A stretch of DNA of 64,000 bases, from assembly GCF_009834875.1 (NCBI RefSeq), contig NZ_WVHT01000001.1, positions 558,001 to 622,000 of the forward strand, written 5' to 3'. This document shows positions 1 to 64,000 of the stretch, one piece after another. The notes below the pieces were generated by a model, which was given only the letters and a program-made list of their open reading frames with translations, made no database searches and was not told where the DNA came from. The stretch is from Hufsiella arboris (GTDB lineage Bacteria; Bacteroidota; Bacteroidia; Sphingobacteriales; Sphingobacteriaceae). Within the stretch, counting starts at the first letter, position 1. Each line of letters starts with the position of its first letter. The translations under genes were made by a program, and so were the position numbers.

Positions 1-1
1 C

Positions 2-541
2 CAGTTTTCAATCGGTATTGAGCTGGTTAATGCAGGGCGTTTACAAAAAAGCGGCGACAAGTGGATTTGCCCGGTCGACCAACAGCATGTGGCCGACGAC
101 GAGGTCATCATCGCTACCCATAAAAATGAAAATACTCCGGCTGCCTGGCAGCAATATTCAGGAAAACAGCTGGAAGTAGCTATAGAGATTGCAGCGCTGC
201 TGGTTAAAACGTATGGCCTGAAAGATGTTGTCGGTCATGATGATATATCGCCTATCCGAAAGTCAGACCCCGGGCCGGCATTTCCGACGGGCAGTTTCCG
301 GTCGAAAGTGATGGGGCGGAAAGATGAAACTATCGGCGAATTTATCACTGCGGAAGATCTGAACATCCGCTCGGGCGCAGGCACGGCATTCAGCACCTTG
401 TCTGATCCGCTGCCGAAAGGAACCAAGGTATCACTGCTCAAAAGTGAAGGAACCTGGAGCTTTGTCGAAGTTATGGAAACGGTTCACGGGATTATGGACC
501 TGGAGGGCTGGGTATCAAGTAAATTTTTGATTAAAGCGTGA
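2..541 (+). CDS. N-acetylmuramoyl-L-alanine amidase with C-terminal SH3 domain (5' end outside window)
   Basis: The reading frame is open from the first bases, so the true start lies upstream; 179 residues are visible. The segment IELVNAGRL and, at about residues 78-92 of the visible part, GHDDISPIRKSDPGP match the C-terminal half of AmpD/AmiD-type zinc amidases, where this His, Lys and Asp bind zinc or help catalysis. The first zinc histidine must be upstream of the window. Residues about 118-178 (LNIRSGAGTAFSTL to GWVSSKFL) form a bacterial SH3 domain, typical of cell-wall binding. Such enzymes cleave the bond between MurNAc and the stem peptide. A GTG at 89 is not the start, because homology continues before it. 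It ends within 3 nt of the patatin gene, so the two are probably co-transcribed. Confidence 0.85.
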   Translation, partial: QFSIGIELVNAGRLQKSGDKWICPVDQQHVADDEVIIATHKNENTPAAWQQYSGKQLEVAIEIAALLVKTYGLKDVVGHDDISPIRKSDPGPAFPTGSFRSKVMGRKDETIGEFITAEDLNIRSGAGTAFSTLSDPLPKGTKVSLLKSEGTWSFVEVMETVHGIMDLEGWVSSKFLIKA

Positions 542-543
542 TT

Positions 544-1728
544 ATGACACCGAAACAATTAACCCCTCAGCAGCAACAGGCATACGATAACCTGAAAGTT
601 GACAAAAACAACCGACTGGTTTTAAGCCTTGACGGAGGCGGCGTACGCGGAATTTTAACCCTGCAGCTGCTGAAAAAAATAGAAGAAATTGCCGGCATAC
701 CCTGTTTTGAACTTTTCGACCTGGTAGCGGGTACGTCCACCGGGGGCATTATTGCCGGCCTGATCAGCTCCGGAAAAACTGCCGTTGAGATAGAAAGCTT
801 GTATAAGCAATTCGTGTCGAAAGTGTTTCTTAAAAGAGGAATTCTGGCTAACCAGTTTCTTAATCCGCCAGCATATGATAAAAAGAATTTCCGGTCGGCG
901 CTTAAGGCATTGATTGGAAATATTACGCTCGAGGAAGCACACAAAACTACCGGCGTCGATCTGCTGATCACAGCGAAGGACGTAACGGATAACGAGGAAA
1001 CGTTTTTCACCTGTTTCGAAAACAACGGAACGATTAACGGAACTTACAAAGATGCGCTGCTGCGGACGGTTATGGAAGCTACCATGTCTGCTCCGACATA
1101 TTTTCATCCGCTGGAACGTTTTATAGACGGCGGCACCACTACCTACAACAATCCAACCACGGCAGCCTTCCTTGAAGCGGTTTGCTACAGCGGTTCCGGA
1201 AAGTATGTGGCGGATAACATGACAATTTTCAGCATGGGCACAGGCAGAAAAGTGCAGTCTGTTACACCTGAAAGAGCAGCCGAACCCAAAGGATTAGACG
1301 CTTACTTCTGGCTGATGTATGTGATGGACGAATCCGGCCAGGACGCCAGCTCAATGCAGTCGGATATTTTCAGAAGCGGCTTTTTGAAAACCGATTTCAG
1401 GCGGTTCCAGATTTCGCTGGATACATTTGCGATCCATAAAATCCCCGACAGGGATATTAAAGCGCTTAATATTACCAATGCCGATTGGTTAAGCGAGCTG
1501 ACTATGGAGGAATTGAGTGCCATACAAATGGACGATGTATCAAAGTTTGACCTTCTGACAGAAATCGGGCAGGCAATGGTTGAATACATCATGATAAAAA
1601 ACAAATTTACCCGCGACCTTAACGATACGCCGTCGAAAAGGGACGAGCTCGTAACGGCATTTAACGGAGTACCTCAAATTAAGCCGAAAGTAAAATTAGC
1701 CTCGTGGATTGATAGTGAACCAAGCTAA
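544..1728 (+). CDS. Patatin-like phospholipase
   Basis: A 394-residue soluble protein with all patatin hallmarks: the oxyanion-hole loop DGGGVRG (residues 30-36), the nucleophile elbow GTSTGG with Ser65, and the catalytic Asp195 in FIDGG. The family hydrolyses acyl esters of phospholipids with a Ser-Asp dyad. There is no signal peptide, so it probably acts in the cytoplasm or on the inner leaflet. I chose the ATG at 544; a GTG at 538 in the same frame would overlap the amidase stop codon. It sits between a peptidoglycan amidase and a giant membrane sensor, all co-directional, which suggests an envelope-related task. Bacterial patatins can serve as anti-phage effectors, but no cyclase or other CBASS partner is visible here, so that role is not supported. 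Confidence 0.88.
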   Translation: MTPKQLTPQQQQAYDNLKVDKNNRLVLSLDGGGVRGILTLQLLKKIEEIAGIPCFELFDLVAGTSTGGIIAGLISSGKTAVEIESLYKQFVSKVFLKRGILANQFLNPPAYDKKNFRSALKALIGNITLEEAHKTTGVDLLITAKDVTDNEETFFTCFENNGTINGTYKDALLRTVMEATMSAPTYFHPLERFIDGGTTTYNNPTTAAFLEAVCYSGSGKYVADNMTIFSMGTGRKVQSVTPERAAEPKGLDAYFWLMYVMDESGQDASSMQSDIFRSGFLKTDFRRFQISLDTFAIHKIPDRDIKALNITNADWLSELTMEELSAIQMDDVSKFDLLTEIGQAMVEYIMIKNKFTRDLNDTPSKRDELVTAFNGVPQIKPKVKLASWIDSEPS

Positions 1729-1737
1729 AGTTATGTA

Positions 1738-4700
1738 ATGAAACGATTTTCATTAGACCGGAATCAGATAGTTGTGCTTATCACACTATTGGTTGTTATT
1801 TTTTTAGCGGCCAGCTATTTCTTCATCTATCTTCCGGGAAATGAACTAACGATTCAAAAACAACGTTTCCGCACGCTTCAAAATGTTGATGTAAATATCC
1901 ATTCAAAGATTGATAATAATGTTGCGCTGTTGAATAATCTGCTCTCAGCTTATTTCAGGCGGGATATTGATACCTCGCAAATCAACCATTACATTAAAAC
2001 GTATCCGTCTAAAAATTTCAGGCTTTACCAGATCTCGCCTACGAATAAACCCGGCAGTTCTGTACTTTCAGACAGTGTCGCTGTTGTACAGGTTGATACG
2101 GTAACAAATCGTTTTGATCTTTCCTTAATTAAACAGTCGCCTAATTTAGCCTGGTATAAAATGGGAATGAAGTTCAGTTTCAGCCAGTTTATATCAGATC
2201 TGCTGCCCCCGTCCATTTTTGACCAATACATCATTTACAGCAAAGGAAAAGTTGTTTATCAGACATTCCCCTCAGGCATAAACGCCGTAAATCCCGATTC
2301 GGTGCAGGCCGTGAAAAATGGAATAAACAGCCAGGGGATAAAAGCCTTGTCCATTAATGGCCTTGAATATAAAATGTTTGTACAGGAGGTTGACCTGGGT
2401 TTCGGAAAAAAGTGGGTGATCACCGGCCTGGTGGATGAGCGGCGCTATCAGCATGAAAAAAGTCAGTTGCCGTCGGGACTGGTTTTGGCAATGCTGACCC
2501 TGGCGGTTGGTATGCTGTTATTTTTCCCTGTATTGAAGCTTTACCAGATGGGAAGCAATGACAGGCTTACCGTTCGTGATGGCGTATCGGCAATCGTAGT
2601 AGCGATGCTATTGATGTCGCTTGTGTTTTTTGCGTTCATCAAATACAACGTACGTCTGCGGCCAGACATTGCTCCAAACTCAAAGGAAAACATTGCCAAT
2701 GGTCTTAGTTCGGCCTTTGATTATGAATTGAAAAAAGCTTATGAAACGATGCTTGCGCTCGATCAACTTCATAACCATTCAACATTTAACTTGCGGAATA
2801 TCCGTTCTGACAGTATTTCTCCGGGCACCGCTTATTACCGTAAAAAAGATACCGTAACAGATGCTTTTCTTCAGTCGGTAAAAAAAGAGACGGCGAAAGT
2901 CAAAATTGCCCAGATCTTTTGGCTGAATAAAAAAGGTGACGAGATTTCCAACTGGAACGCGGCCACAATGAATGCGCCGTTAAACAATTTTGCGAACCGG
3001 GAATATTTTAAAGAGGTTATTTCGGATATACAGCAACCGCCGATTGCTTATAAAAATAAGCGGTTTTTTATTGAACCGGTCGTTTCACGGACTACCGGTA
3101 CTTTTACTACGGTTATATCGACCCGTTCGGCCTTTGGTACAGACAGGAATCCGGTTGTAGTAGCCATGTCGTTTAAAATGACCGATCTAGAAAAGGCTGT
3201 TTTACCGCTGGGATATCAGTACGCCGTAATTGACCGGAATGGAAAAGTTCAGTATCACTCGGATCCGTCAAAAAATTTAAATGAAAACCTTCTTGATGAG
3301 TTTTCGGAAAGCAAGCGCCTGTTAAGTAGTTTGCAGGCTAACAACCAGGATGATTTCACGACTCAATATTTTAATAACGAATACAATATTTTATTCAGGC
3401 CCCTGAAAAATTTGCCCTTTTACCTGGTTATCATGGGTGATACCGTTCATAAAGAAACCCGCGATATGGAGGTTTACTGCTTTACAACAGCTTTAATGTT
3501 TAGCGCGTTCCTTTTCCTATCCTTACAGCTCATCGCAATTTTTGTTATTTCCTCACGCCGGTCTTTCTTTAAGAAGCAGTTATTTGACACAAGCTGGGTT
3601 GGGCCTAAAATAAATTCTCATTTGGAATATGTACTTGCCAGCCTGGCTTACCTGTTTCTGATAATTATGTTAGGCCTGTTTAGCCGTATTGCGAGCGTGC
3701 TTACCTACCTGTTTATTCTTTTGTTCACGGTGACATTTGTCGGCATAATTTTAAACAGCCTTTTTGCTGCCAGGTATAAGCAGCTTCAAAACCTGACGAA
3801 TTATGCCTATAAGGTTTTATCGCTAAGGTGGCTCATCGTTTTTGTAGTGGTGATGGATATCATCGCGCTGACGCAACTAACTGTCTGGCATTTTGCGGTG
3901 ATGCTTGTGTTTGAAGCTATATCGGCGCTTTCACTTATCGTGCTATTGAGATGGCGGCTTACAATTGCGGATGATCTGAGAAGAGTTTTCGGTGAGCGCA
4001 TTGTGAGCGGGGTCTCATATACAGGCAGTTTCGCACTGATGTCGTTGCTTCGGTTGATAATCACCAGCGGTATTCCGGTTTTCTTTTTTTACATCATTGC
4101 ATACAATTATGAGCAAAATTTAAGCACACGTTATAGGCACGTTCAATTCGCTGAAAAACTAAAAGCCGCTGGGCTAATGAACCAGTCGCTGGAAGGAAAA
4201 ATAGGAAAACAGGTTTTCACAGATAACTCCTGGATAAAGACAGTTAGGCCGGTTATCGCGAAAGATATTCGATCTGAAAACAACCAGGGAGATTCACTGG
4301 AAGATTTGCGAACAAGTAATTTCCTGAACTTGTTCCGCTTTTATCAAAATGATCAGGCTGCGAATATTGCACATTTTAATACTTCCGCTTCATCAGATTC
4401 CTCGTATGTTTTTAACCGGATTTTTAAAAGTGCGTTAACGGGTAATGGAGGCACGGTGACTTATTATAAAACAGGAATCGGCGATACGCTGCTGCGAATA
4501 AGTTCATTTGATTTGAGTTATAAGTTGCCGACATTCTTTAGCCTGAAGCCAATGGTTAGCCTGAAAGGGTTTTTGTACTGGACCTTATTGCTCATCGCCT
4601 TATGTGGTTTTTATGTTTTCGTTTATAGTGTGTTGCAGCAGCTTTTTGCTTACAACCTGCCAAAGCTCGAACGTTGGAACGATATAGACGAGCAGGTGCT

Positions 4701-5802
4701 GAAGGACAACCGTCTGAATAAGCTGATGTTTATTATCGGCCTGCCGGGCTCCGGGAAATTGAAATACCTGACAGATCACATAAGCAACGGAACTATCAAA
4801 GGCCCTTCGGGCGAAGACCTGAGGCTTAATGGAGACGAAAACCAGAATGTTTTCATATTCGATGTGATTAATATTCCTGATTCTGAAGAAGAGCGTAAAG
4901 GCAGCCGGTCGTGGATTGATTTGCTAAAAAAGCTTTTCAGTAACAAAAATAAAATGATTATCCTCAATCATTTTGAATACAATATTCAGGACGCCGCAAC
5001 CAATCGCGTTAAGCTGAATATCCTGGAACAGTTAATGCTCAGCAACATAGGAAAGGTTATTATCCTGTCGACGGTTCATCCTATCGCCTTCCTGGATTCC
5101 GTTAATGAGCAGGCTGCTATAGCCGGGTCATTTGCCGGTAATGACCTTGAGCGCTGGCATGTTTTGTTTGGACATTTTCATACCATGCTTATCCCGCTAA
5201 AAACAGATTATATCGAAAGTGAAGAAAATTGGGAAAAAGTCATTTTCCGCGAAACCGAATACACTCACTTTTTAAATGATCTCCGTCCTGCCGTTTTAAA
5301 AGCGGCAACCGATATGCATCCCAACGGAGAATTGCAACAAATTGATGAGCTGGCGTTTAAATTACAGTTTAACGCCCATTACTTTTACATGTATATCTGG
5401 CAGTCGCTGACTAAGGAAGAAAAATTCCTTTTATATGATTTGGCGGAGGACGGCCTCGTGAACTCTTTCGACGACTATAACTTAAGTATGCTGATCTCAA
5501 AAGGTGTTGTAATAAGGGTTGAGGGCACCTTAAGGGTTTTCAACAAGGGATTCAGAAATTTTATTCTTACTGCAATCGGAAATTCGGAGGCTGCAAAAAT
5601 TAAAAAACTAATGCTGGATAACGGCAATTGGAATAAGCTAAAAACGCCGCTTATTGTAGTTGTGATAGCGATTTTAGGATTTTTGCTCGCGTCACAGCAA
5701 CAAACCTATTCGCGGGTAATCACTTACATTACCGCATTTGCTGCAGGTGTGCCTACCTTACTTAAGCTATTTTCCGTTTTTGACAAGAAAACCGATACCT
5801 GA
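1738..5802 (+). CDS. Giant membrane protein with several extracytoplasmic sensor regions and a degenerate P-loop NTPase-like domain
   Basis: I do not recognise a named family for this 1354-residue protein. Hydrophobic segments lie near residues 10-32, 247-266, 281-303, 580-603, several between 636 and 790, 942-965, and 1301-1345. Residues about 33-245 and 304-578 look extracytoplasmic; the second resembles a double-Cache ligand-binding domain. A third loop spans about 790-940. Residues about 980-1290 look like a cytoplasmic STAND/AAA-type P-loop domain with a Walker A-like GLPGSGKL (1001-1008), a Walker B-like MIILNHFE (1073-1080), a sensor-like VIILST (1107-1112) and a winged-helix-like tail (about 1215-1285). 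The residue after the P-loop lysine is Leu, not Ser/Thr, and the Walker B acid is Asn, so nucleotide hydrolysis is doubtful. It starts 9 nt after the patatin stop codon. It could be a receptor that controls the neighbouring enzymes; that is inference. Confidence 0.6.
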   Translation: MKRFSLDRNQIVVLITLLVVIFLAASYFFIYLPGNELTIQKQRFRTLQNVDVNIHSKIDNNVALLNNLLSAYFRRDIDTSQINHYIKTYPSKNFRLYQISPTNKPGSSVLSDSVAVVQVDTVTNRFDLSLIKQSPNLAWYKMGMKFSFSQFISDLLPPSIFDQYIIYSKGKVVYQTFPSGINAVNPDSVQAVKNGINSQGIKALSINGLEYKMFVQEVDLGFGKKWVITGLVDERRYQHEKSQLPSGLVLAMLTLAVGMLLFFPVLKLYQMGSNDRLTVRDGVSAIVVAMLLMSLVFFAFIKYNVRLRPDIAPNSKENIANGLSSAFDYELKKAYETMLALDQLHNHSTFNLRNIRSDSISPGTAYYRKKDTVTDAFLQSVKKETAKVKIAQIFWLNKKGDEISNWNAATMNAPLNNFANREYFKEVISDIQQPPIAYKNKRFFIEPVVSRTTGTFTTVISTRSAFGTDRNPVVVAMSFKMTDLEKAVLPLGYQYAVIDRNGKVQYHSDPSKNLNENLLDEFSESKRLLSSLQANNQDDFTTQYFNNEYNILFRPLKNLPFYLVIMGDTVHKETRDMEVYCFTTALMFSAFLFLSLQLIAIFVISSRRSFFKKQLFDTSWVGPKINSHLEYVLASLAYLFLIIMLGLFSRIASVLTYLFILLFTVTFVGIILNSLFAARYKQLQNLTNYAYKVLSLRWLIVFVVVMDIIALTQLTVWHFAVMLVFEAISALSLIVLLRWRLTIADDLRRVFGERIVSGVSYTGSFALMSLLRLIITSGIPVFFFYIIAYNYEQNLSTRYRHVQFAEKLKAAGLMNQSLEGKIGKQVFTDNSWIKTVRPVIAKDIRSENNQGDSLEDLRTSNFLNLFRFYQNDQAANIAHFNTSASSDSSYVFNRIFKSALTGNGGTVTYYKTGIGDTLLRISSFDLSYKLPTFFSLKPMVSLKGFLYWTLLLIALCGFYVFVYSVLQQLFAYNLPKLERWNDIDEQVLKDNRLNKLMFIIGLPGSGKLKYLTDHISNGTIKGPSGEDLRLNGDENQNVFIFDVINIPDSEEERKGSRSWIDLLKKLFSNKNKMIILNHFEYNIQDAATNRVKLNILEQLMLSNIGKVIILSTVHPIAFLDSVNEQAAIAGSFAGNDLERWHVLFGHFHTMLIPLKTDYIESEENWEKVIFRETEYTHFLNDLRPAVLKAATDMHPNGELQQIDELAFKLQFNAHYFYMYIWQSLTKEEKFLLYDLAEDGLVNSFDDYNLSMLISKGVVIRVEGTLRVFNKGFRNFILTAIGNSEAAKIKKLMLDNGNWNKLKTPLIVVVIAILGFLLASQQQTYSRVITYITAFAAGVPTLLKLFSVFDKKTDT

Positions 5803-5855
5803 CAAAAATTGCAAACAAACCGAATGTCCGGCTAGTTAATTCCTGAAAAGGAACA

Positions 5856-6083
5856 ATGGAAAACTCAGATAATAACAAACAGAAGGCATCAAATGCTATT
5901 AAAGATCCCGATGATTGGACAACAGGAGACGAACAAATGACAGGAGCGCAAGCTTCCTATTTAAAAACACTTTCTGACGAAGCCGGCGAGCCCTTTGATG
6001 ATAAGCTTACAAAGGCCGAAGCGTCAAAACGAATTGACGAACTGCAGCATAAAACCGGTCGGGGTTTATCTTCCGAAGATTAA
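5856..6083 (+). CDS. DUF3072 family protein
   Basis: A 75-residue acidic, hydrophilic protein. The core MTGAQASYLKTLSDEAGEPF followed by LTKAEASKRIDELQ is the signature of the DUF3072 family, small proteins of unknown function found in many Proteobacteria and Bacteroidota. No signal peptide or membrane segment is present. Its stop codon overlaps the ATG of the phosphoesterase by one base (TAATG), which points to translational coupling. A gap of 53 nt separates it from the giant membrane gene. The LTKAEASKRID part resembles a SAP-like helix pair, but binding to DNA is speculation. Confidence 0.75.
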   Translation: MENSDNNKQKASNAIKDPDDWTTGDEQMTGAQASYLKTLSDEAGEPFDDKLTKAEASKRIDELQHKTGRGLSSED

Positions 6084-7171
6084 TGGGAATAAGGAAAATT
6101 CTCCAGCGCAGTTTCAGAAACCCTGTTATTAAACTATCAAACCGCCTTTCAAGCCATCCGGTAAAAAGACGGGTGCATGGATCCCTGACAAGGTTGTATC
6201 ATAGTATCATAAACAAGCCAGGTGGAAAGGGTTTTGTGGTTAACTTTAGTGCTGAAGATAAATTCATCATTTTTTCGGATCACCACAAAGGGGCCAAAGA
6301 TGGTGCGGACGACTTCAAATGCTCGGAGCACAACTTTTTGAGCGCCCTGGATTTTTATAATAAAAACGGATTCACCTATGTATGTCTTGGTGATAGTGAA
6401 GAGCTTTGGGAAAACACCTTGCTACAGGTGTCACGGCATAACAAAAAGTCGTTTGAAGCTGAGAAGCAATTCCTGGAACGTGGTGCCTTTATTAAAATAT
6501 TTGGCAATCATGATCTTTACTGGGGCAATGATCCGCTTGCCCCTGTAAGTTTAAATTTAATTTACGGGCAACCGGTTAAAATTAGCGAAGGGTTGATTCT
6601 GCAAACAGAGATTAATGGCAGCAAACTCGAAATCTTTCTCACGCACGGCCATCAGGGCGATTCGCAGAGTGACGGAAACTGGTTCAGTAAATGGTTCGTG
6701 TCGACGGTTTGGGCTCCCTTTCAATCGTACTTGCGGATAAATCCAAATACGCCGGCAAACAATAACCAGTTAAAAACTCTTCACAACCGCTTTATGTATG
6801 AGTGGAGTGCCCGATATAAAAATCTCGTTTTAATTACCGGTCATACACATCAACCGGTTTTTGCTTCGCTTACTCACCTTGAAATGCTTTATCGCGATTT
6901 AAGTGCTGCTAAAAAAGCAAACGACTCCCAGCTGTCGAAGCAATTAATGAAAAAGATAGATTTGCTTACTGGCCAGGGCGATTTAATTCCGGATTTCCCT
7001 GTGTATAAGCCGAGCTATTTTAATAGCGGATGCTGTTGTTACGACGATGGAGACATAACCGGAATTGAAATTGCAGATGGAAACATCTTACTTGTTAAAT
7101 GGAAACGTGTCAAAGGCTTGGCTCAACGTGAAGTCTTGGTGCAGGCCGCTTTGACCGATTTGCTTGAATAA
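6083..7171 (+). CDS. Calcineurin-like metallophosphoesterase
   Basis: A 362-residue protein with the complete metal-binding set of the calcineurin-like superfamily: SDHH (Asp66, His68), LGDSEE (Asp104), GNHD (Asn142-Asp144), HGH (His188-His190) and GHTH (His254-His256). These residues hold two metal ions that hydrolyse phosphomono- or diesters. The substrate cannot be told from sequence; nucleotide, UDP-diacylglucosamine-like or phospholipid-derived esters are possible. There is no signal peptide; the N-terminus is basic. The start codon overlaps the DUF3072 stop codon, so the gene is the translationally coupled last member of the left-end cluster. It converges with the LUD gene, with 30 nt between them and no strong terminator. 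Confidence 0.85.
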   Translation: MGIRKILQRSFRNPVIKLSNRLSSHPVKRRVHGSLTRLYHSIINKPGGKGFVVNFSAEDKFIIFSDHHKGAKDGADDFKCSEHNFLSALDFYNKNGFTYVCLGDSEELWENTLLQVSRHNKKSFEAEKQFLERGAFIKIFGNHDLYWGNDPLAPVSLNLIYGQPVKISEGLILQTEINGSKLEIFLTHGHQGDSQSDGNWFSKWFVSTVWAPFQSYLRINPNTPANNNQLKTLHNRFMYEWSARYKNLVLITGHTHQPVFASLTHLEMLYRDLSAAKKANDSQLSKQLMKKIDLLTGQGDLIPDFPVYKPSYFNSGCCCYDDGDITGIEIADGNILLVKWKRVKGLAQREVLVQAALTDLLE

Positions 7172-7201
7172 CATAGCAAGCGGCATAATAAATTTTCCGT
7201 C

Positions 7202-7840
7202 TCAGGCCTCTATTAAAAATACAAATAACTCCTTCGGTCCATGAGCTCCCAAAACAAGCGTCTTCTCAATATCTGCCGTCCTGCTTGGTCCCGTTATAGT
7301 TGAAATCATCGAAGGCAGGTCTCCCTGGTATTTATCTTTTATGCGCTTAAACGCATCTTTCAAATCGGGGACTAATTGAGACGTATAAGCCAGTACAATA
7401 TGTTGATGCGGATAAATACTTAAACGGCGGCCGGCGGCATTGCCATTGGACACCATTATACTGCCATTTCGGGCTACCAATGATTCGCATAAGGTAATCC
7501 CGACCTCGGCTTGCAGAAAATCGGTATCTGTACTATAAAAAGGAAATTCGTAGCGGGCAAGGATTTCCTGCAGATCAGGCTCCCAACAATATATTTTTCG
7601 CCAGGAACGTTCATCTGCTAATGCAAGCAGGTTTTCAATAAACTGGATTTCGTCTTCACAAAAAACAAATTTACCCGAAACTGCCGTGAATTGCTCGGCG
7701 AACTGAACTTCCAGGATTTCGTCACTGGGTTCATAAATGGGCAAATCTTCCAGGTTAGGATAGGGGTTATCCCTTTTCTCTAATAAAGCTTTGCGGATTT
7801 TCTTTAGAAGCTTCTCTTTCGGAGTGGTGTTGTCTTTCAT
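7202..7840 (-). CDS. LUD domain protein (LutC/YkgG family)
   Basis: A 212-residue protein with the LUD signature in its C-terminal half (GSIMVSNGNAAGRR, then TSQLVPDL, ISTITGPSRTADIE and VLGAHGPKEL). LutC-type proteins belong to the lactate utilisation complex LutABC, but many Bacteroidota carry this short form alone; no lutA or lutB gene is in the window. I chose the ATG at 7840 (MKDNTTPKEKLLKKI); an in-frame ATG at 7864 would add eight mostly hydrophobic residues. It lies 49 nt downstream of ftsH on the same strand (25 nt if the longer start is used), so it is probably read from the rsfS-ftsH transcript. The exact role in this organism is unknown. Confidence 0.78.
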   Translation of the reverse strand: MKDNTTPKEKLLKKIRKALLEKRDNPYPNLEDLPIYEPSDEILEVQFAEQFTAVSGKFVFCEDEIQFIENLLALADERSWRKIYCWEPDLQEILARYEFPFYSTDTDFLQAEVGITLCESLVARNGSIMVSNGNAAGRRLSIYPHQHIVLAYTSQLVPDLKDAFKRIKDKYQGDLPSMISTITGPSRTADIEKTLVLGAHGPKELFVFLIEA

Positions 7841-7889
7841 AGAAAAAACAAGCCACGAAGTCATTCAACCCCGTGGCATGTTTAAAATT

Positions 7890-9995
7890 TTACTTGGTGG
7901 CCTCTGTCGGGCTGTTATCTTCAATAGCATCGCCGGTAATCGGCTCTGCCACCTCTTTTGGAATTGCGTTATTGTCGTGGTCCGGATTCATTACCGCTTC
8001 GCCATTAACGAATTTTTCGTAAGTCGTTTGCTTGTCAAATGGACGTTTCCCTAAAATCTCTTCAAGATCACTTTGGAACAGAACCTCTTTTTCGAGAAGC
8101 TTGGCAGCAAGTTTTTCAAGCCCGTCGCGTTTCGAATTTAACAAGACCTTGGTACGTTGATAAACTTCGTCAACCAGTTTTCGAACTTCTTCGTCGATGA
8201 TCTCTGCAGTGGTATCAGAATACGGCTTGTTAAACTGGTATTCGCCCTGCGGATCGTAAAACGAAATATTTCCGACCTTTTCGTTCATGCCATAAATTTT
8301 TGTCATGGCATAAGCAAGTTTGGTAATACGTTCCAGATCGCTGAGCGCTCCTGTAGAAATTTTACCGAATACGATATCTTCCGCAACACGGCCGCCCATG
8401 GATACGCACATCTCGTCGTGTAATTGCTCCGTTGTATGCAGAAATTGTTCTTTTGGCAGATATTGCGCATAGCCTAATGCGGCAACGCCACGCGGAACAA
8501 TCGAAACCTTAACCAATGGATCAGCGTGTTCCAAAAACCAGCCAGAAATAGCATGTCCCGCTTCGTGATAAGCCACAATGCGTTTTTCTTCAGGAGATAT
8601 AATCTTATTTTTCTTTTCCAAGCCTCCGATCACACGGTCGATCGCGTCCTGGAAATCCTGCATATCGACAGCCTGTTTATCTTTACGTGCGGCAATTAAA
8701 GCAGCCTCGTTACAAACGTTGGCAATCTCGGCTCCGGCAAATCCCGGGGTTTGTGCAGAAAGTTTTTTCGCGTCAACGTCTGCCTGTAATTTTAACGGCT
8801 GAAGGTGAACTTTGAAAATTTGCTCACGGCCATTCAAATCCGGTTTGTCGATCGATATCTGGCGGTCAAAGCGGCCTGGGCGAAGTAATGCCGAATCCAG
8901 CACATCCGGACGGTTGGTTGCGGCCAGGATAATAATACCCGAGTCGGTTCCGAAACCATCCATTTCAACCAATAACTGGTTCAATGTGTTCTCACGCTCG
9001 TCGTTTCCACCAACAATATTGTTTTTTCCACGGGCACGGCCAATGGCATCAATCTCATCAATGAAAATAATACACGGTGCTTTGTCCTTAGCTTGTTTAA
9101 ACAAATCACGAACACGTGACGCTCCGACTCCGACAAACATCTCAACGAAATCCGAACCTGACAGAGAGAAGAACGGAACCTGCGCTTCGCCGGCAACGGC
9201 TTTTGCAAGCAATGTTTTACCCGTACCCGGCGAACCGACAAGTAAAGCTCCCTTCGGAATTTTACCTCCCAGGTTGGTGTATTTTTTTGGATTTTTCAAG
9301 AAGTCAACGATTTCCATTACTTCCTGTTTTGCTTCCTCTAGGCCGGCAACGTCGTTAAAAGTTACGTTAACCTGCGATTCTTTATCAAAAAGCGTCGCTT
9401 TTGATTTTCCAATGCTGAATATCTGTCCGCCAGCGCCACCGCCAGCTGCTCCGCCCATACGGCGCATGATGAATATCCAGAAGCCGATGAATAATAATAC
9501 CGGAACAATTACCTGCAGGAACCAGTTTCCAAAGAAGCTCTCCCTTGATTCGATGCTGAGGGGCGGCCGCATCTCAGCCGGCATATCTTTTTCTGAATCC
9601 TTCAATTTAGCTTGTAAAGCATCAAAAGAACCATCAGTAAATGTAAACTGAGGCCCTTGCGATGACATACTGAAATTGCTCTTTTTGCTTACTTCGCTGT
9701 ATTTCGGCAGGCTAAGACTATCTTTTTTGATATAAACCTCAACAACTATCAGGTCGTTGTTTTTATAAGCAACCAATTTTTGAACATCTCCCGACCGCAA
9801 CATATTGCTTTCAAACCGCTGATAATCGATCTGCTGTGCACTGTTGCTGTTAAATAAGTACTGAACGGCGAATAAACCAATGATAATAGCCGCATACAGC
9901 CACATGATGTTGAAGCGCGGTGGTTTGGGAACTATCTTTTTACCGGGGATCTTTTTGATGGTTTTTCTCTTTTTATCGGATGTAATTTCTTTCAT
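7890..9995 (-). CDS. ftsH: ATP-dependent zinc metalloprotease FtsH
   Basis: A 701-residue inner-membrane AAA+ protease that degrades misfolded membrane proteins and short-lived regulators. The sequence shows two membrane segments (the first at [15 protein letters not shown], the second before GGAAGGGAGG), a periplasmic loop between them, Walker A GSPGTGKT with Lys260, Walker B IIFIDEID, the SRH region, and the zinc motif HEAGH (His477, Glu478, His481). The N-terminus is basic and slightly longer than in E. coli. The ATG at 9995 was chosen; the frame continues to a TTG at 10010 with no support. It lies 47 nt downstream of rsfS. The C-terminal tail after about residue 640 is acidic and probably disordered. 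Confidence 0.97.
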
Positions 9996-10042
9996 TTTAA
10001 GTAATTCCAAACAGGATTGTAAAAACGTTTTTAAATAAATGA

Positions 10043-10417
10043 TCAGGCACTTTGGAAATATTTCATTTCAGCATCTCCCCACAATTCCTCGATTCCATAA
10101 AATTGCCTTTTTTCTGTTCGGAAGACATGAATAACAACATCTATATAATCCAATATAATCCAATCAGCATTCGCAAGACCCTCTTTATGTACGGGCTCCT
10201 GTTTCAAAGCTTTATATATTTCTTCTTCGACACTTAATGCGAGAGCTTTTACTTGTGTGCCTGATTCAGCATGGCAAATAACAAAGTAGTCTGCTACAGA
10301 GCTATGAATGTTTCTGAGGTCCAGCCTTACTATTTCATTACCCTTTTTCTCCTGCATCCCATGTATTGCCAATTCTGTAATGTAAGCTGAATCTTTCAGG
10401 ATTTTGTTTTTTGCCAT
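10043..10417 (-). CDS. rsfS: Ribosome silencing factor RsfS
   Basis: A 124-residue protein of the Iojap/RsfS family, with the conserved core DLRNIHSSVADYFVICHAES, the segment VHKEGLANADWIILDYIDVVIHVF and the tail FYGIEELWGDAE. The family binds ribosomal protein L14 and blocks subunit joining, saving energy in stationary phase. It is the first gene of a minus-strand unit with ftsH and the LUD gene, and is divergent from birA with only 40 nt between the two starts. The rsfS-ftsH order is common in Bacteroidota from memory. Confidence 0.95.
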   Translation of the reverse strand: MAKNKILKDSAYITELAIHGMQEKKGNEIVRLDLRNIHSSVADYFVICHAESGTQVKALALSVEEEIYKALKQEPVHKEGLANADWIILDYIDVVIHVFRTEKRQFYGIEELWGDAEMKYFQSA

Positions 10418-10457
10418 TAAAAAAATTTAGTTTTGAAAATTAATAAGCTTTTAAATA

Positions 10458-11225
10458 TTGCAAAATAACACTTTTTCAAGATTATTTCTAGGTCAAAATG
10501 TTGTCAGGTTATCTAAAATTGATTCCACTAATAGTTACCTAAAGGAAATTCTGTCAAATTCTGCGCCAGTACCGGAAGGAACTGTAATTATGGCAGACGA
10601 GCAGTTTGCCGGCCGCGGTCAATCAACCAACAGCTGGTACTCCGAGCCTGGAAAAAATTTAACGGTTAGCCTGCTTTTAAATCCCCGCTTTCTAAGTGTT
10701 GGTCAACAGTTTCTTCTTAATAAAGCCATCAGTACAAGTATAAACGATGTTTTGCGTCAAATTATTGGCAATGAGGTAAAAATAAAATGGCCCAATGACG
10801 TTTATTTTAAAAACAGCAAATCAGGCGGAATTCTAATCGAAAATATTATTCAGGGTAATCAATGGAAATATGCCATTATTGGCATTGGTTTAAACGTCAA
10901 TCAGATCGAATTTCCCGACCTGGAAAGGCCAGTTTCATCAATTAAGAAAATCTTACAAGAGGATTATGATTTGGAACGTTTATTAGCTGAAATTTGCTGC
11001 GCTATAGAGGCGAGTTATCTAAAATTAAGAACATTAAACTTTAGCGGTCTTTCTGAATCATATTTGGAAAGGCTTTACAGATTTAATGAACTTGCCATGT
11101 TTAAAGCAAATGACAAATTATTCGAAGGAACAATTGTTGATGTGGACGACCAGGGTTTGCTGCATATTAAAACTGGAGAGAAAATAAGTACGTATACATT
11201 TAAAGAAGTAGAATTTATCAATTGA
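10458..11225 (+). CDS. birA: Biotin--[acetyl-CoA-carboxylase] ligase, catalytic form without repressor domain
   Basis: A 255-residue enzyme that activates biotin with ATP and attaches it to the carrier protein of acetyl-CoA carboxylase. Visible motifs are KIDSTNSYLKE, the biotinyl-AMP loop GRGQSTNSWYSEPGKNL, KIKWPNDVY and GGILIE, and a C-terminal SH3-like part. It lacks the N-terminal helix-turn-helix of E. coli BirA, so it should not act as a repressor. No in-frame ATG exists before the conserved core: an in-frame TAA at 10452 limits the choice, so the TTG at 10458 is the best start. That TTG lies inside an AT-rich TATTG sequence resembling a -7 box, so initiation may be leaderless. The stop codon is just before the next gene. 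Confidence 0.93.
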   Translation: MQNNTFSRLFLGQNVVRLSKIDSTNSYLKEILSNSAPVPEGTVIMADEQFAGRGQSTNSWYSEPGKNLTVSLLLNPRFLSVGQQFLLNKAISTSINDVLRQIIGNEVKIKWPNDVYFKNSKSGGILIENIIQGNQWKYAIIGIGLNVNQIEFPDLERPVSSIKKILQEDYDLERLLAEICCAIEASYLKLRTLNFSGLSESYLERLYRFNELAMFKANDKLFEGTIVDVDDQGLLHIKTGEKISTYTFKEVEFIN

Positions 11226-11227
11226 TT

Positions 11228-11674
11228 ATGAAGAAACTGAGTTTATTGGCTATCGCCATGTTGTTTTATGTTGCGTCTTTTTCGCAAATACTTGATCCTG
11301 TAAAATGGAGTTATGCGGCCAAGAAAACCAGCGCCACAGAAGCAACGATTTATATAAAAGCGACTATCCAATCTGGATGGCATATCTATTCACAGAATAT
11401 CGCCGACGGCGGGCCTATAAAAACGTCGTTTACTTTCAATCCGTCAAAATCATATTTGTTAGCCGGCAAAACGATTGAGCCTAAACCGATAACCAAATAC
11501 GAGCAGACTTTCAAAATGAACGTAAGTTATTTTGAGAACGCGGTAATCTTTCAGCAGAAAGTTAAATTAAAATCAACGACTGCAATCGTGAGCGGCTCTT
11601 TGGAATTTATGGCTTGCAATGATAAGCAATGTCTTCCGCCAGAAGAGATCAAGTTTAGCGTTCCGGTAAAATAG
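11228..11674 (+). CDS. Secreted DsbD N-terminal-type domain protein
   Basis: A 148-residue protein with a signal peptide (MKKLSLLAIAMLFYVASFSQ) and an immunoglobulin-like DsbD alpha domain: SGWHIYSQNIADGGPIKT and, near the end, the redox pair CNDKQC (Cys130, Cys135) followed by LPP. In E. coli this domain is the N-terminal part of DsbD and passes electrons to periplasmic partners. Here it is a separate gene, 62 nt upstream of a DsbD that lacks it. The ATG at 11228 was chosen over a TTG at 11222 because the signal peptide begins there. Confidence 0.88.
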   Translation: MKKLSLLAIAMLFYVASFSQILDPVKWSYAAKKTSATEATIYIKATIQSGWHIYSQNIADGGPIKTSFTFNPSKSYLLAGKTIEPKPITKYEQTFKMNVSYFENAVIFQQKVKLKSTTAIVSGSLEFMACNDKQCLPPEEIKFSVPVK

Positions 11675-11736
11675 TTTGATAAATTTTCTGATCCCAGAGA
11701 TTAGCTCGTAGCCTTATCGGGCGTTTTAAAAATAAC

Positions 11737-13392
11737 ATGAAACTCAGACAAATTATATTACTGGTAGGTTTTCTTTTAACAATATCGTCTGTTAAGCTTT
11801 TTGCGCAAGATGATACTTCGACGGCAGGTCTTGAGTTTACCGACATAACCTCAGGTGCGGAACCGGCAAAAGATTCGGTCAAAAAAGATACGGCTAAACC
11901 AAAAGCCGAGGCTGTTGCAGCGAAACCAATCCAGAATTCCGAAAAGCATAAAACTCTCTGGGCAATATTTCTGGAAGGATTTTTAGGAGGATTTGCAGCG
12001 CTTATAATGCCGTGCATTTTTCCTATGCTTCCATTAACAGTATCGTTTTTTACCAAACGGGGTGGTTCAAAAGCTAAGGGTGTATCACAGGCTGTACTTT
12101 ATGGATTATCGATCATTATTATTTATGTCCTGTTAGGATTTACCGTTTCACTGATCTTTGGGTCCGATGCGTTAAATGACCTGTCAACTAACGGTATCTT
12201 TAACTTCTTTTTCTTCCTGTTACTGGTTGTTTTTGGCGCTTCGTTTCTGGGCGCATTCGAGATCACCCTGCCAAGCAGCCTGGTAAACAAGATGGACGAA
12301 AAGTCCGACTCACGCGGTATTGCCGGCATATTTTTTATGGCTTTTACATTGGCTCTAGTGTCGTTTTCGTGCACCGGGCCGATTATCGGAACATTGCTGG
12401 TTGATGCAGCGTCCAAAGGCGAGCGACTGGCGCCGATCATGGGGATGTTTGGGTTCTCGCTGGCCTTAGCTTTGCCGTTTACATTGTTCGCTCTGTTCCC
12501 TTCATGGCTAAAGGCTTTGCCAAAATCCGGCGGATGGCTCAACAGCGTAAAGGTAGTGCTGGGCTTTCTGGAGCTTGCCTTCGCATTAAAGTTTTTATCG
12601 AATGTTGATTTAGCATATCACTGGAATTGGTTTGACCGTGAAGTTTTCCTGTCTCTCTGGATCATTATTTTTGCTCTTATGGGTTTATACCTTTTAGGCA
12701 AACTTAAATTTTCGCATGATAGCGATTTGCCATATTTGTCAGTAGCGCGAACGTTCCTGGCGATCATTGTCTTTTCATTTGTCGTGTACATGATACCGGG
12801 ACTTTGGGGAGCACCGTTGAAATCTATCAGTGCATTTTTGCCACCCGCCACCACGCAGGATTTTGATTTATATTCTAATCGAAGCCTCGCTCCTTCTCAG
12901 CATATCGGTAGCGGTAAAAAGAAAAATGAAGAGATCTTTACACGTGCCACATCTCATGCCCTGGGTTTGGACGCTTATTTCGATTATGAGGAGGCTTTAA
13001 AAATCTCCCAGCAACAGAAAAAACCAGTATTGCTGGATTTTACAGGATGGAACTGCGTAAACTGCCGTAAGATGGAAAGCAATGTTTGGTCAGATCCGCG
13101 AGTGTTAAAAATGTTGCAGGAAGAATTTGTACTGGCCGAACTTTATGTGGATGACAAATCAGAGTTGCCAGAAAAGGAACGTTACACATCGAAGTACAGC
13201 GGCAAGGAGATATCGACAATTGGTAAGAAAAACAGTGATTTTGAAGCTTCGCGATTTGGAAGTAATTCACAACCTTTGTACGCAATTGTAAATAGTAACG
13301 GCGACTTACTTGTCCCCGCGCAGGGAGCCGACTATAATGCTGACAACTACTTAAACTTTTTGAAAAGCGGGATAACTGCTTTTAACCAATAG
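11737..13392 (+). CDS. dsbD: Thiol:disulfide interchange protein DsbD (membrane and thioredoxin-like parts)
   Basis: A 551-residue membrane protein. A signal peptide is followed by a charged Lys/Ala-rich linker (residues about 25-68), then an eight-helix DsbD beta domain with the redox cysteines Cys93 (MPCIFPML) and Cys212 (SCTGP), and a C-terminal thioredoxin-like domain with Cys440-Cys443 (CVNC). The protein moves electrons from cytoplasmic thioredoxin to the periplasm, where they serve disulfide isomerisation, cytochrome c maturation or repair. The usual N-terminal alpha domain is missing and is supplied by the gene just upstream. pfkA begins 2 nt after the stop codon, so the genes are co-transcribed. 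Confidence 0.94.
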   Translation: MKLRQIILLVGFLLTISSVKLFAQDDTSTAGLEFTDITSGAEPAKDSVKKDTAKPKAEAVAAKPIQNSEKHKTLWAIFLEGFLGGFAALIMPCIFPMLPLTVSFFTKRGGSKAKGVSQAVLYGLSIIIIYVLLGFTVSLIFGSDALNDLSTNGIFNFFFFLLLVVFGASFLGAFEITLPSSLVNKMDEKSDSRGIAGIFFMAFTLALVSFSCTGPIIGTLLVDAASKGERLAPIMGMFGFSLALALPFTLFALFPSWLKALPKSGGWLNSVKVVLGFLELAFALKFLSNVDLAYHWNWFDREVFLSLWIIIFALMGLYLLGKLKFSHDSDLPYLSVARTFLAIIVFSFVVYMIPGLWGAPLKSISAFLPPATTQDFDLYSNRSLAPSQHIGSGKKKNEEIFTRATSHALGLDAYFDYEEALKISQQQKKPVLLDFTGWNCVNCRKMESNVWSDPRVLKMLQEEFVLAELYVDDKSELPEKERYTSKYSGKEISTIGKKNSDFEASRFGSNSQPLYAIVNSNGDLLVPAQGADYNADNYLNFLKSGITAFNQ

Positions 13393-13393
13393 C

Positions 13394-14374
13394 ATGGCTG
13401 AAACGATTAAGAATATTGGAGTTTTAACTTCGGGTGGCGATTCGCCCGGTATGAACGCGGCAATTCGTGCGGTTGTGCGTACTGCTTTATACTACAATCT
13501 GGAAATAACCGGAATTATGCGTGGCTACGAAGGCATGATAACTGGTGACATGTTTAAAATGGACAGAAAGTCTGTAGCCAACATTATACAACGTGGCGGA
13601 ACAATTTTAAAGACGGCTCGTAGTGATGATTTCAGAACGAAAGAGGGAAGAGAACGTGCATACGAGCAGCTAAAAAAATTTAATGTTGACGCCCTGGTTG
13701 TAATCGGCGGCGATGGCACTTTTACCGGGGCAAGTGTTTTCCTCGACGAGTTTGACGTGCCTATTCTGGGCCTTCCCGGGACTATAGATAATGATTTGGC
13801 TGGCACCGATTATACTATCGGTTACGATACTGCGATCAATACCGTTGTCAATGCCGTTGACAAAATACGAGATACGGCAGAGTCTCACGACCGTTTATTC
13901 TTTGTTGAAGTAATGGGACGAGATTCGGGCCTAATTGCTTTAAGAAGTGGTATTGGGGTTGGAGCGGAAGCTATTCTTATTCCGGAATCAAAAACCGATG
14001 CCGGACATTTGTTTAAACGGCTGGAAGAAGGCCGAAAAGATAAGGCGTCAAAAATTGTCATCGTTGCCGAAGGCGATGATTCCGGGGACGTTTTTGAGAT
14101 CGCCGAGCGGGTTAAAGAAAAATTCCCTAATTATGATACCCGTGTTTCAATCCTGGGGCATATTCAACGTGGCGGAAGCCCAACCTGTGGCGACAGGGTT
14201 TTAGCGAGTCGTTTAGGGGTAGCCGCTGTTGAATCTTTGATGGCTGGACAAAAAGGCGAAATGGTTGGCCTGGTTAACGGACAGATCGCCTTCACGCCGT
14301 TCAAACACGCCATTAAACATATCAGCGAGGTGAACCAGGGATTGCTCAAAATCGTTGAGATCCTGTCTCTATAA
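13394..14374 (+). CDS. pfkA: ATP-dependent 6-phosphofructokinase
   Basis: A 326-residue glycolytic enzyme that makes fructose 1,6-bisphosphate. Motifs include the ATP-binding LTSGGDSPGMNAAIRA near the N-terminus, GGDGTFTGA near residue 105, and the catalytic PGTIDNDLAGTDYTIG near residue 128. Gly rather than Lys in the GGDGT motif (Gly at the 104-type position of E. coli) is the mark of the ATP-using, not pyrophosphate-using, subgroup. Length agrees with E. coli PfkA (320 residues). It starts 2 nt after dsbD and ends 6 nt before gmhA. Confidence 0.97.
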   Translation: MAETIKNIGVLTSGGDSPGMNAAIRAVVRTALYYNLEITGIMRGYEGMITGDMFKMDRKSVANIIQRGGTILKTARSDDFRTKEGRERAYEQLKKFNVDALVVIGGDGTFTGASVFLDEFDVPILGLPGTIDNDLAGTDYTIGYDTAINTVVNAVDKIRDTAESHDRLFFVEVMGRDSGLIALRSGIGVGAEAILIPESKTDAGHLFKRLEEGRKDKASKIVIVAEGDDSGDVFEIAERVKEKFPNYDTRVSILGHIQRGGSPTCGDRVLASRLGVAAVESLMAGQKGEMVGLVNGQIAFTPFKHAIKHISEVNQGLLKIVEILSL

Positions 14375-14380
14375 TAACCA

Positions 14381-14950
14381 ATGGAACATATTAAAAAGCA
14401 TTTTACAGAAGCCCATGACACGCTTGCAGCGTTTTTGGCAGACGACGGAAATTTCCGGACGATAGAACAAGCCGGTCAGTTGCTTGTCTCAGCGCTAAAG
14501 GATGGAAAGAAAATCATTTCGTGCGGGAACGGCGGCTCCATGTGTGACGCAATGCATTTCGCTGAAGAACTGTCTGGCCGTTACCGCAATGACAGGCCGG
14601 CGTTGGCGGCTATGTCCATCTCCGACCCATCGCATATTTCCTGCGTTGGAAATGATTATGGGTATGATTTTATCTTTTCCAGGATGGTAGAAGCTATTGG
14701 GCAACCTGGTGACGTCCTTTTTGGAATCAGCACGAGCGGAAATTCAGCTAACGTACTAAACGCGATCCAGGCTGCAAAAGCAAAAGGGATGAAAGTTATT
14801 GGGCTTACCGGCAAAGATGGCGGTAAAATGGCCGGCTTGTGCGACGTAGAAGTTCGCGCGCCCAAATCAAATTATGCCGACCGGGCGCAGGAGATCCACA
14901 TTAAAGTAATTCATTCGCTTATTGATTACGTAGAGCGAAATATAGATTAA
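14381..14950 (+). CDS. gmhA: Sedoheptulose-7-phosphate isomerase
   Basis: A 189-residue SIS-domain protein. [20 protein letters not shown] near residue 48 and the segments [12 protein letters not shown] and [16 protein letters not shown] are the GmhA signature. The enzyme converts sedoheptulose 7-phosphate to D-glycero-D-manno-heptose 7-phosphate, the first step toward the heptose of the lipopolysaccharide core. It follows pfkA by 6 nt, which suggests a shared transcript of sugar-phosphate enzymes. Its last 4 nt overlap the end of the convergent nucleotidase gene. Confidence 0.95.
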
Positions 14951-15480
14951 AGTAGCTTTTCAGCGACTTCTTTCCAGTTATTCACCCGTTCGTATTCTGT
15001 TATCAGCAGGTTGTGCGGCGACGAAAACAGCAGCTTACGGCCGTCAAAATCAACGAAGTTTCTAATGCGGTCGTCGATCAGAATGTCGACATTGACGATT
15101 TTATTGCCGCAGAAGATGATGTGTTTCCAATCGATAAACGGGAAGTGATCCCTCAGCCAATCGTATTTATCCTGTAATGAGTTTCTGAATTCCATTGCCG
15201 CGGATACAATGTAGAGGTCGTACTTTTCGTGAAGTTTTTTTACAACTTCGCGGCTGTCGGCAATTGGTTCAAGGTCCCGGAAAAAGCCTGGCTCGTTAAT
15301 GTACTCATACCATTTCCGGTTAACATCCTCCGGGATCAGTTCAAACACTTCCTTTCCCGGGGTTTGCTCAATATCCAGGGCTGTTCCAAAATCGCGGTTA
15401 TAAAGTTTCAAAAATTTGGGGATAACGTCGGCGATAACCTCGTCCATGTCGATGGCAAGGCGGAGTAGTTTTTCAGACAT
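14947..15480 (-). CDS. 5'(3')-deoxyribonucleotidase-like HAD phosphatase
   Basis: A 177-residue HAD-superfamily phosphatase of the NT5C type. The nucleophile motif [11 protein letters not shown] (residues about 9-19) has the two acidic residues, DMDEV; SAAMEF near the middle is the second motif, and [12 protein letters not shown] near the end is the metal-binding acidic motif. The family dephosphorylates deoxyribonucleoside 5'- and 3'-monophosphates and limits dNTP pools. The gene is alone on its strand, convergent with gmhA with a 4-nt overlap, and is preceded by a long noncoding stretch. Confidence 0.85.
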
Positions 15481-16024
15481 GCGATAAAAGTAAGGAATTG
15501 CGGGAAATGGCGAAGGGGGATTTTGGGAATAGACATAAAAAAGCAGTCAAAGATTTGGATTTAAACCAAAGAAAGAGGAAACAAGCTAACAAGCCAGATT
15601 TTTGAGAATGTGCCGGGTTGATTTATTTGAAAATGAACGTACAGTGCTGCTATCGGTAAATAGCCCGGCTATTCACTCATACGCCTGCAGGCATTTCGCT
15701 CAGGCCGGTATCCGTTTTTATCCGGTTTAAAATGAATGGGCTGTACACTAGCCGCCGAAAGCTAAGTACGGCGATTGTCGTGTAGCGATGAAAAACTGCC
15801 CTGAGTACTATAAACCCGGGCGGCGCGGATACCGGCCTTGTGGCTAATGCCCGTGCAGTATGAGCAAAGCACGGGATCTACATCTGCCAAGAAAGATTTC
15901 CGTTCGTTTTCAAATCTATTGAATATTATAAGTCAAATCAGCTTAAAAATAAATCCTAACTCAGAGAGCCCCTTCAGTTATACCGCAGCGTTATAATCAA
16001 CACCAAACTTTTCTTTTTCAGGCA
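15481..16024. other. Gene-free stretch containing a long inverted repeat
   Basis: No credible reading frame and no tRNA-like sequence was seen. The central part, 15620-15920, is an imperfect palindrome described separately. The stretch 15481-15619 should hold the promoter of the deoxyribonucleotidase gene on the minus strand, but I see no clear box. 15921-16024 is AT-rich spacer before the rpsP promoter. Confidence 0.6.
15620..15920. repeat. About 300-nt imperfect inverted repeat (MITE-like or structured RNA)
   Basis: The two halves are reverse complements over most of their length. Outer arms at 15620-15639 and 15901-15920 match at 16 of 20 positions; the arms around CACTCATAC (15674-15682) and GTATGAGCA (15858-15866) match at 8 of 9; inner arms at 15701-15714 and 15826-15839 match at 13 of 14 (core GGCCGGTATCCG). 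The matching elements are nested and in register, as in a single long hairpin with internal loops. It has no coding capacity. A decayed nonautonomous transposable element or a large structured RNA are the two readings. Confidence 0.5.
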
Positions 16025-16056
16025 TTTGATACTTAAACAAATTCATCCTATCTTTG
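16025..16056 (+). promoter_or_regulatory. Promoter of the rpsP operon
   Basis: TTTG at 16025-16028 and TATCTTTG at 16049-16056 are separated by 20 nt and match the Bacteroidota consensus TTTG / TAnnTTTG recognised by the primary sigma factor. The leader to the rpsP start is about 55 nt, long enough for autoregulation by a ribosomal protein, though no specific fold was recognised. Confidence 0.7.
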
Positions 16057-16115
16057 CAGCCCCGCAGCAGGAGACTCCGGGAACTATGTTGAATACATAA
16101 ATTAAAAACAAAAGA

Positions 16116-16682
16116 ATGGCAACTAAAATCAGATTGCAAAGATTCGGTAAAAAAGGCAAGCCTTTTTTCCACATCGTGGTGGCGGATTCACGTGCTCCAA
16201 GAGATGGACGTTTTATTGAGCGTATTGGCTCATACAATCCTAACACCAACCCGGCAACTATCGAAATCAACTTCGATAAAACTTTAGACTGGGTTAATAA
16301 AGGTGCACAACCAACCGATACTTGCCGCGCTATCCTTTCTTACAAAGGTGTTTTATACAAAAAACATTTAGAAGGTGGTGTTAAAAAAGGCGCTTTAACT
16401 GCTGAACAAGCTGAAACTAAATTTGCTGAGTGGTTACAAGGCAAAGAAGGCAAAGTAAGCGGCAAAAAAGAAGGATTAGTAAAAACTAAAGAAGAGGCTA
16501 GAAAAGCCGCTTTGGAAGCAGAAGCTAAAAAGAAAGAAGAAAGAGCAGCCGCTATCGCAGCTAAAAACACTCCTCCGGTAGAGGAAGTGGAAGAAGCTCC
16601 GGTTGCAGAAGTTGAGGCTGAAAACGAAACTGAAGCTCCGGCAACAGAAGAAGGATCAGCAGAAGAAACCGCTGCAGAGTAA
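16116..16682 (+). CDS. rpsP: 30S ribosomal protein S16
   Basis: A 188-residue protein whose first 80 or so residues are a standard S16 ([20 protein letters not shown], then [19 protein letters not shown]). The remainder is a charged Lys/Ala/Glu extension ending in an acidic Glu/Ala-rich tail, about 100 residues longer than E. coli S16. Long S16 tails are common in Bacteroidota. First gene of rpsP-rimM-trmD-rplS, the same order as in E. coli. Its codon use is visibly biased (GCT, AAA, GAA), as expected for a highly expressed gene. Confidence 0.97.
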
Positions 16683-16699
16683 TTCAATACAACATTACA

Positions 16700-16733
16700 G
16701 AAAGCGAAGGTTCTCTCAGAGGCTTTCGCTTTC
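16700..16733 (+). terminator. Hairpin between rpsP and rimM (attenuator-like)
   Basis: Arms GAAAGCGAA (16700-16708) and TTCGCTTTC (16725-16733) form a perfect 9-bp stem, followed by GTTGTTT. The interrupted T-run suggests partial termination or an RNA processing site that would let S16 be made in excess over RimM and TrmD. Confidence 0.5.
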
Positions 16734-16750
16734 GTTGTTTATAGCGATTT

Positions 16751-17278
16751 ATGAAAATAGATGATTGTTTCTACCTTGGCTACATTACTAAAACCAAGGG
16801 ATTAAAAGGCGAACTGCAATTGTTTTTCGAATTTGGCGAGTATGATGAAATTGAGTTCGATTCGGTATTCGTCGAGCTGAACGGAAAACTTGTTCCGTAT
16901 TTCGTAAACACTTATAAACTCCAGAACAATCAAACCGGCTATTTCTTTTTCGACGATGTTGATACTATTGAAAAAGCGGCAGCATTGGTAAAGAAGAAAG
17001 TTTACCTGCCAAACTCGAAAAAGCCGGAACGCCATGATGACGAATTTCTTATCACCGACCTGAAAGGCTTCATTGCACACGATGTAACACATGGCGAGTT
17101 GGGTGAAATCATCGAAATTCACGAATACCCGCAGCAATATGTTGCCGTTGTTCCCTATAAATTCAGAGAAGTAATGTTTCCTTTGAACGATGACTTTATC
17201 GTGGAAATTGATGAAGAGGAAGGAACGGTGAAACTGGATTTGCCCGAAGGCTTATTGGATGTATATCTTAACGAATAG
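16751..17278 (+). CDS. rimM: 16S rRNA processing protein RimM
   Basis: A 175-residue RimM: N-terminal reductase-like barrel ([20 protein letters not shown]) and C-terminal PRC-barrel ([17 protein letters not shown] to [14 protein letters not shown]). It binds S19 and helps mature the 3' domain of the 30S subunit. It sits between rpsP and trmD as in most bacteria, 68 nt after rpsP and 5 nt before trmD. Confidence 0.95.
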
Positions 17279-17283
17279 GAACA

Positions 17284-17958
17284 ATGCGCTTTGATATCAT
17301 AACAGTTTTACCCGGATTGCTGGAAAGCCCTTTTGCTCATTCTATTTTACAACGGGCGCAGAAAAAAGGAATTGCCGAAATACATGTTCACAACTTGCGC
17401 GATTATGCCAACAATAAGCATAAAAGTGTCGACGATTATCCTTATGGCGGCGGAAGCGGTATGGTGATGAGCGTAGAGCCATTTGCAGCATGCATTACAA
17501 CTTTAAAGGGCCAGAATGAATATGATGAGATCATTTTCATGACGCCTGACGGCGAAACTTTAAACCAGGGCATCGCCAATGAGCTTTCGCTGAAAAATAA
17601 TGTGATTATTCTATGCGGCCATTATAAAGGGATTGATCAGCGTATCCGGGATCTTTTTGTAACCCGCGAAATTTCTATTGGCGACTACGTGCTTTCAGGC
17701 GGAGAATTACCGGCAGCTGTTTTGGTTGACACAGTTGTTCGGCTGATTCCGGGAGTTCTTTCCGATGAAACCTCCGCCCTCTCCGATTCATTCCAGGGGG
17801 AATTACTTGATGCGCCGGTTTATACGCGTCCTGCGGACTGGAACGGCCAAAAAGTTCCTGATGTATTGCTGAGCGGAAATCAATCACTTATCGACAACTG
17901 GCGTTATGAACAAGCTTTGGAAAGGACAAAAAAGCGCCGGCCCGATCTTTTGAAATAA
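17284..17958 (+). CDS. trmD: tRNA (guanine-N1)-methyltransferase
   Basis: A 224-residue SPOUT methyltransferase that makes m1G37 in tRNAs reading CNN codons, which prevents frameshifting. Motifs: [30 protein letters not shown], and the trefoil-knot segments [12 protein letters not shown] and [16 protein letters not shown] that bind S-adenosylmethionine. Length agrees with the family (about 225-255). It follows rimM by 5 nt. Confidence 0.97.
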
Positions 17959-18004
17959 GCCGAAATGTGGATTAATATAAAAATGTTGAAAAATTTAAAA
18001 ACAA

Positions 18005-18036
18005 CTTTTAATTCCCAAAAATAATTGCTAATATTG
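18005..18036 (+). promoter_or_regulatory. Possible internal promoter for rplS
   Basis: TAATATTG at 18029-18036 differs by one base from the TAnnTTTG consensus and lies about 46 nt before the rplS start, with a T-rich CTTTTA near the expected -33 position. The 124-nt trmD-rplS gap is longer than others in this operon, which fits a separate promoter. Confidence 0.35.
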
Positions 18037-18082
18037 CAATCCGATTTTTACGGGTTAAAAATCAGTTTAATTACTTAAAATC

Positions 18083-18430
18083 ATGGATTTAGTAAAATTT
18101 GTAGAAGAGCAGGCGATAGAGAAGAAGGAAATTCCTGCGTTTAAAGCTGGCGATACTATCAGTGTTCACTATAAAATTCGCGAAGGAAATAAAGAACGTG
18201 TGCAGATTTATCAGGGCGTTGTTATCCAGCGTAATGGTGTAGGCGCAACTGAGACTTTCACAGTACGTAAAGTTTCTAACGGTATTGGTGTAGAGCGTAT
18301 TTTTCCTGTTAACTCACCAAATATTGAGAAAATCCAGGTGAACAGCTACGGTAAAGTTCGTCGCGCTAAATTGTTTTACCTGCGTGAACTTACTGGTAAA
18401 GCAGCCCGTATCAAATCTAAAAGAGTTTAA
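18083..18430 (+). CDS. rplS: 50S ribosomal protein L19
   Basis: A 115-residue L19 with the typical [39 protein letters not shown] and [10 protein letters not shown] segments and the C-terminal [20 protein letters not shown]19 lies at the interface of the subunits. It is the last gene of the rpsP operon and is followed 20 nt later by a strong terminator. Confidence 0.97.
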
Positions 18431-18450
18431 TATTTTTCATAATATTACGG

Positions 18451-18480
18451 CCTCCCCGGTTATCCGAGGGAGGTTTTTTT
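18451..18480 (+). terminator. Intrinsic terminator after rplS
   Basis: CCTCCC and GGGAGG arms around an 11-nt loop, followed by seven T residues. It closes the rpsP-rplS unit. The mscS start codon follows within 5 nt of the T-run. Confidence 0.88.
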
Positions 18481-18484
18481 GTTT

Positions 18485-19624
18485 ATGGACTACTCAGCAT
18501 ACTTGAATACAACTTTCCTCGGAAACGAGATAAAGAACTATGTTTTATTTGCCCTGATCATAATCGCCGGTTTAACATTTAAACGGTTGGTTTCGCGATT
18601 GCTGAGCAAATTACTGCTTAAGCTTTTCGGCAAGTTCGGTTCGTCGGTAAATGCCGAAGTGTTTATTAACCTTCTTATTAAACCGCTGGAGATTTTAATT
18701 CTGCTTACGGCGCTTTATTTGTCGATTAACCAGCTCGACTACCCTCTTGATGAAGTTATTTTCAGTCGCCGGGACACTCATATAAAACTAATTGATGTAG
18801 TTGATAAGGTGTTTCTCTTCTTTATCATCATCACCTTATTCTGGGTTTTGCTTCGCATCATTGACTTTATTTCACACGTTTTTGCATACAAGGCGAGTCT
18901 TACCGAATCAAAGGCCGACGACCAGGTTGTTTCCTTTTTGAAAGAACTTAGTAAAATAATTACCGGCATCATCGGTGTGTTTGTAATAATGGGCTCGGTT
19001 TTCGACTTGAATGTGGCAACAATAATTGCCGGGCTCGGAATTGGTGGTATCGCCATCGCCCTTGCAGCAAAAGAAAGTCTTGAGAATTTACTGGGCTCTT
19101 TTACGATTTTTATGGACAGGCCCTTCGTAGTAGGCGATTTAATTCGGGTTGATTCCATTGAGGGAACCGTTGAAAAAGTTGGTTTCAGAAGTACCAAGCT
19201 TCGCACAACAGATAAAACGATCGTTACCCTGCCTAACAAGAAAATGATCGACGGTGCGCTTGAAAACATGACGTTACGGAATTACCGTCGTGTTAAATTT
19301 AATATCGGTCTTACTTATGATACGAAGCCCGAGACCTTGCGTAAAATAAATAATGAAATATCGGATTATATTAACCAGCGTGAGCTGACCAATAACGATG
19401 TAACAGTAATTTTTGAAAGCTTCGGAGACTGGTCACTGAACCTGCAGGTGCTCTACCTGGTAGAAATGATGGATTTTAATGAATATCTGAAAATCCGGGA
19501 AGAGATCAATTATAAGATTATGGAAATTGTGCAGGCCAATGGAGCTGACTTTGCTTATCCAACGAGTAAGGTAATTCACCATCAAACGCAGGACACTGAA
19601 GGCGACCAGGGCTTTACCGATTAA
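18485..19624 (+). CDS. Mechanosensitive channel, MscS family
   Basis: A 379-residue membrane protein with about four N-terminal hydrophobic segments and the MscS pore and beta-domain signature (GLGIGGIAIALAAKESLENLLGS is the pore helix region; MDRPFVVGDLIRVDSIEGTV starts the beta domain). Such channels open under membrane tension and release solutes during osmotic downshock. It is longer than E. coli MscS (286) by an extra N-terminal helix pair. The ATG at 18485 was used; a TTG at 18479 lies inside the terminator T-run. Because the rplS terminator ends 5 nt upstream, either readthrough or a promoter within the terminator region must drive it; neither is clear. Confidence 0.9.
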   Translation: MDYSAYLNTTFLGNEIKNYVLFALIIIAGLTFKRLVSRLLSKLLLKLFGKFGSSVNAEVFINLLIKPLEILILLTALYLSINQLDYPLDEVIFSRRDTHIKLIDVVDKVFLFFIIITLFWVLLRIIDFISHVFAYKASLTESKADDQVVSFLKELSKIITGIIGVFVIMGSVFDLNVATIIAGLGIGGIAIALAAKESLENLLGSFTIFMDRPFVVGDLIRVDSIEGTVEKVGFRSTKLRTTDKTIVTLPNKKMIDGALENMTLRNYRRVKFNIGLTYDTKPETLRKINNEISDYINQRELTNNDVTVIFESFGDWSLNLQVLYLVEMMDFNEYLKIREEINYKIMEIVQANGADFAYPTSKVIHHQTQDTEGDQGFTD

Positions 19625-19640
19625 AACCTTGTAAAATAAC

Positions 19641-19694
19641 AATGTCACCCAAAGCGGAGTCGATGAATAATTTCGACTCCGTTCAGGGTGACAA
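19641..19694. repeat. REP-like palindrome between convergent genes
   Basis: The arms TGTCACCC and GGGTGACA flank inner arms CGGAGTCGA and TCGACTCCG around a short AT-rich loop. The TGTCACCC...GAGTCGA pattern is a widespread intergenic repeat type in Bacteroidota genomes (from memory). It lies between mscS and the small Cys-rich gene, which converge, so it may act as a two-way terminator. Confidence 0.6.
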
Positions 19695-19712
19695 AATGCC
19701 GATAACCTGGAC

Positions 19713-19901
19713 TTACCCTTTTTTCTCGGCGGTTTTTTTAGGAGCTACCGAAGCTTCCTTCTTTTCTTTGCTGCAGCATTTTCCACCTTTTTTGCAGCAT
19801 TCTTTTTTGGTTTCTTTAGCTTTCGCCGTTGGCTGCGATGTTTGAGCTGAAGCAGCGCTTACAAAAGCTGCAAGCGCCAGCATGGCAAATAATTTTTTCA
19901 T
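19713..19901 (-). CDS. Small secreted Cys/Lys-rich protein
   Basis: A 62-residue protein with a signal peptide (MKKLFAMLALAAFVSAASAQ) and a mature part of about 42 residues that is mostly Lys, Glu, Thr and Ala with two vicinal cysteine pairs (ECCKKGGKCCSKEKK). Four closely spaced cysteines in a secreted basic peptide suggest metal binding, but no known family is recognised. It starts 4 nt downstream of the psd stop codon, so it is probably part of the hpt-psd unit. Confidence 0.72.
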   Translation of the reverse strand: MKKLFAMLALAAFVSAASAQTSQPTAKAKETKKECCKKGGKCCSKEKKEASVAPKKTAEKKG

Positions 19902-19905
19902 TTGT

Positions 19906-20583
19906 TTAACTTATATTTTTTGATTGATTAAATTCAGCAAGAACGGTTACGCCCCCTTTTACAACATCGCCTATATTGACATTGACTTTAGTTCCAAGAG
20001 GTAAAAACACGTCAACCCTGGAACCAAATTTAATAAAACCAAATTGATTTCCCTGCTCAACTTTATCACCTTCTTTTACATACCATACAATCCGGCGGGC
20101 GAGCGCTCCGGCAATTTGTCTGAACAGCACTGGAGTTCCGGCTGCAGTTTCAGTAACGACGGTTGTGCGTTCGTTTTCTGTAGATGATTTAGGATGCCAG
20201 GCAACCAAATATTTTCCGGGATGGTATTTGAAATATTTAACAATTCCTGAAACCGGGTTGCGGTTAACGTGAACATTTACCGGAGACATAAAAATCGAGA
20301 TTTGAATACGTTTGTCTTTCAAATACTCGGTTTCTTCGGTTTCTTCTATTACCACAACTTTCCCGTCGGCAGGGCAAATTACATGATCATCATGCAGCGC
20401 AACAGCCCTGTTTGGGCTTCTGAAAAACTGAACGATTGTAACGAATAGGAGGAATGATACAATGTAGATGAGCCATTTTAGCCAGGTTATCTCCGACCAG
20501 TAATAATGCACGAATGCGTTAAGTACAAAAATAAAAAGAATGCAAAGTGCCAGTGAAGTATAACCTTCTTTGTGAAATTTCAT
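19906..20583 (-). CDS. psd: Phosphatidylserine decarboxylase family protein
   Basis: A 225-residue enzyme of the short (archaeal/type II-like) PSD class. Two N-terminal hydrophobic segments are followed by the catalytic domain with HVNRNPVSG and the self-cleavage region FIKFGSRVDVFLP; cleavage at Gly-Ser generates the pyruvoyl cofactor. It makes phosphatidylethanolamine from phosphatidylserine in the inner membrane. It lies 60 nt downstream of hpt on the same strand. Short length (versus 320 in E. coli) is usual in this phylum. Confidence 0.93.
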   Translation of the reverse strand: MKFHKEGYTSLALCILFIFVLNAFVHYYWSEITWLKWLIYIVSFLLFVTIVQFFRSPNRAVALHDDHVICPADGKVVVIEETEETEYLKDKRIQISIFMSPVNVHVNRNPVSGIVKYFKYHPGKYLVAWHPKSSTENERTTVVTETAAGTPVLFRQIAGALARRIVWYVKEGDKVEQGNQFGFIKFGSRVDVFLPLGTKVNVNIGDVVKGGVTVLAEFNQSKNIS

Positions 20584-20643
20584 ATTAATACATGGCTGCC
20601 AAAGTGTGGTTGCCGTCGCAAAATTACTAATTTAAGCCGGATT

Positions 20644-21195
20644 TTATGTTTCGGTAGGCGCCTTTATAGCTCTGTATATATCCCGCAAATTTCTGCCGAG
20701 TTCATCATAATCAAGTCCGTAGCCTACAACGAAGTCATTTGGTATTTCAAAAGCAATGTAGGTAAGTTCGTCGAACTGCTTCTGTAAAGCATCGGGTTTT
20801 AAAAGAAGTGTGCAAATTTTTACGGAGGCGGGCTCGTGTTTATAAACTTCTTTAAGTAAATGCTCCATGGTAATGCCTGTATCGACAATATCTTCTACCA
20901 ATACAACATCTCTGTTTTTTAAAGATTTTTGCAAACCAATAACCTCCTTTACTACGCCGGTTGTTGAATCGCCGGCGTAAGACGACACACGAATAAAATT
21001 CACTTCAGATGATACCGTAATTTCCTTCATTAGGTCGGCCATAAAGATGAAGCATCCATTTAAAACACCAATAAATACCGGAACTTTATTTTCATAATCC
21101 ACGTTCATCTGGATGCCAATCAGCCTTATCCGTTTTTGAATCTGGTCATGAGATATCATTTCCTCAAATTCCTTATCGTTGATCTGAATTTTCAT
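20644..21195 (-). CDS. hpt: Hypoxanthine phosphoribosyltransferase
   Basis: A 183-residue purine-salvage enzyme. The PRPP-binding motif VVLVEDIVDTGITM lies near residue 100, the N-terminal IGVLNGCFIFMADL contains the flexible-loop lead, and PNDFVVGYGLDYDELGRNL is the C-terminal base-recognition segment. It converts hypoxanthine or guanine plus PRPP to the nucleotide. It heads a minus-strand unit with psd and the small Cys-rich gene, divergent from an ABC transporter. Confidence 0.95.
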   Translation of the reverse strand: MKIQINDKEFEEMISHDQIQKRIRLIGIQMNVDYENKVPVFIGVLNGCFIFMADLMKEITVSSEVNFIRVSSYAGDSTTGVVKEVIGLQKSLKNRDVVLVEDIVDTGITMEHLLKEVYKHEPASVKICTLLLKPDALQKQFDELTYIAFEIPNDFVVGYGLDYDELGRNLRDIYRAIKAPTET

Positions 21196-21314
21196 TAGCC
21201 GTTAATTATAATCGTGTAACTGCGGCGGTAAAAATAGAATAACTGCTTAAGAAATAGAAAAGATTGTTTTCGTAATATTGATACGATTCCCTATACGCAA
21301 ACTAAGAAAGAACA

Positions 21315-22085
21315 ATGAGTGAGCCTATAATCTCAATTAAGAATCTTCGAAAGAATTACGGTGAAAAACAAGTATTAAAAGGCATTGATCTCCAGATTAA
21401 TGCCGGCCAGGTTATAGGTTATATCGGCCCTAATGGTGCCGGAAAATCAACCACGGTTAAAATTTTAATTGGCCTGATCCCGGATTTTGAAGGTGAAATA
21501 ATAATAGGCGGACAGCGCCTTCATGACAATTTACTGGACATTAAGCGAGTGATCGGCTATGTTCCTGAGAATGCCGAGCTGTATGAGGTGTTGACGCCGA
21601 TGGAATATCTGGAGTTCGTAGGTAAACTACAGGGAATGGAACAGGAGCAAATCAATCACCGTTCTCAAGCTATGCTTTCGCAGTTTGGCCTTAAAGATGT
21701 GATGAACCAACGCATGGACACCTTCTCCAAAGGTATGCGCCAGAAAGTGTTGCTTATTTCCGGTATGATCCATAATCCGCAGATTATCATACTCGACGAA
21801 CCTCTTTCCGGGCTTGACGCTAATGCAGTTATCCTTGTTAAGGAGATCATTTCCAGGTTGGCGCAGGAAGGCAAAACGATTTTTTACTGTTCGCATATGA
21901 TGGATGTGGTTGAAAAAGTTTCGGATCGCATTATTCTGATAAATGACGGCGAAATCGTTGCCGACGGTTCATTTACTGAGCTTCAAAATAATTCGGGCGG
22001 AACGCTGGAGCAAATTTTTGCCAAACTGACAGGAAAAGGAAATATTGGCGATGCGGCGGGGGCTTTTATAAACGCATTTGATTAA
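21315..22085 (+). CDS. ABC transporter ATP-binding protein
   Basis: A 256-residue ATPase of the exporter type: Walker A GPNGAGKST (38-46), signature FSKGMRQKV (a variant of LSGGQ), Walker B IIILDEP and H-loop CSHMMD. The variant signature and the length fit the ABC-2-type export subfamily. The start codon is preceded by AAGAAAG, a weak ribosome-binding sequence. It ends 2 nt before its membrane partner. The cargo is unknown. Confidence 0.92.
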   Translation: MSEPIISIKNLRKNYGEKQVLKGIDLQINAGQVIGYIGPNGAGKSTTVKILIGLIPDFEGEIIIGGQRLHDNLLDIKRVIGYVPENAELYEVLTPMEYLEFVGKLQGMEQEQINHRSQAMLSQFGLKDVMNQRMDTFSKGMRQKVLLISGMIHNPQIIILDEPLSGLDANAVILVKEIISRLAQEGKTIFYCSHMMDVVEKVSDRIILINDGEIVADGSFTELQNNSGGTLEQIFAKLTGKGNIGDAAGAFINAFD

Positions 22086-22087
22086 CT

Positions 22088-23764
22088 ATGAACAAGCTTA
22101 TACTGCGTTTCGTATTTCTTTTCCGGCCCGTTTTTGAGCGCTTCGGCGCTGATGCCGACCAGCTTTATACTATTCTGGAAGTTAAATTAAAAATGGACGA
22201 CCGTCGGCCGAATATGTATATGGGCAATAGGCAGCGTCAAAAGAAAGAGCCTAAGAACAGCAGTTTCATGGCTATGCTCATGCTTTTACTTTTGGGGCTT
22301 TTCATGACCATTATCCTTGCAACATTACAAGGTGCGCTTATCGGCCAGGCATTTTACTTCGCGATGTTCATGGCAATTATCAGCCTGACGCTGATCGCTG
22401 ATTTTACCAGTGTGTTAATCGATGTCCGGGATAATTATATACTTCTGCCGCGGCCCATAAACGATGTTACCATTACGCTTTCCCGGATACTGCATATCGG
22501 CATCCATATAGCGAAACTTGTGATAAGCCTTACTCTGCCAGCGCTTCTTTATGTCGTCTTCACAAAAGGATTTATCGCACTGTTGGCGTTTCTAATAGAA
22601 ATTTTTTCCGCGTCCTCTATAACCATCTTACTTGTTAATATGGTTTACCTGCTTGTGTTAAAGGTTACAAGCCCTAACCGGTTTAAAGACTTTATCTCCT
22701 ACTTTCAGATAATTTTCGCAATTGTAGTGTTTGCTGCATACCAACTCCTGCCACGCATGATGAACCAGTTTCGGCTGGTACATATCGATGTTTTGAGTTA
22801 TAAATGGACGTGTTTTCTTCCGCCGGTTTGGTTTGCTTCTTTTTACGATATACTCATTTATCCCCAAACTTTCAGTTACCTGAAACTTGGTTTATCAATT
22901 ATTGGATTGATATCGCCGTTTATCGGGTTGTTTCTTGTCGTGAAAGTATTTGCTCCTGGGTTTAACAAAAAGCTCAGCGAAATATCCGGCAGTACAGACG
23001 AAAAGCTGCTAAAGAAAGGTGGTTCTCAAAGCGGGAAATCCTGGATATCGGATCTTGCAAAAAAAGTAACCAATGACCCAGTGGAATACGCCGGTTTTAA
23101 ACTTACCTGGTGGCTAACGTCGCGCTATCGCGATTTTAAGGTGAAGGTTTATCCGGCCTTTGCTTATGTACCGGTTTATTTTGTTTATTTTTTCATATCA
23201 CGCAAATCGTCGGGTTTTGACAACATGGTTCAAGGAAAAGCTTACCTATTTCTCGTCTATTTGTCGAGTTTTGTTTTGATGACTACACTAAACCAGGTTC
23301 CGATTTCTGAGCGTTACAAGGCGGCCTGGGTTATGTTTTCGACGCCACATAATAGCCCCGGTAAAATCATGGCCGGCATGTATAAGGCGCTGCTGATTAA
23401 GTACCTTCTGCCGTTTTTCCTTGTGATCAGTGCATTTTGCATTTACACCTGGGGTAGCGAAGTAATCAATGATTTAGTACTTGCGTTTTTCAATATCAGC
23501 GGCTATGGTATTATAATGGCTTTGTTTACCATTAAATATCTGCCTTTCTCGCAGCCGGTCAATGTACAGGCGCAGGGTGGAAAATTCATGGCGAATTTCC
23601 TTGTAATGATTCTGATCGCCATTATTGGCTTTGTTCATTACGGCTTAAGCCGCTGGGAATGGGCGATAAACATTATGACCCTGTTGTCAGCAGGAACTTG
23701 CTGGGCTCTGTTTCACTATTACAGGAATCGCAACTGGCAGGCTTTGGAAGCCGACTACAGCTAA
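22088..23764 (+). CDS. ABC exporter membrane protein
   Basis: A 558-residue protein with about ten to twelve hydrophobic segments, the first near residues 58-80 after a soluble N-terminus that includes MYMGNRQRQKKEPK, and no recognised catalytic motif. Position directly after an ATP-binding gene identifies it as the permease. No specific family was recognised. It converges with the glycosyltransferase-51 gene with an 11-nt gap and no obvious terminator. Confidence 0.82.
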   Translation: MNKLILRFVFLFRPVFERFGADADQLYTILEVKLKMDDRRPNMYMGNRQRQKKEPKNSSFMAMLMLLLLGLFMTIILATLQGALIGQAFYFAMFMAIISLTLIADFTSVLIDVRDNYILLPRPINDVTITLSRILHIGIHIAKLVISLTLPALLYVVFTKGFIALLAFLIEIFSASSITILLVNMVYLLVLKVTSPNRFKDFISYFQIIFAIVVFAAYQLLPRMMNQFRLVHIDVLSYKWTCFLPPVWFASFYDILIYPQTFSYLKLGLSIIGLISPFIGLFLVVKVFAPGFNKKLSEISGSTDEKLLKKGGSQSGKSWISDLAKKVTNDPVEYAGFKLTWWLTSRYRDFKVKVYPAFAYVPVYFVYFFISRKSSGFDNMVQGKAYLFLVYLSSFVLMTTLNQVPISERYKAAWVMFSTPHNSPGKIMAGMYKALLIKYLLPFFLVISAFCIYTWGSEVINDLVLAFFNISGYGIIMALFTIKYLPFSQPVNVQAQGGKFMANFLVMILIAIIGFVHYGLSRWEWAINIMTLLSAGTCWALFHYYRNRNWQALEADYS

Positions 23765-23775
23765 TCGAGCCGGGA

Positions 23776-25938
23776 CTAAAAGTGTCCTTGCTCCTGTGCC
23801 TTTTTGCGTTCTTCCTTTTCAAGTTTGCGCCGTTCACGTCGTTGCTGGCGGGTCTCTTCAACCTTGGTTTGCGAGGTATCGGGCTGGGACTTTGTTTTTT
23901 CGTTCGAAAGGCTGTCAGCCTTGTGTTCCTTTTTACCTGTAAATATTCGCTCTAAAAATGATTGTGAATCTTCGTCGTCAAGCATTAACGTCGAGTCAGA
24001 TACTGCCGTATCGGCCGGCGCAATTTGCTGCCTCAGGCTTTCTTTTAAGCGGACCGAATAAAATCCATATGCGTTGGTGTCGCGCTCGGTGAGGCCCTTT
24101 TTCGCCATGAGATTACCAATGAGCTTGAAGTAACCACGTAGACCAGTTCTAAGGCTGCCGTCGGGCTCAAAAAAATACAAGCCTTTTTTCGGGCGGGGAA
24201 CAATGCTTGCCAAAAATATACCTTCGCCCTGGGTTAATTCTGATGGTGATTTCCCAAAATAATATCTCGAGGCCTCACCAATGCCGTAAACGTTCCTTCC
24301 CCATTCAATCAAATTTAGGTACACCTCAAACATGCGCTGCTTGTTTGATAAACGGCCGTTTTCTATCATCCAGGTAATTAATATCTCCTCGATTTTACGC
24401 GCCATGGTTTTTTGCCTGTTGAGGTACACATTCTTTACCAACTGCATGGAAATAGTACTCGCTCCGCGCTTAAAAGATTTCTCTTTAAAGTCGGTAGCGA
24501 TTGATTTCCGGATTGATTCCTCTACGAAACCGTGATGCGAAAAGAACGACGGGTCTTCAGCAGTTAGAAGTGCATTTTTCAGGTTTGACGAAATATTCCC
24601 GATTGGTGTAAAGTCGCGATTTGACGGCCCGATCGTAATATCGCGCATCGGTTTGCCATATTCATAAGGCGTGTAAACAAATGTGCCGTTAATTTTTGAT
24701 AGATCGGTTTTGCCATAGCTTACCACTCTGAAGCCTTTTTGATTCATTCGTGAATCGAACTGAACATTGTCCGGATCGGTGGTATCGAGGTAAAAATTCA
24801 GATCATATTGGAGCTTTCCCGCTACTTTTACGCCTTCCAGGCTTTCAAACATTCCCTGTGGAAAGGAATCGAACAATTGCTGGGCATCCATTTCATCGGT
24901 ATGCAGTTTAACTTCGTATACTTTTTTTGGAAACAACGTATATCGCATGAAGGGATTCGCCGTAATCTTTTTGAGATGTATCACCGACGACTTTTCAATG
25001 GACACAAAATTCTCACCGATCAACAAATCTGCATCAATGGATCCATCGGGAACAACGACATCATTAGCGGCAATTTTCGGATGATTGATCAACAGATTTT
25101 TAATCGCACACGATCCGGTTATCACCAGTCCGTCGCCACTGTGCGTGATTTTTTTTAATTCGGCATGTGCGGTGTCGAAATTCAGTTTCAGATTGTACTT
25201 TTTTTCGATAAAAGGTAGTTCAATTTTTTTGCCTTCAGCATAGAGTTTTACATCGAACTGCTTGTCACCTGGATCAACGCTGCCGTCAATATGCCAGACA
25301 GATTCCTTGTCATTGATGTCAATCGTCGACTTTAATTCTCCGCCATCTATTGTAGCTGTTGGTGTAAAAAATCTTATGCCACCCTTATTTCCCCGGTAAC
25401 TAATCTCGAAATTTTTAACATCCATGTTGTCGGGCACTTTGTTAAGCATCCGGTTCAACAGGTTGTCGGCTAATTCGGATAGGTCGGTTTTGGGTTTTTG
25501 AGCAGTTGTATCTTTCTTGTTCCGGAATAAGAAATCATAATTCCGAATGCTGTCTTTTTTTATAAGTGTGATTTTTCCATTGTATAGCTTTACCTCAGAG
25601 AGCGAAACGTTGCCAAATAACAAAGGAAAAAATTTAACGCCAACATGAAGTGTTTGAATGCTGGCCAGGCTGTCGCGGTTTTCCGGTACAATAGAAATGT
25701 CTTTAAAAAGAACAGATTTTAACCCATCGAAATGTGCGGATTGTATTTTAACGTCAAGATGATAATCTCGTTTTGCTTTTGCGATTGCCTTTGTTATTTC
25801 AACCTGTAAAATCGCCTCACGTTTTTTATATGCGATAACTCCACCAATAACCATTAACAGGATGATTCCCGCAACGATAACTCCGGCTATTTTCAAATGC
25901 TTTTTCGAAATGTTTATTCGCAGGTTTTTGATGTTCAT
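23776..25938 (-). CDS. Monofunctional peptidoglycan glycosyltransferase (GT51) with AsmA-like N-terminal region
   Basis: A 720-residue membrane-anchored protein. One N-terminal hydrophobic segment (about residues 15-33) is followed by about 400 residues of beta-rich sequence that resembles AsmA/DUF748-type repeats. Residues about 440-650 are a GT51 domain with the catalytic Glu461 in EDPSFFSHHG, the segment GASTISMQLVKN and the RKIEEILITWMIE helix. GT51 enzymes polymerise lipid II into glycan strands. No transpeptidase domain follows; the tail (660-720) is highly charged and rich in Arg/Glu/Lys. The usual monofunctional GT51 is about 240 residues, so this is three times larger. Confidence 0.88.
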   Translation of the reverse strand: MNIKNLRINISKKHLKIAGVIVAGIILLMVIGGVIAYKKREAILQVEITKAIAKAKRDYHLDVKIQSAHFDGLKSVLFKDISIVPENRDSLASIQTLHVGVKFFPLLFGNVSLSEVKLYNGKITLIKKDSIRNYDFLFRNKKDTTAQKPKTDLSELADNLLNRMLNKVPDNMDVKNFEISYRGNKGGIRFFTPTATIDGGELKSTIDINDKESVWHIDGSVDPGDKQFDVKLYAEGKKIELPFIEKKYNLKLNFDTAHAELKKITHSGDGLVITGSCAIKNLLINHPKIAANDVVVPDGSIDADLLIGENFVSIEKSSVIHLKKITANPFMRYTLFPKKVYEVKLHTDEMDAQQLFDSFPQGMFESLEGVKVAGKLQYDLNFYLDTTDPDNVQFDSRMNQKGFRVVSYGKTDLSKINGTFVYTPYEYGKPMRDITIGPSNRDFTPIGNISSNLKNALLTAEDPSFFSHHGFVEESIRKSIATDFKEKSFKRGASTISMQLVKNVYLNRQKTMARKIEEILITWMIENGRLSNKQRMFEVYLNLIEWGRNVYGIGEASRYYFGKSPSELTQGEGIFLASIVPRPKKGLYFFEPDGSLRTGLRGYFKLIGNLMAKKGLTERDTNAYGFYSVRLKESLRQQIAPADTAVSDSTLMLDDEDSQSFLERIFTGKKEHKADSLSNEKTKSQPDTSQTKVEETRQQRRERRKLEKEERKKAQEQGHF

Positions 25939-26023
25939 TGATTACAGGTTACGGCACAAAAACGGTTAAATCGTCTATTTATTTCCAGAGTGTAAATATC
26001 TGTAAAAACCAATATCAAACAAG

Positions 26024-26052
26024 TGTTTAACGCAGGTGGTTTCGTAAATTTG
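26024..26052 (+). promoter_or_regulatory. Promoter of mrp
   Basis: TAAATTTG at 26045-26052 is a perfect TAnnTTTG box, with a GTTT at 26024-26027 near the expected -33 position, 17 nt upstream of the mrp start codon. Confidence 0.6.
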
Positions 26053-26069
26053 CAACAATTAGAAAGCCG

Positions 26070-27149
26070 ATGATTACACGTGAGCAAATATTAGATGCGC
26101 TGAGACATGTTGAAGAGCCTGATCTTAAAAAAGATCTTGTTACGTTAAACATGATAGAAGATATTAAGGTTGATGAAAACAAGGTAAGCTTTTCAGTTAT
26201 ATTAACAACTCCTGCATGCCCGCTGAAGAACTTAATTGAAAATGCCTGCCGCAACGCTATACTCCATTTTGTTAGTAAGGATGCGGAGATTTCGATTAAC
26301 ATGACATCGCGTGTAACCACTCAAAAGAACCAGACGATGCACAATATTAAAAATATTATTGCTGTGGCATCTGGTAAAGGCGGCGTTGGAAAATCAACCG
26401 TATCAGCCAATCTGGCGCTCGGGCTCGCAAAAAATGGAGCTAAGGTAGGATTGATAGACGCGGATATTTATGGCCCGTCAATTCCTATGATGTTTGGATT
26501 AGAAGGTGCCAGACCGATGGCTACACAAACGCCGGACGGGAAAACGAGAATCGAACCCATCGAAAAATATGGAATTAAAATTCTTTCCATAGGATTTTTC
26601 ACTGATCCCGGCCAACCAGTTCCATGGCGCGGGCCAATGGTTTCAACCGCCGTAAAGCAGTTATTTAATGATGCCGATTGGGGTGAATTGGATTATCTGG
26701 TAGTTGATCTTCCGCCGGGAACCGGCGACATCCACATAACCCTTGTACAGAATTTTCCAGTTGCCGGAGCTGTAATCGTAACAACGCCACAGCAGGTTGC
26801 GCTAGCTGATGCTAAAAAGGGAATCGGAATGTTTATGATGAACACGATCAATGTTCCCCTGCTCGGCGTTATTGAAAACATGTCGTACTTTACACCAGCC
26901 GAGCTGCCCGAAAATAAATATTATATTTTCGGAAAAGACGGAGGCAAACACCTGGCAGAACAATACGATGCTCCCTTTTTAGGTGAGATACCACTGGTTA
27001 AAGGAATAAGTGATGCCGGCGATAGCGGGTTGCCGGTTATTTTAGAAGAAGGAAATGCTGCCGGCAAAACCTTTTTCGAGATAGCGCAGAAGGTAGCTCA
27101 ACAGGTTTCCATTGTGAACCTGCAGCGCGAGCCGGTTTATAGCAAATGA
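26070..27149 (+). CDS. mrp: Iron-sulfur cluster carrier P-loop ATPase Mrp/ApbC
   Basis: A 359-residue protein with an N-terminal MIP18/DUF59 domain (ITREQILDALRHVEEPDLKK) and a ParA-like ATPase with the deviant Walker A GKGGVGKST, followed by DADIYGPSIPMMFG. The family loads Fe-S clusters on apoproteins. The CxxC that binds the cluster in E. coli ApbC is absent: the corresponding stretch is ENMSYFTPAELPENKYYIFG. This form is normal for Bacteroidota. A nifU-like gene follows 31 nt later. Confidence 0.93.
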   Translation: MITREQILDALRHVEEPDLKKDLVTLNMIEDIKVDENKVSFSVILTTPACPLKNLIENACRNAILHFVSKDAEISINMTSRVTTQKNQTMHNIKNIIAVASGKGGVGKSTVSANLALGLAKNGAKVGLIDADIYGPSIPMMFGLEGARPMATQTPDGKTRIEPIEKYGIKILSIGFFTDPGQPVPWRGPMVSTAVKQLFNDADWGELDYLVVDLPPGTGDIHITLVQNFPVAGAVIVTTPQQVALADAKKGIGMFMMNTINVPLLGVIENMSYFTPAELPENKYYIFGKDGGKHLAEQYDAPFLGEIPLVKGISDAGDSGLPVILEEGNAAGKTFFEIAQKVAQQVSIVNLQREPVYSK

Positions 27150-27180
27150 TATTTTTTGTATCTTTATCAAAATTGTAATT

Positions 27181-27459
27181 ATGGATTTGTTGCAAAAAGT
27201 TGAAGAAGCATTGGATACGATCAGGCCCTATTTGGAGGCTGATGGAGGCAATGTTTCTGTTGAGGAAATTACAGCTGAAAATTTTGTGAGATTGCGCTTA
27301 CTCGGTGCCTGCGGATCTTGCCCGATGAGTATTATGACGTTGAAAGCGGGTATTGAAGAAGCTATTAAAAAAGCGGTTCCTGAAGTTTCAGGAGTGGAGG
27401 CAATTAATCTAACCGACATTAATGATCCTAACGCAGTGATGCCGCAGCAGGCGGGTTAA
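27181..27459 (+). CDS. NifU C-terminal-domain Fe-S scaffold
   Basis: A 92-residue protein made of a single NifU C-terminal domain: IRPYLEADGGNVSVEEI and LLGACGSCPMSIMTLKAGIE with the CxxC that binds a bridging cluster. It works as an assembly scaffold or carrier. Position after mrp suggests the two form one Fe-S maturation unit. The N-terminal IscU-like domain of full NifU is absent, which is usual for this family. Confidence 0.93.
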   Translation: MDLLQKVEEALDTIRPYLEADGGNVSVEEITAENFVRLRLLGACGSCPMSIMTLKAGIEEAIKKAVPEVSGVEAINLTDINDPNAVMPQQAG

Positions 27460-27505
27460 CATATTTTAACAGAAAACATTCCCTGATTTTTGTACGTTTA
27501 TAAAC

Positions 27506-28153
27506 ATGATGAAATCCTTATTTACTGCACTTTTTTTATTGGCTTGCTTATCTGCATTTACGCAGAATAAACAACCGGATAACCTGGTGCAGTTCTCTGG
27601 AGTTGTGTATAACCTTGACAGTAACTCAGTTGTTCCATATGTTACCATCATTAATAAAACGCAGCGAAACGACGTTAAGGCTTCAAATTACCAGGGATAT
27701 TTTTCATTCGTCGCCCATCAGGGAGACACCATCATCTTTAGTTCAGTAGGCTATAGCAAGGAGGCCCTGGTTATTCCTTCAAATATTAAGGATCATAGTT
27801 ATACAGTTATGGTGAGACTAAAGCCGGAAGTAGTAAATCTGCCGGTGGTAAGAGTGTATCCCTGGGCAAGTCTGGATCAGTTCAATCGCGAATTTATGAC
27901 TATGAAAATCGCGGATGACGATTTAGAGATTGCGAAAAAGAACACATCCAAAGCGTCACTGTTAGCCGTTTCGAAAACTCTTCCGATGGATGCTACGGAG
28001 ATGAACAACATCAATTTCCAAAACAATCACGTTGCTTTAACGAACAAGAACATAAATCAGCGCGGAGCTAACCCGTTATTCAATCCGTTTGCCTGGGGTG
28101 CGTTGATTCAGCAGATTACACAGGGTGATAAAAGCCGTAACGGCGATCAGTAA
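27506..28153 (+). CDS. Secreted protein with carboxypeptidase-regulatory-like domain
   Basis: A 215-residue protein with a signal peptide (MKSLFTALFLLACLSAFTQ) and a carboxypeptidase-regulatory-like beta-sandwich (VQFSGVVYNLDSNSVVPYV to DTIIFSSVGY), residues about 27-110, the domain that commonly heads TonB-linked receptors. No receptor barrel follows. The C-terminal half is polar and unrecognised. Two ATGs are adjacent at 27506 and 27509. Probably periplasmic or outer-membrane associated; function unknown. It ends 5 nt before the convergent def gene. Confidence 0.8.
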   Translation: MMKSLFTALFLLACLSAFTQNKQPDNLVQFSGVVYNLDSNSVVPYVTIINKTQRNDVKASNYQGYFSFVAHQGDTIIFSSVGYSKEALVIPSNIKDHSYTVMVRLKPEVVNLPVVRVYPWASLDQFNREFMTMKIADDDLEIAKKNTSKASLLAVSKTLPMDATEMNNINFQNNHVALTNKNINQRGANPLFNPFAWGALIQQITQGDKSRNGDQ

Positions 28154-28158
28154 TCCTC

Positions 28159-28725
28159 TTATTTCCCTTTTTTGTTAGGAAACTTCATCCTGTATTCCAC
28201 TTTTATCTGGCCTTTGGAAATGGCGTCAAGCCGGCTTTTTAACATCGTTTTACGGAGCGGACTTAATTTGTCAGTAAATAAAATTCCTTCGATATGATCA
28301 TATTCATGTTGAATGACCCTGGCTGCAAGGCCCGAATAAGTTTCTTCGTGCTTTTGCCAGTTTTCATCAAAATAGGTTATCGTCAACGTTTCGTTCCTGC
28401 TAATATCTTCCCTGATTTCCGGAATGCTTAAACAGCCTTCATTGAATGGCCATTTTTCACCGCTTTCAGATGTGATTTGTGGATTTATAAACACCTTTTT
28501 GAATCCTTTTAGTTTTGCGTCGTCTTCGGCAAACGGATTAGCGTCTATTACGAACAAACGAATTGAGAGTCCGATTTGTGGCGCAGCTAATCCGACTCCA
28601 TGTGCATTATACATGGTTTCGAACATGTTTGCTAACAATTGCGACAATTCCGGATAATCCTGTGAAATGTCTGACGCTTTTTTTCTCAAAATTGGATCGC
28701 CGTATGCTATTATAGGGAGTTTCAT
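28159..28725 (-). CDS. def: Peptide deformylase
   Basis: A 188-residue metallohydrolase that removes the formyl group from nascent proteins. The three motifs are intact: GVGLAAPQIG, EGCLSIP and QHEYDHIEG. Residues YGDPILRKKA open the domain. The ATG at 28725 was chosen because the family begins MKLPIIAYGDP; upstream the frame continues only to a TTG. A TATTTTTG box on the minus strand at 28742-28749 may be the promoter. The start of the next minus-strand gene upstream (the M16 peptidase) ends 35 nt away. Confidence 0.96.
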   Translation of the reverse strand: MKLPIIAYGDPILRKKASDISQDYPELSQLLANMFETMYNAHGVGLAAPQIGLSIRLFVIDANPFAEDDAKLKGFKKVFINPQITSESGEKWPFNEGCLSIPEIREDISRNETLTITYFDENWQKHEETYSGLAARVIQHEYDHIEGILFTDKLSPLRKTMLKSRLDAISKGQIKVEYRMKFPNKKGK

Positions 28726-28760
28726 AAAAAGTGCTAAGCTGCAAAAATACCGATTTCTTG

Positions 28761-29990
28761 TCAATTTTCAGGTTCGAACGTCAAAACAGACAACCTCATG
28801 GGATTAAAAATATCATTAGCGGCATCTCCTAGTTGATCTGTGGTCACACCGTTTATTTTTTGAAACACTTCTTCCAAAGTATCGACTTTGCCATAATCAA
28901 ATAAGCTTTTTGCCATCGACATAATCAAACCCATTCTGTTTTCTTCAGCTAAAGCAATCTGCCCCATAAAGCGTTGTTTTGCCTGGTGAAGTTGCAGGCT
29001 TCCCAGTTTGTTTTCACGCAATTTGCGAAGCTCCCTGTGAATAAGTTTAAGCGCTTTTGCTGTTTTTTCCTGGTCTGTACCGAAGTAGATTGAAAAAATC
29101 CCGGTATCGCTTAAGGGAATATAGTTAGAGTCGATAGTATAAGCGATTCCGTGTTTCTCACGGATTTCCAAATTTAACCTGGAGCTCATTCCCGGTCCGC
29201 CTAACAAGTTATTTAACAGCAAAAGGGCGACACGGTTCGGATCGTATAAACTGTAGGCTTGTGTTCCAATTACACAATGCGTCTGGGAGATTGGCTTTGC
29301 CAACGTTGTTTCTGCCGGTATAAATGAGGTTAACTTTTCACGATCTTTGACAGAATTGTTTTCTGCAAGCTTTCCGAAAAATTTCTCCGAAACAGTCTTT
29401 ATTTTTTTGACTGGGTAATTTCCCGAGATAGCGATAATGATCTCGTGTGTGTTATAATTGTTTTTTAAAAACTCAAAGATATTTGACTGATTCAGCGATT
29501 GCACACTTTCCGGTGTTCCTAAAATGTTTTTTCCCAAAGGGTGATCTTTGAAAATCAGCTCTTCAAAATCATCATTGATAGCATCTTCGGGTTGATCCTG
29601 ATAAGAAGCTATCTCATCCAGAATGACACTCTTTTCTTTTTCCATCTCTTCTTCCGGAAAAGTAGAATGGAACAGGATGTCTTCAAACAAATCCAGCGTT
29701 CTGTCAAGAAAAGGATTCAAAAAGGACGCGTGTATACAGGTGTATTCCTTGGTAGTATACGCGTTAAGATCCGCCCCAACCAGTTCGAGCCTGTTTAAAA
29801 TTTGATTGGTGTTCCGTTTTTCGGTGCGTTTAAATAAAAGATGTTCAATAAAATGTGCAAGCCCCGTTTCGGTGTTTTTCTCGTCTCTGGAACCGGCGTT
29901 TATTACGACGCAGGCATGTGATATATTTGATGGAAAAGGATTAAAAAGTATTCTGATGCCATTTCCCAGCGTAAAAATCTGGTGATCCAT
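28761..29990 (-). CDS. M16 family zinc peptidase
   Basis: A 409-residue M16B-type peptidase (pitrilysin family). The inverted zinc motif HFIEH is at residues 46-50 (His46, Glu49, His50); the C-terminal half carries the substrate-guiding fold (LLNNLLGGPGMSSRLNLEIREKHG). Such enzymes often act as pairs of active and inactive subunits. No signal peptide, so cytoplasmic. The ATG at 29990 was chosen; a TTG at 29999 in frame is part of the promoter box TATCTTTG. Confidence 0.9.
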   Translation of the reverse strand: MDHQIFTLGNGIRILFNPFPSNISHACVVINAGSRDEKNTETGLAHFIEHLLFKRTEKRNTNQILNRLELVGADLNAYTTKEYTCIHASFLNPFLDRTLDLFEDILFHSTFPEEEMEKEKSVILDEIASYQDQPEDAINDDFEELIFKDHPLGKNILGTPESVQSLNQSNIFEFLKNNYNTHEIIIAISGNYPVKKIKTVSEKFFGKLAENNSVKDREKLTSFIPAETTLAKPISQTHCVIGTQAYSLYDPNRVALLLLNNLLGGPGMSSRLNLEIREKHGIAYTIDSNYIPLSDTGIFSIYFGTDQEKTAKALKLIHRELRKLRENKLGSLQLHQAKQRFMGQIALAEENRMGLIMSMAKSLFDYGKVDTLEEVFQKINGVTTDQLGDAANDIFNPMRLSVLTFEPEN

Positions 29991-29996
29991 AAGGGG

Positions 29997-30004
29997 CAAA
30001 GATA
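29997..30004 (-). promoter_or_regulatory. -7 box of the M16 peptidase gene
   Basis: TATCTTTG on the minus strand, 6 nt upstream of the ATG at 29990. With transcription starting some four bases after the box, the mRNA would have almost no leader. No convincing -33 box was seen. Confidence 0.55.
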
Positions 30005-30035
30005 CGATTAATGAGTCAGTTAAGCCCCTGGAAGT

Positions 30036-30680
30036 CTACTCATTGTCCTTAATCTTCCCTTTATAATTTTTCTTGAATTGTTCATACCTGGATTTTGACA
30101 CTGATTGAATGTAGGGATTATTGGGATTGTTTTTTTCATAATCCTGATGATAGTCTTCGGCTCTCCAAAATTTCTTAAGCGGCAAAATTTCTGTCACGAT
30201 GGGTTTGCTGAATCTCCCGGACAATGTTATATCTCGTACAGCTTGCTCTGCATCAAGTTTCTCTTGGGGGCTGCTATAAAAAATTACCGATCGGTAAGAA
30301 GTGCCTTCATCCGGGCCTTGCCGATTTAAGGTTGTGGGATCGTGCGAAGCAAAGAAAGCCTTAAGCAACTGTGAATAGGATACCTTTGCCGGATCGTAAT
30401 AAACTAAAATGGTTTCTGCATGCCCGGTCGTTTCGCTGCTCACCTGCTCGTAGCTTGGATGTTCTACATCGCCGCCTGCATAGCCCGAAACTACCGAATC
30501 AACCCCCGGAATGCTTTCATATATATGCTCAGAGCACCAGAAACAACCTTCGGCAAAAGCTGCCATTGCTTTCTTTGCAGGAGCTTTTAGTTTAACGCTT
30601 TCAGTTTTCGACTGCCCGTTGCACGAGGAAACGGATATCATTAAAATCAGGGCGGAAGCCCACTGAATCATTGTTTTCAT
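30036..30680 (-). CDS. msrA: Peptide-methionine (S)-S-oxide reductase, lipoprotein form
   Basis: A 214-residue MsrA. The catalytic GCFWCSEHIYE with its nucleophilic cysteine, GYAGGDVEHPSYEQV and HAETILVYYDP are conserved. A signal peptide with a lipobox-type SVSSC near residue 19 implies a membrane-anchored periplasmic enzyme that repairs oxidised methionine of envelope proteins; the E. coli MsrA is cytoplasmic. It is alone between the M16 peptidase and YifB genes. Confidence 0.93.
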   Translation of the reverse strand: MKTMIQWASALILMISVSSCNGQSKTESVKLKAPAKKAMAAFAEGCFWCSEHIYESIPGVDSVVSGYAGGDVEHPSYEQVSSETTGHAETILVYYDPAKVSYSQLLKAFFASHDPTTLNRQGPDEGTSYRSVIFYSSPQEKLDAEQAVRDITLSGRFSKPIVTEILPLKKFWRAEDYHQDYEKNNPNNPYIQSVSKSRYEQFKKNYKGKIKDNE

Positions 30681-30741
30681 GCTTTAGATACGTTTACGAT
30701 GTACGGATAGTTTGCCTCTCTTGTAATCTGATTGTAAATAA

Positions 30742-32280
30742 CTAACCAGCCCAGTTTTCACGGTCGAGGCTGCGGTAATGGATTGCTTCGGCAAGATGTT
30801 CGATAGCGATATCCTCGCTTCCGGCGAGATCTGCAATTGTGCGGGCAACTTTCAGAATCCGGTCATAGGCTCGGGCAGATAGCCCTAACTTTTCCATAGC
30901 TTTCTTTAAAAGTATGTGTCCGGAATCGTCAATCCTACAAATATCACGAACCGCCTTTGGACTCATCATGGCATTGCTGTGCAATCCCGGTGTTTTCTCA
31001 AAACGAGTGTTTTGAATTTCACGCGCCTGGATCACCCGGTCACGTATCGCCTCACTTTTTTCCGATAATCGTTCTGATGAAAGTTCAGTAAAATTAACCG
31101 GCGTTACTTCTACATGTAAGTCTATCCTGTCAAGCAGTGGTCCCGAGATTTTATTTAAATATTTTTGAACCACGCCGGGCGGACAGGCGCATTCACGTTC
31201 GGGATGATTGTAGTAGCCGCATGGACAAGGGTTCATCGACGCAATAAGCATAAAGCTCGCCGGATAATCGACAGTAAACCGCGCCCTGGAAATGGTAATA
31301 CGACGCTCCTCCAGGGGCTGGCGCATAACTTCCAAAACCGTTCGTTTAAATTCAGGCAGTTCATCTAAAAATAGCACTCCGTTGTGAGATAGTGATATCT
31401 CTCCGGGTTGTGGGTTTGCACCTCCTCCAACCAGCGCTACATCGCTTACAGTGTGATGCGGCGAACGGAAAGGCCGAATCGTCATCAATGAATCACTGGC
31501 GGCAAGCTTTCCGGCGACCGAGTGGATTTTTGTCGTTTCAAGCGCTTCGTAAAGATTTAGCGGCGGCAGTATTGTTGGCAACCGCTTGGCAAGCATTGTT
31601 TTTCCTGCTCCCGGCGGGCCTATCAGGATAACGTTGTGTCCTCCAGCGGCGGCAATCTCTAACGCACGCTTTATGTTTTCCTGGCCTTTTACATCCGAAA
31701 AGTCGCTGTCGTATTTGTTGATATTTGTGAGGAATTCGTCGCGCGTGTTAATGGTGGTTCTTTCCGGAGCGGCGCTTCCGTTAAAAAAATCGATCACCTG
31801 ACGAATGTTATCAATCCCGTAAACTTCAAAATCGCTGACAATGCCGGCTTCCCTGGCATTTTCCCGCGGAAGGAATATTCCTTTAAATCCTTCCTTTCTT
31901 GCCTGGATGGAAACGGGCAGAGCGCCTTTTATGGGCTGAAGGCCTCCGTCAAGCGACAGCTCGCCCATGATTATATATTCGTTAAGCTTTTCTGCTTCGA
32001 TTTGTCCTGAGGCCGCCAATATACCTGCGGCAATTGCCAGGTCGAATGATGAACCTTCCTTTCTGATATCGGCCGGCGCCAGGTTAACAACAATCTTCTG
32101 TCGGGGCATACGGTAGCCTGCAGCATGAATAGCGCTTTCCACGCGTTGCAAGCTTTCTTTAACGGCATTGTCCGGTAAGCCGACGAGATAGTATTTAGTG
32201 CCTGCAGAAATATTGACTTCTACAGTAATAGTGGTCGCTTCGATGCCATAAACGGCACTTGCATAGGTTTTTATGAGCAT
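30742..32280 (-). CDS. yifB: YifB/ComM family Mg-chelatase-like AAA ATPase
   Basis: A 512-residue protein with an N-terminal ChlI-like domain (YLVGLPDNAVKES, GSSFDLAIAAGILA), a Walker A GPPGAGKTMLAKRLP near residue 220, the sensor segment SMNPCPCGYYNHPERECAC with four cysteines, and a C-terminal Mg_chelatase domain. In naturally competent bacteria ComM is a branch-migration helicase; elsewhere the function is unclear. Length agrees with ComM (about 505). No other competence gene is visible. Confidence 0.94.
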   Translation of the reverse strand: MLIKTYASAVYGIEATTITVEVNISAGTKYYLVGLPDNAVKESLQRVESAIHAAGYRMPRQKIVVNLAPADIRKEGSSFDLAIAAGILAASGQIEAEKLNEYIIMGELSLDGGLQPIKGALPVSIQARKEGFKGIFLPRENAREAGIVSDFEVYGIDNIRQVIDFFNGSAAPERTTINTRDEFLTNINKYDSDFSDVKGQENIKRALEIAAAGGHNVILIGPPGAGKTMLAKRLPTILPPLNLYEALETTKIHSVAGKLAASDSLMTIRPFRSPHHTVSDVALVGGGANPQPGEISLSHNGVLFLDELPEFKRTVLEVMRQPLEERRITISRARFTVDYPASFMLIASMNPCPCGYYNHPERECACPPGVVQKYLNKISGPLLDRIDLHVEVTPVNFTELSSERLSEKSEAIRDRVIQAREIQNTRFEKTPGLHSNAMMSPKAVRDICRIDDSGHILLKKAMEKLGLSARAYDRILKVARTIADLAGSEDIAIEHLAEAIHYRSLDRENWAG

Positions 32281-32460
32281 AGTTTAGGTTGCTCAGTAAA
32301 GATAAAAGAATAAACGTAGTTGTATCTGTGCTTCAAAAATTTCTTTAAATGTGTTGAACGGATATGAAAAGCAGGTTTGATTCTCATTTAACGGGACGAT
32401 GTAATTCCCAGAGTTTAGCTTATCCGGAGAGCTGCTAAGCAAAGGTACAGCCCCTGCATT

Positions 32461-32545
32461 TTAGCCCCGATAGTAGCGGTTACCCCACAACGAAGGGTTG
32501 AATTGTAGCGTTGGAGTGAGGAGTAAAAGCATATAGCGGGAACAA
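32461..32545. repeat. Interspersed repeat of the AGCCCCGATAG...ATATAGCGGGAAC type
   Basis: TTAGCCCCGATAGTAGCGGT at the left and GTAAAAGCATATAGCGGGAA at the right enclose a variable centre with weakly complementary arms (CCCCAC and GAGTG regions; CAACG and CGTTG). I recall sequences of this pattern recurring between genes of Pedobacter-like genomes, as a family of hairpin-forming repeats. Only one copy is in the window, so the repeat status rests on memory. Confidence 0.45.
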
Positions 32546-32631
32546 AGATTAATTATTGAACTGAGACATTGCGCTTCAAGAAAGAAAACCTGTGACACAA
32601 ACGATGCGACGCAAAAAACATTATACGGCAC

Positions 32632-32661
32632 AAAAAAACCCGCCGGTTATCTGGCGGGTTT
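32632..32661 (-). terminator. Intrinsic terminator of ffh
   Basis: On the minus strand, AAACCCGCC and GGCGGGTTT arms pair around an 8-nt loop and are followed by a T-run (seven A residues at 32632-32638 on the plus strand). It lies about 20 nt after the ffh stop codon. Confidence 0.9.
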
Positions 32662-32679
32662 CTTATATTCTACAATCTT

Positions 32680-34023
32680 CTACCTTTTTCCGAACGGCAT
32701 TTTCGGCATTCCGCGCATCATTTTCGCGGCGGCTGCCGGATTTGAAAATTGTTTCATGACCTTACGCATATCTTCAAATTGCTTGATCAGTTTGTTCACT
32801 TCAGTGATATTGGTTCCCGAACCCTTAGCGATTCGCGCGCGGCGACTTTGATTAATTGAGTCCGGGTTCTCACGTTCGTAAGGCGTCATAGAACCGATTA
32901 TCGCTTCAATCGGAGTAAAAGCATTATTGTCGATATCTACATCTTTGATCGCCTTTCCTACTCCTGGAATCATCCCCATCAGATCTTTCATATTACCCAT
33001 TTTTTTGATCTGCTGGATTTGACTGACAAAGTCGTTAAAGTCGAACTTGTTTTTACGGATCTTCTTTTGAAGTTCCGCCGCTTCCTTTTCATCAAATTGC
33101 TGCTGTGCACGTTCTACCAGGGAAACCACGTCGCCCATACCGAGGATACGGGACGCCATGCGGTCGGGGTGGAAAACGTCCAGAGCTTCCATTTTTTCGC
33201 CGGTACCGATAAATTTGATTGGTTTATCAACAACCGATTTAATAGACAGGGCAGCTCCGCCGCGTGTATCGCCATCCAACTTGGTAAGTACCACGCCGGT
33301 AAAATCCAGGCGATCATTAAAAGCTTTGGCGGTATTTACCGCGTCCTGGCCGGTCATTGAGTCGACCACAAATAAAATTTCCTGAGGATTGGTACTCGCT
33401 TTAACAGCCGCAATCTCGTTCATCATTTCCTCGTCAATGGCTAAACGGCCGGCGGTATCGATGATGATAATATTGTTTCCGTTCTTTTTTCCTTCAGCAA
33501 TACCTTCCTGTGCAATACCGATCGGATCCTTCGACTCGATATTGGCGTAAACCGGCACACCAATCTGCTGACCTAAAACCTGGAGTTGATCAATCGCCGC
33601 GGGACGGTAAACGTCGCCGGCAACCAGCAAAGGCTTTTTCCCTTTTTGTGTTTTAAGAAAGTTTGCGAGCTTTCCCGAAAAGGTTGTCTTACCAGCTCCG
33701 TTTAATCCTGCAATCAGAATAATGGTTGGGTTATCAGAAATATTAAGTTCTGCAGTTGTTCCACCCATGAGCTCGGCCAGCTCATCATTCATGATTTTTG
33801 TAAGAAGCTGACCTGGCGATATACTCGTCAGTACGTTTTGTCCAAGCGCTTTTTCTTTTACATCATCAGTAAAAGCTTTGGCCGTTTTATAGTTAACATC
33901 CGCATCCAAAAGAGCCTTGCGGATCTCCTTCATGGTTTCGGCAACGTTGATTTCTGTTATACTTCCCTGACCTTTAAGAACCTTGAAGGCACGGTCGAGC
34001 TTATCCTGTAAATTTTCAAACAT
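32680..34023 (-). CDS. ffh: Signal recognition particle protein Ffh
   Basis: A 447-residue SRP GTPase. N domain, then G domain with GLNGAGKTTFSGKLA (near residue 107), DVYRPAAIDQL, DTAGRLAIDEE and TKLDGDTRGGAAL; the Met-rich M domain (MGNMKDLMGMIPGVGK, MRKVMKQF, MMRGMPKMPFGKR) binds 4.5S RNA and signal peptides. It targets nascent inner-membrane proteins together with FtsY. Monocistronic, with its own terminator. Confidence 0.98.
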   Translation of the reverse strand: MFENLQDKLDRAFKVLKGQGSITEINVAETMKEIRKALLDADVNYKTAKAFTDDVKEKALGQNVLTSISPGQLLTKIMNDELAELMGGTTAELNISDNPTIILIAGLNGAGKTTFSGKLANFLKTQKGKKPLLVAGDVYRPAAIDQLQVLGQQIGVPVYANIESKDPIGIAQEGIAEGKKNGNNIIIIDTAGRLAIDEEMMNEIAAVKASTNPQEILFVVDSMTGQDAVNTAKAFNDRLDFTGVVLTKLDGDTRGGAALSIKSVVDKPIKFIGTGEKMEALDVFHPDRMASRILGMGDVVSLVERAQQQFDEKEAAELQKKIRKNKFDFNDFVSQIQQIKKMGNMKDLMGMIPGVGKAIKDVDIDNNAFTPIEAIIGSMTPYERENPDSINQSRRARIAKGSGTNITEVNKLIKQFEDMRKVMKQFSNPAAAAKMMRGMPKMPFGKR

Positions 34024-34174
34024 CGTAATTTTCAGCTTGTAAGAGCCCGCAAATTTATTAGTTATTTATCAGTATTTATAAGTTTTCTTAATGCTACCTT
34101 CGCGCTCCTGATTAAAAACGGCAAAGCCTGCAACATTTCGTAGTGACTTGCGTCTAATCAGCACTTAGCGTAGA

Positions 34175-36631
34175 ATGAAACTGACCGTCCTTATATCGTT
34201 TATACTGTTCCTGTTCTATATCTCTTCATCGGCTCAGCCATTACCTAAGAAAGTTGCCGCTGTCAAATCGGGCGGCACAATCAAAATTGATGGATCGCTG
34301 GATGAACCGGAGTGGCGAACTGCGCCCGCTGCTACGGATTTTATAGACATAAGGCCGGTTCCAGGAAGACATGAGGGTGCGAAGCAAAAAACGGAGATTC
34401 GTTTTTTGTATGACAATACCGCCATTTACATCGGCGCCCGGATGTATGAAACTACTCCTGACAGTATTGCGCGTGAATTGGTGGCCCGTGATAACGTAGG
34501 AAACTCTGACTTTATCGGTGTGATTTTTGACACTTATTACGATAAAATTAACGCGAGCGGTTTTTTCGTTACCGCGGCCGGCGTGCAGTTTGATGCCAAG
34601 TATTCCTTGGGCGGAAATGAAGATCCGGCATGGAACGCTGTTTGGCTAAGCGAAGTGAAGATCGATAAACAAGGATGGACCGCCGAATTTAAAATCCCTT
34701 ATTCCGCTTTACGTTTTGCCAAGCATGATGTTCAAACCTGGGGTTTAAACATTACGCGTAAGCGGCAAAAGGCACAGGAGCAATTGTTCTGGAACTTTGT
34801 GGACCCCAAAGTAAATGGGTTTATTAACCAGGAAGGCGTTTTATCTGAAATTAAGGATATCAAACCACCCTTGAGGCTTTCTTTTTCACCGTATATTTCT
34901 TCTTACGTTAATAACTATCCCTATAACCAGCCGGGATTAAAAAATACCACGAGTTCGTTTAATGGCGGAATGGATGTGAAATACGGTATCAATCAAAGTT
35001 TTACTCTAGATATGACGCTGGTCCCGGACTTCGGGCAGGTGCAATCAGATAACACAGTTTTAAACCTTAGTCCTTTCGAGGTAAAGTATAACGAGAACCG
35101 CCAGTTTTTTACAGAAGGTACTGAGCTTTTCAATAAGGGAAACTTGTTTTATTCGCGACGGGTTGGCGCAAATCCTAATTTTATCAGGGATGTAAGCACT
35201 GAACTGAAAAGCAATGAAACGGTACTTAAAAATCCGGTTGAAAGTAAGCTGATCAATGCAACCAAGGTTTCGGGCAGGACGGCAAAAGGCCTTGGAATAG
35301 GTGTATTTAATGCCGTGACGAAGGCGATGGATGCTGTAGTTGAAGATACTCTCACTCATTACAAGTCCAATTTGCAAGCTCAGCCGCTCACTAATTACAA
35401 CATTTTGGTATTGGATCAGTCCCTAAAGCATAATTCTTCGGTTACATTAATTAACACTAATGTATTGCGCCAGGGGTCCGCATACGATGCCAATGTAACA
35501 GGCTTCCTGTTTAATCTTAACAATAAAACGAATAAATATAATATAAACGGAGGGGCGAAATTAAGCCATCTGCAGGGCGGCGGAATGGAGCCTTCAAACG
35601 GATTGAATTATACGCTGCAGGCAGGTAAAGTAAGCGGTAACTTCACATTTAACGTCATTTCGAACTTAACCGACGAAAAATATGATCCAAACGATTTGGG
35701 TATTTTGTTAAATAATAACTTTTTCGATAATACATTTAACGCATTTTACGGAGTTTACAAGCCGGGTAAATGGTACAACGAAATTCAATCGGGATTTCAG
35801 GCCATTTATTCGCAACGTTATAAGCCAAGGGCTTACCAAAGCTTCGGTTTATATGGATGGTTCTGGACAAGATTCAAAAACTTTTGGTCGGCTGAAGTGG
35901 ACGTCGATTGGCAGCCCCAGCAAAATGATTTCTACGAACCGAGAGTAGCCGGTCGCGTGTTTCATGCCTCGGAAACGAAAGGTATCGGAGGAAGTGTCAA
36001 TACCAATAAATCTAAGAAAATCAGTGGCGGAATGTTTGGATATTACCGATGGGTTGACCGCTTTGACGCTCATGGTTATGATTTTGAAACGTGGGGTAAT
36101 TTTCAAATAAATAATAAATTTTCCGTCGGGATGGATGTAATGACACAACCACGGCTTGATTACTCAGGTTATGTAAGACAAGATGAAACAACCGGTAATA
36201 TAATTTTCTCGCGCAGAGACAGGCAGACAATAACTAATACATTGAACTCAAAATATACCTTCAGCAATAAAATGGGAATCACTTTGCGTGTTAGACATTA
36301 CTGGTCAAATCTGTATAATAAGGATTTTTATACGCTGCTTAACGATGGTGAATTGATGCCAAATCCGGCTTATATTAAACAGGATGACGATCGAAATTTT
36401 AACTCGTTTAATATTGATATGATTTATTCGTGGGTATTTTCTCCCGGCAGCGAACTAAGCATTGCCTGGAAAAATGCTTCGTTGATAAATGAGAATCTTT
36501 ATCGGGATAACTATTTCAGAAATGTCAATGAAGTTATTGAGTCGCCGCAAAACAATAATTTTTCGGTAAAACTGCTTTACTACATCGACTACCTGAGTTT
36601 AAAGGGTAAAAAGCAGTCTAAAACGAATTGA
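34175..36631 (+). CDS. DUF5916 domain protein with CBM9-like N-terminus
   Basis: An 818-residue secreted protein with a signal peptide (MKLTVLISFILFLFYISSSAQ). Residues about 30-220 resemble a carbohydrate-binding module 9-like domain (GGTIKIDGSLDEPEWRTAPA, IYIGARMYE, GWTAEFKIPYSALRF), and the remainder is a beta-strand-rich DUF5916 region, probably an outer-membrane barrel (VPDFGQVQSDNTVLNLSPFE, FFTEGTELF). Function unknown; such proteins are common in Bacteroidota and sometimes near carbohydrate loci. It is flanked by noncoding DNA on both sides and appears monocistronic. Confidence 0.85.
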   Translation: MKLTVLISFILFLFYISSSAQPLPKKVAAVKSGGTIKIDGSLDEPEWRTAPAATDFIDIRPVPGRHEGAKQKTEIRFLYDNTAIYIGARMYETTPDSIARELVARDNVGNSDFIGVIFDTYYDKINASGFFVTAAGVQFDAKYSLGGNEDPAWNAVWLSEVKIDKQGWTAEFKIPYSALRFAKHDVQTWGLNITRKRQKAQEQLFWNFVDPKVNGFINQEGVLSEIKDIKPPLRLSFSPYISSYVNNYPYNQPGLKNTTSSFNGGMDVKYGINQSFTLDMTLVPDFGQVQSDNTVLNLSPFEVKYNENRQFFTEGTELFNKGNLFYSRRVGANPNFIRDVSTELKSNETVLKNPVESKLINATKVSGRTAKGLGIGVFNAVTKAMDAVVEDTLTHYKSNLQAQPLTNYNILVLDQSLKHNSSVTLINTNVLRQGSAYDANVTGFLFNLNNKTNKYNINGGAKLSHLQGGGMEPSNGLNYTLQAGKVSGNFTFNVISNLTDEKYDPNDLGILLNNNFFDNTFNAFYGVYKPGKWYNEIQSGFQAIYSQRYKPRAYQSFGLYGWFWTRFKNFWSAEVDVDWQPQQNDFYEPRVAGRVFHASETKGIGGSVNTNKSKKISGGMFGYYRWVDRFDAHGYDFETWGNFQINNKFSVGMDVMTQPRLDYSGYVRQDETTGNIIFSRRDRQTITNTLNSKYTFSNKMGITLRVRHYWSNLYNKDFYTLLNDGELMPNPAYIKQDDDRNFNSFNIDMIYSWVFSPGSELSIAWKNASLINENLYRDNYFRNVNEVIESPQNNNFSVKLLYYIDYLSLKGKKQSKTN

Positions 36632-36720
36632 AAAAAAATAATTTTTTTTGCAACATTCTGATAACTAAAACGTCTAATCATTGTTATAAACAAGTTACAA
36701 AAAAAAATATCCGGGGCTGC

Positions 36721-36886
36721 TACATTTGCAGCGCTTAAATAATAAGAGCCTTGATCTTGTTTTAACACTGGGAAAACAAAGTCGTTCTTTTCATTCAGTT
36801 TTTTCATACGCTAATTTTAAATACTGAATTACCCAATTAATTCAAAAGATGAAGTGAAAAGCTATCTGGTATCAGGTAGCTTTTTT
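36721..36886 (+). ncRNA. Candidate small RNA between a DUF5916 and a DUF3078 gene
   Basis: TACATTTG at 36721-36728 fits the -7 consensus and is followed by GCAGC, as at the rpsP promoter. The region then has a stem TTGTTTT / AAAACAA around a 9-nt loop and ends in the terminator at 36857-36886. No reading frame longer than a few codons exists. The -33 box is not convincing. Transcript size would be about 150 nt. Confidence 0.35.
36857..36886. terminator. Two-way terminator at the 3' end of the DUF3078 gene
   Basis: GCTATCTG and CAGGTAGC pair (one G-U) around GTAT, with four A residues before and six T residues after on the plus strand. On the minus strand it follows the DUF3078 stop codon with a shorter T-run. 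Confidence 0.72.
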
Positions 36887-37871
36887 ATTTTGGTATTTTG
36901 TAAACCAACCCCAAAGCGAGCGCTTCACTAGCCTGGATCCGGGTGCTTGCGTCATCATCATACAAACCGATGCCCGTTAATGTTACATTCATAAAACGAT
37001 TGACCTTGGCTGTCAGCGTTACATCAAGCCGGTGGTCAATTTTTAATGGATCCTTGTAGGGAATAAACATCATATAGCGGCTTTTCAGGTTCACATTTTC
37101 GAAAATATCTTTGTCCAGATTGGCAACAAGCTGAAAAGCAAGCTCATTTTTAAAAGTGTTGCCGATAGGCACGCCATAATTTTTTCCTTCATTATTATGA
37201 TACAAAGTTGTATCCAGTACAAAGGTTTGCCGCGCTGTGCCGGTACCAATTCTCAAATTGAAGTATTTAACGGGCTTAAACTCAAAGCCTACCGATTCAG
37301 TAAGATAACCTGGAGCCATGAATTTGGAAATTCTGCTTGCTACTTCATTTCCTTGCGAGTCTCTTGTGTAATTAAATCCGTCGTCAAATTGCGATTCAAA
37401 ACTGAGCGATCCAAAAAAATACCAGCTCTTCGAAAGTTTTAGAGCTACTTTATTGTCCCAGAAAATCCGGTCATTGGTTTTCTTTTGCAGCTGATCCTTG
37501 TTTTTCAATTTTCCATAAAGCAATATCAGTTCGGATGTGAAGTTCTTATCGCCTTTTGTATAATCCGTTTTATAATTGAAAGAGGTTCCAACTGCCACAG
37601 AATTTACTCCGCCCCCGCTCCAGTTATCGCTAAAGGTAGCCTGATTTAAATTAGCGCCCAAAGTTATCCAGGTTTTCCAGTAATTGATTTTTAATTCCAG
37701 ATCTGAGACGGGAATCGTGACAGGCTCAAGCTGAATGACCGGCTTTCGCACTCTCAGCAGATTTTTTCGCGGATACAGTTTAAGGTCTTTTATTTTGCTG
37801 GTATCTACTTGCGCAGACACCGTTATTGTACAAAAAATTAGCAGAAGCAGGTAGGTACACTTTTTAGCCAT
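36885..37871 (-). CDS. DUF3078 family outer-membrane protein
   Basis: A 328-residue protein with a signal peptide (MAKKCTYLLLLIFCTITVSAQ) and a beta-strand-rich body typical of DUF3078, with WKTWITLGANLNQATFSDNW and WYFFGSLSFESQFDDGF. These are predicted outer-membrane barrels of unknown function, restricted to Bacteroidota. The ATG at 37871 was used; the longer frame begins with TTG. Monocistronic, followed by a terminator. Confidence 0.85.
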   Translation of the reverse strand: MAKKCTYLLLLIFCTITVSAQVDTSKIKDLKLYPRKNLLRVRKPVIQLEPVTIPVSDLELKINYWKTWITLGANLNQATFSDNWSGGGVNSVAVGTSFNYKTDYTKGDKNFTSELILLYGKLKNKDQLQKKTNDRIFWDNKVALKLSKSWYFFGSLSFESQFDDGFNYTRDSQGNEVASRISKFMAPGYLTESVGFEFKPVKYFNLRIGTGTARQTFVLDTTLYHNNEGKNYGVPIGNTFKNELAFQLVANLDKDIFENVNLKSRYMMFIPYKDPLKIDHRLDVTLTAKVNRFMNVTLTGIGLYDDDASTRIQASEALALGLVYKIPK

Positions 37872-37916
37872 CGATAACAAAGAAACTGAAAAATGGCATT
37901 TTTTAAAAGTAACAAG

Positions 37917-38240
37917 TCAGATGTACTGCAACCATGAATAAAATCTTCTTGTCTCCAGATAGTTTTTGGTGTCGTCGTTTACAAATGCCTCACGCTCGAA
38001 AACGATGTTTCTATACGCTTGGTTATGGCTTTTATAAATAATTAGATTCACCAGATAATTTCCCAGATACAGTAAATAAAATGGCAGAATCAATAATTCG
38101 AGTTGTTGTTGCAAATGTATTTTTTCGTGATTAATCAACTGCTCATTTTTATAATCACTATCCTCTTTGATAAGGATCAACGGAAAAATTGCCATTCCCT
38201 GCGCAGGAAGCCAACGAATTACCTTGATAAAACAAATCAT
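37917..38240 (-). CDS. Small membrane protein with zinc-metallopeptidase motif
   Basis: A 107-residue protein with the motif NHEKIHLQQQLE (His38, Glu39, His42), then a hydrophobic segment (residues about 50-68) and a second acidic site FEREAF (Glu82, Glu84) that could supply the third zinc ligand. This is the minimal arrangement of an M48/M56-like gluzincin, though far shorter than known enzymes. It overlaps the upstream gene by 4 nt (ATGA), so the two are translated together. Family name not recognised. Confidence 0.7.
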   Translation of the reverse strand: MICFIKVIRWLPAQGMAIFPLILIKEDSDYKNEQLINHEKIHLQQQLELLILPFYLLYLGNYLVNLIIYKSHNQAYRNIVFEREAFVNDDTKNYLETRRFYSWLQYI

Positions 38241-38995
38241 CTTGGATCGACAACTAAAGGCTGCAACTTAAAGGCTGAAGGATTCAGCAGATAGCGTTGA
38301 TAATTGTTCTTGATATAGTCAATCAACTGGTAATCGGTTGCCTGTAAAATAAATTGATAAGATGGACGGTATTGCTGCATAAAATCGTTCAATTTTTCGC
38401 CGGATAAGCCGGTAGTTAGATTTACCAGTGTTTTATTATACCTGTAATCGATCATTGAGTTTCTGTAATCACGTTCAATGATTCCCTGGAGATATCGTGC
38501 GTCCTTGCCCTGTTTACTGATGAGATTGTAAAGTGCGTCGATTCCCAAACCGGCGCCACCTAGTCCATTAGCGCCGCCTACTGTAAGTATGTCTTTCGAA
38601 CTTCCGCGGCGATAGATATCCTTGTAATCACGCTTGTTTTGATCGTGTTTAATTACCGGTGTTATCGCGTTTTCGGTAACAACGACTTCTCTTAGCTGAA
38701 TGCTATTCCTGCGCAGATAGACGAACAGCGACCGTTGTGATTGAACCGCCACTTTTTCCGTAATGTAGCCTGGCAAGCTGAAAGATAAAGAATCACCGGT
38801 TGATGCATTCGTAGTGAATTCACCCTTTACGTTGTTATAAAAGCTTTGATTGGTTTTTAAATTGGTGATTTTTACGCGCGTAAGTCGTTGTTTAGAATCC
38901 CTGTCATATATCAATCCTGCCACCTCATGGCTTTGCGAATAAGCCCTGAGAAGTATGAATAAAATCGGTAAAACTGTAAGGATTGTTTTTTTCAA
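38237..38995 (-). CDS. Secreted protein with carboxypeptidase-regulatory-like domain
   Basis: A 252-residue protein with a signal peptide (KKTILTVLPILFILLRAYSQ) and a carboxypeptidase-regulatory-like domain at about residues 22-100 (VAGLIYDRDSKQRLTRVKI, SLSFSLPGYITEKV), then a link LREVVVTENA as in receptor plug domains and an unrecognised C-terminal half. The only possible start is a TTG at 38995; no ATG exists before the signal peptide. It overlaps the small membrane metallopeptidase-like gene downstream by 4 nt. Confidence 0.8.
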   Translation of the reverse strand: MKKTILTVLPILFILLRAYSQSHEVAGLIYDRDSKQRLTRVKITNLKTNQSFYNNVKGEFTTNASTGDSLSFSLPGYITEKVAVQSQRSLFVYLRRNSIQLREVVVTENAITPVIKHDQNKRDYKDIYRRGSSKDILTVGGANGLGGAGLGIDALYNLISKQGKDARYLQGIIERDYRNSMIDYRYNKTLVNLTTGLSGEKLNDFMQQYRPSYQFILQATDYQLIDYIKNNYQRYLLNPSAFKLQPLVVDPR

Positions 38996-39052
38996 GGCCT
39001 AAAACTACAACTTTAATAACACCGCGATCAACGCTTTAACACCAATTAACAC

Positions 39053-39874
39053 TTATTTTGAAACAAGTAAAAGCTGCCCGAGTTTGATGTCCGCTCCCTG
39101 GATGTTATTAAGTATCTTCAAATCGTCAACACTGATGGAAAAGCGTTTGCTGATATTATAAAGCGTGTCGCCCGACCGAACTTCATAAATTTTCATCGTA
39201 ACAGGCGCTTTTTCAGGTTCCTTTTTTTGTTCCGCCGGTGTGGTTTGGCTAATGGCTGTCAGTACTTTTTCTTCTCGCACCGATTTATCTGCCGGGGCAT
39301 CTGGCCTGTCATACTGGGTTAATTGATACCGGTCTATTAAATTAATCAGTAGCTGCGGATATTGTGGATTGGTGGCATATCCGGCTTGCTTAAGTCCATA
39401 CGCCCATCCCTGGTAGTCGTTTTTATCAAGCTGAAACAACGATGCGTAGCGTTTCCGCTGAAGAAATATTGAGTGGTCACGGAAGGATTCCTCAGGAGTA
39501 TTGTAAACCCTGAAGCACTCGCCGAGCTGGTCATCATCCTGTAAAATGGTTTTACCCTTCCAGTTTGTATTGCATTTGATGCCGAAATGATTATTTGCCA
39601 CCCTTGCTAACGTTCCGTTTCCATTTCCGGATTCAAGTAATCCCTGGGCCAGTGTTATACTCGCGGGAATGCCGTACTGGTTCATTTCAGCAACAGCAAT
39701 AGCCTTAAAACGATTGATATAATCAACCGCGGTGGGATATTTTTTTACCAGGACATTGTCTGTGATAACTTGCTGAGGTTTTTGGGGAGAAGCTGAATTT
39801 TTTACCAAAACCTTTTTGCTGCTGCAGGATGCAAAAGCAACACAGCCAAGTAAAAAACAGACAGATCGTTTCAT
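39053..39874 (-). CDS. Lipoprotein glucosaminidase with LysM domain
   Basis: A 273-residue lipoprotein (MKRSVCFLLGCVAFASCSSK, lipobox ending at Cys17) with a GH73-type glucosaminidase domain (residues about 50-200; ITLAQGLLESGNGNGTLARV carries the likely catalytic Glu; NNHFGIKC follows) and a C-terminal LysM peptidoglycan-binding motif (YEVRSGDTLYNISKRFSIS). It cleaves glycan strands at GlcNAc. It follows a related gene by 4 nt. The pair probably arose by duplication. Confidence 0.9.
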   Translation of the reverse strand: MKRSVCFLLGCVAFASCSSKKVLVKNSASPQKPQQVITDNVLVKKYPTAVDYINRFKAIAVAEMNQYGIPASITLAQGLLESGNGNGTLARVANNHFGIKCNTNWKGKTILQDDDQLGECFRVYNTPEESFRDHSIFLQRKRYASLFQLDKNDYQGWAYGLKQAGYATNPQYPQLLINLIDRYQLTQYDRPDAPADKSVREEKVLTAISQTTPAEQKKEPEKAPVTMKIYEVRSGDTLYNISKRFSISVDDLKILNNIQGADIKLGQLLLVSK

Positions 39875-39878
39875 TAAA

Positions 39879-40553
39879 TCAGAGGCTTAACCGTTGGCCA
39901 ATTTGCAAAATATTTGAACGTAAGCCGTTTTTATTTTTAATTGCCTGGGCGGTAGTCCCAAATCGTTTCGCTATGATATTTAACGTGTCGCCGCTTTTTA
40001 CCCTGTAAGTCTCGGGTATTTCATTTTCAGAAACTAGGTTTTGAGCAGGCTTCAGATATGCAAGTTCGCTGCTGTCGGGCCTGTTATCATATTGCCAGAG
40101 GTTATATTTTTTTATGATCGCCATAACCTGGCTTGCCCATGTCGAGCTGTGGGCATAGCCGCCGCGCTGAATGCCCCTCGCCCAGCTTTTGTAATCGTAG
40201 TCGTTGTACTTTTCAAATAAACGGCTAAACTGAACATGACTTTTTAATATTCCGATAAAGTCGTCATAGGACTGGCTTACGGAATCGTATCCTTTATATG
40301 CTGATCGGATGTCTTTACTATCGTTTCGCCCCTTAACTCCAAAGTGATTATTTAGATATTTGGCAATTTTACTGGTGCCGCTGCCTGATTCATGCATGGC
40401 AACACCCAAAATGATGCTTGCCGGAACACCATATTCGTTCATTTTTTTTACGGCATCCTGCTTGTATAATTCAATATACCGCTGTGCTGCCGACTGCCCG
40501 AAGGTTGCGCCTGAAATTGCTATCAGGCAAACTGTGATCAATCGTTTGAGCAT
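39879..40553 (-). CDS. Secreted glucosaminidase with LysM domain
   Basis: A 224-residue protein with a signal peptide (MLKRLITVCLIAISGATFGQ), a GH73-type domain (IILGVAMHESGSGTSKIAKY, NNHFGVKG) and a C-terminal LysM (YRVKSGDTLNIIAKRFGTT). It is shorter than its neighbour and has no lipobox. Two nt separate it from the O-methyltransferase gene upstream, so all three are one operon. Confidence 0.9.
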   Translation of the reverse strand: MLKRLITVCLIAISGATFGQSAAQRYIELYKQDAVKKMNEYGVPASIILGVAMHESGSGTSKIAKYLNNHFGVKGRNDSKDIRSAYKGYDSVSQSYDDFIGILKSHVQFSRLFEKYNDYDYKSWARGIQRGGYAHSSTWASQVMAIIKKYNLWQYDNRPDSSELAYLKPAQNLVSENEIPETYRVKSGDTLNIIAKRFGTTAQAIKNKNGLRSNILQIGQRLSL

Positions 40554-40555
40554 AC

Positions 40556-41188
40556 TTATTTTTTTCTAATCAAAAATAATCCGTCGCGTACTGGTAACAT
40601 CACCTTTTCGACGCGTGGATCGTTAATTATATAGTCGTTAAATGTATTTATAACCTGTGTGTCTTTGTCGCTTTCGGCGATAACTTTGCCGCTCCATAAA
40701 ACATTATCTACGATAATAATCCCCCCTGGCCGGAGCATATCTATAACAAGATCGTAATAAGTTTTATTATTTTTCTTATCGGCATCGATAAAAATTAAAT
40801 CGAAGGTACCACCAAGCGTAGGAATTATATCAACAGCGTTGCCGATAATGTAGTTGATTTTATCCGAGAATCCGGCATCAGAAAAATACTCTTTAACCCT
40901 GTCTTCGAGCTCTTCGTTGATGTCGATAGTGATTAACTGGCCATTTTGACCCAAACCTTCGGCCAGGCAAATGGTAGCATAGCCCGTAAATGTTCCGATC
41001 TCGAGTATGCGCTCGGGTGCAAGCATTTTGCTTAGCATACTCAACACGCGCCCCTGGTAATGACCAGAAAGCATGCGTGGCATCGGCACCTTTAAATGCG
41101 TTTCCCGGTTGATGTGTTTGAGTAACGCAGGTTCCTCTTCACAATGTTTGTCCAGATAAACCTGGATCGCATCGTTTACGATTTCCAT
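40556..41188 (-). CDS. Class I SAM-dependent O-methyltransferase
   Basis: A 210-residue enzyme of the catechol/caffeoyl-CoA O-methyltransferase type: RILEIGTFTGYATICLAEGL binds S-adenosylmethionine, FDLIFIDADKKNNKTYY carries the metal-binding acids, and DNVLWSGKV completes the metal site. The natural substrate is unknown; the family methylates small phenols or hydroxylated tRNA bases (TrmR-type). It heads an operon with two cell-wall glucosaminidases. Confidence 0.9.
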   Translation of the reverse strand: MEIVNDAIQVYLDKHCEEEPALLKHINRETHLKVPMPRMLSGHYQGRVLSMLSKMLAPERILEIGTFTGYATICLAEGLGQNGQLITIDINEELEDRVKEYFSDAGFSDKINYIIGNAVDIIPTLGGTFDLIFIDADKKNNKTYYDLVIDMLRPGGIIIVDNVLWSGKVIAESDKDTQVINTFNDYIINDPRVEKVMLPVRDGLFLIRKK

Positions 41189-41193
41189 GGCCG

Positions 41194-41225
41194 CAAAGAT
41201 AGGAATTTTGTTTTTGACGGTGCAA
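41194..41225 (-). promoter_or_regulatory. Promoter of the O-methyltransferase operon
   Basis: On the minus strand, TTG (41223-41225) and TATCTTTG (41194-41201) are separated by 21 nt, an excellent match to the Bacteroidota consensus. The box ends 5 nt before the start codon at 41188, implying an mRNA with hardly any leader. Confidence 0.7.
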
Positions 41226-41240
41226 CCGCCTCACAGGCAG

Positions 41241-41657
41241 TTAGAAGCGGGTTGTGTTTAAATAGGATTGTAAAATGATAGTAGCGGAAATGGTATCGAT
41301 AAGTTCTTTTTTTTGTCTGTCGGATTTTTTTAATCCGCTTTGTGCGATAGTGGAAGACGCCATTTTAGAAGTGAACCGTTCGTCGATCATTTCCACAGGG
41401 ATTTCGGGGAAGATCTTTTTCAGGATCCGGACAAATCCACGTACGTGCTGAGCGGATTGGGATTCTGTTCCGTCCAGTTGTTTTGGCTCGCCCACGACGA
41501 AGAGTTCTACCGGCTCTGTTTGAATATATTTCTTCAGGTAGTCTACCAAGTCTTTTGGATGAATTGTTTCCAGGCCGGTTGCGATAATCTGAAGCGGATC
41601 GGTAACGGCTATTCCAACACGCTTGGTTCCATAGTCAAAAGCCATTATCCGCGCCAT
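41241..41657 (-). CDS. ruvX: Putative pre-16S rRNA nuclease RuvX (YqgF)
   Basis: A 138-residue RNase H-fold nuclease. AFDYGTKRVGIAVTDPLQI holds the first catalytic Asp, ELFVVGEPKQLDGTESQSA the second site, and MIDERFTSKMA the third acid. The family (also called YqgF) trims the 5' end of 16S rRNA and was earlier proposed to resolve Holliday junctions. TAGCTTTG at 41662-41669 on the minus strand, 4 nt before the start, is a probable -7 box. Confidence 0.92.
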   Translation of the reverse strand: MARIMAFDYGTKRVGIAVTDPLQIIATGLETIHPKDLVDYLKKYIQTEPVELFVVGEPKQLDGTESQSAQHVRGFVRILKKIFPEIPVEMIDERFTSKMASSTIAQSGLKKSDRQKKELIDTISATIILQSYLNTTRF

Positions 41658-41661
41658 AGTG

Positions 41662-41669
41662 CAAAGCTA
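41662..41669 (-). promoter_or_regulatory. -7 box of ruvX
   Basis: TAGCTTTG on the minus strand fits TAnnTTTG exactly and ends 4 nt before the ruvX start, so the transcript would be leaderless. No clear -33 element was found. Confidence 0.5.
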
Positions 41670-41731
41670 ATAAATGTCACAATACCTGTGGCGCATTTTA
41701 GTTGTTCGCCAAATTTGTTACTTTGCAGGCT

Positions 41732-42877
41732 ATGCGTTTCAGCGACATTGTAGGACAGGAAGAAGTTAAAAAGCAGTTGGTGCAAACAGTGCACGAGAAC
41801 AGGATCAGCCATGCGCAATTATTTTTAGGCCCCCAAGGCTCGGGAAGTTTGTCGCTCGCGCTGGCATATGCCCAATTTATATCATGTGAAAATAAGCAAG
41901 CCGAAGATAGCTGTGGAGAATGTAGCTCTTGTCGGAAATACGAGAGATTAATACACCCGGATCTTCACTTTTCCTACCCGTTTTTTGCCAAACATAAAGA
42001 CGATACCGCGTTAACTTTTTTAAACGAGTGGCGCCAGGCATTTCTTGAAAATCCATATCTGAGCCTGGATTTCTGGCGCGGGCAGCTTGATGCTGAAAAT
42101 AAACAAGCAAATATTAATGTTGCGGAATGCCACCAGATTATTCAAAAATTAAGCCTTAAGCCGTTTGAAGCCGAATACAAGGTTTTAATTATGTGGCTGC
42201 CCGAATACCTTGACAAAACAGGTAACGCGCTTTTGAAGATCATTGAAGAGCCGCCGCAAAAAACACTATTCCTGCTGGTTGCTCAAAACCAGGATCAGAT
42301 TTTAAATACAATTTTATCGCGTACACAACTGGTTAAAATCAACAGGTTAGAGGATAAAGACATAGAAAAGTATTTAATCGATAGCAACCAGGCAACTGAA
42401 ACGCTGGCCGCACGAACAGCTTATCTGAGTGAGGGAAATTTATACAACGCAAAAAGCCTGCTCGCGGAAACCGGCAGCAATAATCTGGAAAACTTTCGGA
42501 ACCTGATGCTTTACACTTACCAGAATAAAGGCCTGGAAGTTGCCGAACACGTGGAAGTATTAGCAAAACTGGGCAGAGAAAATCAGAAGAACTTGTTGAT
42601 GTACGGCATCAAGTTGATGCGTGAATGCATCCTGATGATTTCGGGCATCCCAGACCTGGTGCATTTGCCGCCTCTTGAAATGGATTTTGTGTCAAAATTC
42701 AGTAAACTGATAAGTCTCAGGAAAGCCGAAGTAATTATTGAAGAGCTGGAAAAGGCTCATTATCACGTGGAAAGAAATGCAAATCCTAAAATCTTATTTT
42801 TAGATGTATCTTTACAATTTATAAAAGTTCTGAAGTTTAATACGTTCCCGAAAGGGACTCACTATATACTCACATAA
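41732..42877 (+). CDS. holB: DNA polymerase III delta prime subunit-like protein
   Basis: A 381-residue clamp-loader protein. MRFSDIVGQEEVKKQL opens the AAA+ fold; the P-loop position reads GPQGSGSLSLA, with Ser replacing the Lys; a four-Cys zinc module follows (CENKQAEDSCGECSSC), then HPDLHFSYPF and EEPPQKTLFLLVAQN. Delta prime does not hydrolyse ATP and often has a degenerate P-loop, so the change is expected. The ATG at 41732 was used because homology starts at MRFSDIVGQ; the frame continues upstream only to a TTG. It ends 2 nt before ricT. Confidence 0.92.
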   Translation: MRFSDIVGQEEVKKQLVQTVHENRISHAQLFLGPQGSGSLSLALAYAQFISCENKQAEDSCGECSSCRKYERLIHPDLHFSYPFFAKHKDDTALTFLNEWRQAFLENPYLSLDFWRGQLDAENKQANINVAECHQIIQKLSLKPFEAEYKVLIMWLPEYLDKTGNALLKIIEEPPQKTLFLLVAQNQDQILNTILSRTQLVKINRLEDKDIEKYLIDSNQATETLAARTAYLSEGNLYNAKSLLAETGSNNLENFRNLMLYTYQNKGLEVAEHVEVLAKLGRENQKNLLMYGIKLMRECILMISGIPDLVHLPPLEMDFVSKFSKLISLRKAEVIIEELEKAHYHVERNANPKILFLDVSLQFIKVLKFNTFPKGTHYILT

Positions 42878-42879
42878 AT

Positions 42880-44250
42880 ATGGGATGCGGAAGCTGCTCA
42901 ACAGGTGGAGGATGTACACCTGCTGGCTGCAAAAGTAATGGCTCATGCCTTACAAATGGTTGCAGCAAATTAGATGTTTACGACTGGCTGTCGGATATGG
43001 ACATGCCATCAAATTATAAAGCCTTCAATATAATCGAAGTCAAATTTAAAGGGTCCAGGAAAGATTTTTATATTAACCATGAGCACCTTTATCTGGAAAA
43101 CGGCGAACTTGTTGTTGTAGAAACCGCTACCGGCGGATACGATATCGGGCATGTTTCTGTTACCGGCGAGCTCGTTAGGATGCAGCTTAACAAGAAGCAT
43201 CTGAAGGTGGAAGATGTGGTAAAGAAAATCTATCGCAAAGCCACGCCTGCCGATGTCGACAAATGGAAAGCGGCGAAAGACCTGGAATGGGAAACAATGC
43301 ACAGGGCGCGGAAACTTGCGCTTGAGCTTGGCCTGTCGATGAAGTTAAGCGACGTTGATTACCAAGGCGATAAAACCAAAGCTACATTTTATTACACTGC
43401 AGAAGGGCGTGTCGATTTCCGCGAACTGATCAAGCGAATGGCAGAAGCATTCAGGATTCGTATCGAAATGCGCCAGATCGGTATGCGCCAGGAAGCAAGC
43501 AGGCTCGGCGGAATTGGCTCATGCGGCAGGGAATTATGCTGTTCAACCTGGTTAACCGACTTCAAAACGGTTTCAACCGCTGCGGCACGTTATCAAAACC
43601 TGTCTCTTAATACCCTCAAACTCGCCGGGCAGTGCGGTAAGCTTAAGTGCTGCCTGAACTATGAGTTGGATACTTATATGGATGCGCTGAAAGATATCCC
43701 GGATAATGTGGATAGGCTGGAAACCGGAAAGGGCTACGCACGTTTACAAAAGACCGATATCTTTAAAAAATTGATGTGGTTCAGCTATCCTAACGATGAT
43801 ACCTGGATTCCGCTGGAAATTGATCGCGTTAAAGAAATACAGCAGCTTAACAAGGAAGGAATAAAGCCTGATGATCTTAAAGATGAGTCAGCGGAAATTG
43901 AACCAGTTAAGGTTGAAAAAGTGCTGGATTATGAAAATGTAGTTGGCCAGGACAGCCTTACGCGGTTGGACGACCGGGGCCGTATTAACAAGAATCGTAA
44001 CCGGAACAAACAAAAGAGTGGAGGCAGGGATCAAAGGAACCAATCGCCGCAAGGGCAGCAAGCTTCAGGTACTTCCGCGAACAAGCCAGGAAATCAGCAG
44101 CCTCAAAGGACAGTTCCTCAACAAGCTGCGGCTAAGAATGCGCCCGAAAATGAGGAGCGAACAAGCCGCAGCCGCAACAGAAATCGTAACCGCAACAGAA
44201 ATCGCAATAATAGGCCACAAGGTAATAATGACGCCAATCCACAGGTTTAA
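42880..44250 (+). CDS. ricT: PSP1 domain protein RicT/YaaT
   Basis: A 456-residue protein. The N-terminus is unusually Cys-rich (MGCGSCSTGGGCTPAGCKSN), then comes the PSP1 core with SCGRELCC and GQCGKLKCCLNYE cysteine motifs that bind a [4Fe-4S] cluster in the Bacillus Ric complex. In Bacillus, RicT with RicA and RicF controls RNase Y; no RicA or RicF is seen here. The last 80 or so residues are Asn/Arg-rich low complexity (NRNRNRNRN near the end), possibly RNA-binding. Its 3' end overlaps gldH by 23 nt. Confidence 0.9.
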   Translation: MGCGSCSTGGGCTPAGCKSNGSCLTNGCSKLDVYDWLSDMDMPSNYKAFNIIEVKFKGSRKDFYINHEHLYLENGELVVVETATGGYDIGHVSVTGELVRMQLNKKHLKVEDVVKKIYRKATPADVDKWKAAKDLEWETMHRARKLALELGLSMKLSDVDYQGDKTKATFYYTAEGRVDFRELIKRMAEAFRIRIEMRQIGMRQEASRLGGIGSCGRELCCSTWLTDFKTVSTAAARYQNLSLNTLKLAGQCGKLKCCLNYELDTYMDALKDIPDNVDRLETGKGYARLQKTDIFKKLMWFSYPNDDTWIPLEIDRVKEIQQLNKEGIKPDDLKDESAEIEPVKVEKVLDYENVVGQDSLTRLDDRGRINKNRNRNKQKSGGRDQRNQSPQGQQASGTSANKPGNQQPQRTVPQQAAAKNAPENEERTSRSRNRNRNRNRNRNNRPQGNNDANPQV

Positions 44251-44716
44251 GCATTTATCGCAAGGAATAATTCTTCTTTTCGTTACATGCCTGCTTATTT
44301 CATGCAATGAGAATACGCTGGTTGACAGCAACAAGGAGATTGAAAATCATAACTGGCTATACAATAACAAAATCAGGATTCCTGTAACTATTACGGATGC
44401 TGGTAAAGCTTATAACCTGTTTATGAATCTGAGGCATACGGCTAACTATAAATATTCAAATATCTACGTAATTATCCGCGAAATTGGTCCGGACAAAAAG
44501 ACAAAGGCTGTTCGGAAGGAATTTCAACTGGCATATCCGGATGGGCAATGGCTTGGCAAGGGTTCCGGAAATTTGTATAGTTACCAATTCCAGATATTTA
44601 AGAATCATCATTTCAGCCAGAAGGGCAATTACCTGATAGAATTTGAGCAAAACATGCGAGATAACCCTTTGCGTGAGGTTAGCGACATTGGCTTAAAAGT
44701 CGTTCCAACTAATTAG
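44228..44716 (+). CDS. gldH: Gliding motility lipoprotein GldH
   Basis: A 162-residue lipoprotein. A signal peptide (HRFKHLSQGIILLFVTCLL) ends in a lipobox LISC; the body has NWLYNNKIRIPVTITDAGKAYNLFMNLRHT and IFKNHHFSQKGNYLIEFEQNMR, the GldH signature. GldH is needed for gliding and for secretion by the type IX system in Flavobacterium; it is also present in non-gliding Bacteroidota. The start at 44228 is inside ricT; the same frame is open further upstream but shadows the ricT low-complexity tail. The holB-ricT-gldH order is common in the phylum, from memory. Confidence 0.9.
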   Translation: MTPIHRFKHLSQGIILLFVTCLLISCNENTLVDSNKEIENHNWLYNNKIRIPVTITDAGKAYNLFMNLRHTANYKYSNIYVIIREIGPDKKTKAVRKEFQLAYPDGQWLGKGSGNLYSYQFQIFKNHHFSQKGNYLIEFEQNMRDNPLREVSDIGLKVVPTN

Positions 44717-44728
44717 CAGTAAAGTAAA

Positions 44729-44797
44729 AAGAGGGTTTGAGCTATTTGCACCTACTTATTTCAACCCGTGTTAACCTATTTCGCTCAAAACCCTCTT
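44729..44797. terminator. Inverted repeat between convergent gldH and Rieske gene
   Basis: AAGAGGGTTTGAGC at 44729-44742 pairs with GCTCAAAACCCTCTT at 44783-44797 apart from one bulge, around a 40-nt loop. Location between converging genes suggests a two-way terminator, though the loop is long and T-runs are weak. Confidence 0.5.
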
Positions 44798-44801
44798 GTC
44801 T

Positions 44802-45236
44802 TTAACTTTTGACAGTTAAAGTACTGCCTTGAATGCTGATGTTATAAACTTTCAGGCTTGTAGCGGCGGGCCCCAAAAGAACGGCTCCGGTTGTTGCAAA
44901 CTGGCTGCCGTGATTCGGACAAATAAATCTTGCCTGGTTGGCATTGTAATTAATGGATGTTCCCTCATGCGTGCAGGCGACCTGGACCGCCGTGAACGAA
45001 GAAACATCGTTTGTTGGCCCAGTTCGAACAACAATTACACCATTAGAAACCTTTGATTCGCCAATATTTTTTATCTCGCTATTCAAATCAATTGAGAAAT
45101 TAATATTTGCGGGAGGCGTTGGAGGTTGAGGTCCGCCATCTGAATCGCTGCCACTTTTTTTGCACGCTGCCAGGCAACCGGTGCACGCTGCCGCCACGCC
45201 GATGCCGAATGCTTTAATAAATTCATCTCTTTTCAT
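44802..45236 (-). CDS. Rieske [2Fe-2S] lipoprotein
   Basis: A 144-residue protein with a lipoprotein signal ending in LAAC (Cys25), a Pro/Gly-rich linker, and a Rieske domain with the ligands Cys88-Thr-His90 and Cys106-Pro-Asn-His109. The two ligand motifs are 15 residues apart, as in Rieske proteins, so a cluster should bind. It would be a periplasm-facing electron carrier. The ATG at 45236 was chosen, because the lipoprotein signal begins there. Its start overlaps the DUF5777 gene by 14 nt. Last gene of the ECF operon; no cytochrome b partner is near. Confidence 0.88.
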   Translation of the reverse strand: MKRDEFIKAFGIGVAAACTGCLAACKKSGSDSDGGPQPPTPPANINFSIDLNSEIKNIGESKVSNGVIVVRTGPTNDVSSFTAVQVACTHEGTSINYNANQARFICPNHGSQFATTGAVLLGPAATSLKVYNISIQGSTLTVKS

Positions 45237-46146
45237 AATTACTAGGATTTGTTTTAGTGCGATGGAAGGTGAACATCCTGGAGATAGTGAATCCGAAACG
45301 GAACTCACCATCAAGCCAGGACGATGTAGAATTCGGAATAAAGTTGTTTTCAACGATCGCAGGAGCATTAACGAAATTCATCGTAAATACATGGCCTCCC
45401 GTTTCAATTTCAATTCCTATACCAAGCGGATCGTAATAATTGGTATTGGGGTTATTTTTCCGGTATTGAGAAAATACGTGATTATAATCAACCACCACTC
45501 CAAAACGCTTAGTGAATTTATATCGGAATGCTCCTCCAAGTGAGAATAGTGTTTTTTCATCATCAGGGCTCAGCGTTACGTTCCTGAATAAAACATTAGG
45601 AGATAGTTGTAGTGAAAACCTTGGTGAAAACTTTCGCGCCAGCAGAACTTCGACGAAGTAAGAAAAGCGGTCGGCGTAATTATCGAATACATCGGTGGTA
45701 ACCTCATACGGCGTAAATCCTGTTTTCGCAATCAGGCTCATAGAAAGCGGTATTTTATCATCGGTTGTTTGCCGGAGGGCGGCGTACTTCAGTTGAAGGT
45801 CAAGCAGCTGTTCATATTTGCTGCGTCCAAAACCAATATTCAATCTGTCTGTAATTCCATATTCGAATCCGATATAGATGTCACTTGAGTTGTCAAATCC
45901 CCAAAATGTTTTTGACCCCCCATCCACTCCTCCTATATCGCCAAATCGATGTCCAACCTGAAAATCCAGGTTGTACTTTTTTACCATCGCCGTAGTTTGT
46001 GACAGAATGAGATGGCTCGACTTAAACGTAGCAGTTACAGGTTCCGTCTTCGTTTCGCTGTTCTCCATGGTGGCCAACAAGGAGTCGGTTTGAGCCTTGG
46101 CTGTATAGCAGAAGAAGCATAATGCGATTAATAGTTTAGTTTTCAT
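45223..46146 (-). CDS. DUF5777 family beta-barrel protein
   Basis: A 307-residue protein with a signal peptide (MKTKLLIALCFFCYTAKAQ) and alternating aromatic strands typical of an outer-membrane barrel; the segments LDFQVGHRFGDIGGVDGGSK and YIGFEYGITDRLNIGFGRSK mark the DUF5777 family. Function unknown; I recall this family often near YceI and cytochrome or Rieske genes in Bacteroidota, which matches here. It starts 5 nt after the YceI stop codon. Confidence 0.85.
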   Translation of the reverse strand: MKTKLLIALCFFCYTAKAQTDSLLATMENSETKTEPVTATFKSSHLILSQTTAMVKKYNLDFQVGHRFGDIGGVDGGSKTFWGFDNSSDIYIGFEYGITDRLNIGFGRSKYEQLLDLQLKYAALRQTTDDKIPLSMSLIAKTGFTPYEVTTDVFDNYADRFSYFVEVLLARKFSPRFSLQLSPNVLFRNVTLSPDDEKTLFSLGGAFRYKFTKRFGVVVDYNHVFSQYRKNNPNTNYYDPLGIGIEIETGGHVFTMNFVNAPAIVENNFIPNSTSSWLDGEFRFGFTISRMFTFHRTKTNPSNYEKR

Positions 46147-46151
46147 GGGAA

Positions 46152-46700
46152 TTATTTTGAAGCAGTGCTGGGCGTATAATTTGCTTTAACTGTTACCTGG
46201 ATACTCTCGGCAATATTTTTGAACACAATTTTGGGGATGTCGATATGGTGGTCTTTGCACAGTACCGTAAATTTGGATTGAACAGTCACGGAGCTATTTG
46301 TAATTGAAACAGTTCCATTAATTGATCTGGCTTGTTTCACGCCGTGCACTTCAAGGTCTCCGTTAACTGTAACCTGGTAATTCCCGGGAGTTTTCCAGTC
46401 GATTTTTTCGTTTATTTTTCCTTTGAACCTTGCAAAAGGAAACTTGTCGCTCTCCATGTAATTTTCATTGAAATGTTCCTGCATCAGGCTTTTTTGGAAT
46501 TGGTAAGAATTAATCGGAATGCTGAATTGTAGTTCGCCGGTTGCCGGGTTCAAAACAGATACTCCTTTTGTCGAGGTCGCATCGATATTTTCAAGAGGTG
46601 CCTCTGAGAAAATCGTGGTTGTCACGCTTCGGCAAGTGTAAAGCGGTGGCTGGCTTTGTGTAAAAACAAAGCAAAATAAGATTGCTATGAAGTGTTTCAT
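46152..46700 (-). CDS. YceI-like lipid-binding protein
   Basis: A 182-residue secreted protein with a YceI-type lipocalin barrel: YQFQKSLMQEHFNENYMES and DKFPFARFKGKI match the conserved region, and VNGDLEVHGVKQARSINGTV follows. YceI proteins bind polyisoprenoids, including quinone precursors, in the periplasm. It overlaps the upstream anti-sigma-like gene by 4 nt. A lipid or quinone carrier fits the presence of a Rieske protein in the same operon. Confidence 0.82.
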   Translation of the reverse strand: MKHFIAILFCFVFTQSQPPLYTCRSVTTTIFSEAPLENIDATSTKGVSVLNPATGELQFSIPINSYQFQKSLMQEHFNENYMESDKFPFARFKGKINEKIDWKTPGNYQVTVNGDLEVHGVKQARSINGTVSITNSSVTVQSKFTVLCKDHHIDIPKIVFKNIAESIQVTVKANYTPSTASK

Positions 46701-47932
46701 TTTTTGCCTGTACTGAGCTTTGAAATGTTAATGTTCAGATTTATAGCCGCCCCGGTTGAAAGGAGTTTGACATTGCCATAGCCAATATCTGTAAGCGGCA
46801 ATTTTACATATGGCTGTATGCCGATGCTCGTGACAGGATTTATCTGGCGCTGGTAGATAACAGAAAGGTTCCCGATGCCAAAGAAATGCTGGTTTTTGTT
46901 CCTGACCTGATAGCTAGCCGGCCACTTAACGTTCGGGTCGGCGTATGAATAATCATATTTCTCTTTAAGCATCAAATAGCTTGACAGGCCGGCGGATAGC
47001 TGCAATGAATTTCTTTTCTTGTTGTAAAGCGTATAATTAGCATTCAACGGAATATCTATCACCTGGCAATCTGCCGAAACATCCTGCGGGTCTACCGGAA
47101 ATTTATATGATGAGTTTGGATTGTAATATTCAAATCCTGAATCGTATTTTTTCCTGGCGAGCGTAACGCCGGTTGTAAAGCTTAATTTAGGAGCAACGCT
47201 TACAGTTAACAAAAGGCCCCCGCCAAAGTCCAAGTTGCCGCTTTGAAATGAGTTTACAGAACTGACGCCAGGTGCGGCGGTTGCGCTTAAAATAATTGAA
47301 GGCTTAAATTTCTTTACTGTTTTCGCAAGTCTGGAACTACTTGAATCTGCTTTTTTTATAGTGTTGTTCGTGTTGTTTGAGAGCGTACTGCTGTCGGTAA
47401 GTTTCTGTATTTGTTGGCCGGCTACAGGTTGTTGAGCTGCTTGTCCGGATGATTTTTGTTCATTGTTACTTTGCGCAAGATGTGTGGTTTCGCTAATCGG
47501 ATTTTGATTTGTAGCAGCTGTATCGACATTCCTGAAACCCCGCGCAGTTTTTAACGAAACGTTATTTTTTGAAAACGGGGTGGAATAGTCGCCTTTTAGT
47601 TTTTTCAGTATATCACTTTCGATAGAATCGACGGTCACTTTCGAAATTGAGTTACCTTCTTTTTTGTCAGGCGTTGGTTTCTGGATCTTACTTACCTTAA
47701 TAGTATTCTTTGTTACCTGAGTATCTCCTGGCCAAAAAAGTAAAGCTATTAAAACCGTAGCTGCAATACCGCTTACAGTTGCTATGGTGAAGTAGAAAAA
47801 CCTGCGGCGCTTCTTGTCATTGCGCAGCTTGTTTTCCATTTCCCACCAATGTGTTTCGTCAAATTCAATTTTCGGATTGCCCAGGCTCTCCCGAAACAGG
47901 TCGTCAATTTTTTTTCTTTTTAAATCGCTCAT
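46697..47932 (-). CDS. Anti-sigma-like transmembrane protein with C-terminal barrel-like domain
   Basis: A 411-residue protein. Residues 1-40 are cytoplasmic and highly charged (MSDLKRKKIDDLFRESLGNP, then WWEMENKLRNDKKRRR); a single membrane segment follows at about 43-64; a long Ser/Thr/Gln-rich linker spans about 70-190; and the last 200 residues look like an outer-membrane beta-barrel protein (LDFGGGLLLTVSVAPKLSFT, NSLQLSAGLSSYLMLKEKYD). The gene overlaps the sigma gene by 4 nt, which supports an anti-sigma role. The mixed inner- and outer-membrane topology would let it bridge the envelope. The family name is not recognised. Confidence 0.7.
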   Translation of the reverse strand: MSDLKRKKIDDLFRESLGNPKIEFDETHWWEMENKLRNDKKRRRFFYFTIATVSGIAATVLIALLFWPGDTQVTKNTIKVSKIQKPTPDKKEGNSISKVTVDSIESDILKKLKGDYSTPFSKNNVSLKTARGFRNVDTAATNQNPISETTHLAQSNNEQKSSGQAAQQPVAGQQIQKLTDSSTLSNNTNNTIKKADSSSSRLAKTVKKFKPSIILSATAAPGVSSVNSFQSGNLDFGGGLLLTVSVAPKLSFTTGVTLARKKYDSGFEYYNPNSSYKFPVDPQDVSADCQVIDIPLNANYTLYNKKRNSLQLSAGLSSYLMLKEKYDYSYADPNVKWPASYQVRNKNQHFFGIGNLSVIYQRQINPVTSIGIQPYVKLPLTDIGYGNVKLLSTGAAINLNINISKLSTGKK

Positions 47933-48570
47933 TTTCCTAACCCTCCTCCGTTAATTGATAAAGTGACGCTGGTGATAGGCTTAATCGGGATAATGTTATC
48001 GGAATCGAAGCGATTTGATTCATTTTGCCTGAGCTGGAGTACCGATTTTTGCAATCGGTGCCGGGCCTTAAATAAGTTTGATTTTGATGTACCGATAGAA
48101 ATACCAAGCATTTTCGAAATTTCATCGTGAGAATAGCCGTCAATGGCGTAGAGGTTAAATACCGTTCGGTATGCTACCGGAAGTTGCTGCACTAATTTGA
48201 GAAGCTCCTTATATTCGATAGAATCAAACACGGTGCTTTCTTCCAGAACCTCGTTTGCAAAACTTATCTCTTCTGTTCTGTTATGTTTTAGTTCGGCACG
48301 ATATCGGTCGATAGCCGTATTGGAAATGATTTTTCCAAACCACGAATGAAAGGGCATCGTGTATTTGTACTTTTCAATATTTTTAAATGCCTTTAAAAAA
48401 CTGTCGTTCAGAATTTCCGCGGCATCATATTGATTTTCGGCATAACGTAAGCATTTACCCATAGCAAAGGAATAAAGGAAGCTGTACAGCATTTTTTGGC
48501 TATTGGGTTCCTTTTCAATGCAATTCTTTACTAATTGCTTAACCTTTGCTTCGTCAATGTAGCTTGTCAC
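47929..48570 (-). CDS. ECF-type RNA polymerase sigma factor
   Basis: A 213-residue sigma-70-family factor of the ECF kind. Region 2 contains AAEILNDSFLKAFKNIEKY and MPFHSWFGKIISNTAIDRYR; region 4 contains LPVAYRTVFNLYAIDGYSHDEIS and GISIGTSKSNLFKARHRLQ, the helix-turn-helix for the -35 box. The start is GTG at 48570, preceded by GCAG; no ATG is available. It heads a five-gene operon with overlapping stop and start codons, so its first target is probably this operon. Confidence 0.92.
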   Translation of the reverse strand: MTSYIDEAKVKQLVKNCIEKEPNSQKMLYSFLYSFAMGKCLRYAENQYDAAEILNDSFLKAFKNIEKYKYTMPFHSWFGKIISNTAIDRYRAELKHNRTEEISFANEVLEESTVFDSIEYKELLKLVQQLPVAYRTVFNLYAIDGYSHDEISKMLGISIGTSKSNLFKARHRLQKSVLQLRQNESNRFDSDNIIPIKPITSVTLSINGGGLGK

Positions 48571-48658
48571 CTGCTTCTTTTATACCATCACGTAGTAAAA
48601 GATAGAAAGGTTGCCTGACACTCACAATTTTTTTTGATGTCGTTAAAAACGACTCATG

Positions 48659-49969
48659 CTAAAGAAGTTCAATAAGCGATTCGAGTTTCATTCCCCGGGA
48701 GCCTTTAATTAGCACTGTGGAGTTTTCAATGGTATTTTCGGCTAACGCTTTGTGAGCTGCCTCGGTTGTTTCAAAAAATTCGGCGGCATCTGATCTCAGC
48801 TGGAAAAACTGTTGCCCGATAAATATTCTTCTTTCAGCATCAACAGATATTGCTTTTTCCAGGATTAGCTGGTGCTCTGACGCCGATTCCTCACCAAGCT
48901 CAAACATGTCACCCAATATTAGAGCTTTTGTTTCTGCCTTAATCGCCGCAAGATTTTCAAGAGCCACAATCATACTGCTTGGATTAGCGTTATAATAATC
49001 GCAAATCAACGTATTACTAGCCGTTTTCACAATCTGCGACCGGTTATTAGCTGGCTTATAGGATGAGATACCCTTATTAATTTCTGCGGGATACATATTG
49101 AAAAAGGTGCCGATAGTGATCGCCGCCAGTAAGTTTTCAAGATTATAAGTTCCCGTCAAATTGGAAGATACCTCATTTCCTTTGTCATCGAACTCCTGCA
49201 ACTCTTTACCCCATTTGATTTTCAGGCAAGGATCGGCAGACATTATCTTACCATTAATATAGCTGTCGGCACCGGCGCCGTAATAAATAATCTTTTCAAG
49301 CGATGTCTTTCGGCTCATCGCAACCAGCTCATGGTTGTCGCGGTTAATAAAAGCGATTCCATTGTTAGCAGCCAGAAATTCATACAACTCGCCCTTTGTT
49401 TTTTTGACGCCTTCAAAACTTCCGAAGCCTTCCAGGTGCGCCTTTCCTACATTGGTAATAAGCCCATGTGTCGGCTGTGATATAGAACACAGAAATTCAA
49501 TTTCTTTCTGGTGATTGGCACCCATTTCGATCACCGCCATTTCAATATCGTTAGTTATTGACAAAATGGTAAGCGGAACGCCGATATGATTGTTGAGATT
49601 TCCCTTCGTTGCGTACGTTTTATACCGTTCGCTTAAAACAGCGTTAATCAATTCTTTGGAAGTGGTTTTTCCGTTCGTGCCGGTTATTCCGATAAAAGGG
49701 ATATTTAATTTTTTACGATGGTATCTTGCTAAGTTCTGCAGTGTGGTCAGCGTATCTTCAACCAGGATAAATCGATCGGACTTTTTTTGTGATGGATCAT
49801 CGATAACTGCATAAGCAGCACCATCACCAATCGCCTGCCCTGCAAATAAGTTGCCATCGAAGTTGTCGCCTTTTAACGCAAAAAAAATGCAATCTTTTTC
49901 AATTTTCCGGGTATCGGTTGATATTACAGGATTCTGCAAGAATAACTGGTAAAGATGATCTGTTGTCAT
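48659..49969 (-). CDS. murF: UDP-N-acetylmuramoyl-tripeptide--D-alanyl-D-alanine ligase
   Basis: A 436-residue Mur ligase that adds D-Ala-D-Ala to the peptidoglycan precursor. FIGITGTNGKTTSKELINAV is the ATP-binding loop, NNHIGVPLTIL and EMGANHQKEIEFLCSI are the conserved central motifs, and NPSSMIVALENL follows. Length fits the family (about 450). The ATG at 49969 was preferred to an upstream TTG. A TATACTTG sequence on the minus strand at 49987-49994 resembles a -7 box. The gene stands alone. Confidence 0.94.
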   Translation of the reverse strand: MTTDHLYQLFLQNPVISTDTRKIEKDCIFFALKGDNFDGNLFAGQAIGDGAAYAVIDDPSQKKSDRFILVEDTLTTLQNLARYHRKKLNIPFIGITGTNGKTTSKELINAVLSERYKTYATKGNLNNHIGVPLTILSITNDIEMAVIEMGANHQKEIEFLCSISQPTHGLITNVGKAHLEGFGSFEGVKKTKGELYEFLAANNGIAFINRDNHELVAMSRKTSLEKIIYYGAGADSYINGKIMSADPCLKIKWGKELQEFDDKGNEVSSNLTGTYNLENLLAAITIGTFFNMYPAEINKGISSYKPANNRSQIVKTASNTLICDYYNANPSSMIVALENLAAIKAETKALILGDMFELGEESASEHQLILEKAISVDAERRIFIGQQFFQLRSDAAEFFETTEAAHKALAENTIENSTVLIKGSRGMKLESLIELL

Positions 49970-50014
49970 ATGATAATACAATGCTGCAAGTATAGCACTT
50001 TAGAGTTTTATTAA

Positions 50015-50329
50015 TTAATCCGCAGACTCTTCGGCATCCTCGCCATGTTCAACTATGTCACCATTCTTAAATAATATTCCCTGCAAAATTTCACGCCACA
50101 ACGGCTTTTGCCGGAGCAGGAATTCGAGGTCCATGCCGAAGTGTTTAAATTCTTCTTTTTGCGCATTTTGCATAATTGCTTTTGCGTCTTTGTTCTTTTC
50201 GATCGAGATACGCTGCTCGTACCAGTTAATCGCTTCCGCTTCTTCTCCGAGCGAAGCCATCATTCGCGCAAAAGTTCTGGTTTCTTCTGAAAGCTCATTA
50301 GCAGGCTCGTGATATTGATCAAATCCCAT
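50015..50329 (-). CDS. Encapsulated-ferritin-like protein (EncFtn family), no targeting peptide
   Basis: A 104-residue helical protein resembling the encapsulated ferritins that work inside encapsulin shells. The start YHEPANELSEETRTFARMMA, then EEAEAINWYEQR (Glu29, Glu30, Glu32, Trp36, Tyr37) and KEEFKHFGMDLEFLLR (Glu60, His63) match the EncFtn pattern, in which Glu and His residues from two chains form the iron oxidation site. The C-terminal encapsulin-targeting peptide seems absent; the tail is acidic (EHGEDAEESAD). No encapsulin gene is in the window. Identification is from remembered family sequences; rubrerythrin-like four-helix proteins are an alternative. Confidence 0.72.
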   Translation of the reverse strand: MGFDQYHEPANELSEETRTFARMMASLGEEAEAINWYEQRISIEKNKDAKAIMQNAQKEEFKHFGMDLEFLLRQKPLWREILQGILFKNGDIVEHGEDAEESAD

Positions 50330-50471
50330 AGTTTTAGCTATTTATCCAAGCGTAACAAAATTGTTCTAGTGAAGTTTTGAGGTTTGACGATTGCGTTTCA
50401 AACCGTAGATTAGAAAATTGGTAATTTATTTAGCAGTTCCGTGGATATTTAACTGTTCAAAAGCACAATAC

Positions 50472-52967
50472 ATGAAGAAAATTCTATTTTTTTGCACCGT
50501 CTTTTTGATTTCGGCCTCCTCCTTTGCACAATCTGTCAAATCTCCCGACGATTTTTTAGGTTATAAACTTGGCGATCAGTTTACACCGCATTACAAGATT
50601 GTTGAATACTTTAAATATCTCGCTTCGGTATCGAAAAATATTAAGGTTCAGGAGTACGGCAAAACAAACGAAGGCAGACCATTGATGGTTGCTTTTATTG
50701 GTTCTGATGAAAATATAAACAGGCTGGAAGAAATCCGGCACAATAATTTAAAATTAACAGGCATCGAAAGTGGTGCCGCTGCTGCACAGCCTGTTATCAC
50801 CTGGCTAAGTTATAATGTTCATGGTAACGAGCCTACTTCGTCGGAAGCATCAATGAAAACAGCTTTCGCGTTACTTGATCCGGCTAATCAACAGACTAAA
50901 GAGTGGTTAAAAAATACCTTGGTGGTTATCGACCCTTGTTTAAATCCTGATGGCCGCGACCGTTACGCAAATTTTTATAACTCTGTCCGTGGCTCACAGC
51001 CGGACGCTACTCCTTTTTCACGCGAACATCGGGAACCATGGCCGGGTGGAAGAGCCAATCATTATTACTTTGATTTAAATCGCGACTGGGCGTGGCAAAC
51101 TCAGGTTGAAAGTAAACAGCGCGTCGCTTTATTTAATCAGTGGCTTCCCGAAATTCATGTGGATTTTCACGAGCAGGGATATGATCAGCCATATTATTTT
51201 GCTCCGGCGGCAGAGCCGTTTCACCAAAATATCACCAAATGGCAACGGGAATTCCAGGTTGTTGTGGGAAAGAATAACGCGAAGTATTTCGATCAGAACG
51301 GTTGGATGTATTTTACGCGCGAGCGATTTGATTTATTATATCCTTCGTACGGAGACACCTATCCTATTTACAACGGCTCGATAGGTATGACATATGAGCA
51401 AGGCGGAATTAGCGCCGGCCTCGCAGTAGTTACTCGCACCGGCGATACCTTAACTTTGAAGGATCGTATTCAGCATCATTATACAACCGGCTTGTCTACC
51501 GTTGAGGTTGCCTCGAAAAACGCCGAAAAATTAATCAGCGAATTCAAGACATACTTTATAAACAGCAAAAATTCTCCTCCGGGAAAGTATAAAACCTTTA
51601 TTATCAAAAATGATAACCCTGAAAAAGTTAAAGCGCTTACAGAGCTTCTTGACAGAAACCGGATTGAATATGGTTATGGGAGTTCTAAAAGTGCTCATGG
51701 GTTCAATTATCTTAGCGGAAAAGATGAGAATTTTTCAATCGATAAGAACGACTTAGTCGTCAACGCTTACCAGCCTAAAGCAGTCCTTGTTAACGTTTTA
51801 TTTGAACCACGCACATTTGTGTCGGATTCTATTACCTATGATATCACCGCATGGTCTTTGCCATATGCTTACGGTTTAAAGGCATTTGCTACTACAAGCA
51901 ATCTGCAGCCTTTAGCAAAAACCGTGGAGTATGAAATCGTGACAAATAACGTGTCTGATCCCGTTGCATATGTTGCGAATTGGAATTCACTTGCCGATGT
52001 AAAATTCCTGGTAGCATTGCTTAACAGGAATATTAAGGTTCGATATAGTGAAATCCCTTTTCAGCAAGGCGGCAAATCGTTCAACGCCGGCTCCCTGCTT
52101 ATCGCGAAAACAAGTAATGAGAGTTTGGGTAATACATTTGGCAGTACGATCGCGGACATTGCTAAAGCTTCCGGAGTGACAATACAGGCAATATCTTCAG
52201 GTTTTGTAGATAAAGGGTCCGACCTGGGATCGCCTAACATCCGCTTCATTAAAAAGCCAAGAGTTGCCATAATCAGCGGCGAAGAAACTTCTTCCCTGGC
52301 TTTTGGAGAGGTTTGGCAGTTTTTTGATCAGCAGCTAAAGTTCTCGTCAACCGTTATTAAGTACAGCGATCTGGAACGTGCTGATCTGGGTTCTATTAAC
52401 GTGCTCATTTTTCCTGACGGTTCTTACGATGAAGTCGCGTCCGACCGTGTTATGCAATGGGTGCGTAGCGGCGGAAGATTGATCGCGATGGGCGACGCTG
52501 TTGCCTCGCTGGCCGGCAAGAAAGGACTGACATTGAAGGAAAAGGATCAGCCAGAAGAAAAGGACACTAAAACAAAGGAACTGTATGCAAGCCTTAAACC
52601 TTATCAAAACCGGGAACGTGACGATGTCCGCTCCGGCATACCCGGAGCGATCTACAAGGTTGAGCTGGACAATACGCATCCGCTGGCTTTTGGCTTCCCT
52701 AAATACTATTACACGTTAAAGCTCGACAGTCATATTTATAAATTCCTGGATAATGGATGGAACGTCGGTGTGTTGAAAAGGAATGAACTCGTAAGCGGTT
52801 TTGTTGGAACTAACGTGATAAAAAAACTCACCGACGGGATGCTGTTCGGAGCTGAAGACATTGGCCGTGGAAACATGATTTACCTGGCAGATGATTTGCT
52901 GTTCAGGTCTTTCTGGGAAAATGGCAAGCTTCTGTTCAGCAACGCCGTATTTATGGTTGGACAATAA
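50472..52967 (+). CDS. Secreted M14 family zinc carboxypeptidase
   Basis: An 831-residue protein with a signal peptide (MKKILFFCTVFLISASSFAQ). The zinc ligands are His117 and Glu120 in VHGNEPTSSEA and His233 in VDFHEQG; the catalytic Glu follows in the C-terminal part of the first domain. The domain spans about residues 30-360; the rest is a large accessory region of unknown type, with IISGEETSS and FPDGSYDE suggesting a second folded domain. It probably cleaves peptides in the periplasm or outside. The ATG at 50472 was chosen; the longer frame starts at TTG 50418. It ends 1 nt before the convergent receptor gene. Confidence 0.88.
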   Translation: MKKILFFCTVFLISASSFAQSVKSPDDFLGYKLGDQFTPHYKIVEYFKYLASVSKNIKVQEYGKTNEGRPLMVAFIGSDENINRLEEIRHNNLKLTGIESGAAAAQPVITWLSYNVHGNEPTSSEASMKTAFALLDPANQQTKEWLKNTLVVIDPCLNPDGRDRYANFYNSVRGSQPDATPFSREHREPWPGGRANHYYFDLNRDWAWQTQVESKQRVALFNQWLPEIHVDFHEQGYDQPYYFAPAAEPFHQNITKWQREFQVVVGKNNAKYFDQNGWMYFTRERFDLLYPSYGDTYPIYNGSIGMTYEQGGISAGLAVVTRTGDTLTLKDRIQHHYTTGLSTVEVASKNAEKLISEFKTYFINSKNSPPGKYKTFIIKNDNPEKVKALTELLDRNRIEYGYGSSKSAHGFNYLSGKDENFSIDKNDLVVNAYQPKAVLVNVLFEPRTFVSDSITYDITAWSLPYAYGLKAFATTSNLQPLAKTVEYEIVTNNVSDPVAYVANWNSLADVKFLVALLNRNIKVRYSEIPFQQGGKSFNAGSLLIAKTSNESLGNTFGSTIADIAKASGVTIQAISSGFVDKGSDLGSPNIRFIKKPRVAIISGEETSSLAFGEVWQFFDQQLKFSSTVIKYSDLERADLGSINVLIFPDGSYDEVASDRVMQWVRSGGRLIAMGDAVASLAGKKGLTLKEKDQPEEKDTKTKELYASLKPYQNRERDDVRSGIPGAIYKVELDNTHPLAFGFPKYYYTLKLDSHIYKFLDNGWNVGVLKRNELVSGFVGTNVIKKLTDGMLFGAEDIGRGNMIYLADDLLFRSFWENGKLLFSNAVFMVGQ

Positions 52968-55418
52968 TTATTGTTGCCCTAATCTTTTTTGCTGGTCGGC
53001 ATCAATGCCTGATGCCGGCTTTTTTACAGATTTGATGGTGCTTTTACCGATAAGCATGCTGAATGATAGCGTTGCTATTCGGGAATCGTATTTTTCAAAC
53101 TGTGACAGTGCAAGGTTTTCATAGTCAGATGCGTACTTGTACTTCCGGGTATTAAAAATATCATCTACTTTTAACTTCAAACTCGCATTTTTATTCATAA
53201 ATGATTTTGCAAACGCGATATCCAGGTAATAAATCGGCTTGAACGAAAAAATTCCGGATACACTGGCCGTTTCGTAGCTTCCGAATAAATCAATTGAATA
53301 ATTGTTTTTCAGCCTGAAGTTTTGCAATGCTGTTACCGTAACATCCGGACTGGCATTACTGTAATTATCTACAGTTGAATGATCGATATACTTCATGTAT
53401 AAGCCGTCGAAGTTTAACGTTAAATCCCACCACTGTTCTAACTGTAAAGGCATATTTACATTTAGTCCGTACACATACCTTTTATCAATATTGGATCTGA
53501 TCTGGGTAAGTGTTTTTGATTGATCGTCTTGCTTTAAAACATTAAGCAAAACATCGTTTCCTTGCGAGTATTTCAGAGAGGCTGATATTTTATTGGGCCA
53601 AAAATGGGATAGGTCGAAATTGCTGGTATATTCAGGATTGAGATAAGGATTTCCAGCACGGTATGTGTATTGGTCAATGTATGCGATAAAAACCCCCAAG
53701 TCCTCATAGTCCGGTCTGCTTATGCGGCGGTTATAAGAAAACGTTAAATTGGCTTTTTCACCGGAAGCGTACGTTGCGGTCAGAGATGGAAAAAAATCAG
53801 TGTAATTACGGTCTATTACCTGGTCCTTGTTATCGTAAAAACCAGCGCTGATCGTTTTTTCAACTCTCACGCCGAATTGTAGGTCGAGCATTTTCAGCGA
53901 ATGGCTTAACATAGCATATCCGGCATAAATATCTTCGCGGTAACGAAAACTACTTGTGAAATCAGGGTTTGGAACGAAAGAACTACTCTTAACGCTTATC
54001 AATGCCATGCTACTGCGGTTGTTTAACAGGCTGGTTTTTAGTCCTCCGCTTATTTTCGTTTTTTTACCTAAGGGCTGAATATAATCTACCGCTGCCGCTT
54101 TGATGTTATAATTAACCGGTGCGGAGTTTATCAGGTCGATATTATTTCGATAGGAAATGCCATCGCCATTGATAAACTGGTTGATAATATTTTCATTCGA
54201 TGTTTTTTTGTATTTAAGATAATCAGCGCTGATTGTCAGATCGCCTTTAATCTCGTCAAATACCGCGTGATAATTGGCGTCGAAATTGATGTTTCCCAAT
54301 TTACGCTTTTGCATTCCACTGCCGATTATGACAGAATCAATTTCCGTTGAAGAACGGAAGCCGGAGCGGTTGCTTTTATCGAAGTTGAATATATTATAAA
54401 AGCCGCCCATATTGAATCCAAGGGTGCTTTTCGAATTCATATAATAATCAACTCCAACGCGGTAAGTATTGCCTGTCCTGTCAACATTGTTTATAACAGC
54501 CAGGTCAATTGCTGTTAAAGAGTTATTATAAATCGATTTACGGTCGACACCACCGGTTCGATACTGTCCGGAGTAATTATAATTGTAACTGGCAAAGACG
54601 TTTAATTTTTTTGTGCGATTATTTATACTAAAACCTGCGCCGTCACGGTAATTCGGATCGAATGAACTGTTTATATTGCTAAAGCCACCAACAGCCGTCA
54701 CTGAAAAATTAGTTCCTACATTTTGATCTTTTTTCAAGTGAATATTAATTATTCCACCCGCTCCCAAGGCATCAAAATTTGACGATGGATTTGAAACAAG
54801 GTCAATGGCATCAACAGATGACGCTGGTAAACCCTGAAGAAAATTGATGAGATCGCTCACAGAAGTATAAGTTGATTTCCCATCTATGTTTACATGCACC
54901 GACTTGCCATTTAGGCTGATGCCGTTTTCTGTAACATGGGTTGCAGGCGCCTTTTGTAGTATTTCGTAAGCATTGCTTCCACTGAACAGTGGTGAAGAGG
55001 CGACGTTGAGGACTATTTTGCCGGGCTTGCTCTCTATAGGCATATGGCGCTCTTCAACTTGCACCTCTCTGAGTTGTTGTAAAGAAGGTAACAGAAAGAT
55101 GTTTCCTGTTTGAACGCTCGTAGTGGCAGAAGAAAAAGAAAAAGGCCCCTTGGTCGTCTTTTCGAAGCCAAGAGACCTGACAGATAAGATATATTTGACG
55201 TTTACTTTCAGATTGGAAAAAATAAAATTCCCTTTTTCATTAGTAACGCCAAGTTTTACCGTAACAGAATCGGGTAATTGTAGTAGATAAATAGTCGCCC
55301 CCTCGATTTCGTTGCCAAAAGTATCTATCACTTTACCATTAACAGAGTTTTTTTGCGCAAACGTCTGATTTGATAAAAAATAAGATAGAAATATAAAGGT
55401 AACCAGATATTTAACCAC
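52968..55418 (-). CDS. TonB-dependent-receptor-like outer-membrane protein
   Basis: An 816-residue protein with a signal peptide (VKYLVTFIFLSYFLSNQTFA), a carboxypeptidase-regulatory-like domain (NSVNGKVIDTFGNEIEGATIYL), a plug-like region (MPIESKPGKIVLNVASSPLF, NAYEILQKAPATHV, IDLVSNPSSNFDALGAGGII) and an outer-membrane barrel of about 580 residues. It is the second of two tandem paralogs. The start is GTG at 55418, next to a perfect hairpin (55418-55441). No clear TonB box was seen. Substrate unknown. Confidence 0.87.
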   Translation of the reverse strand: MVKYLVTFIFLSYFLSNQTFAQKNSVNGKVIDTFGNEIEGATIYLLQLPDSVTVKLGVTNEKGNFIFSNLKVNVKYILSVRSLGFEKTTKGPFSFSSATTSVQTGNIFLLPSLQQLREVQVEERHMPIESKPGKIVLNVASSPLFSGSNAYEILQKAPATHVTENGISLNGKSVHVNIDGKSTYTSVSDLINFLQGLPASSVDAIDLVSNPSSNFDALGAGGIINIHLKKDQNVGTNFSVTAVGGFSNINSSFDPNYRDGAGFSINNRTKKLNVFASYNYNYSGQYRTGGVDRKSIYNNSLTAIDLAVINNVDRTGNTYRVGVDYYMNSKSTLGFNMGGFYNIFNFDKSNRSGFRSSTEIDSVIIGSGMQKRKLGNINFDANYHAVFDEIKGDLTISADYLKYKKTSNENIINQFINGDGISYRNNIDLINSAPVNYNIKAAAVDYIQPLGKKTKISGGLKTSLLNNRSSMALISVKSSSFVPNPDFTSSFRYREDIYAGYAMLSHSLKMLDLQFGVRVEKTISAGFYDNKDQVIDRNYTDFFPSLTATYASGEKANLTFSYNRRISRPDYEDLGVFIAYIDQYTYRAGNPYLNPEYTSNFDLSHFWPNKISASLKYSQGNDVLLNVLKQDDQSKTLTQIRSNIDKRYVYGLNVNMPLQLEQWWDLTLNFDGLYMKYIDHSTVDNYSNASPDVTVTALQNFRLKNNYSIDLFGSYETASVSGIFSFKPIYYLDIAFAKSFMNKNASLKLKVDDIFNTRKYKYASDYENLALSQFEKYDSRIATLSFSMLIGKSTIKSVKKPASGIDADQQKRLGQQ

Positions 55419-55441
55419 AGGCTTTGACGTATCAAAGCCTG
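55418..55441 (-). promoter_or_regulatory. Perfect hairpin abutting the GTG start of the second receptor gene
   Basis: CAGGCTTTG and CAAAGCCTG pair perfectly (9 bp) around a 6-nt loop and the last base of the hairpin is the first base of the start codon. It could hinder ribosome binding or be a protein site; there is no T-run, so it is not a terminator. Confidence 0.5.
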
Positions 55442-55498
55442 AAAGTTAGTAAAAAATTTATTTTCTATTTAAGAAAGATTAATACAGCTGGATTATTT

Positions 55499-57937
55499 TT
55501 AATTTTTCATCCGGTTTTGCTCCGCTTCTAAGCCGGTAGAGCGTTTGCGCTCGGGTTTAATGTCATTACTTCCAAAGCGGTAAGTCAGCGTAAGGCGTGC
55601 AACCCGGGTTTCGTTCTTTTGATAAAGGCTATAATTGAGTCCGTTGTAAGCACTTGATATCCTGCTGTTCCGGGTGTTGAAAATATCACTTACTGCAAAT
55701 TTTAAATTCAGTTTTTTATTCATGAAGGATTTATTAACTCCCGCATCAATACTGTATTGAGTTTGAATTTTGAGTGTGCCGTAATATAAGGGCGACTGGT
55801 AATTTCCGGAAAGCTCACCCGAGAATGTTTTGGTAATAGAAAAATTCTGATTGCTATAAAGTTGCACCGCTACTTTACCGTTGTCGAGTACTTCACCATT
55901 TAGATCGGCTGCTCTGAAGCCCATATAAAACACCGTTACATTGTTGGTCGACTTCCACCAGCTGGCGAAATTAATCGGCGCATTCAGATTTACATTGTAG
56001 TTGATTTGCTTATCTAAGTTCGCATTGGTTTGATAAAGCGCTTTTTTCTCATAGTCAGGCAAAAGTACTTCGGTAATTACGTCATGAATAATGCTGTAAT
56101 TAAAGCCGACAGTATAAGTTTTCTTAAACGTGTAATTTAGCTCGAATGAATTAGTGTACTGGGGATTCAGATAAGGGTTGCCTTGGTTATAGGTATACTG
56201 ATCGAGATAAAAAACAAACGGATTTAACGCGTCGTAGCTAGGGCGGTCGATCCTCCGGCTGTAAGAGAATGCCAGGTCATGGTTTTTGCCGAGCGACTGG
56301 TTAACAAAAAGCGTTGGAAAGAGATCAAGATAATGACGGTTTACAACTTTCGACTCGGTAATTGAATTGCCTTTTGAATTAGTTTGTTCGGCGCGCAGAC
56401 CCAACTGAACACTCGTTTTCTTAAACTGCTTGCTTAGATTTAAATAGCCGGCGTTGACATTTTCGTCGTAAACGAAGTGATTGCTGTTCCGGCCATTCTC
56501 CCACTGCGAGTCTTCCCAAATTTGGGAAATAAAGTTATTATCGGTTTTAACCCAGCTGCTTTTTACTCCCGCTTCCATTTTCAGTGTTTTATTAAACGGG
56601 AGCGTATAATCAATTTTATAAGCTTTTATGTCAATTGCGGACGGGGTGCCGTTTTGCGTTAACGAATTAACAGGCGAAGCACCGGTTGCATAATTGAAAT
56701 AATTATTGTCGTATGTCATCACATCATTTCCTTTATAATGTGAATAATCCAGATCGACAGTCAGCTCCTGTCCGGCAGTATCCAAAACAGACTTGTAATT
56801 CATGTTATACGACATGTTATTGTAATGATGGTCGCCGTCATTTAACGCGATGATAGACGAATCGGCCTTGGCAAAGGAATTGCCGATGAACGTGCGGTTG
56901 TTGTATAGTTCGGTACTGTTGTTTATGTAACCATTAACCAATACTCCCAGTGTATTATTCTTATTAATGAAATAGTCGGCTCCTACCTTGAAATTATTGC
57001 CCTGGTTATGGTTGTCAAACGTTCCGTCCTGGCCAAAATATAGTGGCTGGTTATTTGAAGGTGTAATACGGTCTATCTGTAAGTTGTTTTCCCGTCTGTT
57101 ATTGCTGTAGTTATAGTCGCCAAAGGCATTGAATTTTTTATTGCGATGATTTAGAGAAAGCCCGGTATTGGCCCGGTGATTTTTACCGTACCCAACGCCA
57201 GCGGTCAATGTGCCGTTTGTGCCGATTTTTTTGTCTTTTTTAAGTTTGATATTAATGATGCCTGCGGTTCCTGACGCGTCGTATTTCGATGAAGGATTGG
57301 TTATCAGTTCAATGGATTCGATTTGTGAACTTTGCATATTCCGAAGCATATTTGCCAGGTCGGCATTGCTCATGTACGTTTGTTTGCCGTCAATCATTAC
57401 CAGTACACCCTTTTTTCCCTGTAAGGCGATATTGTCATCATTATCTACTGTAACTCCTGGCGATTTTTGAAGAACTTCTAGCGCATTGTTTCCGCTGGCT
57501 ACAGTACTTCCCTCTACATTTACTACCATCCGATCTGGCTTCCGTTCAACAAAGGGCTTTTTTGCCGTCACACTTACTTCTTTCAAATTCTTGCTTTCGG
57601 ACGCTAACGTTAGTGCGGGAAGAGTAATTTGCTGGTGACTTTCATCCAATGTAAAAACATTGCTATAGGATTTTTTCATTCCTACAACGGTTGAAGAAAC
57701 AAGATAATTTCCGGCTATTTGGTTAGTGAATTCGTAAATTCCGTTTTCATTGGTTAATGCGGTTTTGACGAGTGATGAGTCTTTCGCTCTTAGTAAACTC
57801 ACGGTTGCGAAATCAAGCGTTTTTTGCTGTGAGTCAACAACTTTCCCGGTTATTTTGCTGCCATCCAGTTTGTTTTGAGCAATAGACATGGTAGCCGAGC
57901 AAACAAGTGCGATGAGGTATGTTAGGGTTTGTTTCAT
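55499..57937 (-). CDS. TonB-dependent-receptor-like outer-membrane protein
   Basis: An 812-residue protein with a signal peptide (MKQTLTYLIALVCSATMSIA), a carboxypeptidase-regulatory-like domain (GSKITGKVVDSQQKTLDFAT), a plug region (PFVERKPDRMVVNVEGSTVA, ALEVLQKSPGVTVDNDDNIA, IELITNPSSKYDASGTAGII) and a barrel. The same segments in the same order as in the downstream paralog show a tandem duplication. An in-frame ATG at 57973 adds 12 residues before the signal peptide and was rejected. Function unknown. Confidence 0.87.
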   Translation of the reverse strand: MKQTLTYLIALVCSATMSIAQNKLDGSKITGKVVDSQQKTLDFATVSLLRAKDSSLVKTALTNENGIYEFTNQIAGNYLVSSTVVGMKKSYSNVFTLDESHQQITLPALTLASESKNLKEVSVTAKKPFVERKPDRMVVNVEGSTVASGNNALEVLQKSPGVTVDNDDNIALQGKKGVLVMIDGKQTYMSNADLANMLRNMQSSQIESIELITNPSSKYDASGTAGIINIKLKKDKKIGTNGTLTAGVGYGKNHRANTGLSLNHRNKKFNAFGDYNYSNNRRENNLQIDRITPSNNQPLYFGQDGTFDNHNQGNNFKVGADYFINKNNTLGVLVNGYINNSTELYNNRTFIGNSFAKADSSIIALNDGDHHYNNMSYNMNYKSVLDTAGQELTVDLDYSHYKGNDVMTYDNNYFNYATGASPVNSLTQNGTPSAIDIKAYKIDYTLPFNKTLKMEAGVKSSWVKTDNNFISQIWEDSQWENGRNSNHFVYDENVNAGYLNLSKQFKKTSVQLGLRAEQTNSKGNSITESKVVNRHYLDLFPTLFVNQSLGKNHDLAFSYSRRIDRPSYDALNPFVFYLDQYTYNQGNPYLNPQYTNSFELNYTFKKTYTVGFNYSIIHDVITEVLLPDYEKKALYQTNANLDKQINYNVNLNAPINFASWWKSTNNVTVFYMGFRAADLNGEVLDNGKVAVQLYSNQNFSITKTFSGELSGNYQSPLYYGTLKIQTQYSIDAGVNKSFMNKKLNLKFAVSDIFNTRNSRISSAYNGLNYSLYQKNETRVARLTLTYRFGSNDIKPERKRSTGLEAEQNRMKN

Positions 57938-58387
57938 AGTTGTGGTTTTTCCCGTTTGAAAAGCACGTAGCATTCCTGTAAAAAGCTGCTTGTGCTTTTT
58001 TTTAATGATTTTATTAAAGTCTGTTGTTTAAAGCCCGGTATCGAAGCTTTGTGTTTTCGTCATTATGACGCTGAAAGAATACGAATGGTTACATGTATTA
58101 AAATTTATTTGATTCATTGTTTAACCAAAAGTATGATGCATGCAAAGAGTCAGCAATACAAAACCGGACCAGCGGCAGGGAATTTTCCGTGAATCGCCTG
58201 ATTTTACCGGTAAAAATTTCACCGGCTTGATCAGGCGATTGGATTAATTGTTATTATAGAATATTGGAAGGAACCTCAGTGCGTTCATCTTCGTACCTTG
58301 TTCGTAAAAAAGGCATAAAAAACGTAGGATAACCAAAGAAGAACCCTTGGAGAACCCTTGTTAATATGCGAATAGAAGGGCTAAATT
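57938..58387. other. Gene-free stretch with palindrome and 11-nt tandem repeat
   Basis: No coding frame. It must hold the promoter of the two receptor genes (minus strand) and the end of the pspC transcript. An imperfect palindrome of 49 nt lies at 58192-58240 (outer arms AATCGCCTGAT and ATCAGGCGATT, inner arms ACCGG and CCGGT), and three degenerate 11-nt units lie at 58331-58341, 58342-58352 and 58353-58363. No T-run follows the palindrome in the minus direction. Confidence 0.55.
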
Positions 58388-59983
58388 TTATTCCTCCGGA
58401 TGTCGTTTTCTGTAAAGTGAGTCGTCCTTGCACTTTAAGCCATCATTGCTCATGATCCATTCGGATGGTTCATCGTACGAAGAGTTTTCCGGTTTGCAAT
58501 CCCAGAGGTTATGATTCTCAAGGAAGCTGTTAAGCCGGCCGTCTACTATCACGCGACTATTTACAGGCAGTTTTAACGTCACTCTCACTTCCTGCCCGCG
58601 GTAAAGCGACTTACCTTTTAAATAGACCTCACTTGATAACTCAATAACGGAATCTTTTTGCGTATAACGGTAATCAATGTCCTGGGCATTTGCCAGCGCG
58701 GCCTTATAATCTTTTCCACGAGCAGTGAAAAGCTGGGTAATGGTTGGAAACTCTGTTTCACTTTTGTCGATAACGAAGTGTAATTTTCTCGGCGAATCAA
58801 ATTGATCGAAATCTTCGTTGACAATGATTTTCCTACGGTTCAGGCTGTTTAAATCAAGCTGAACGCTATCATCGTGTGTGAAATACTTTTCATTGTTCAG
58901 TTTTATGTAATACACCTTACTTGGTTTAACGTTAGTAACCTGTGAAAATGTAGCTTCCTGGTTAAATTCAGATCCAAGGCGTGTGCCATAATAAATTGCT
59001 ACAATCAAACCGGTTAGCCAGATAATCAATAAAGTAAAGGAGCCGGTTCTGGTTACAATCTGGCGGTTAAGTACAATTCGCAATGCAAACAATGTGAGCG
59101 CAATGAGGGGAATTGCAATGAGAACAAACGCGCTGAAATATATTGGCGTCTCATATTCCGGATTGATAACATTGAAAGGGAAAAATGACATCTGCGTAGC
59201 GTCCCAAAAACCGACCAGCCCAACTGTTGCACATAAGAACGCAATAAATGCTGCTGTTCCGAAAATGATGATAAAAATCCCAATAAGTTTAATCACTATT
59301 TTTCCGGCGCCACTTATCAGTCGGCCGATGCTTCGAAAAACTTCCTCAAAAAATCCTCCGGCTCGCCTTAATGCGGGTGATGCTTCCCGGTGTGCACGGT
59401 TCAGGTTTGTGCGGAGCGCATCAACTTCTTCATCGAAGTTCTTTTTCAGATTGTAAAGATTTACCGGCTCACCTTTCATAGCCATTTTTTCACTTCTTGT
59501 TCTCGCTTTGGGGATAATGATCCATAAAAGAGCGTAAATCAATAAACCAGAACCTCCAAGAAAAATGATAAGTACGGCAATTATTCTAACCCATTTGGGC
59601 TCAATATTAAAATAATGGGCTATGCCCGAGCAAACGCCGCCAACTATACGATCATCTAAATCCCGGTAGAGTTTCTTTGAAGTTCCGTATTCAGCTTGCT
59701 CGGCATCGTCCGCATGGCCCTCTTCAAACTCGTTAACCTGCCCCATCTGCTCAATAACAAAGTTTACATCGGCAGCTACAATTACCTGTTTCTTTTCCTC
59801 AGCCAGTCGCTCAGTAAACATTTCCGCAATCCTGTTTTCTATGTCTGTTACAATCTCATCGCAGTCGCGGCTGTAAGCGAAATGCTTTTTGACATTGATC
59901 ATATATTGTCGCAGGGTTTCGTAGGCATCTTCTTCAATATGAAACACAATGCCGTTGATGTTGATTATGATAGTCTTATTCAT
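58388..59983 (-). CDS. PspC domain membrane protein
   Basis: A 531-residue protein. Residues about 1-95 form a helical cytoplasmic region (IININGIVFHIEEDAYETLR); a PspC domain (LYRDLDDRIVGGVCSGIAHY, WVRIIAVLIIFLGGSGLLIY) follows at about 105-165; several hydrophobic segments lie at about 230-345; and a C-terminal domain of some 190 residues resembles the toast-rack-like DUF of stress proteins. PspC proteins in other bacteria sense membrane stress; the role here is inferred. It is 9 nt downstream of padR, its likely repressor. Confidence 0.88.
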   Translation of the reverse strand: MNKTIIININGIVFHIEEDAYETLRQYMINVKKHFAYSRDCDEIVTDIENRIAEMFTERLAEEKKQVIVAADVNFVIEQMGQVNEFEEGHADDAEQAEYGTSKKLYRDLDDRIVGGVCSGIAHYFNIEPKWVRIIAVLIIFLGGSGLLIYALLWIIIPKARTRSEKMAMKGEPVNLYNLKKNFDEEVDALRTNLNRAHREASPALRRAGGFFEEVFRSIGRLISGAGKIVIKLIGIFIIIFGTAAFIAFLCATVGLVGFWDATQMSFFPFNVINPEYETPIYFSAFVLIAIPLIALTLFALRIVLNRQIVTRTGSFTLLIIWLTGLIVAIYYGTRLGSEFNQEATFSQVTNVKPSKVYYIKLNNEKYFTHDDSVQLDLNSLNRRKIIVNEDFDQFDSPRKLHFVIDKSETEFPTITQLFTARGKDYKAALANAQDIDYRYTQKDSVIELSSEVYLKGKSLYRGQEVRVTLKLPVNSRVIVDGRLNSFLENHNLWDCKPENSSYDEPSEWIMSNDGLKCKDDSLYRKRHPEE

Positions 59984-59992
59984 GATTCTGAG

Positions 59993-60331
59993 TTATTTAG
60001 GTTGATTGTTTTGGATAGAAATGTTAACAGCATACGCTAGTTCCTGCCAGGTTGTATCAAGCTGTAAAAGCACTTCGCGGCCGGAGGGAGTGAGCAGATA
60101 ATATTTTCTTGGCGGCCCCGAATTTGATTCCACCCATTGGTAAGACAGCAGCCCGTTATTTTTCAGGCGGGTAAGCAATGGGTACAATGTCCCTTCCACC
60201 ACGAGCAGTTTCGCTTTCTTGAGTTCAGCTATTATATCTGATGCATAAATTTCACCTTTTGATATAATAGAAAGGATGCAGTATTCCAGAATACCTTTCC
60301 GCATTTGGATTTGAGTATTTTCTACGATCAT
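59993..60331 (-). CDS. PadR family transcriptional regulator
   Basis: A 112-residue winged-helix protein with the PadR signature: QMRKGILEYCILSIISKGE, YASDIIAELK, VVEGTLYPLLTRLKNNGLL and SGPPRKYYLLTPSGREVL. Such short forms bind DNA as dimers and often repress the next gene. A 19-nt palindrome covers its start codon and -7 box (60329-60347), so it likely represses itself and pspC. Confidence 0.93.
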   Translation of the reverse strand: MIVENTQIQMRKGILEYCILSIISKGEIYASDIIAELKKAKLLVVEGTLYPLLTRLKNNGLLSYQWVESNSGPPRKYYLLTPSGREVLLQLDTTWQELAYAVNISIQNNQPK

Positions 60332-60347
60332 ATAACAAAGATATATG
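60329..60347 (-). promoter_or_regulatory. Palindromic operator over the padR promoter and start codon
   Basis: CATATA (60329-60334) and TATATG (60342-60347) are perfect inverted arms 7 nt apart. The minus-strand box TATCTTTG (60336-60343) lies within, and the start codon is in the left arm. PadR proteins bind such dyads. The promoter box ends 4 nt before the start, so the mRNA would be leaderless. Confidence 0.6.
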
Positions 60348-60499
60348 CTTTAGACCGTACTATGCAATACATGTTACTGATTTTGTTAAATTTTATTTTA
60401 CTCAGAATTTATCTTCCGTGCAACATTGGTATTATTTGAACGTCAGGTGGTTATAAATAAAAAAAAACTCAAAAAAAATGTATTTGCGTTAAAAAATGT

Positions 60500-60507
60500 T
60501 AAATTTG
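60500..60507 (+). promoter_or_regulatory. Probable -7 box of the susC gene
   Basis: TAAATTTG matches the TAnnTTTG consensus 52 nt before the susC start. The nearest TTTG (60483-60486) is too close for a usual -33 box, so the promoter is only partly supported. Confidence 0.4.
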
Positions 60508-60559
60508 GTATTACCTGCCCAATCACACATTTACCTTTTTAATCATTCAAATTATCGTT

Positions 60560-63500
60560 ATGAAAAAACTTTTATCAAGTTTCTTCGTCTTGCTTGTCTT
60601 TTCCTTTCGGTTAATGGCACAAGACAGAACTATTACGGGAACCGTTACCGACCAGGCTGATGCTTCCCCACTGCCCGGCGTTAGTATTAAAATTAAAGGC
60701 ACTACCTCGGGTACGGTGACCAATGCCGATGGCCGGTTTACCATTGCTGTTCCGAGCGGCAGCACATTGCAGTTTACCTATATTGGTTATGTGACAAAGG
60801 AGATTGCTGTTACGAGCAGCAATTCGATGAACGTGAGCCTGGTAACCGATTCAAAACAACTGGGCGAAGTTGTGGTAACCGCCCTGGGTATTGAGCGGAA
60901 TAAGAACCAGCTTCCTTATGCACAGCAACAAGTTTCGGGAACAGAGGTGAGCAAAACCAGGAATTCCAATTTTGTTAACGGATTGTCAGGTAAGGTGTCA
61001 GGATTAGAAATCCGGCAAAACAATACGCTTGGCGGATCGACAAATGTGGTATTACGCGGTAACAAATCTTTCACTCAGTCGAACCAGGCCTTGTTTGTAA
61101 TCGACGGGGTTCCGATTGATAACAACAATACGAATACAGTGGATCAAATGCGTGGTGCTGCCGGATATGACTATGGTAATGCAGCCGCCGATGTTAACCC
61201 TGATGACATCGCTTCTATAAGTGTCTTAAAAGGTGCGGCGGCTTCCGCTTTATATGGATCACGGGCCGCCAACGGCGTAATCGTGATAACTACTAAAAAA
61301 GGCACAAAAAGCCTGGGAATCACTATCAACTCCGGCCTTACCATTGGCAATATCGATAAAAGCACATTTCCTAAATACCAAAAGGAATATGGCGGCGGTT
61401 ATGGCGCTTATTACGAATCTCCCGATGGATATTTCCTTTATAGGGACATAAATGGTGATGGAGCTGAAGACTTGGTTACACCATTGAGCGAGGATGCATC
61501 GTACGGAGGAAAATTTAATCCAAATCAAATGGTGTATCAGTGGGATGCCTTTGATCCTACATCTGCTAATTATGGAAAAGCGACACCTTGGGTGGCAGCC
61601 AAGAATGACCCGACTTCCTATTTTGAAGATCCCGTTTCCTACAATGAAAACATCCTGTTAAGTGGCGGCGGTGATAAAGCAACTTTTAAATTTGGTTATA
61701 CCCGCTCGGGCGACAAGGGGATCTTGCCAAACAGTAAGATAAACAAGGATTTGGCGAACCTGGCTGCTTCATTCAATATCACCAGTAAGTTAACAGCCAA
61801 TGCTGCGATAAACTATAGCCGCATAAAAGGTTTGGGACGATATGGAACAGGCTATGATGTAAATAACTTCGCAACAAATGCCCGTGAATGGTGGCAGACA
61901 AATGTTGATATAAAAGAGCAAAAGGACGCTTATTTCCGGACGCTGCAGAATAACACCTGGAACCGTACCGACCCTTCGGATCTGAGTACTATTTACTGGG
62001 ATAATCCTTATTTTGTAAGGTATCAAAGCTACGAAGACGATGAACGTAATCGTTATATCGGCAATTTCAATGTAAACTGGGTGGCAACAAAATGGCTAAC
62101 AGCTTTAGGCCGGGTTGCACTGGATACTTACCAGGAAAATCAGCAGGAACGGATTGCCGTTGGCGACGTGAATGTGCCTCAGTACGCGCGTTTCGATAAT
62201 GGTTTCCGGGAAATCAACTTTGATTTACTACTTAATTTTAACGCTAATATTAGCGATAATATAAACTTTAAGGGTCTGCTAGGTTCGAATATCCGTCGGA
62301 CAAGGTTTAATTCGACCCGCGCTGCCACTGTAGGTGGATTAATTGTACCCGGAATTTATTCGCTCGGAAATTCGGTAAGCTCTGTTTATCCAGTTGAGAG
62401 ACTGACTGAGATTGAGGTTGATGGTATTTTTGCCGGTGCCACTTTCACTTATAAAGATTTCGTAACGCTCGATCTGACCGGAAGACGCGATCAGTCATCT
62501 ACTTTGCCAAAGGATAACAATACTTATTATTATCCTTCAGCAGCCGTCAGTTTCTTGTTTTCGAAGTTAATACCTGATTCGAAATGGCTTACAAACGGTA
62601 AATTCCGGCTAAACTATGCTGAAGTTGGTAACAGCGCACCGGCTTTGACAACTGCTGACACTTACGATAACATTAACACGAATCTTGATCCTAACCCCCT
62701 GTTTGGTTCTACGCCAATTTTTTCAGTTGCAGGCACAAAAAACAATCCTGAGCTGAAGCCTGAAAAAACTAAAACCTATGAAATCGGTTTAGAAATGGGT
62801 TTTTTACAAGACAGGTTAGGTTTCGATGCAACTTACTATAATGCACGGTCTGTAGACCAAATCGTTGCAGCGCCTGTTTCGCGTTCAACCGGTTATAGCT
62901 TTAAATACATTAACTCCGGCGAAGTAAAAAATAAAGGTTTTGAACTATCGCTTTACGGAACTCCGGTTAAGGTGAAGGATTTTTCCTGGAACATCAATCT
63001 GAATTTCTCACGCAATGTAAGTGAAGTCACCGAACTTTTTGAAGGAGCAGATAACCTGGTTCTTCAATCGTACCAGGGGGGTGTAACAGTTAATGCCACG
63101 CTCGGGCAGCCATACGGCACCATCAGAGGATCAAATTTTGTATATGATAACCAGGGGCGAAAGATTATTGGTGCAAATGGTTATTATCAGCAGTCTGCGA
63201 CGTCTAACGAGGTAATTGGGAATGTAAATCCGGATTGGATTGGTGGCGTAAACAACGCATTTAAATACAGGGATTTCAATCTGAGCTTCTTGATAGATGT
63301 AAGGCATGGCGGTGACATTTTCTCGCTCGACCAATACTATGGGCTTGCGACAGGATTGTATCCATCGACTGCTGGATTAAACGATTTAGGTAACCCTCAA
63401 AGAAATACACTTGCCGATGGAGGCGGCGTGGTTCTTCCAGGGGTGCTTGCCGATGGATCAACTAATGCAAAACGTGTGAGCGCTACAAATTATGGCCTCT

Positions 63501-63787
63501 ACGGTTATGTGAGGAATCCGGCGGCAGCGTTTATTTATGATGCGAGTTTCGTGAAACTCAGAGAGGTTGCCTTAACCTATTCATTACCTGCAAAAGTAAT
63601 AGCCAAGTTAGGACCTGTTAAAGGAGTCGACTTATCACTGATCGGAAGGAATCTATGGATCATTCATAAGAATCTTCCTTATGCTGATCCGGAAGACGGG
63701 GTTAGCTCAGGTAACGCTCAGGGTTATCAGGTGGGAAGTTACCCGACAACCAGGACGTATGGTTTCAATGCCAGATTTAGATTTTAA
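60560..63787 (+). CDS. SusC/RagA family TonB-linked outer-membrane protein
   Basis: A 1075-residue receptor. Signal peptide (MKKLLSSFFVLLVFSFRLMA), a carboxypeptidase-regulatory-like domain (RTITGTVTDQADASPLPGVS), the SusC plug signature (LGEVVVTALGIERNKNQLPY, SGKVSGLEIRQNNTLGGSTN, YDYGNAAADVNPDDIASISV, LYGSRAANGVIVITTKKG) and a barrel ending in a terminal aromatic (TTRTYGFNARFRF). With its partner SusD it imports oligosaccharides or peptides using TonB energy. The substrate is not evident: no glycoside hydrolase is in the window. Upstream are padR and pspC on the other strand. Confidence 0.94.
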   Translation: MKKLLSSFFVLLVFSFRLMAQDRTITGTVTDQADASPLPGVSIKIKGTTSGTVTNADGRFTIAVPSGSTLQFTYIGYVTKEIAVTSSNSMNVSLVTDSKQLGEVVVTALGIERNKNQLPYAQQQVSGTEVSKTRNSNFVNGLSGKVSGLEIRQNNTLGGSTNVVLRGNKSFTQSNQALFVIDGVPIDNNNTNTVDQMRGAAGYDYGNAAADVNPDDIASISVLKGAAASALYGSRAANGVIVITTKKGTKSLGITINSGLTIGNIDKSTFPKYQKEYGGGYGAYYESPDGYFLYRDINGDGAEDLVTPLSEDASYGGKFNPNQMVYQWDAFDPTSANYGKATPWVAAKNDPTSYFEDPVSYNENILLSGGGDKATFKFGYTRSGDKGILPNSKINKDLANLAASFNITSKLTANAAINYSRIKGLGRYGTGYDVNNFATNAREWWQTNVDIKEQKDAYFRTLQNNTWNRTDPSDLSTIYWDNPYFVRYQSYEDDERNRYIGNFNVNWVATKWLTALGRVALDTYQENQQERIAVGDVNVPQYARFDNGFREINFDLLLNFNANISDNINFKGLLGSNIRRTRFNSTRAATVGGLIVPGIYSLGNSVSSVYPVERLTEIEVDGIFAGATFTYKDFVTLDLTGRRDQSSTLPKDNNTYYYPSAAVSFLFSKLIPDSKWLTNGKFRLNYAEVGNSAPALTTADTYDNINTNLDPNPLFGSTPIFSVAGTKNNPELKPEKTKTYEIGLEMGFLQDRLGFDATYYNARSVDQIVAAPVSRSTGYSFKYINSGEVKNKGFELSLYGTPVKVKDFSWNINLNFSRNVSEVTELFEGADNLVLQSYQGGVTVNATLGQPYGTIRGSNFVYDNQGRKIIGANGYYQQSATSNEVIGNVNPDWIGGVNNAFKYRDFNLSFLIDVRHGGDIFSLDQYYGLATGLYPSTAGLNDLGNPQRNTLADGGGVVLPGVLADGSTNAKRVSATNYGLYGYVRNPAAAFIYDASFVKLREVALTYSLPAKVIAKLGPVKGVDLSLIGRNLWIIHKNLPYADPEDGVSSGNAQGYQVGSYPTTRTYGFNARFRF

Positions 63788-63833
63788 GGTGGTGCAGATA
63801 ACAGGTAAGTGCTATTAACGAAAAATTATTCCA

Positions 63834-64000
63834 ATGAAAAAGATTTTAATCATCATAACACTGATCGCCCTGGGAACTTCTTGTAAGAAAGATTTAACCA
63901 GTTTAAATGTTGATCAAAAAAGGCCGGCGGTAGTTCCGTCAGCTTCACTATTTGCAAGTGGGCAGCGAAATTTTTCCGACGCTTTAGCGAGTTCTAATGT
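63834..64000 (+). CDS. SusD/RagB-like lipoprotein (3' end outside window)
   Basis: The first 55 codons are visible. A lipoprotein signal peptide (MKKILIIITLIALGTSC, lipobox GTSC with the modified Cys at residue 17) is followed by LTSLNVDQKRPAVVPSASLF, a typical SusD/RagB N-terminus of the nutrient-binding subfamily. It begins 46 nt after the susC stop codon, and forms the lid of the SusC channel. The protein should run about 450-500 residues past the window. Confidence 0.88.
   Translation, partial: MKKILIIITLIALGTSCKKDLTSLNVDQKRPAVVPSASLFASGQRNFSDALASSN

Follow-up and report, generated by a model that had tools for sequence, protein, structure and literature searches.

A five-gene operon of Hufsiella arboris, encoding an ECF sigma factor, a Dma-type protein, a YceI lipocalin, a DUF5777 barrel, and a Rieske lipoprotein, recurs across related genomes together with a promoter-like motif, and the carrier near DUF5777 is mostly either a Rieske protein or a small c-type cytochrome. 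This gene set, its architecture, the common motif, and the carrier swap are supported at the level of sequence comparison. A preliminary description had suggested a regulated system of the envelope that serves redox chemistry or handles lipids; the co-occurrence of sigma and redox genes, the motif, and the swap support that view. In our reading, which we regard as a real possibility and not yet as the probable one, the operon is an envelope redox-protection system under control of the EcfO-Reo/Das-Dma type, in which the Rieske protein or cytochrome would recharge a quinone or isoprenoid carried by YceI.

Layout and recurrence of the operon

The window, meaning the whole stretch of DNA analyzed, comprises 64,000 nt of contig NZ_WVHT01000001.1 (positions 558,001 to 622,000; assembly GCF_009834875.1). 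The operon lies at 44802 to 48570, all on the minus strand, in the order sigma, dma, YceI, DUF5777, Rieske. The called ORF coordinates match the spacing reported in the preliminary description (overlaps of 4, 4, and 14 nt and a 5-nt gap). The features are as follows.

48590 to 48615, minus strand: predicted ECF promoter, GGCAACC-N16-CGT (motif match)
47929 to 48570, minus strand: ECF sigma factor, Das/EcfO-like, 213 aa, GTG start (Pfam/NCBIfam)
46697 to 47932, minus strand: Dma-type barrel and putative anti-sigma (AlphaFold model, solved-structure matches, sigma gene directly upstream)
47735 to 47932, minus strand: Dma residues 1 to 66, cytosolic helix 6 to 18 and helix 26 to 66 with the inner-membrane segment (AlphaFold model)
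47297 to 47734, minus strand: Dma residues 67 to 212, periplasmic tether, mostly disordered (AlphaFold model)
46727 to 47296, minus strand: Dma residues 213 to 402, C-terminal OmpA-like barrel of 8 strands (model and structure matches)
46152 to 46700, minus strand: YceI-family secreted lipocalin, 182 aa (PF04264; profile matches to solved YceI proteins)
45223 to 46146, minus strand: DUF5777 outer-membrane barrel, 12 strands, 307 aa (PF19089; model pLDDT 91)
44802 to 45236, minus strand: Rieske [2Fe-2S] lipoprotein, 144 aa (PF00355; lipobox LAAC by eye)
44910 to 44975, minus strand: Rieske cluster ligands C88-x-H90 ... C106-x-x-H109 (alignments)
44729 to 44797, no strand: inverted repeat AAGAGGGTTTGAGC ... 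GCTCAAAACCCTCTT, GldH/Rieske intergenic (seen by eye)

The longest ORF of the Rieske gene opens at 45368, and the ATG at 45236 yields MKRDEF...LAAC. The inverted repeat, which lies where the GldH and Rieske genes converge, is probably their shared terminator.

All five genes, with their order kept and all on one strand, were found in 31 of 162 nonredundant DUF5777 loci (window included). Among 24 Rieske loci from named genomes, 13 also had DUF5777, and 12 of these 13 had an adjoining sigma-dma pair; these two counts rule out chance adjacency. Sigma and redox genes occur together, whereas their consistent separation in homologous loci would have refuted the preliminary description: dma lay no more than five genes away in 54 of 132 long DUF5777 loci, and under the loose labels described below these 54 had a Rieske gene in 31 cases, a cytochrome in 19, both in 1, and neither in 3. 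With a cutoff of 1e-50, picked after the score list had been seen, a strong Dma was present in 69 of 94 DUF5777 genomes versus 5 of 57 others (uncorrected for ancestry). Five genomes of the family had a strong Dma and no DUF5777: two carried sigma-dma-rieske, one carried sigma-dma opposite a Lipoprotein_15 gene, and the other two had no such genes beside sigma-dma.

The Rieske protein also occurs apart from the module: 11 of the 24 named Rieske loci showed no DUF5777 over the length that was fetched, which, like the five genomes just described, counts against our reading. Ten of the DUF5777-less loci had a called Rieske gene; an HD-domain-like gene in 7 and a methyltransferase-like gene in 6 came just before it (both names were given by eye), and neither a sigma factor nor YceI was among the listed neighbors in any of the 10. 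Outside the family, phylum genomes were sampled as 60 regions hand-picked from the listed matches. DUF5777 was present in 153 of 395 sampled phylum genomes, or 153 of 378 that bear COX1 versus 0 of 17 that do not (Fisher P = 2e-4, uncorrected for ancestry). The link of DUF5777 to aerobic life is weak, because 15 of the 17 COX1-less genomes fall into two family groups (11 in f18 and 4 in f11).

The sigma factor, its putative regulator, and a common motif

In Pfam, the sigma factor matched Sigma70_r4_2 (7.9e-16) and Sigma70_r2 (4.6e-9), and the Dma protein matched OMP_b-brl_2 only below the cutoff (4e-4). In the AlphaFold model, the tether of the Dma protein (residues 67 to 212) has no secondary structure (block mean pLDDT about 37 to 52 over residues 71 to 200); the C-terminal barrel gave OmpA-type structure matches (Z of 17.5 to an OmpA model). 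A sigma gene was directly upstream in all 56 dma homologues whose upstream neighbor was fetched, a count from partly redundant loci, with 4 further homologues at the edge of a stretch. The "envelope-spanning regulator" of the preliminary description fits the Dma/Reo class, an assignment made by model architecture and published descriptions.

According to those descriptions, EcfO-Reo of B. fragilis and P. vulgatus and Das-Dma of B. thetaiotaomicron are likewise Bacteroidota systems in which the gene after that of the ECF sigma factor encodes an anti-sigma-like protein built of cytosolic helices, an inner-membrane helix, a disordered tether, and an outer-membrane barrel, and in which the system's own operon is apparently part of the regulon. 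One report gives such sigma systems as known from Bacteroidota only (PMC13088901). The published descriptions list NigD proteins, an LPS glycosyltransferase, PULs, and DUF4858/DUF4943 genes in the EcfO-Reo and Das-Dma regulons, whereas YceI, DUF5777, and a Rieske lipoprotein are cotranscribed here.

These precedents lend themselves to another explanation, that the operon belongs to a general outer-membrane or vesicle regulon of structural or lipid-homeostasis proteins, the cofactor protein being sensory rather than electron-transferring. Passages of the literature link EcfO-Reo with stress (PMC9308784, PMC13114119) and with a response to an outer-membrane toxin (PMC9308784), and Dma1 and Dma2 with control of vesicle production in B. 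thetaiotaomicron (PMC13088901). The effects that these passages describe for Dma1 and Dma2, on vesicles and PULs, count against a redox reading, and some of the regulated units in our set have no linked redox carrier. However, the same passages state that vesiculation in B. thetaiotaomicron did not need the dma2-adjacent genes (PMC13088901), and it would be odd for a structural part that two unrelated redox folds fill the carrier position and almost never both do. We judge a vesicle regulon to be unlikely.

The preliminary description had proposed looking for a sigma target motif upstream, and GGCAACC-N16-CGT was found before the sigma gene, its first base 45 nt from the GTG, as the single match in the window (0.09 expected). 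The exact GGCAACC occurs upstream of 44 of 54 homologous sigma genes, against 0.37 in shuffles, and CGT follows at a spacing of 16 in 41 of the 54. The full motif stands before 39 of 44 sigma-led units, 8 of 10 YceI/DUF5777 units with a separate sigma-dma pair nearby, 11 of 108 such units with no sigma-dma near (12 of the 108 had only ∼60 nt upstream, where the motif could not show), and 14 of 1,261 other genes. For the 46 of those 108 that are family loci with full upstream sequence, nonfamily and short-upstream loci being left out, the motif was present at 11 of the 28 whose genome has a strong Dma versus 0 of the 18 whose genome lacks one. Sigma and redox genes have this promoter-like motif in common even where they are encoded apart. 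The H. arboris genome has 16 strict matches, and only two of them lie no more than 200 nt upstream of an ORF start on the same strand: one before the sigma gene and one before a Lipoprotein_15 gene, whose product shares 53% identity with the protein that heads a relative's lipo15-cyt-YceI-DUF5777 unit. Regulation is well supported, as far as sequence patterns can speak for it.

The redox proteins, the lipocalin, and the barrel

The carrier near DUF5777 was scored at 132 loci by a strict rule of length plus motif, within five genes. Forty-two loci had a Rieske protein only, 71 a small c-type cytochrome only, 1 both, and 18 neither, so that a small one-electron carrier is present at 114 of the 132; the count for more distant genes was 1 of 414. 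This recount was used instead of one by loose labels, which took in any short protein with a heme-like motif and gave 40 Rieske, 80 cytochrome, 3 both, and 9 neither. The "neither" loci count against our reading. Six of these 18 hold a gene that is labeled by the two small-cytochrome profiles but fails the length or motif rule; the 18 include four sigma-dma-YceI-DUF5777 units (L058, L083, L086, and L170), and L086 has a long cytochrome-labeled protein (725 aa). The DUF5777 tree is mostly cytochrome-linked, with Rieske-linked members at several places. Parsimony gave at least five changes between Rieske and cytochrome, one of them dependent on the doubtful L086 label, for which reason we claim only at least three. 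The near-exclusive swap backs the redox part of the preliminary description.

The Rieske protein matched PF00355 with 36.4 bits against a cutoff of 20.3 (E = 4.9e-9). It shares the Rieske domain and the four cluster ligands, CxH...CxxH, with the Rieske subunits of bc1 and b6f complexes, but differs from them in its lipoprotein-type N terminus and in two further respects. The lack of a cytochrome b partner noted in the preliminary description extends to the genome, where PF13631 had 0 matches (99.97% complete; 8 of 14 control genomes match). The second cysteine pair of bc1/b6f Rieske proteins, CTHxGC...CPCHGS, forms a disulfide; it is absent here (CTHEGT...CPNHGS) and present in the two solved relatives that were aligned. 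A lone remnant of a bc1 Rieske protein is ruled out by these two results together. The nearest solved chain by sequence is 5cxm, which we take to be a PetC3. The H. arboris lipoprotein, its lipobox recognized by eye, stands outside any bc complex, as the PetC3 type does. PetC3 itself is a cyanobacterial cytoplasmic-membrane protein, and we know of no YceI or DUF5777 partner for it. Two reports state that PetC3, also a Rieske lipoprotein, is not in photosynthetic electron transport (PMC9958174) and describe a role in cell-envelope homeostasis (PMC12341915).

The DUF5777 protein matched PF19089 strongly (7e-87, 291 bits); its profile found no relative by sequence among solved structures (one designed barrel at E of 0.2). 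A separate class of DUF5777 genes (L085, L130, and L164) is linked with genes of the NrfC/NrfD type as well as with additional cytochromes. In structure searches the barrel resembled the COG4313 channel 4rl8 (Z of 16.5) and FadL/TodX (Z of about 12.5), and there was a weak, subcutoff match to Phenol_MetA_deg (0.013). These matches would suit a COG4313/FadL-like importer or exporter of a hydrophobic small molecule, with YceI as its periplasmic carrier and the Rieske protein or cytochrome feeding an oxygenase-like step elsewhere. However, FapF, KdgM, and NanC scored equally well or better and autotransporter barrels almost so, with LpxR and OMPLA also matching, so that the fold does not discriminate between possible roles of DUF5777. 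The unit also contains no oxygenase, and we consider such a channel very improbable.

The YceI protein scored above the cutoff for PF04264 (1.5e-12), with the first 37 profile positions unaligned. A single-sequence search gave no convincing solved relative. Both points weigh against our reading, although the family profile reached solved 5ixg (BcnB) at E of 1.4e-10. The lipid-handling part of the preliminary description would follow from membership in this family. In published accounts, BcnA-LcoA of Burkholderia is a stress-induced pair in which the gene of a YceI lipocalin accompanies that of a redox partner, whose proposed task is to recharge the quinone bound by the lipocalin, and YceI and cytochrome b561 act against lipid peroxidation (PMC9113575). 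The partner in BcnA-LcoA is an inner-membrane cytochrome b561, whereas here it would be either a Rieske lipoprotein or a small cytochrome c, plus an outer-membrane barrel. Membership in BcnA-LcoA is ruled out, since PF01292 (cytochrome b561) had 0 matches in the H. arboris genome (8 of 14 controls match, 4 of them over the cutoff).

An outer-membrane electron conduit is a further alternative, in which DUF5777 and the Rieske or cytochrome lipoprotein would connect the periplasm with an extracellular acceptor or secreted redox enzyme and YceI would shuttle quinone from the inner membrane. The frequency of small carriers at DUF5777 loci and the NrfC/NrfD-linked class would favor it, but NrfC/NrfD-like genes are absent from the H. 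arboris operon, which has a single small carrier, bearing one cluster, and lacks a multiheme cytochrome, and a 12-stranded barrel is narrow for a porin-cytochrome complex. A precedent, for this alternative and for our own reading alike, comes from Cbp2D of Cellvibrio, in which, as its report describes, a YceI-type quinone-binding domain is joined to small c-type cytochromes, one of them an electron donor to polysaccharide oxidases; Cbp2D is one secreted protein with a carbohydrate-binding module, described without a sigma factor, barrel, or Rieske protein (PMC8981238). We find a conduit improbable.

Searches of open-license PubMed Central found no paper on Rieske, lipoprotein, outer membrane, and Bacteroidota; on YceI, Rieske, and Bacteroidetes; on YceI, cytochrome, outer membrane beta-barrel, and Bacteroidota; on DUF5777; or on COG4315, and nothing useful on an ECF21 promoter motif.

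Proposed mechanism and its meaning

The best reading of these data is that the system may be a functional counterpart of the proteobacterial BcnA-LcoA. At the inner membrane, the Dma/Reo-type protein would restrain the ECF sigma factor, with its own C-terminal barrel as the outer-membrane sensor. Once freed, the sigma factor would transcribe its own operon from GGCAACC-N16-CGT (autoregulation), along with the distant Lipoprotein_15 gene. We infer the anti-sigma activity, the promoter function of the motif, and the inducing signal. The YceI lipocalin would ferry (mena)quinone or another polyisoprenoid through the periplasm. Single electrons would pass to or from this carrier by way of the Rieske lipoprotein, for which a small c-type cytochrome could stand in, and the DUF5777 barrel would be a dock or channel at the outer membrane; quinone binding, electron path, and barrel function are all presumed here. 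The likeliest purpose would be to keep the lipids or quinones of the envelope in the reduced state during oxidative or outer-membrane stress.

A more specific proposal, which we place on the unlikely side, is a new Bacteroidota envelope antioxidant system in which the sigma factor and Dma, sensing the outer membrane, would induce a quinone-loaded YceI, interchangeable single-electron carriers would recharge it, and its cargo would be exchanged with the outer membrane via DUF5777. If true, it would supply functions for DUF5777 and one Dma regulon together. The effectors and signals of Dma/Reo systems are mostly obscure, and this case offers a concrete promoter-like motif, a predicted regulon of small size, and effectors of redox type. 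With the carriers swapped within one neighborhood, a general role as electron carrier can be tested directly; if that role is true, lipocalin-quinone protection of the envelope would reach beyond the proteobacteria.

Operon layout and encoded proteins

The preliminary description had claimed a five-gene set whose members overlap at three junctions (4, 4, and 14 nt) and are separated by 5 nt at the fourth; the genes, their coordinates, and their spacing were all as claimed.

48570-47929, minus strand, ECF sigma factor gene (family assigned by profile)
47932-46697, minus strand, barrel-bearing regulator gene (dma)
46700-46152, minus strand, YceI gene (family assigned by profile)
46146-45223, minus strand, DUF5777 (PF19089) gene (family assigned by profile)
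45236-44802, minus strand, Rieske gene (family assigned by profile)
44729-44797, inverted repeat (found by eye) separating the Rieske gene from the convergent GldH gene

The longest open reading frame (ORF) of the Rieske gene opens at 45368; the ATG at 45236 encodes a lipoprotein-like N terminus (MKRDEF...LAAC-K), and the aligned homologues have similar N termini. The inverted repeat is probably the end of both the Rieske and GldH units. The gene for the GldH gliding lipoprotein lies at 43943-44716 (plus strand); its mechanically called start is too early and runs into the upstream gene. An EncFtn-like encapsulin-associated ferritin gene lies at 50015-50329 (minus strand; PF22277, 1.6e-22; TIGR04535 below cutoff). 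A profile search of the genome gave no match to the Linocin_M18 encapsulin.

Against Pfam, the regulator gave only a subthreshold match to OMP_b-brl_2. Its AlphaFold model, built from a 42-sequence alignment, consists of cytosolic helices, a long helix that includes the inner-membrane segment, and a disordered tether leading to an 8-stranded barrel. The barrel matches OmpA-type structures (Z, 17.5; rmsd, 2.9; 167 residues). According to the published work, this architecture is shared by the Dma proteins of B. thetaiotaomicron (PMC13088901) and by Reo, which is described from P. vulgatus and B. fragilis (PMC9308784, PMC13114119). There, release of the ECF sigma factor upon outer-membrane stress is described or proposed for Dma/Reo systems, and oxygen induction of B. 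fragilis EcfO-Reo is mentioned by papers citing the EcfO work (PMC9308784, PMC13114119, PMC13088901). The sigma gene was the upstream neighbor of all 56 regulator homologues that had such a neighbor inside the fetched stretch.

The DUF5777 protein is modeled as a 12-stranded barrel (mean pLDDT, 91), and its many matches to solved structures in a fold search were nondiscriminating. Among 64 aligned sequences there were 11 invariant columns, two of them histidines, H66 and H252, which are possibly a metal, cofactor, or docking site. The model places both in or at barrel strands (window 45223-46146). The YceI protein belongs to a divergent subfamily, and its profile matches solved YceI proteins, the best being 5ixg (BcnB). 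The Rieske domain keeps the four cluster ligands and lacks the bc-type disulfide cysteines; by sequence, the solved protein closest to it is 5cxm, which we take to be a PetC3. The genome has two further Rieske-domain genes, whose reading frames span 119 and 520 aa.

Promoter-like motif and predicted regulon

A check for a sigma target motif upstream of the operon, as had been proposed, found GGCAACC-N16-CGT at 48590-48615, the single match in the window (0.09 expected). Exact GGCAACC occurs upstream of 44/54 sigma genes adjoining dma versus 0.37 in mononucleotide shuffles, and CGT follows at spacing 16 in 41/54. When starts of YceI/DUF5777 units were scanned with a slightly looser form, the full motif was found in 39/44 sigma-led units, 8/10 units apart from a nearby sigma-dma pair, and 11/108 units with no such pair near, against a background of 14/1,261 other genes. 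All 11 of these last units have a strong Dma elsewhere in the genome or just beyond the fetched stretch. Among 46 family loci with full upstream sequence, the motif was present in 11/28 with a strong Dma in the genome versus 0/18 without one.

Strong Dma proteins occurred in 69/94 genomes with DUF5777 versus 5/57 genomes without it. Two of these five have sigma-dma-rieske alone; in another, sigma-dma faces a Lipoprotein_15 (PF03640) gene and the motifs diverge; locus L250, in a genome possessing DUF5777, is arranged likewise. In the remaining two, no such genes lie beside sigma-dma.

The 4.8-Mb genome has 16 strict motif matches versus 8 in the reversed control, and thus most are due to chance. 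Only two lie within 200 nt ahead of a same-strand ORF start, those of the sigma gene, at 45 nt, and, on a different contig, a Lipoprotein_15 gene, at 67 nt. The latter's product (281 aa; PF03640 confirmed) shares 53% identity across 227 residues with the first protein encoded by a lipo15-cytochrome-YceI-DUF5777 unit of another genome. The motif ahead of this gene extends slightly into the longest ORF on the opposite strand, whose assigned start is probably too early.

Redox carriers near DUF5777

DUF5777 was present in 94/151 sampled genomes of the host's family (in one, solely below the curated cutoff), in 153/395 sampled genomes of the phylum, and in 0/14 control genomes. The host's family is probably Sphingobacteriaceae, judging from the closest named relatives of the window. 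The neighborhood set combined 120 stretches around DUF5777 genes, the named Rieske-bearing loci (from Mucilaginibacter, Daejeonella, Sphingobacteriaceae MAGs, Sediminibacterium, other Chitinophagaceae, and unassigned Bacteroidetes MAGs), and the short loci of the family survey. Genes were labeled with profiles made from window and partner proteins, giving 162 nonredundant DUF5777 loci, 132 of them long.

In this survey for YceI-DUF5777-Rieske clusters, suggested in the preliminary description, YceI was within five genes of DUF5777 in 114/132 long loci. Carriers were called by a strict rule (profile match plus intact ligand motif, within five genes; cytochromes, <230 aa). Of the long loci, 42 had only a Rieske protein, 71 had only a small c-type cytochrome, 1 had both, and 18 had neither; this exclusion gave a Fisher value of 6e-19, uncorrected for ancestry. 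More distant genes of the same loci scored as carriers in 1/414 cases. In a quick tree of the 162 DUF5777 proteins, Rieske-linked rows were scattered amid cytochrome-linked rows as a 39-row group (the window and Mucilaginibacter), a separate group of 11, and the singles L140 and L161. Parsimony gave at least 5 carrier changes, 4 of them forced by starred branches, versus ∼43 with shuffled labels; one change, dependent on L086, was discounted. Given these changes, two unrelated one-electron folds seem able to occupy the carrier position. The L161 Rieske protein has bc-type extra cysteines, which suggests that it was separately recruited.

Some partner cytochromes, weakly or not recognized by Pfam, were labeled from their heme motif and mutual similarity. 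The motifs (n = 155; from L042, L044, L046, L023, and L024, among many other DUF5777 loci) were CX2CH (102), CX4CH (49), and CX3CH (4). Five partner cytochromes without CX2-4CH have a longer spacing ahead of CH. A plain CxH...CxxH search fails for the Rieske homologues of one genus group (L009, L014, L016, L020, L022, L029, and L032); by alignment, the second ligand pair in L009, L016, L022, L029, and L032 is Cx6H, with all four ligands retained. The Pfam Rieske match persists in L009, the one member of the Cx6H group scanned.

Other recurrent neighbors of DUF5777 were an OB-fold protein (PF12869), Lipoprotein_15, and CHRD. A second DUF5777 class (L085, L130, and L164) lies beside NrfC/NrfD-like genes and further cytochromes; a motif scan did not find the full sigma motif at these unit starts.

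Proposed function of the module

Eleven of 24 named Rieske loci had no DUF5777 within the fetched stretch. In the 10 of these with a called Rieske gene, it was preceded, as judged by eye, by an HD-domain-like gene in 7 and a methyltransferase-like gene in 6, and the sigma gene was not found among its listed neighbors; L194 and L206 had a motif match ahead of the Rieske gene. In L195, L197, L199, L200, L201, and L208 (Chitinophagaceae and kindred MAGs), the Rieske family follows the methyltransferase-like gene, with the HD-domain-like gene upstream in five of the six (both by eye) and no YceI or DUF5777 nearby. Several sigma-dma-YceI-DUF5777 units had no linked carrier under the strict rule. 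These loci and units together indicate that the carrier is a frequent rather than obligatory member of the module. They are also compatible with an alternative, that the module may serve vesicles or the outer membrane, as are the effects of Dma1 and Dma2, which in the published account concern vesicles and PULs (PMC13088901).

Redox protection has precedents in other reports. The Burkholderia gene for a YceI lipocalin is accompanied by one for a cytochrome b561. The cytochrome may, its authors propose, return the bound quinone to its reduced form, and lipid peroxidation is increased when either gene is mutated (PMC9113575). A Cellvibrio protein fuses a YceI-type quinone-binding domain to cytochrome c domains (PMC8981238). 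PetC3 is described as a Rieske lipoprotein that acts in envelope homeostasis (PMC12341915) and apparently does not function in photosynthetic electron transport (PMC9958174).

The regulatory part of the mechanism is well supported by the sequence comparisons. The remainder we infer: because the operon joins YceI and redox-carrier elements under a stress-type sigma factor, the effector module would be an envelope redox-protection device.
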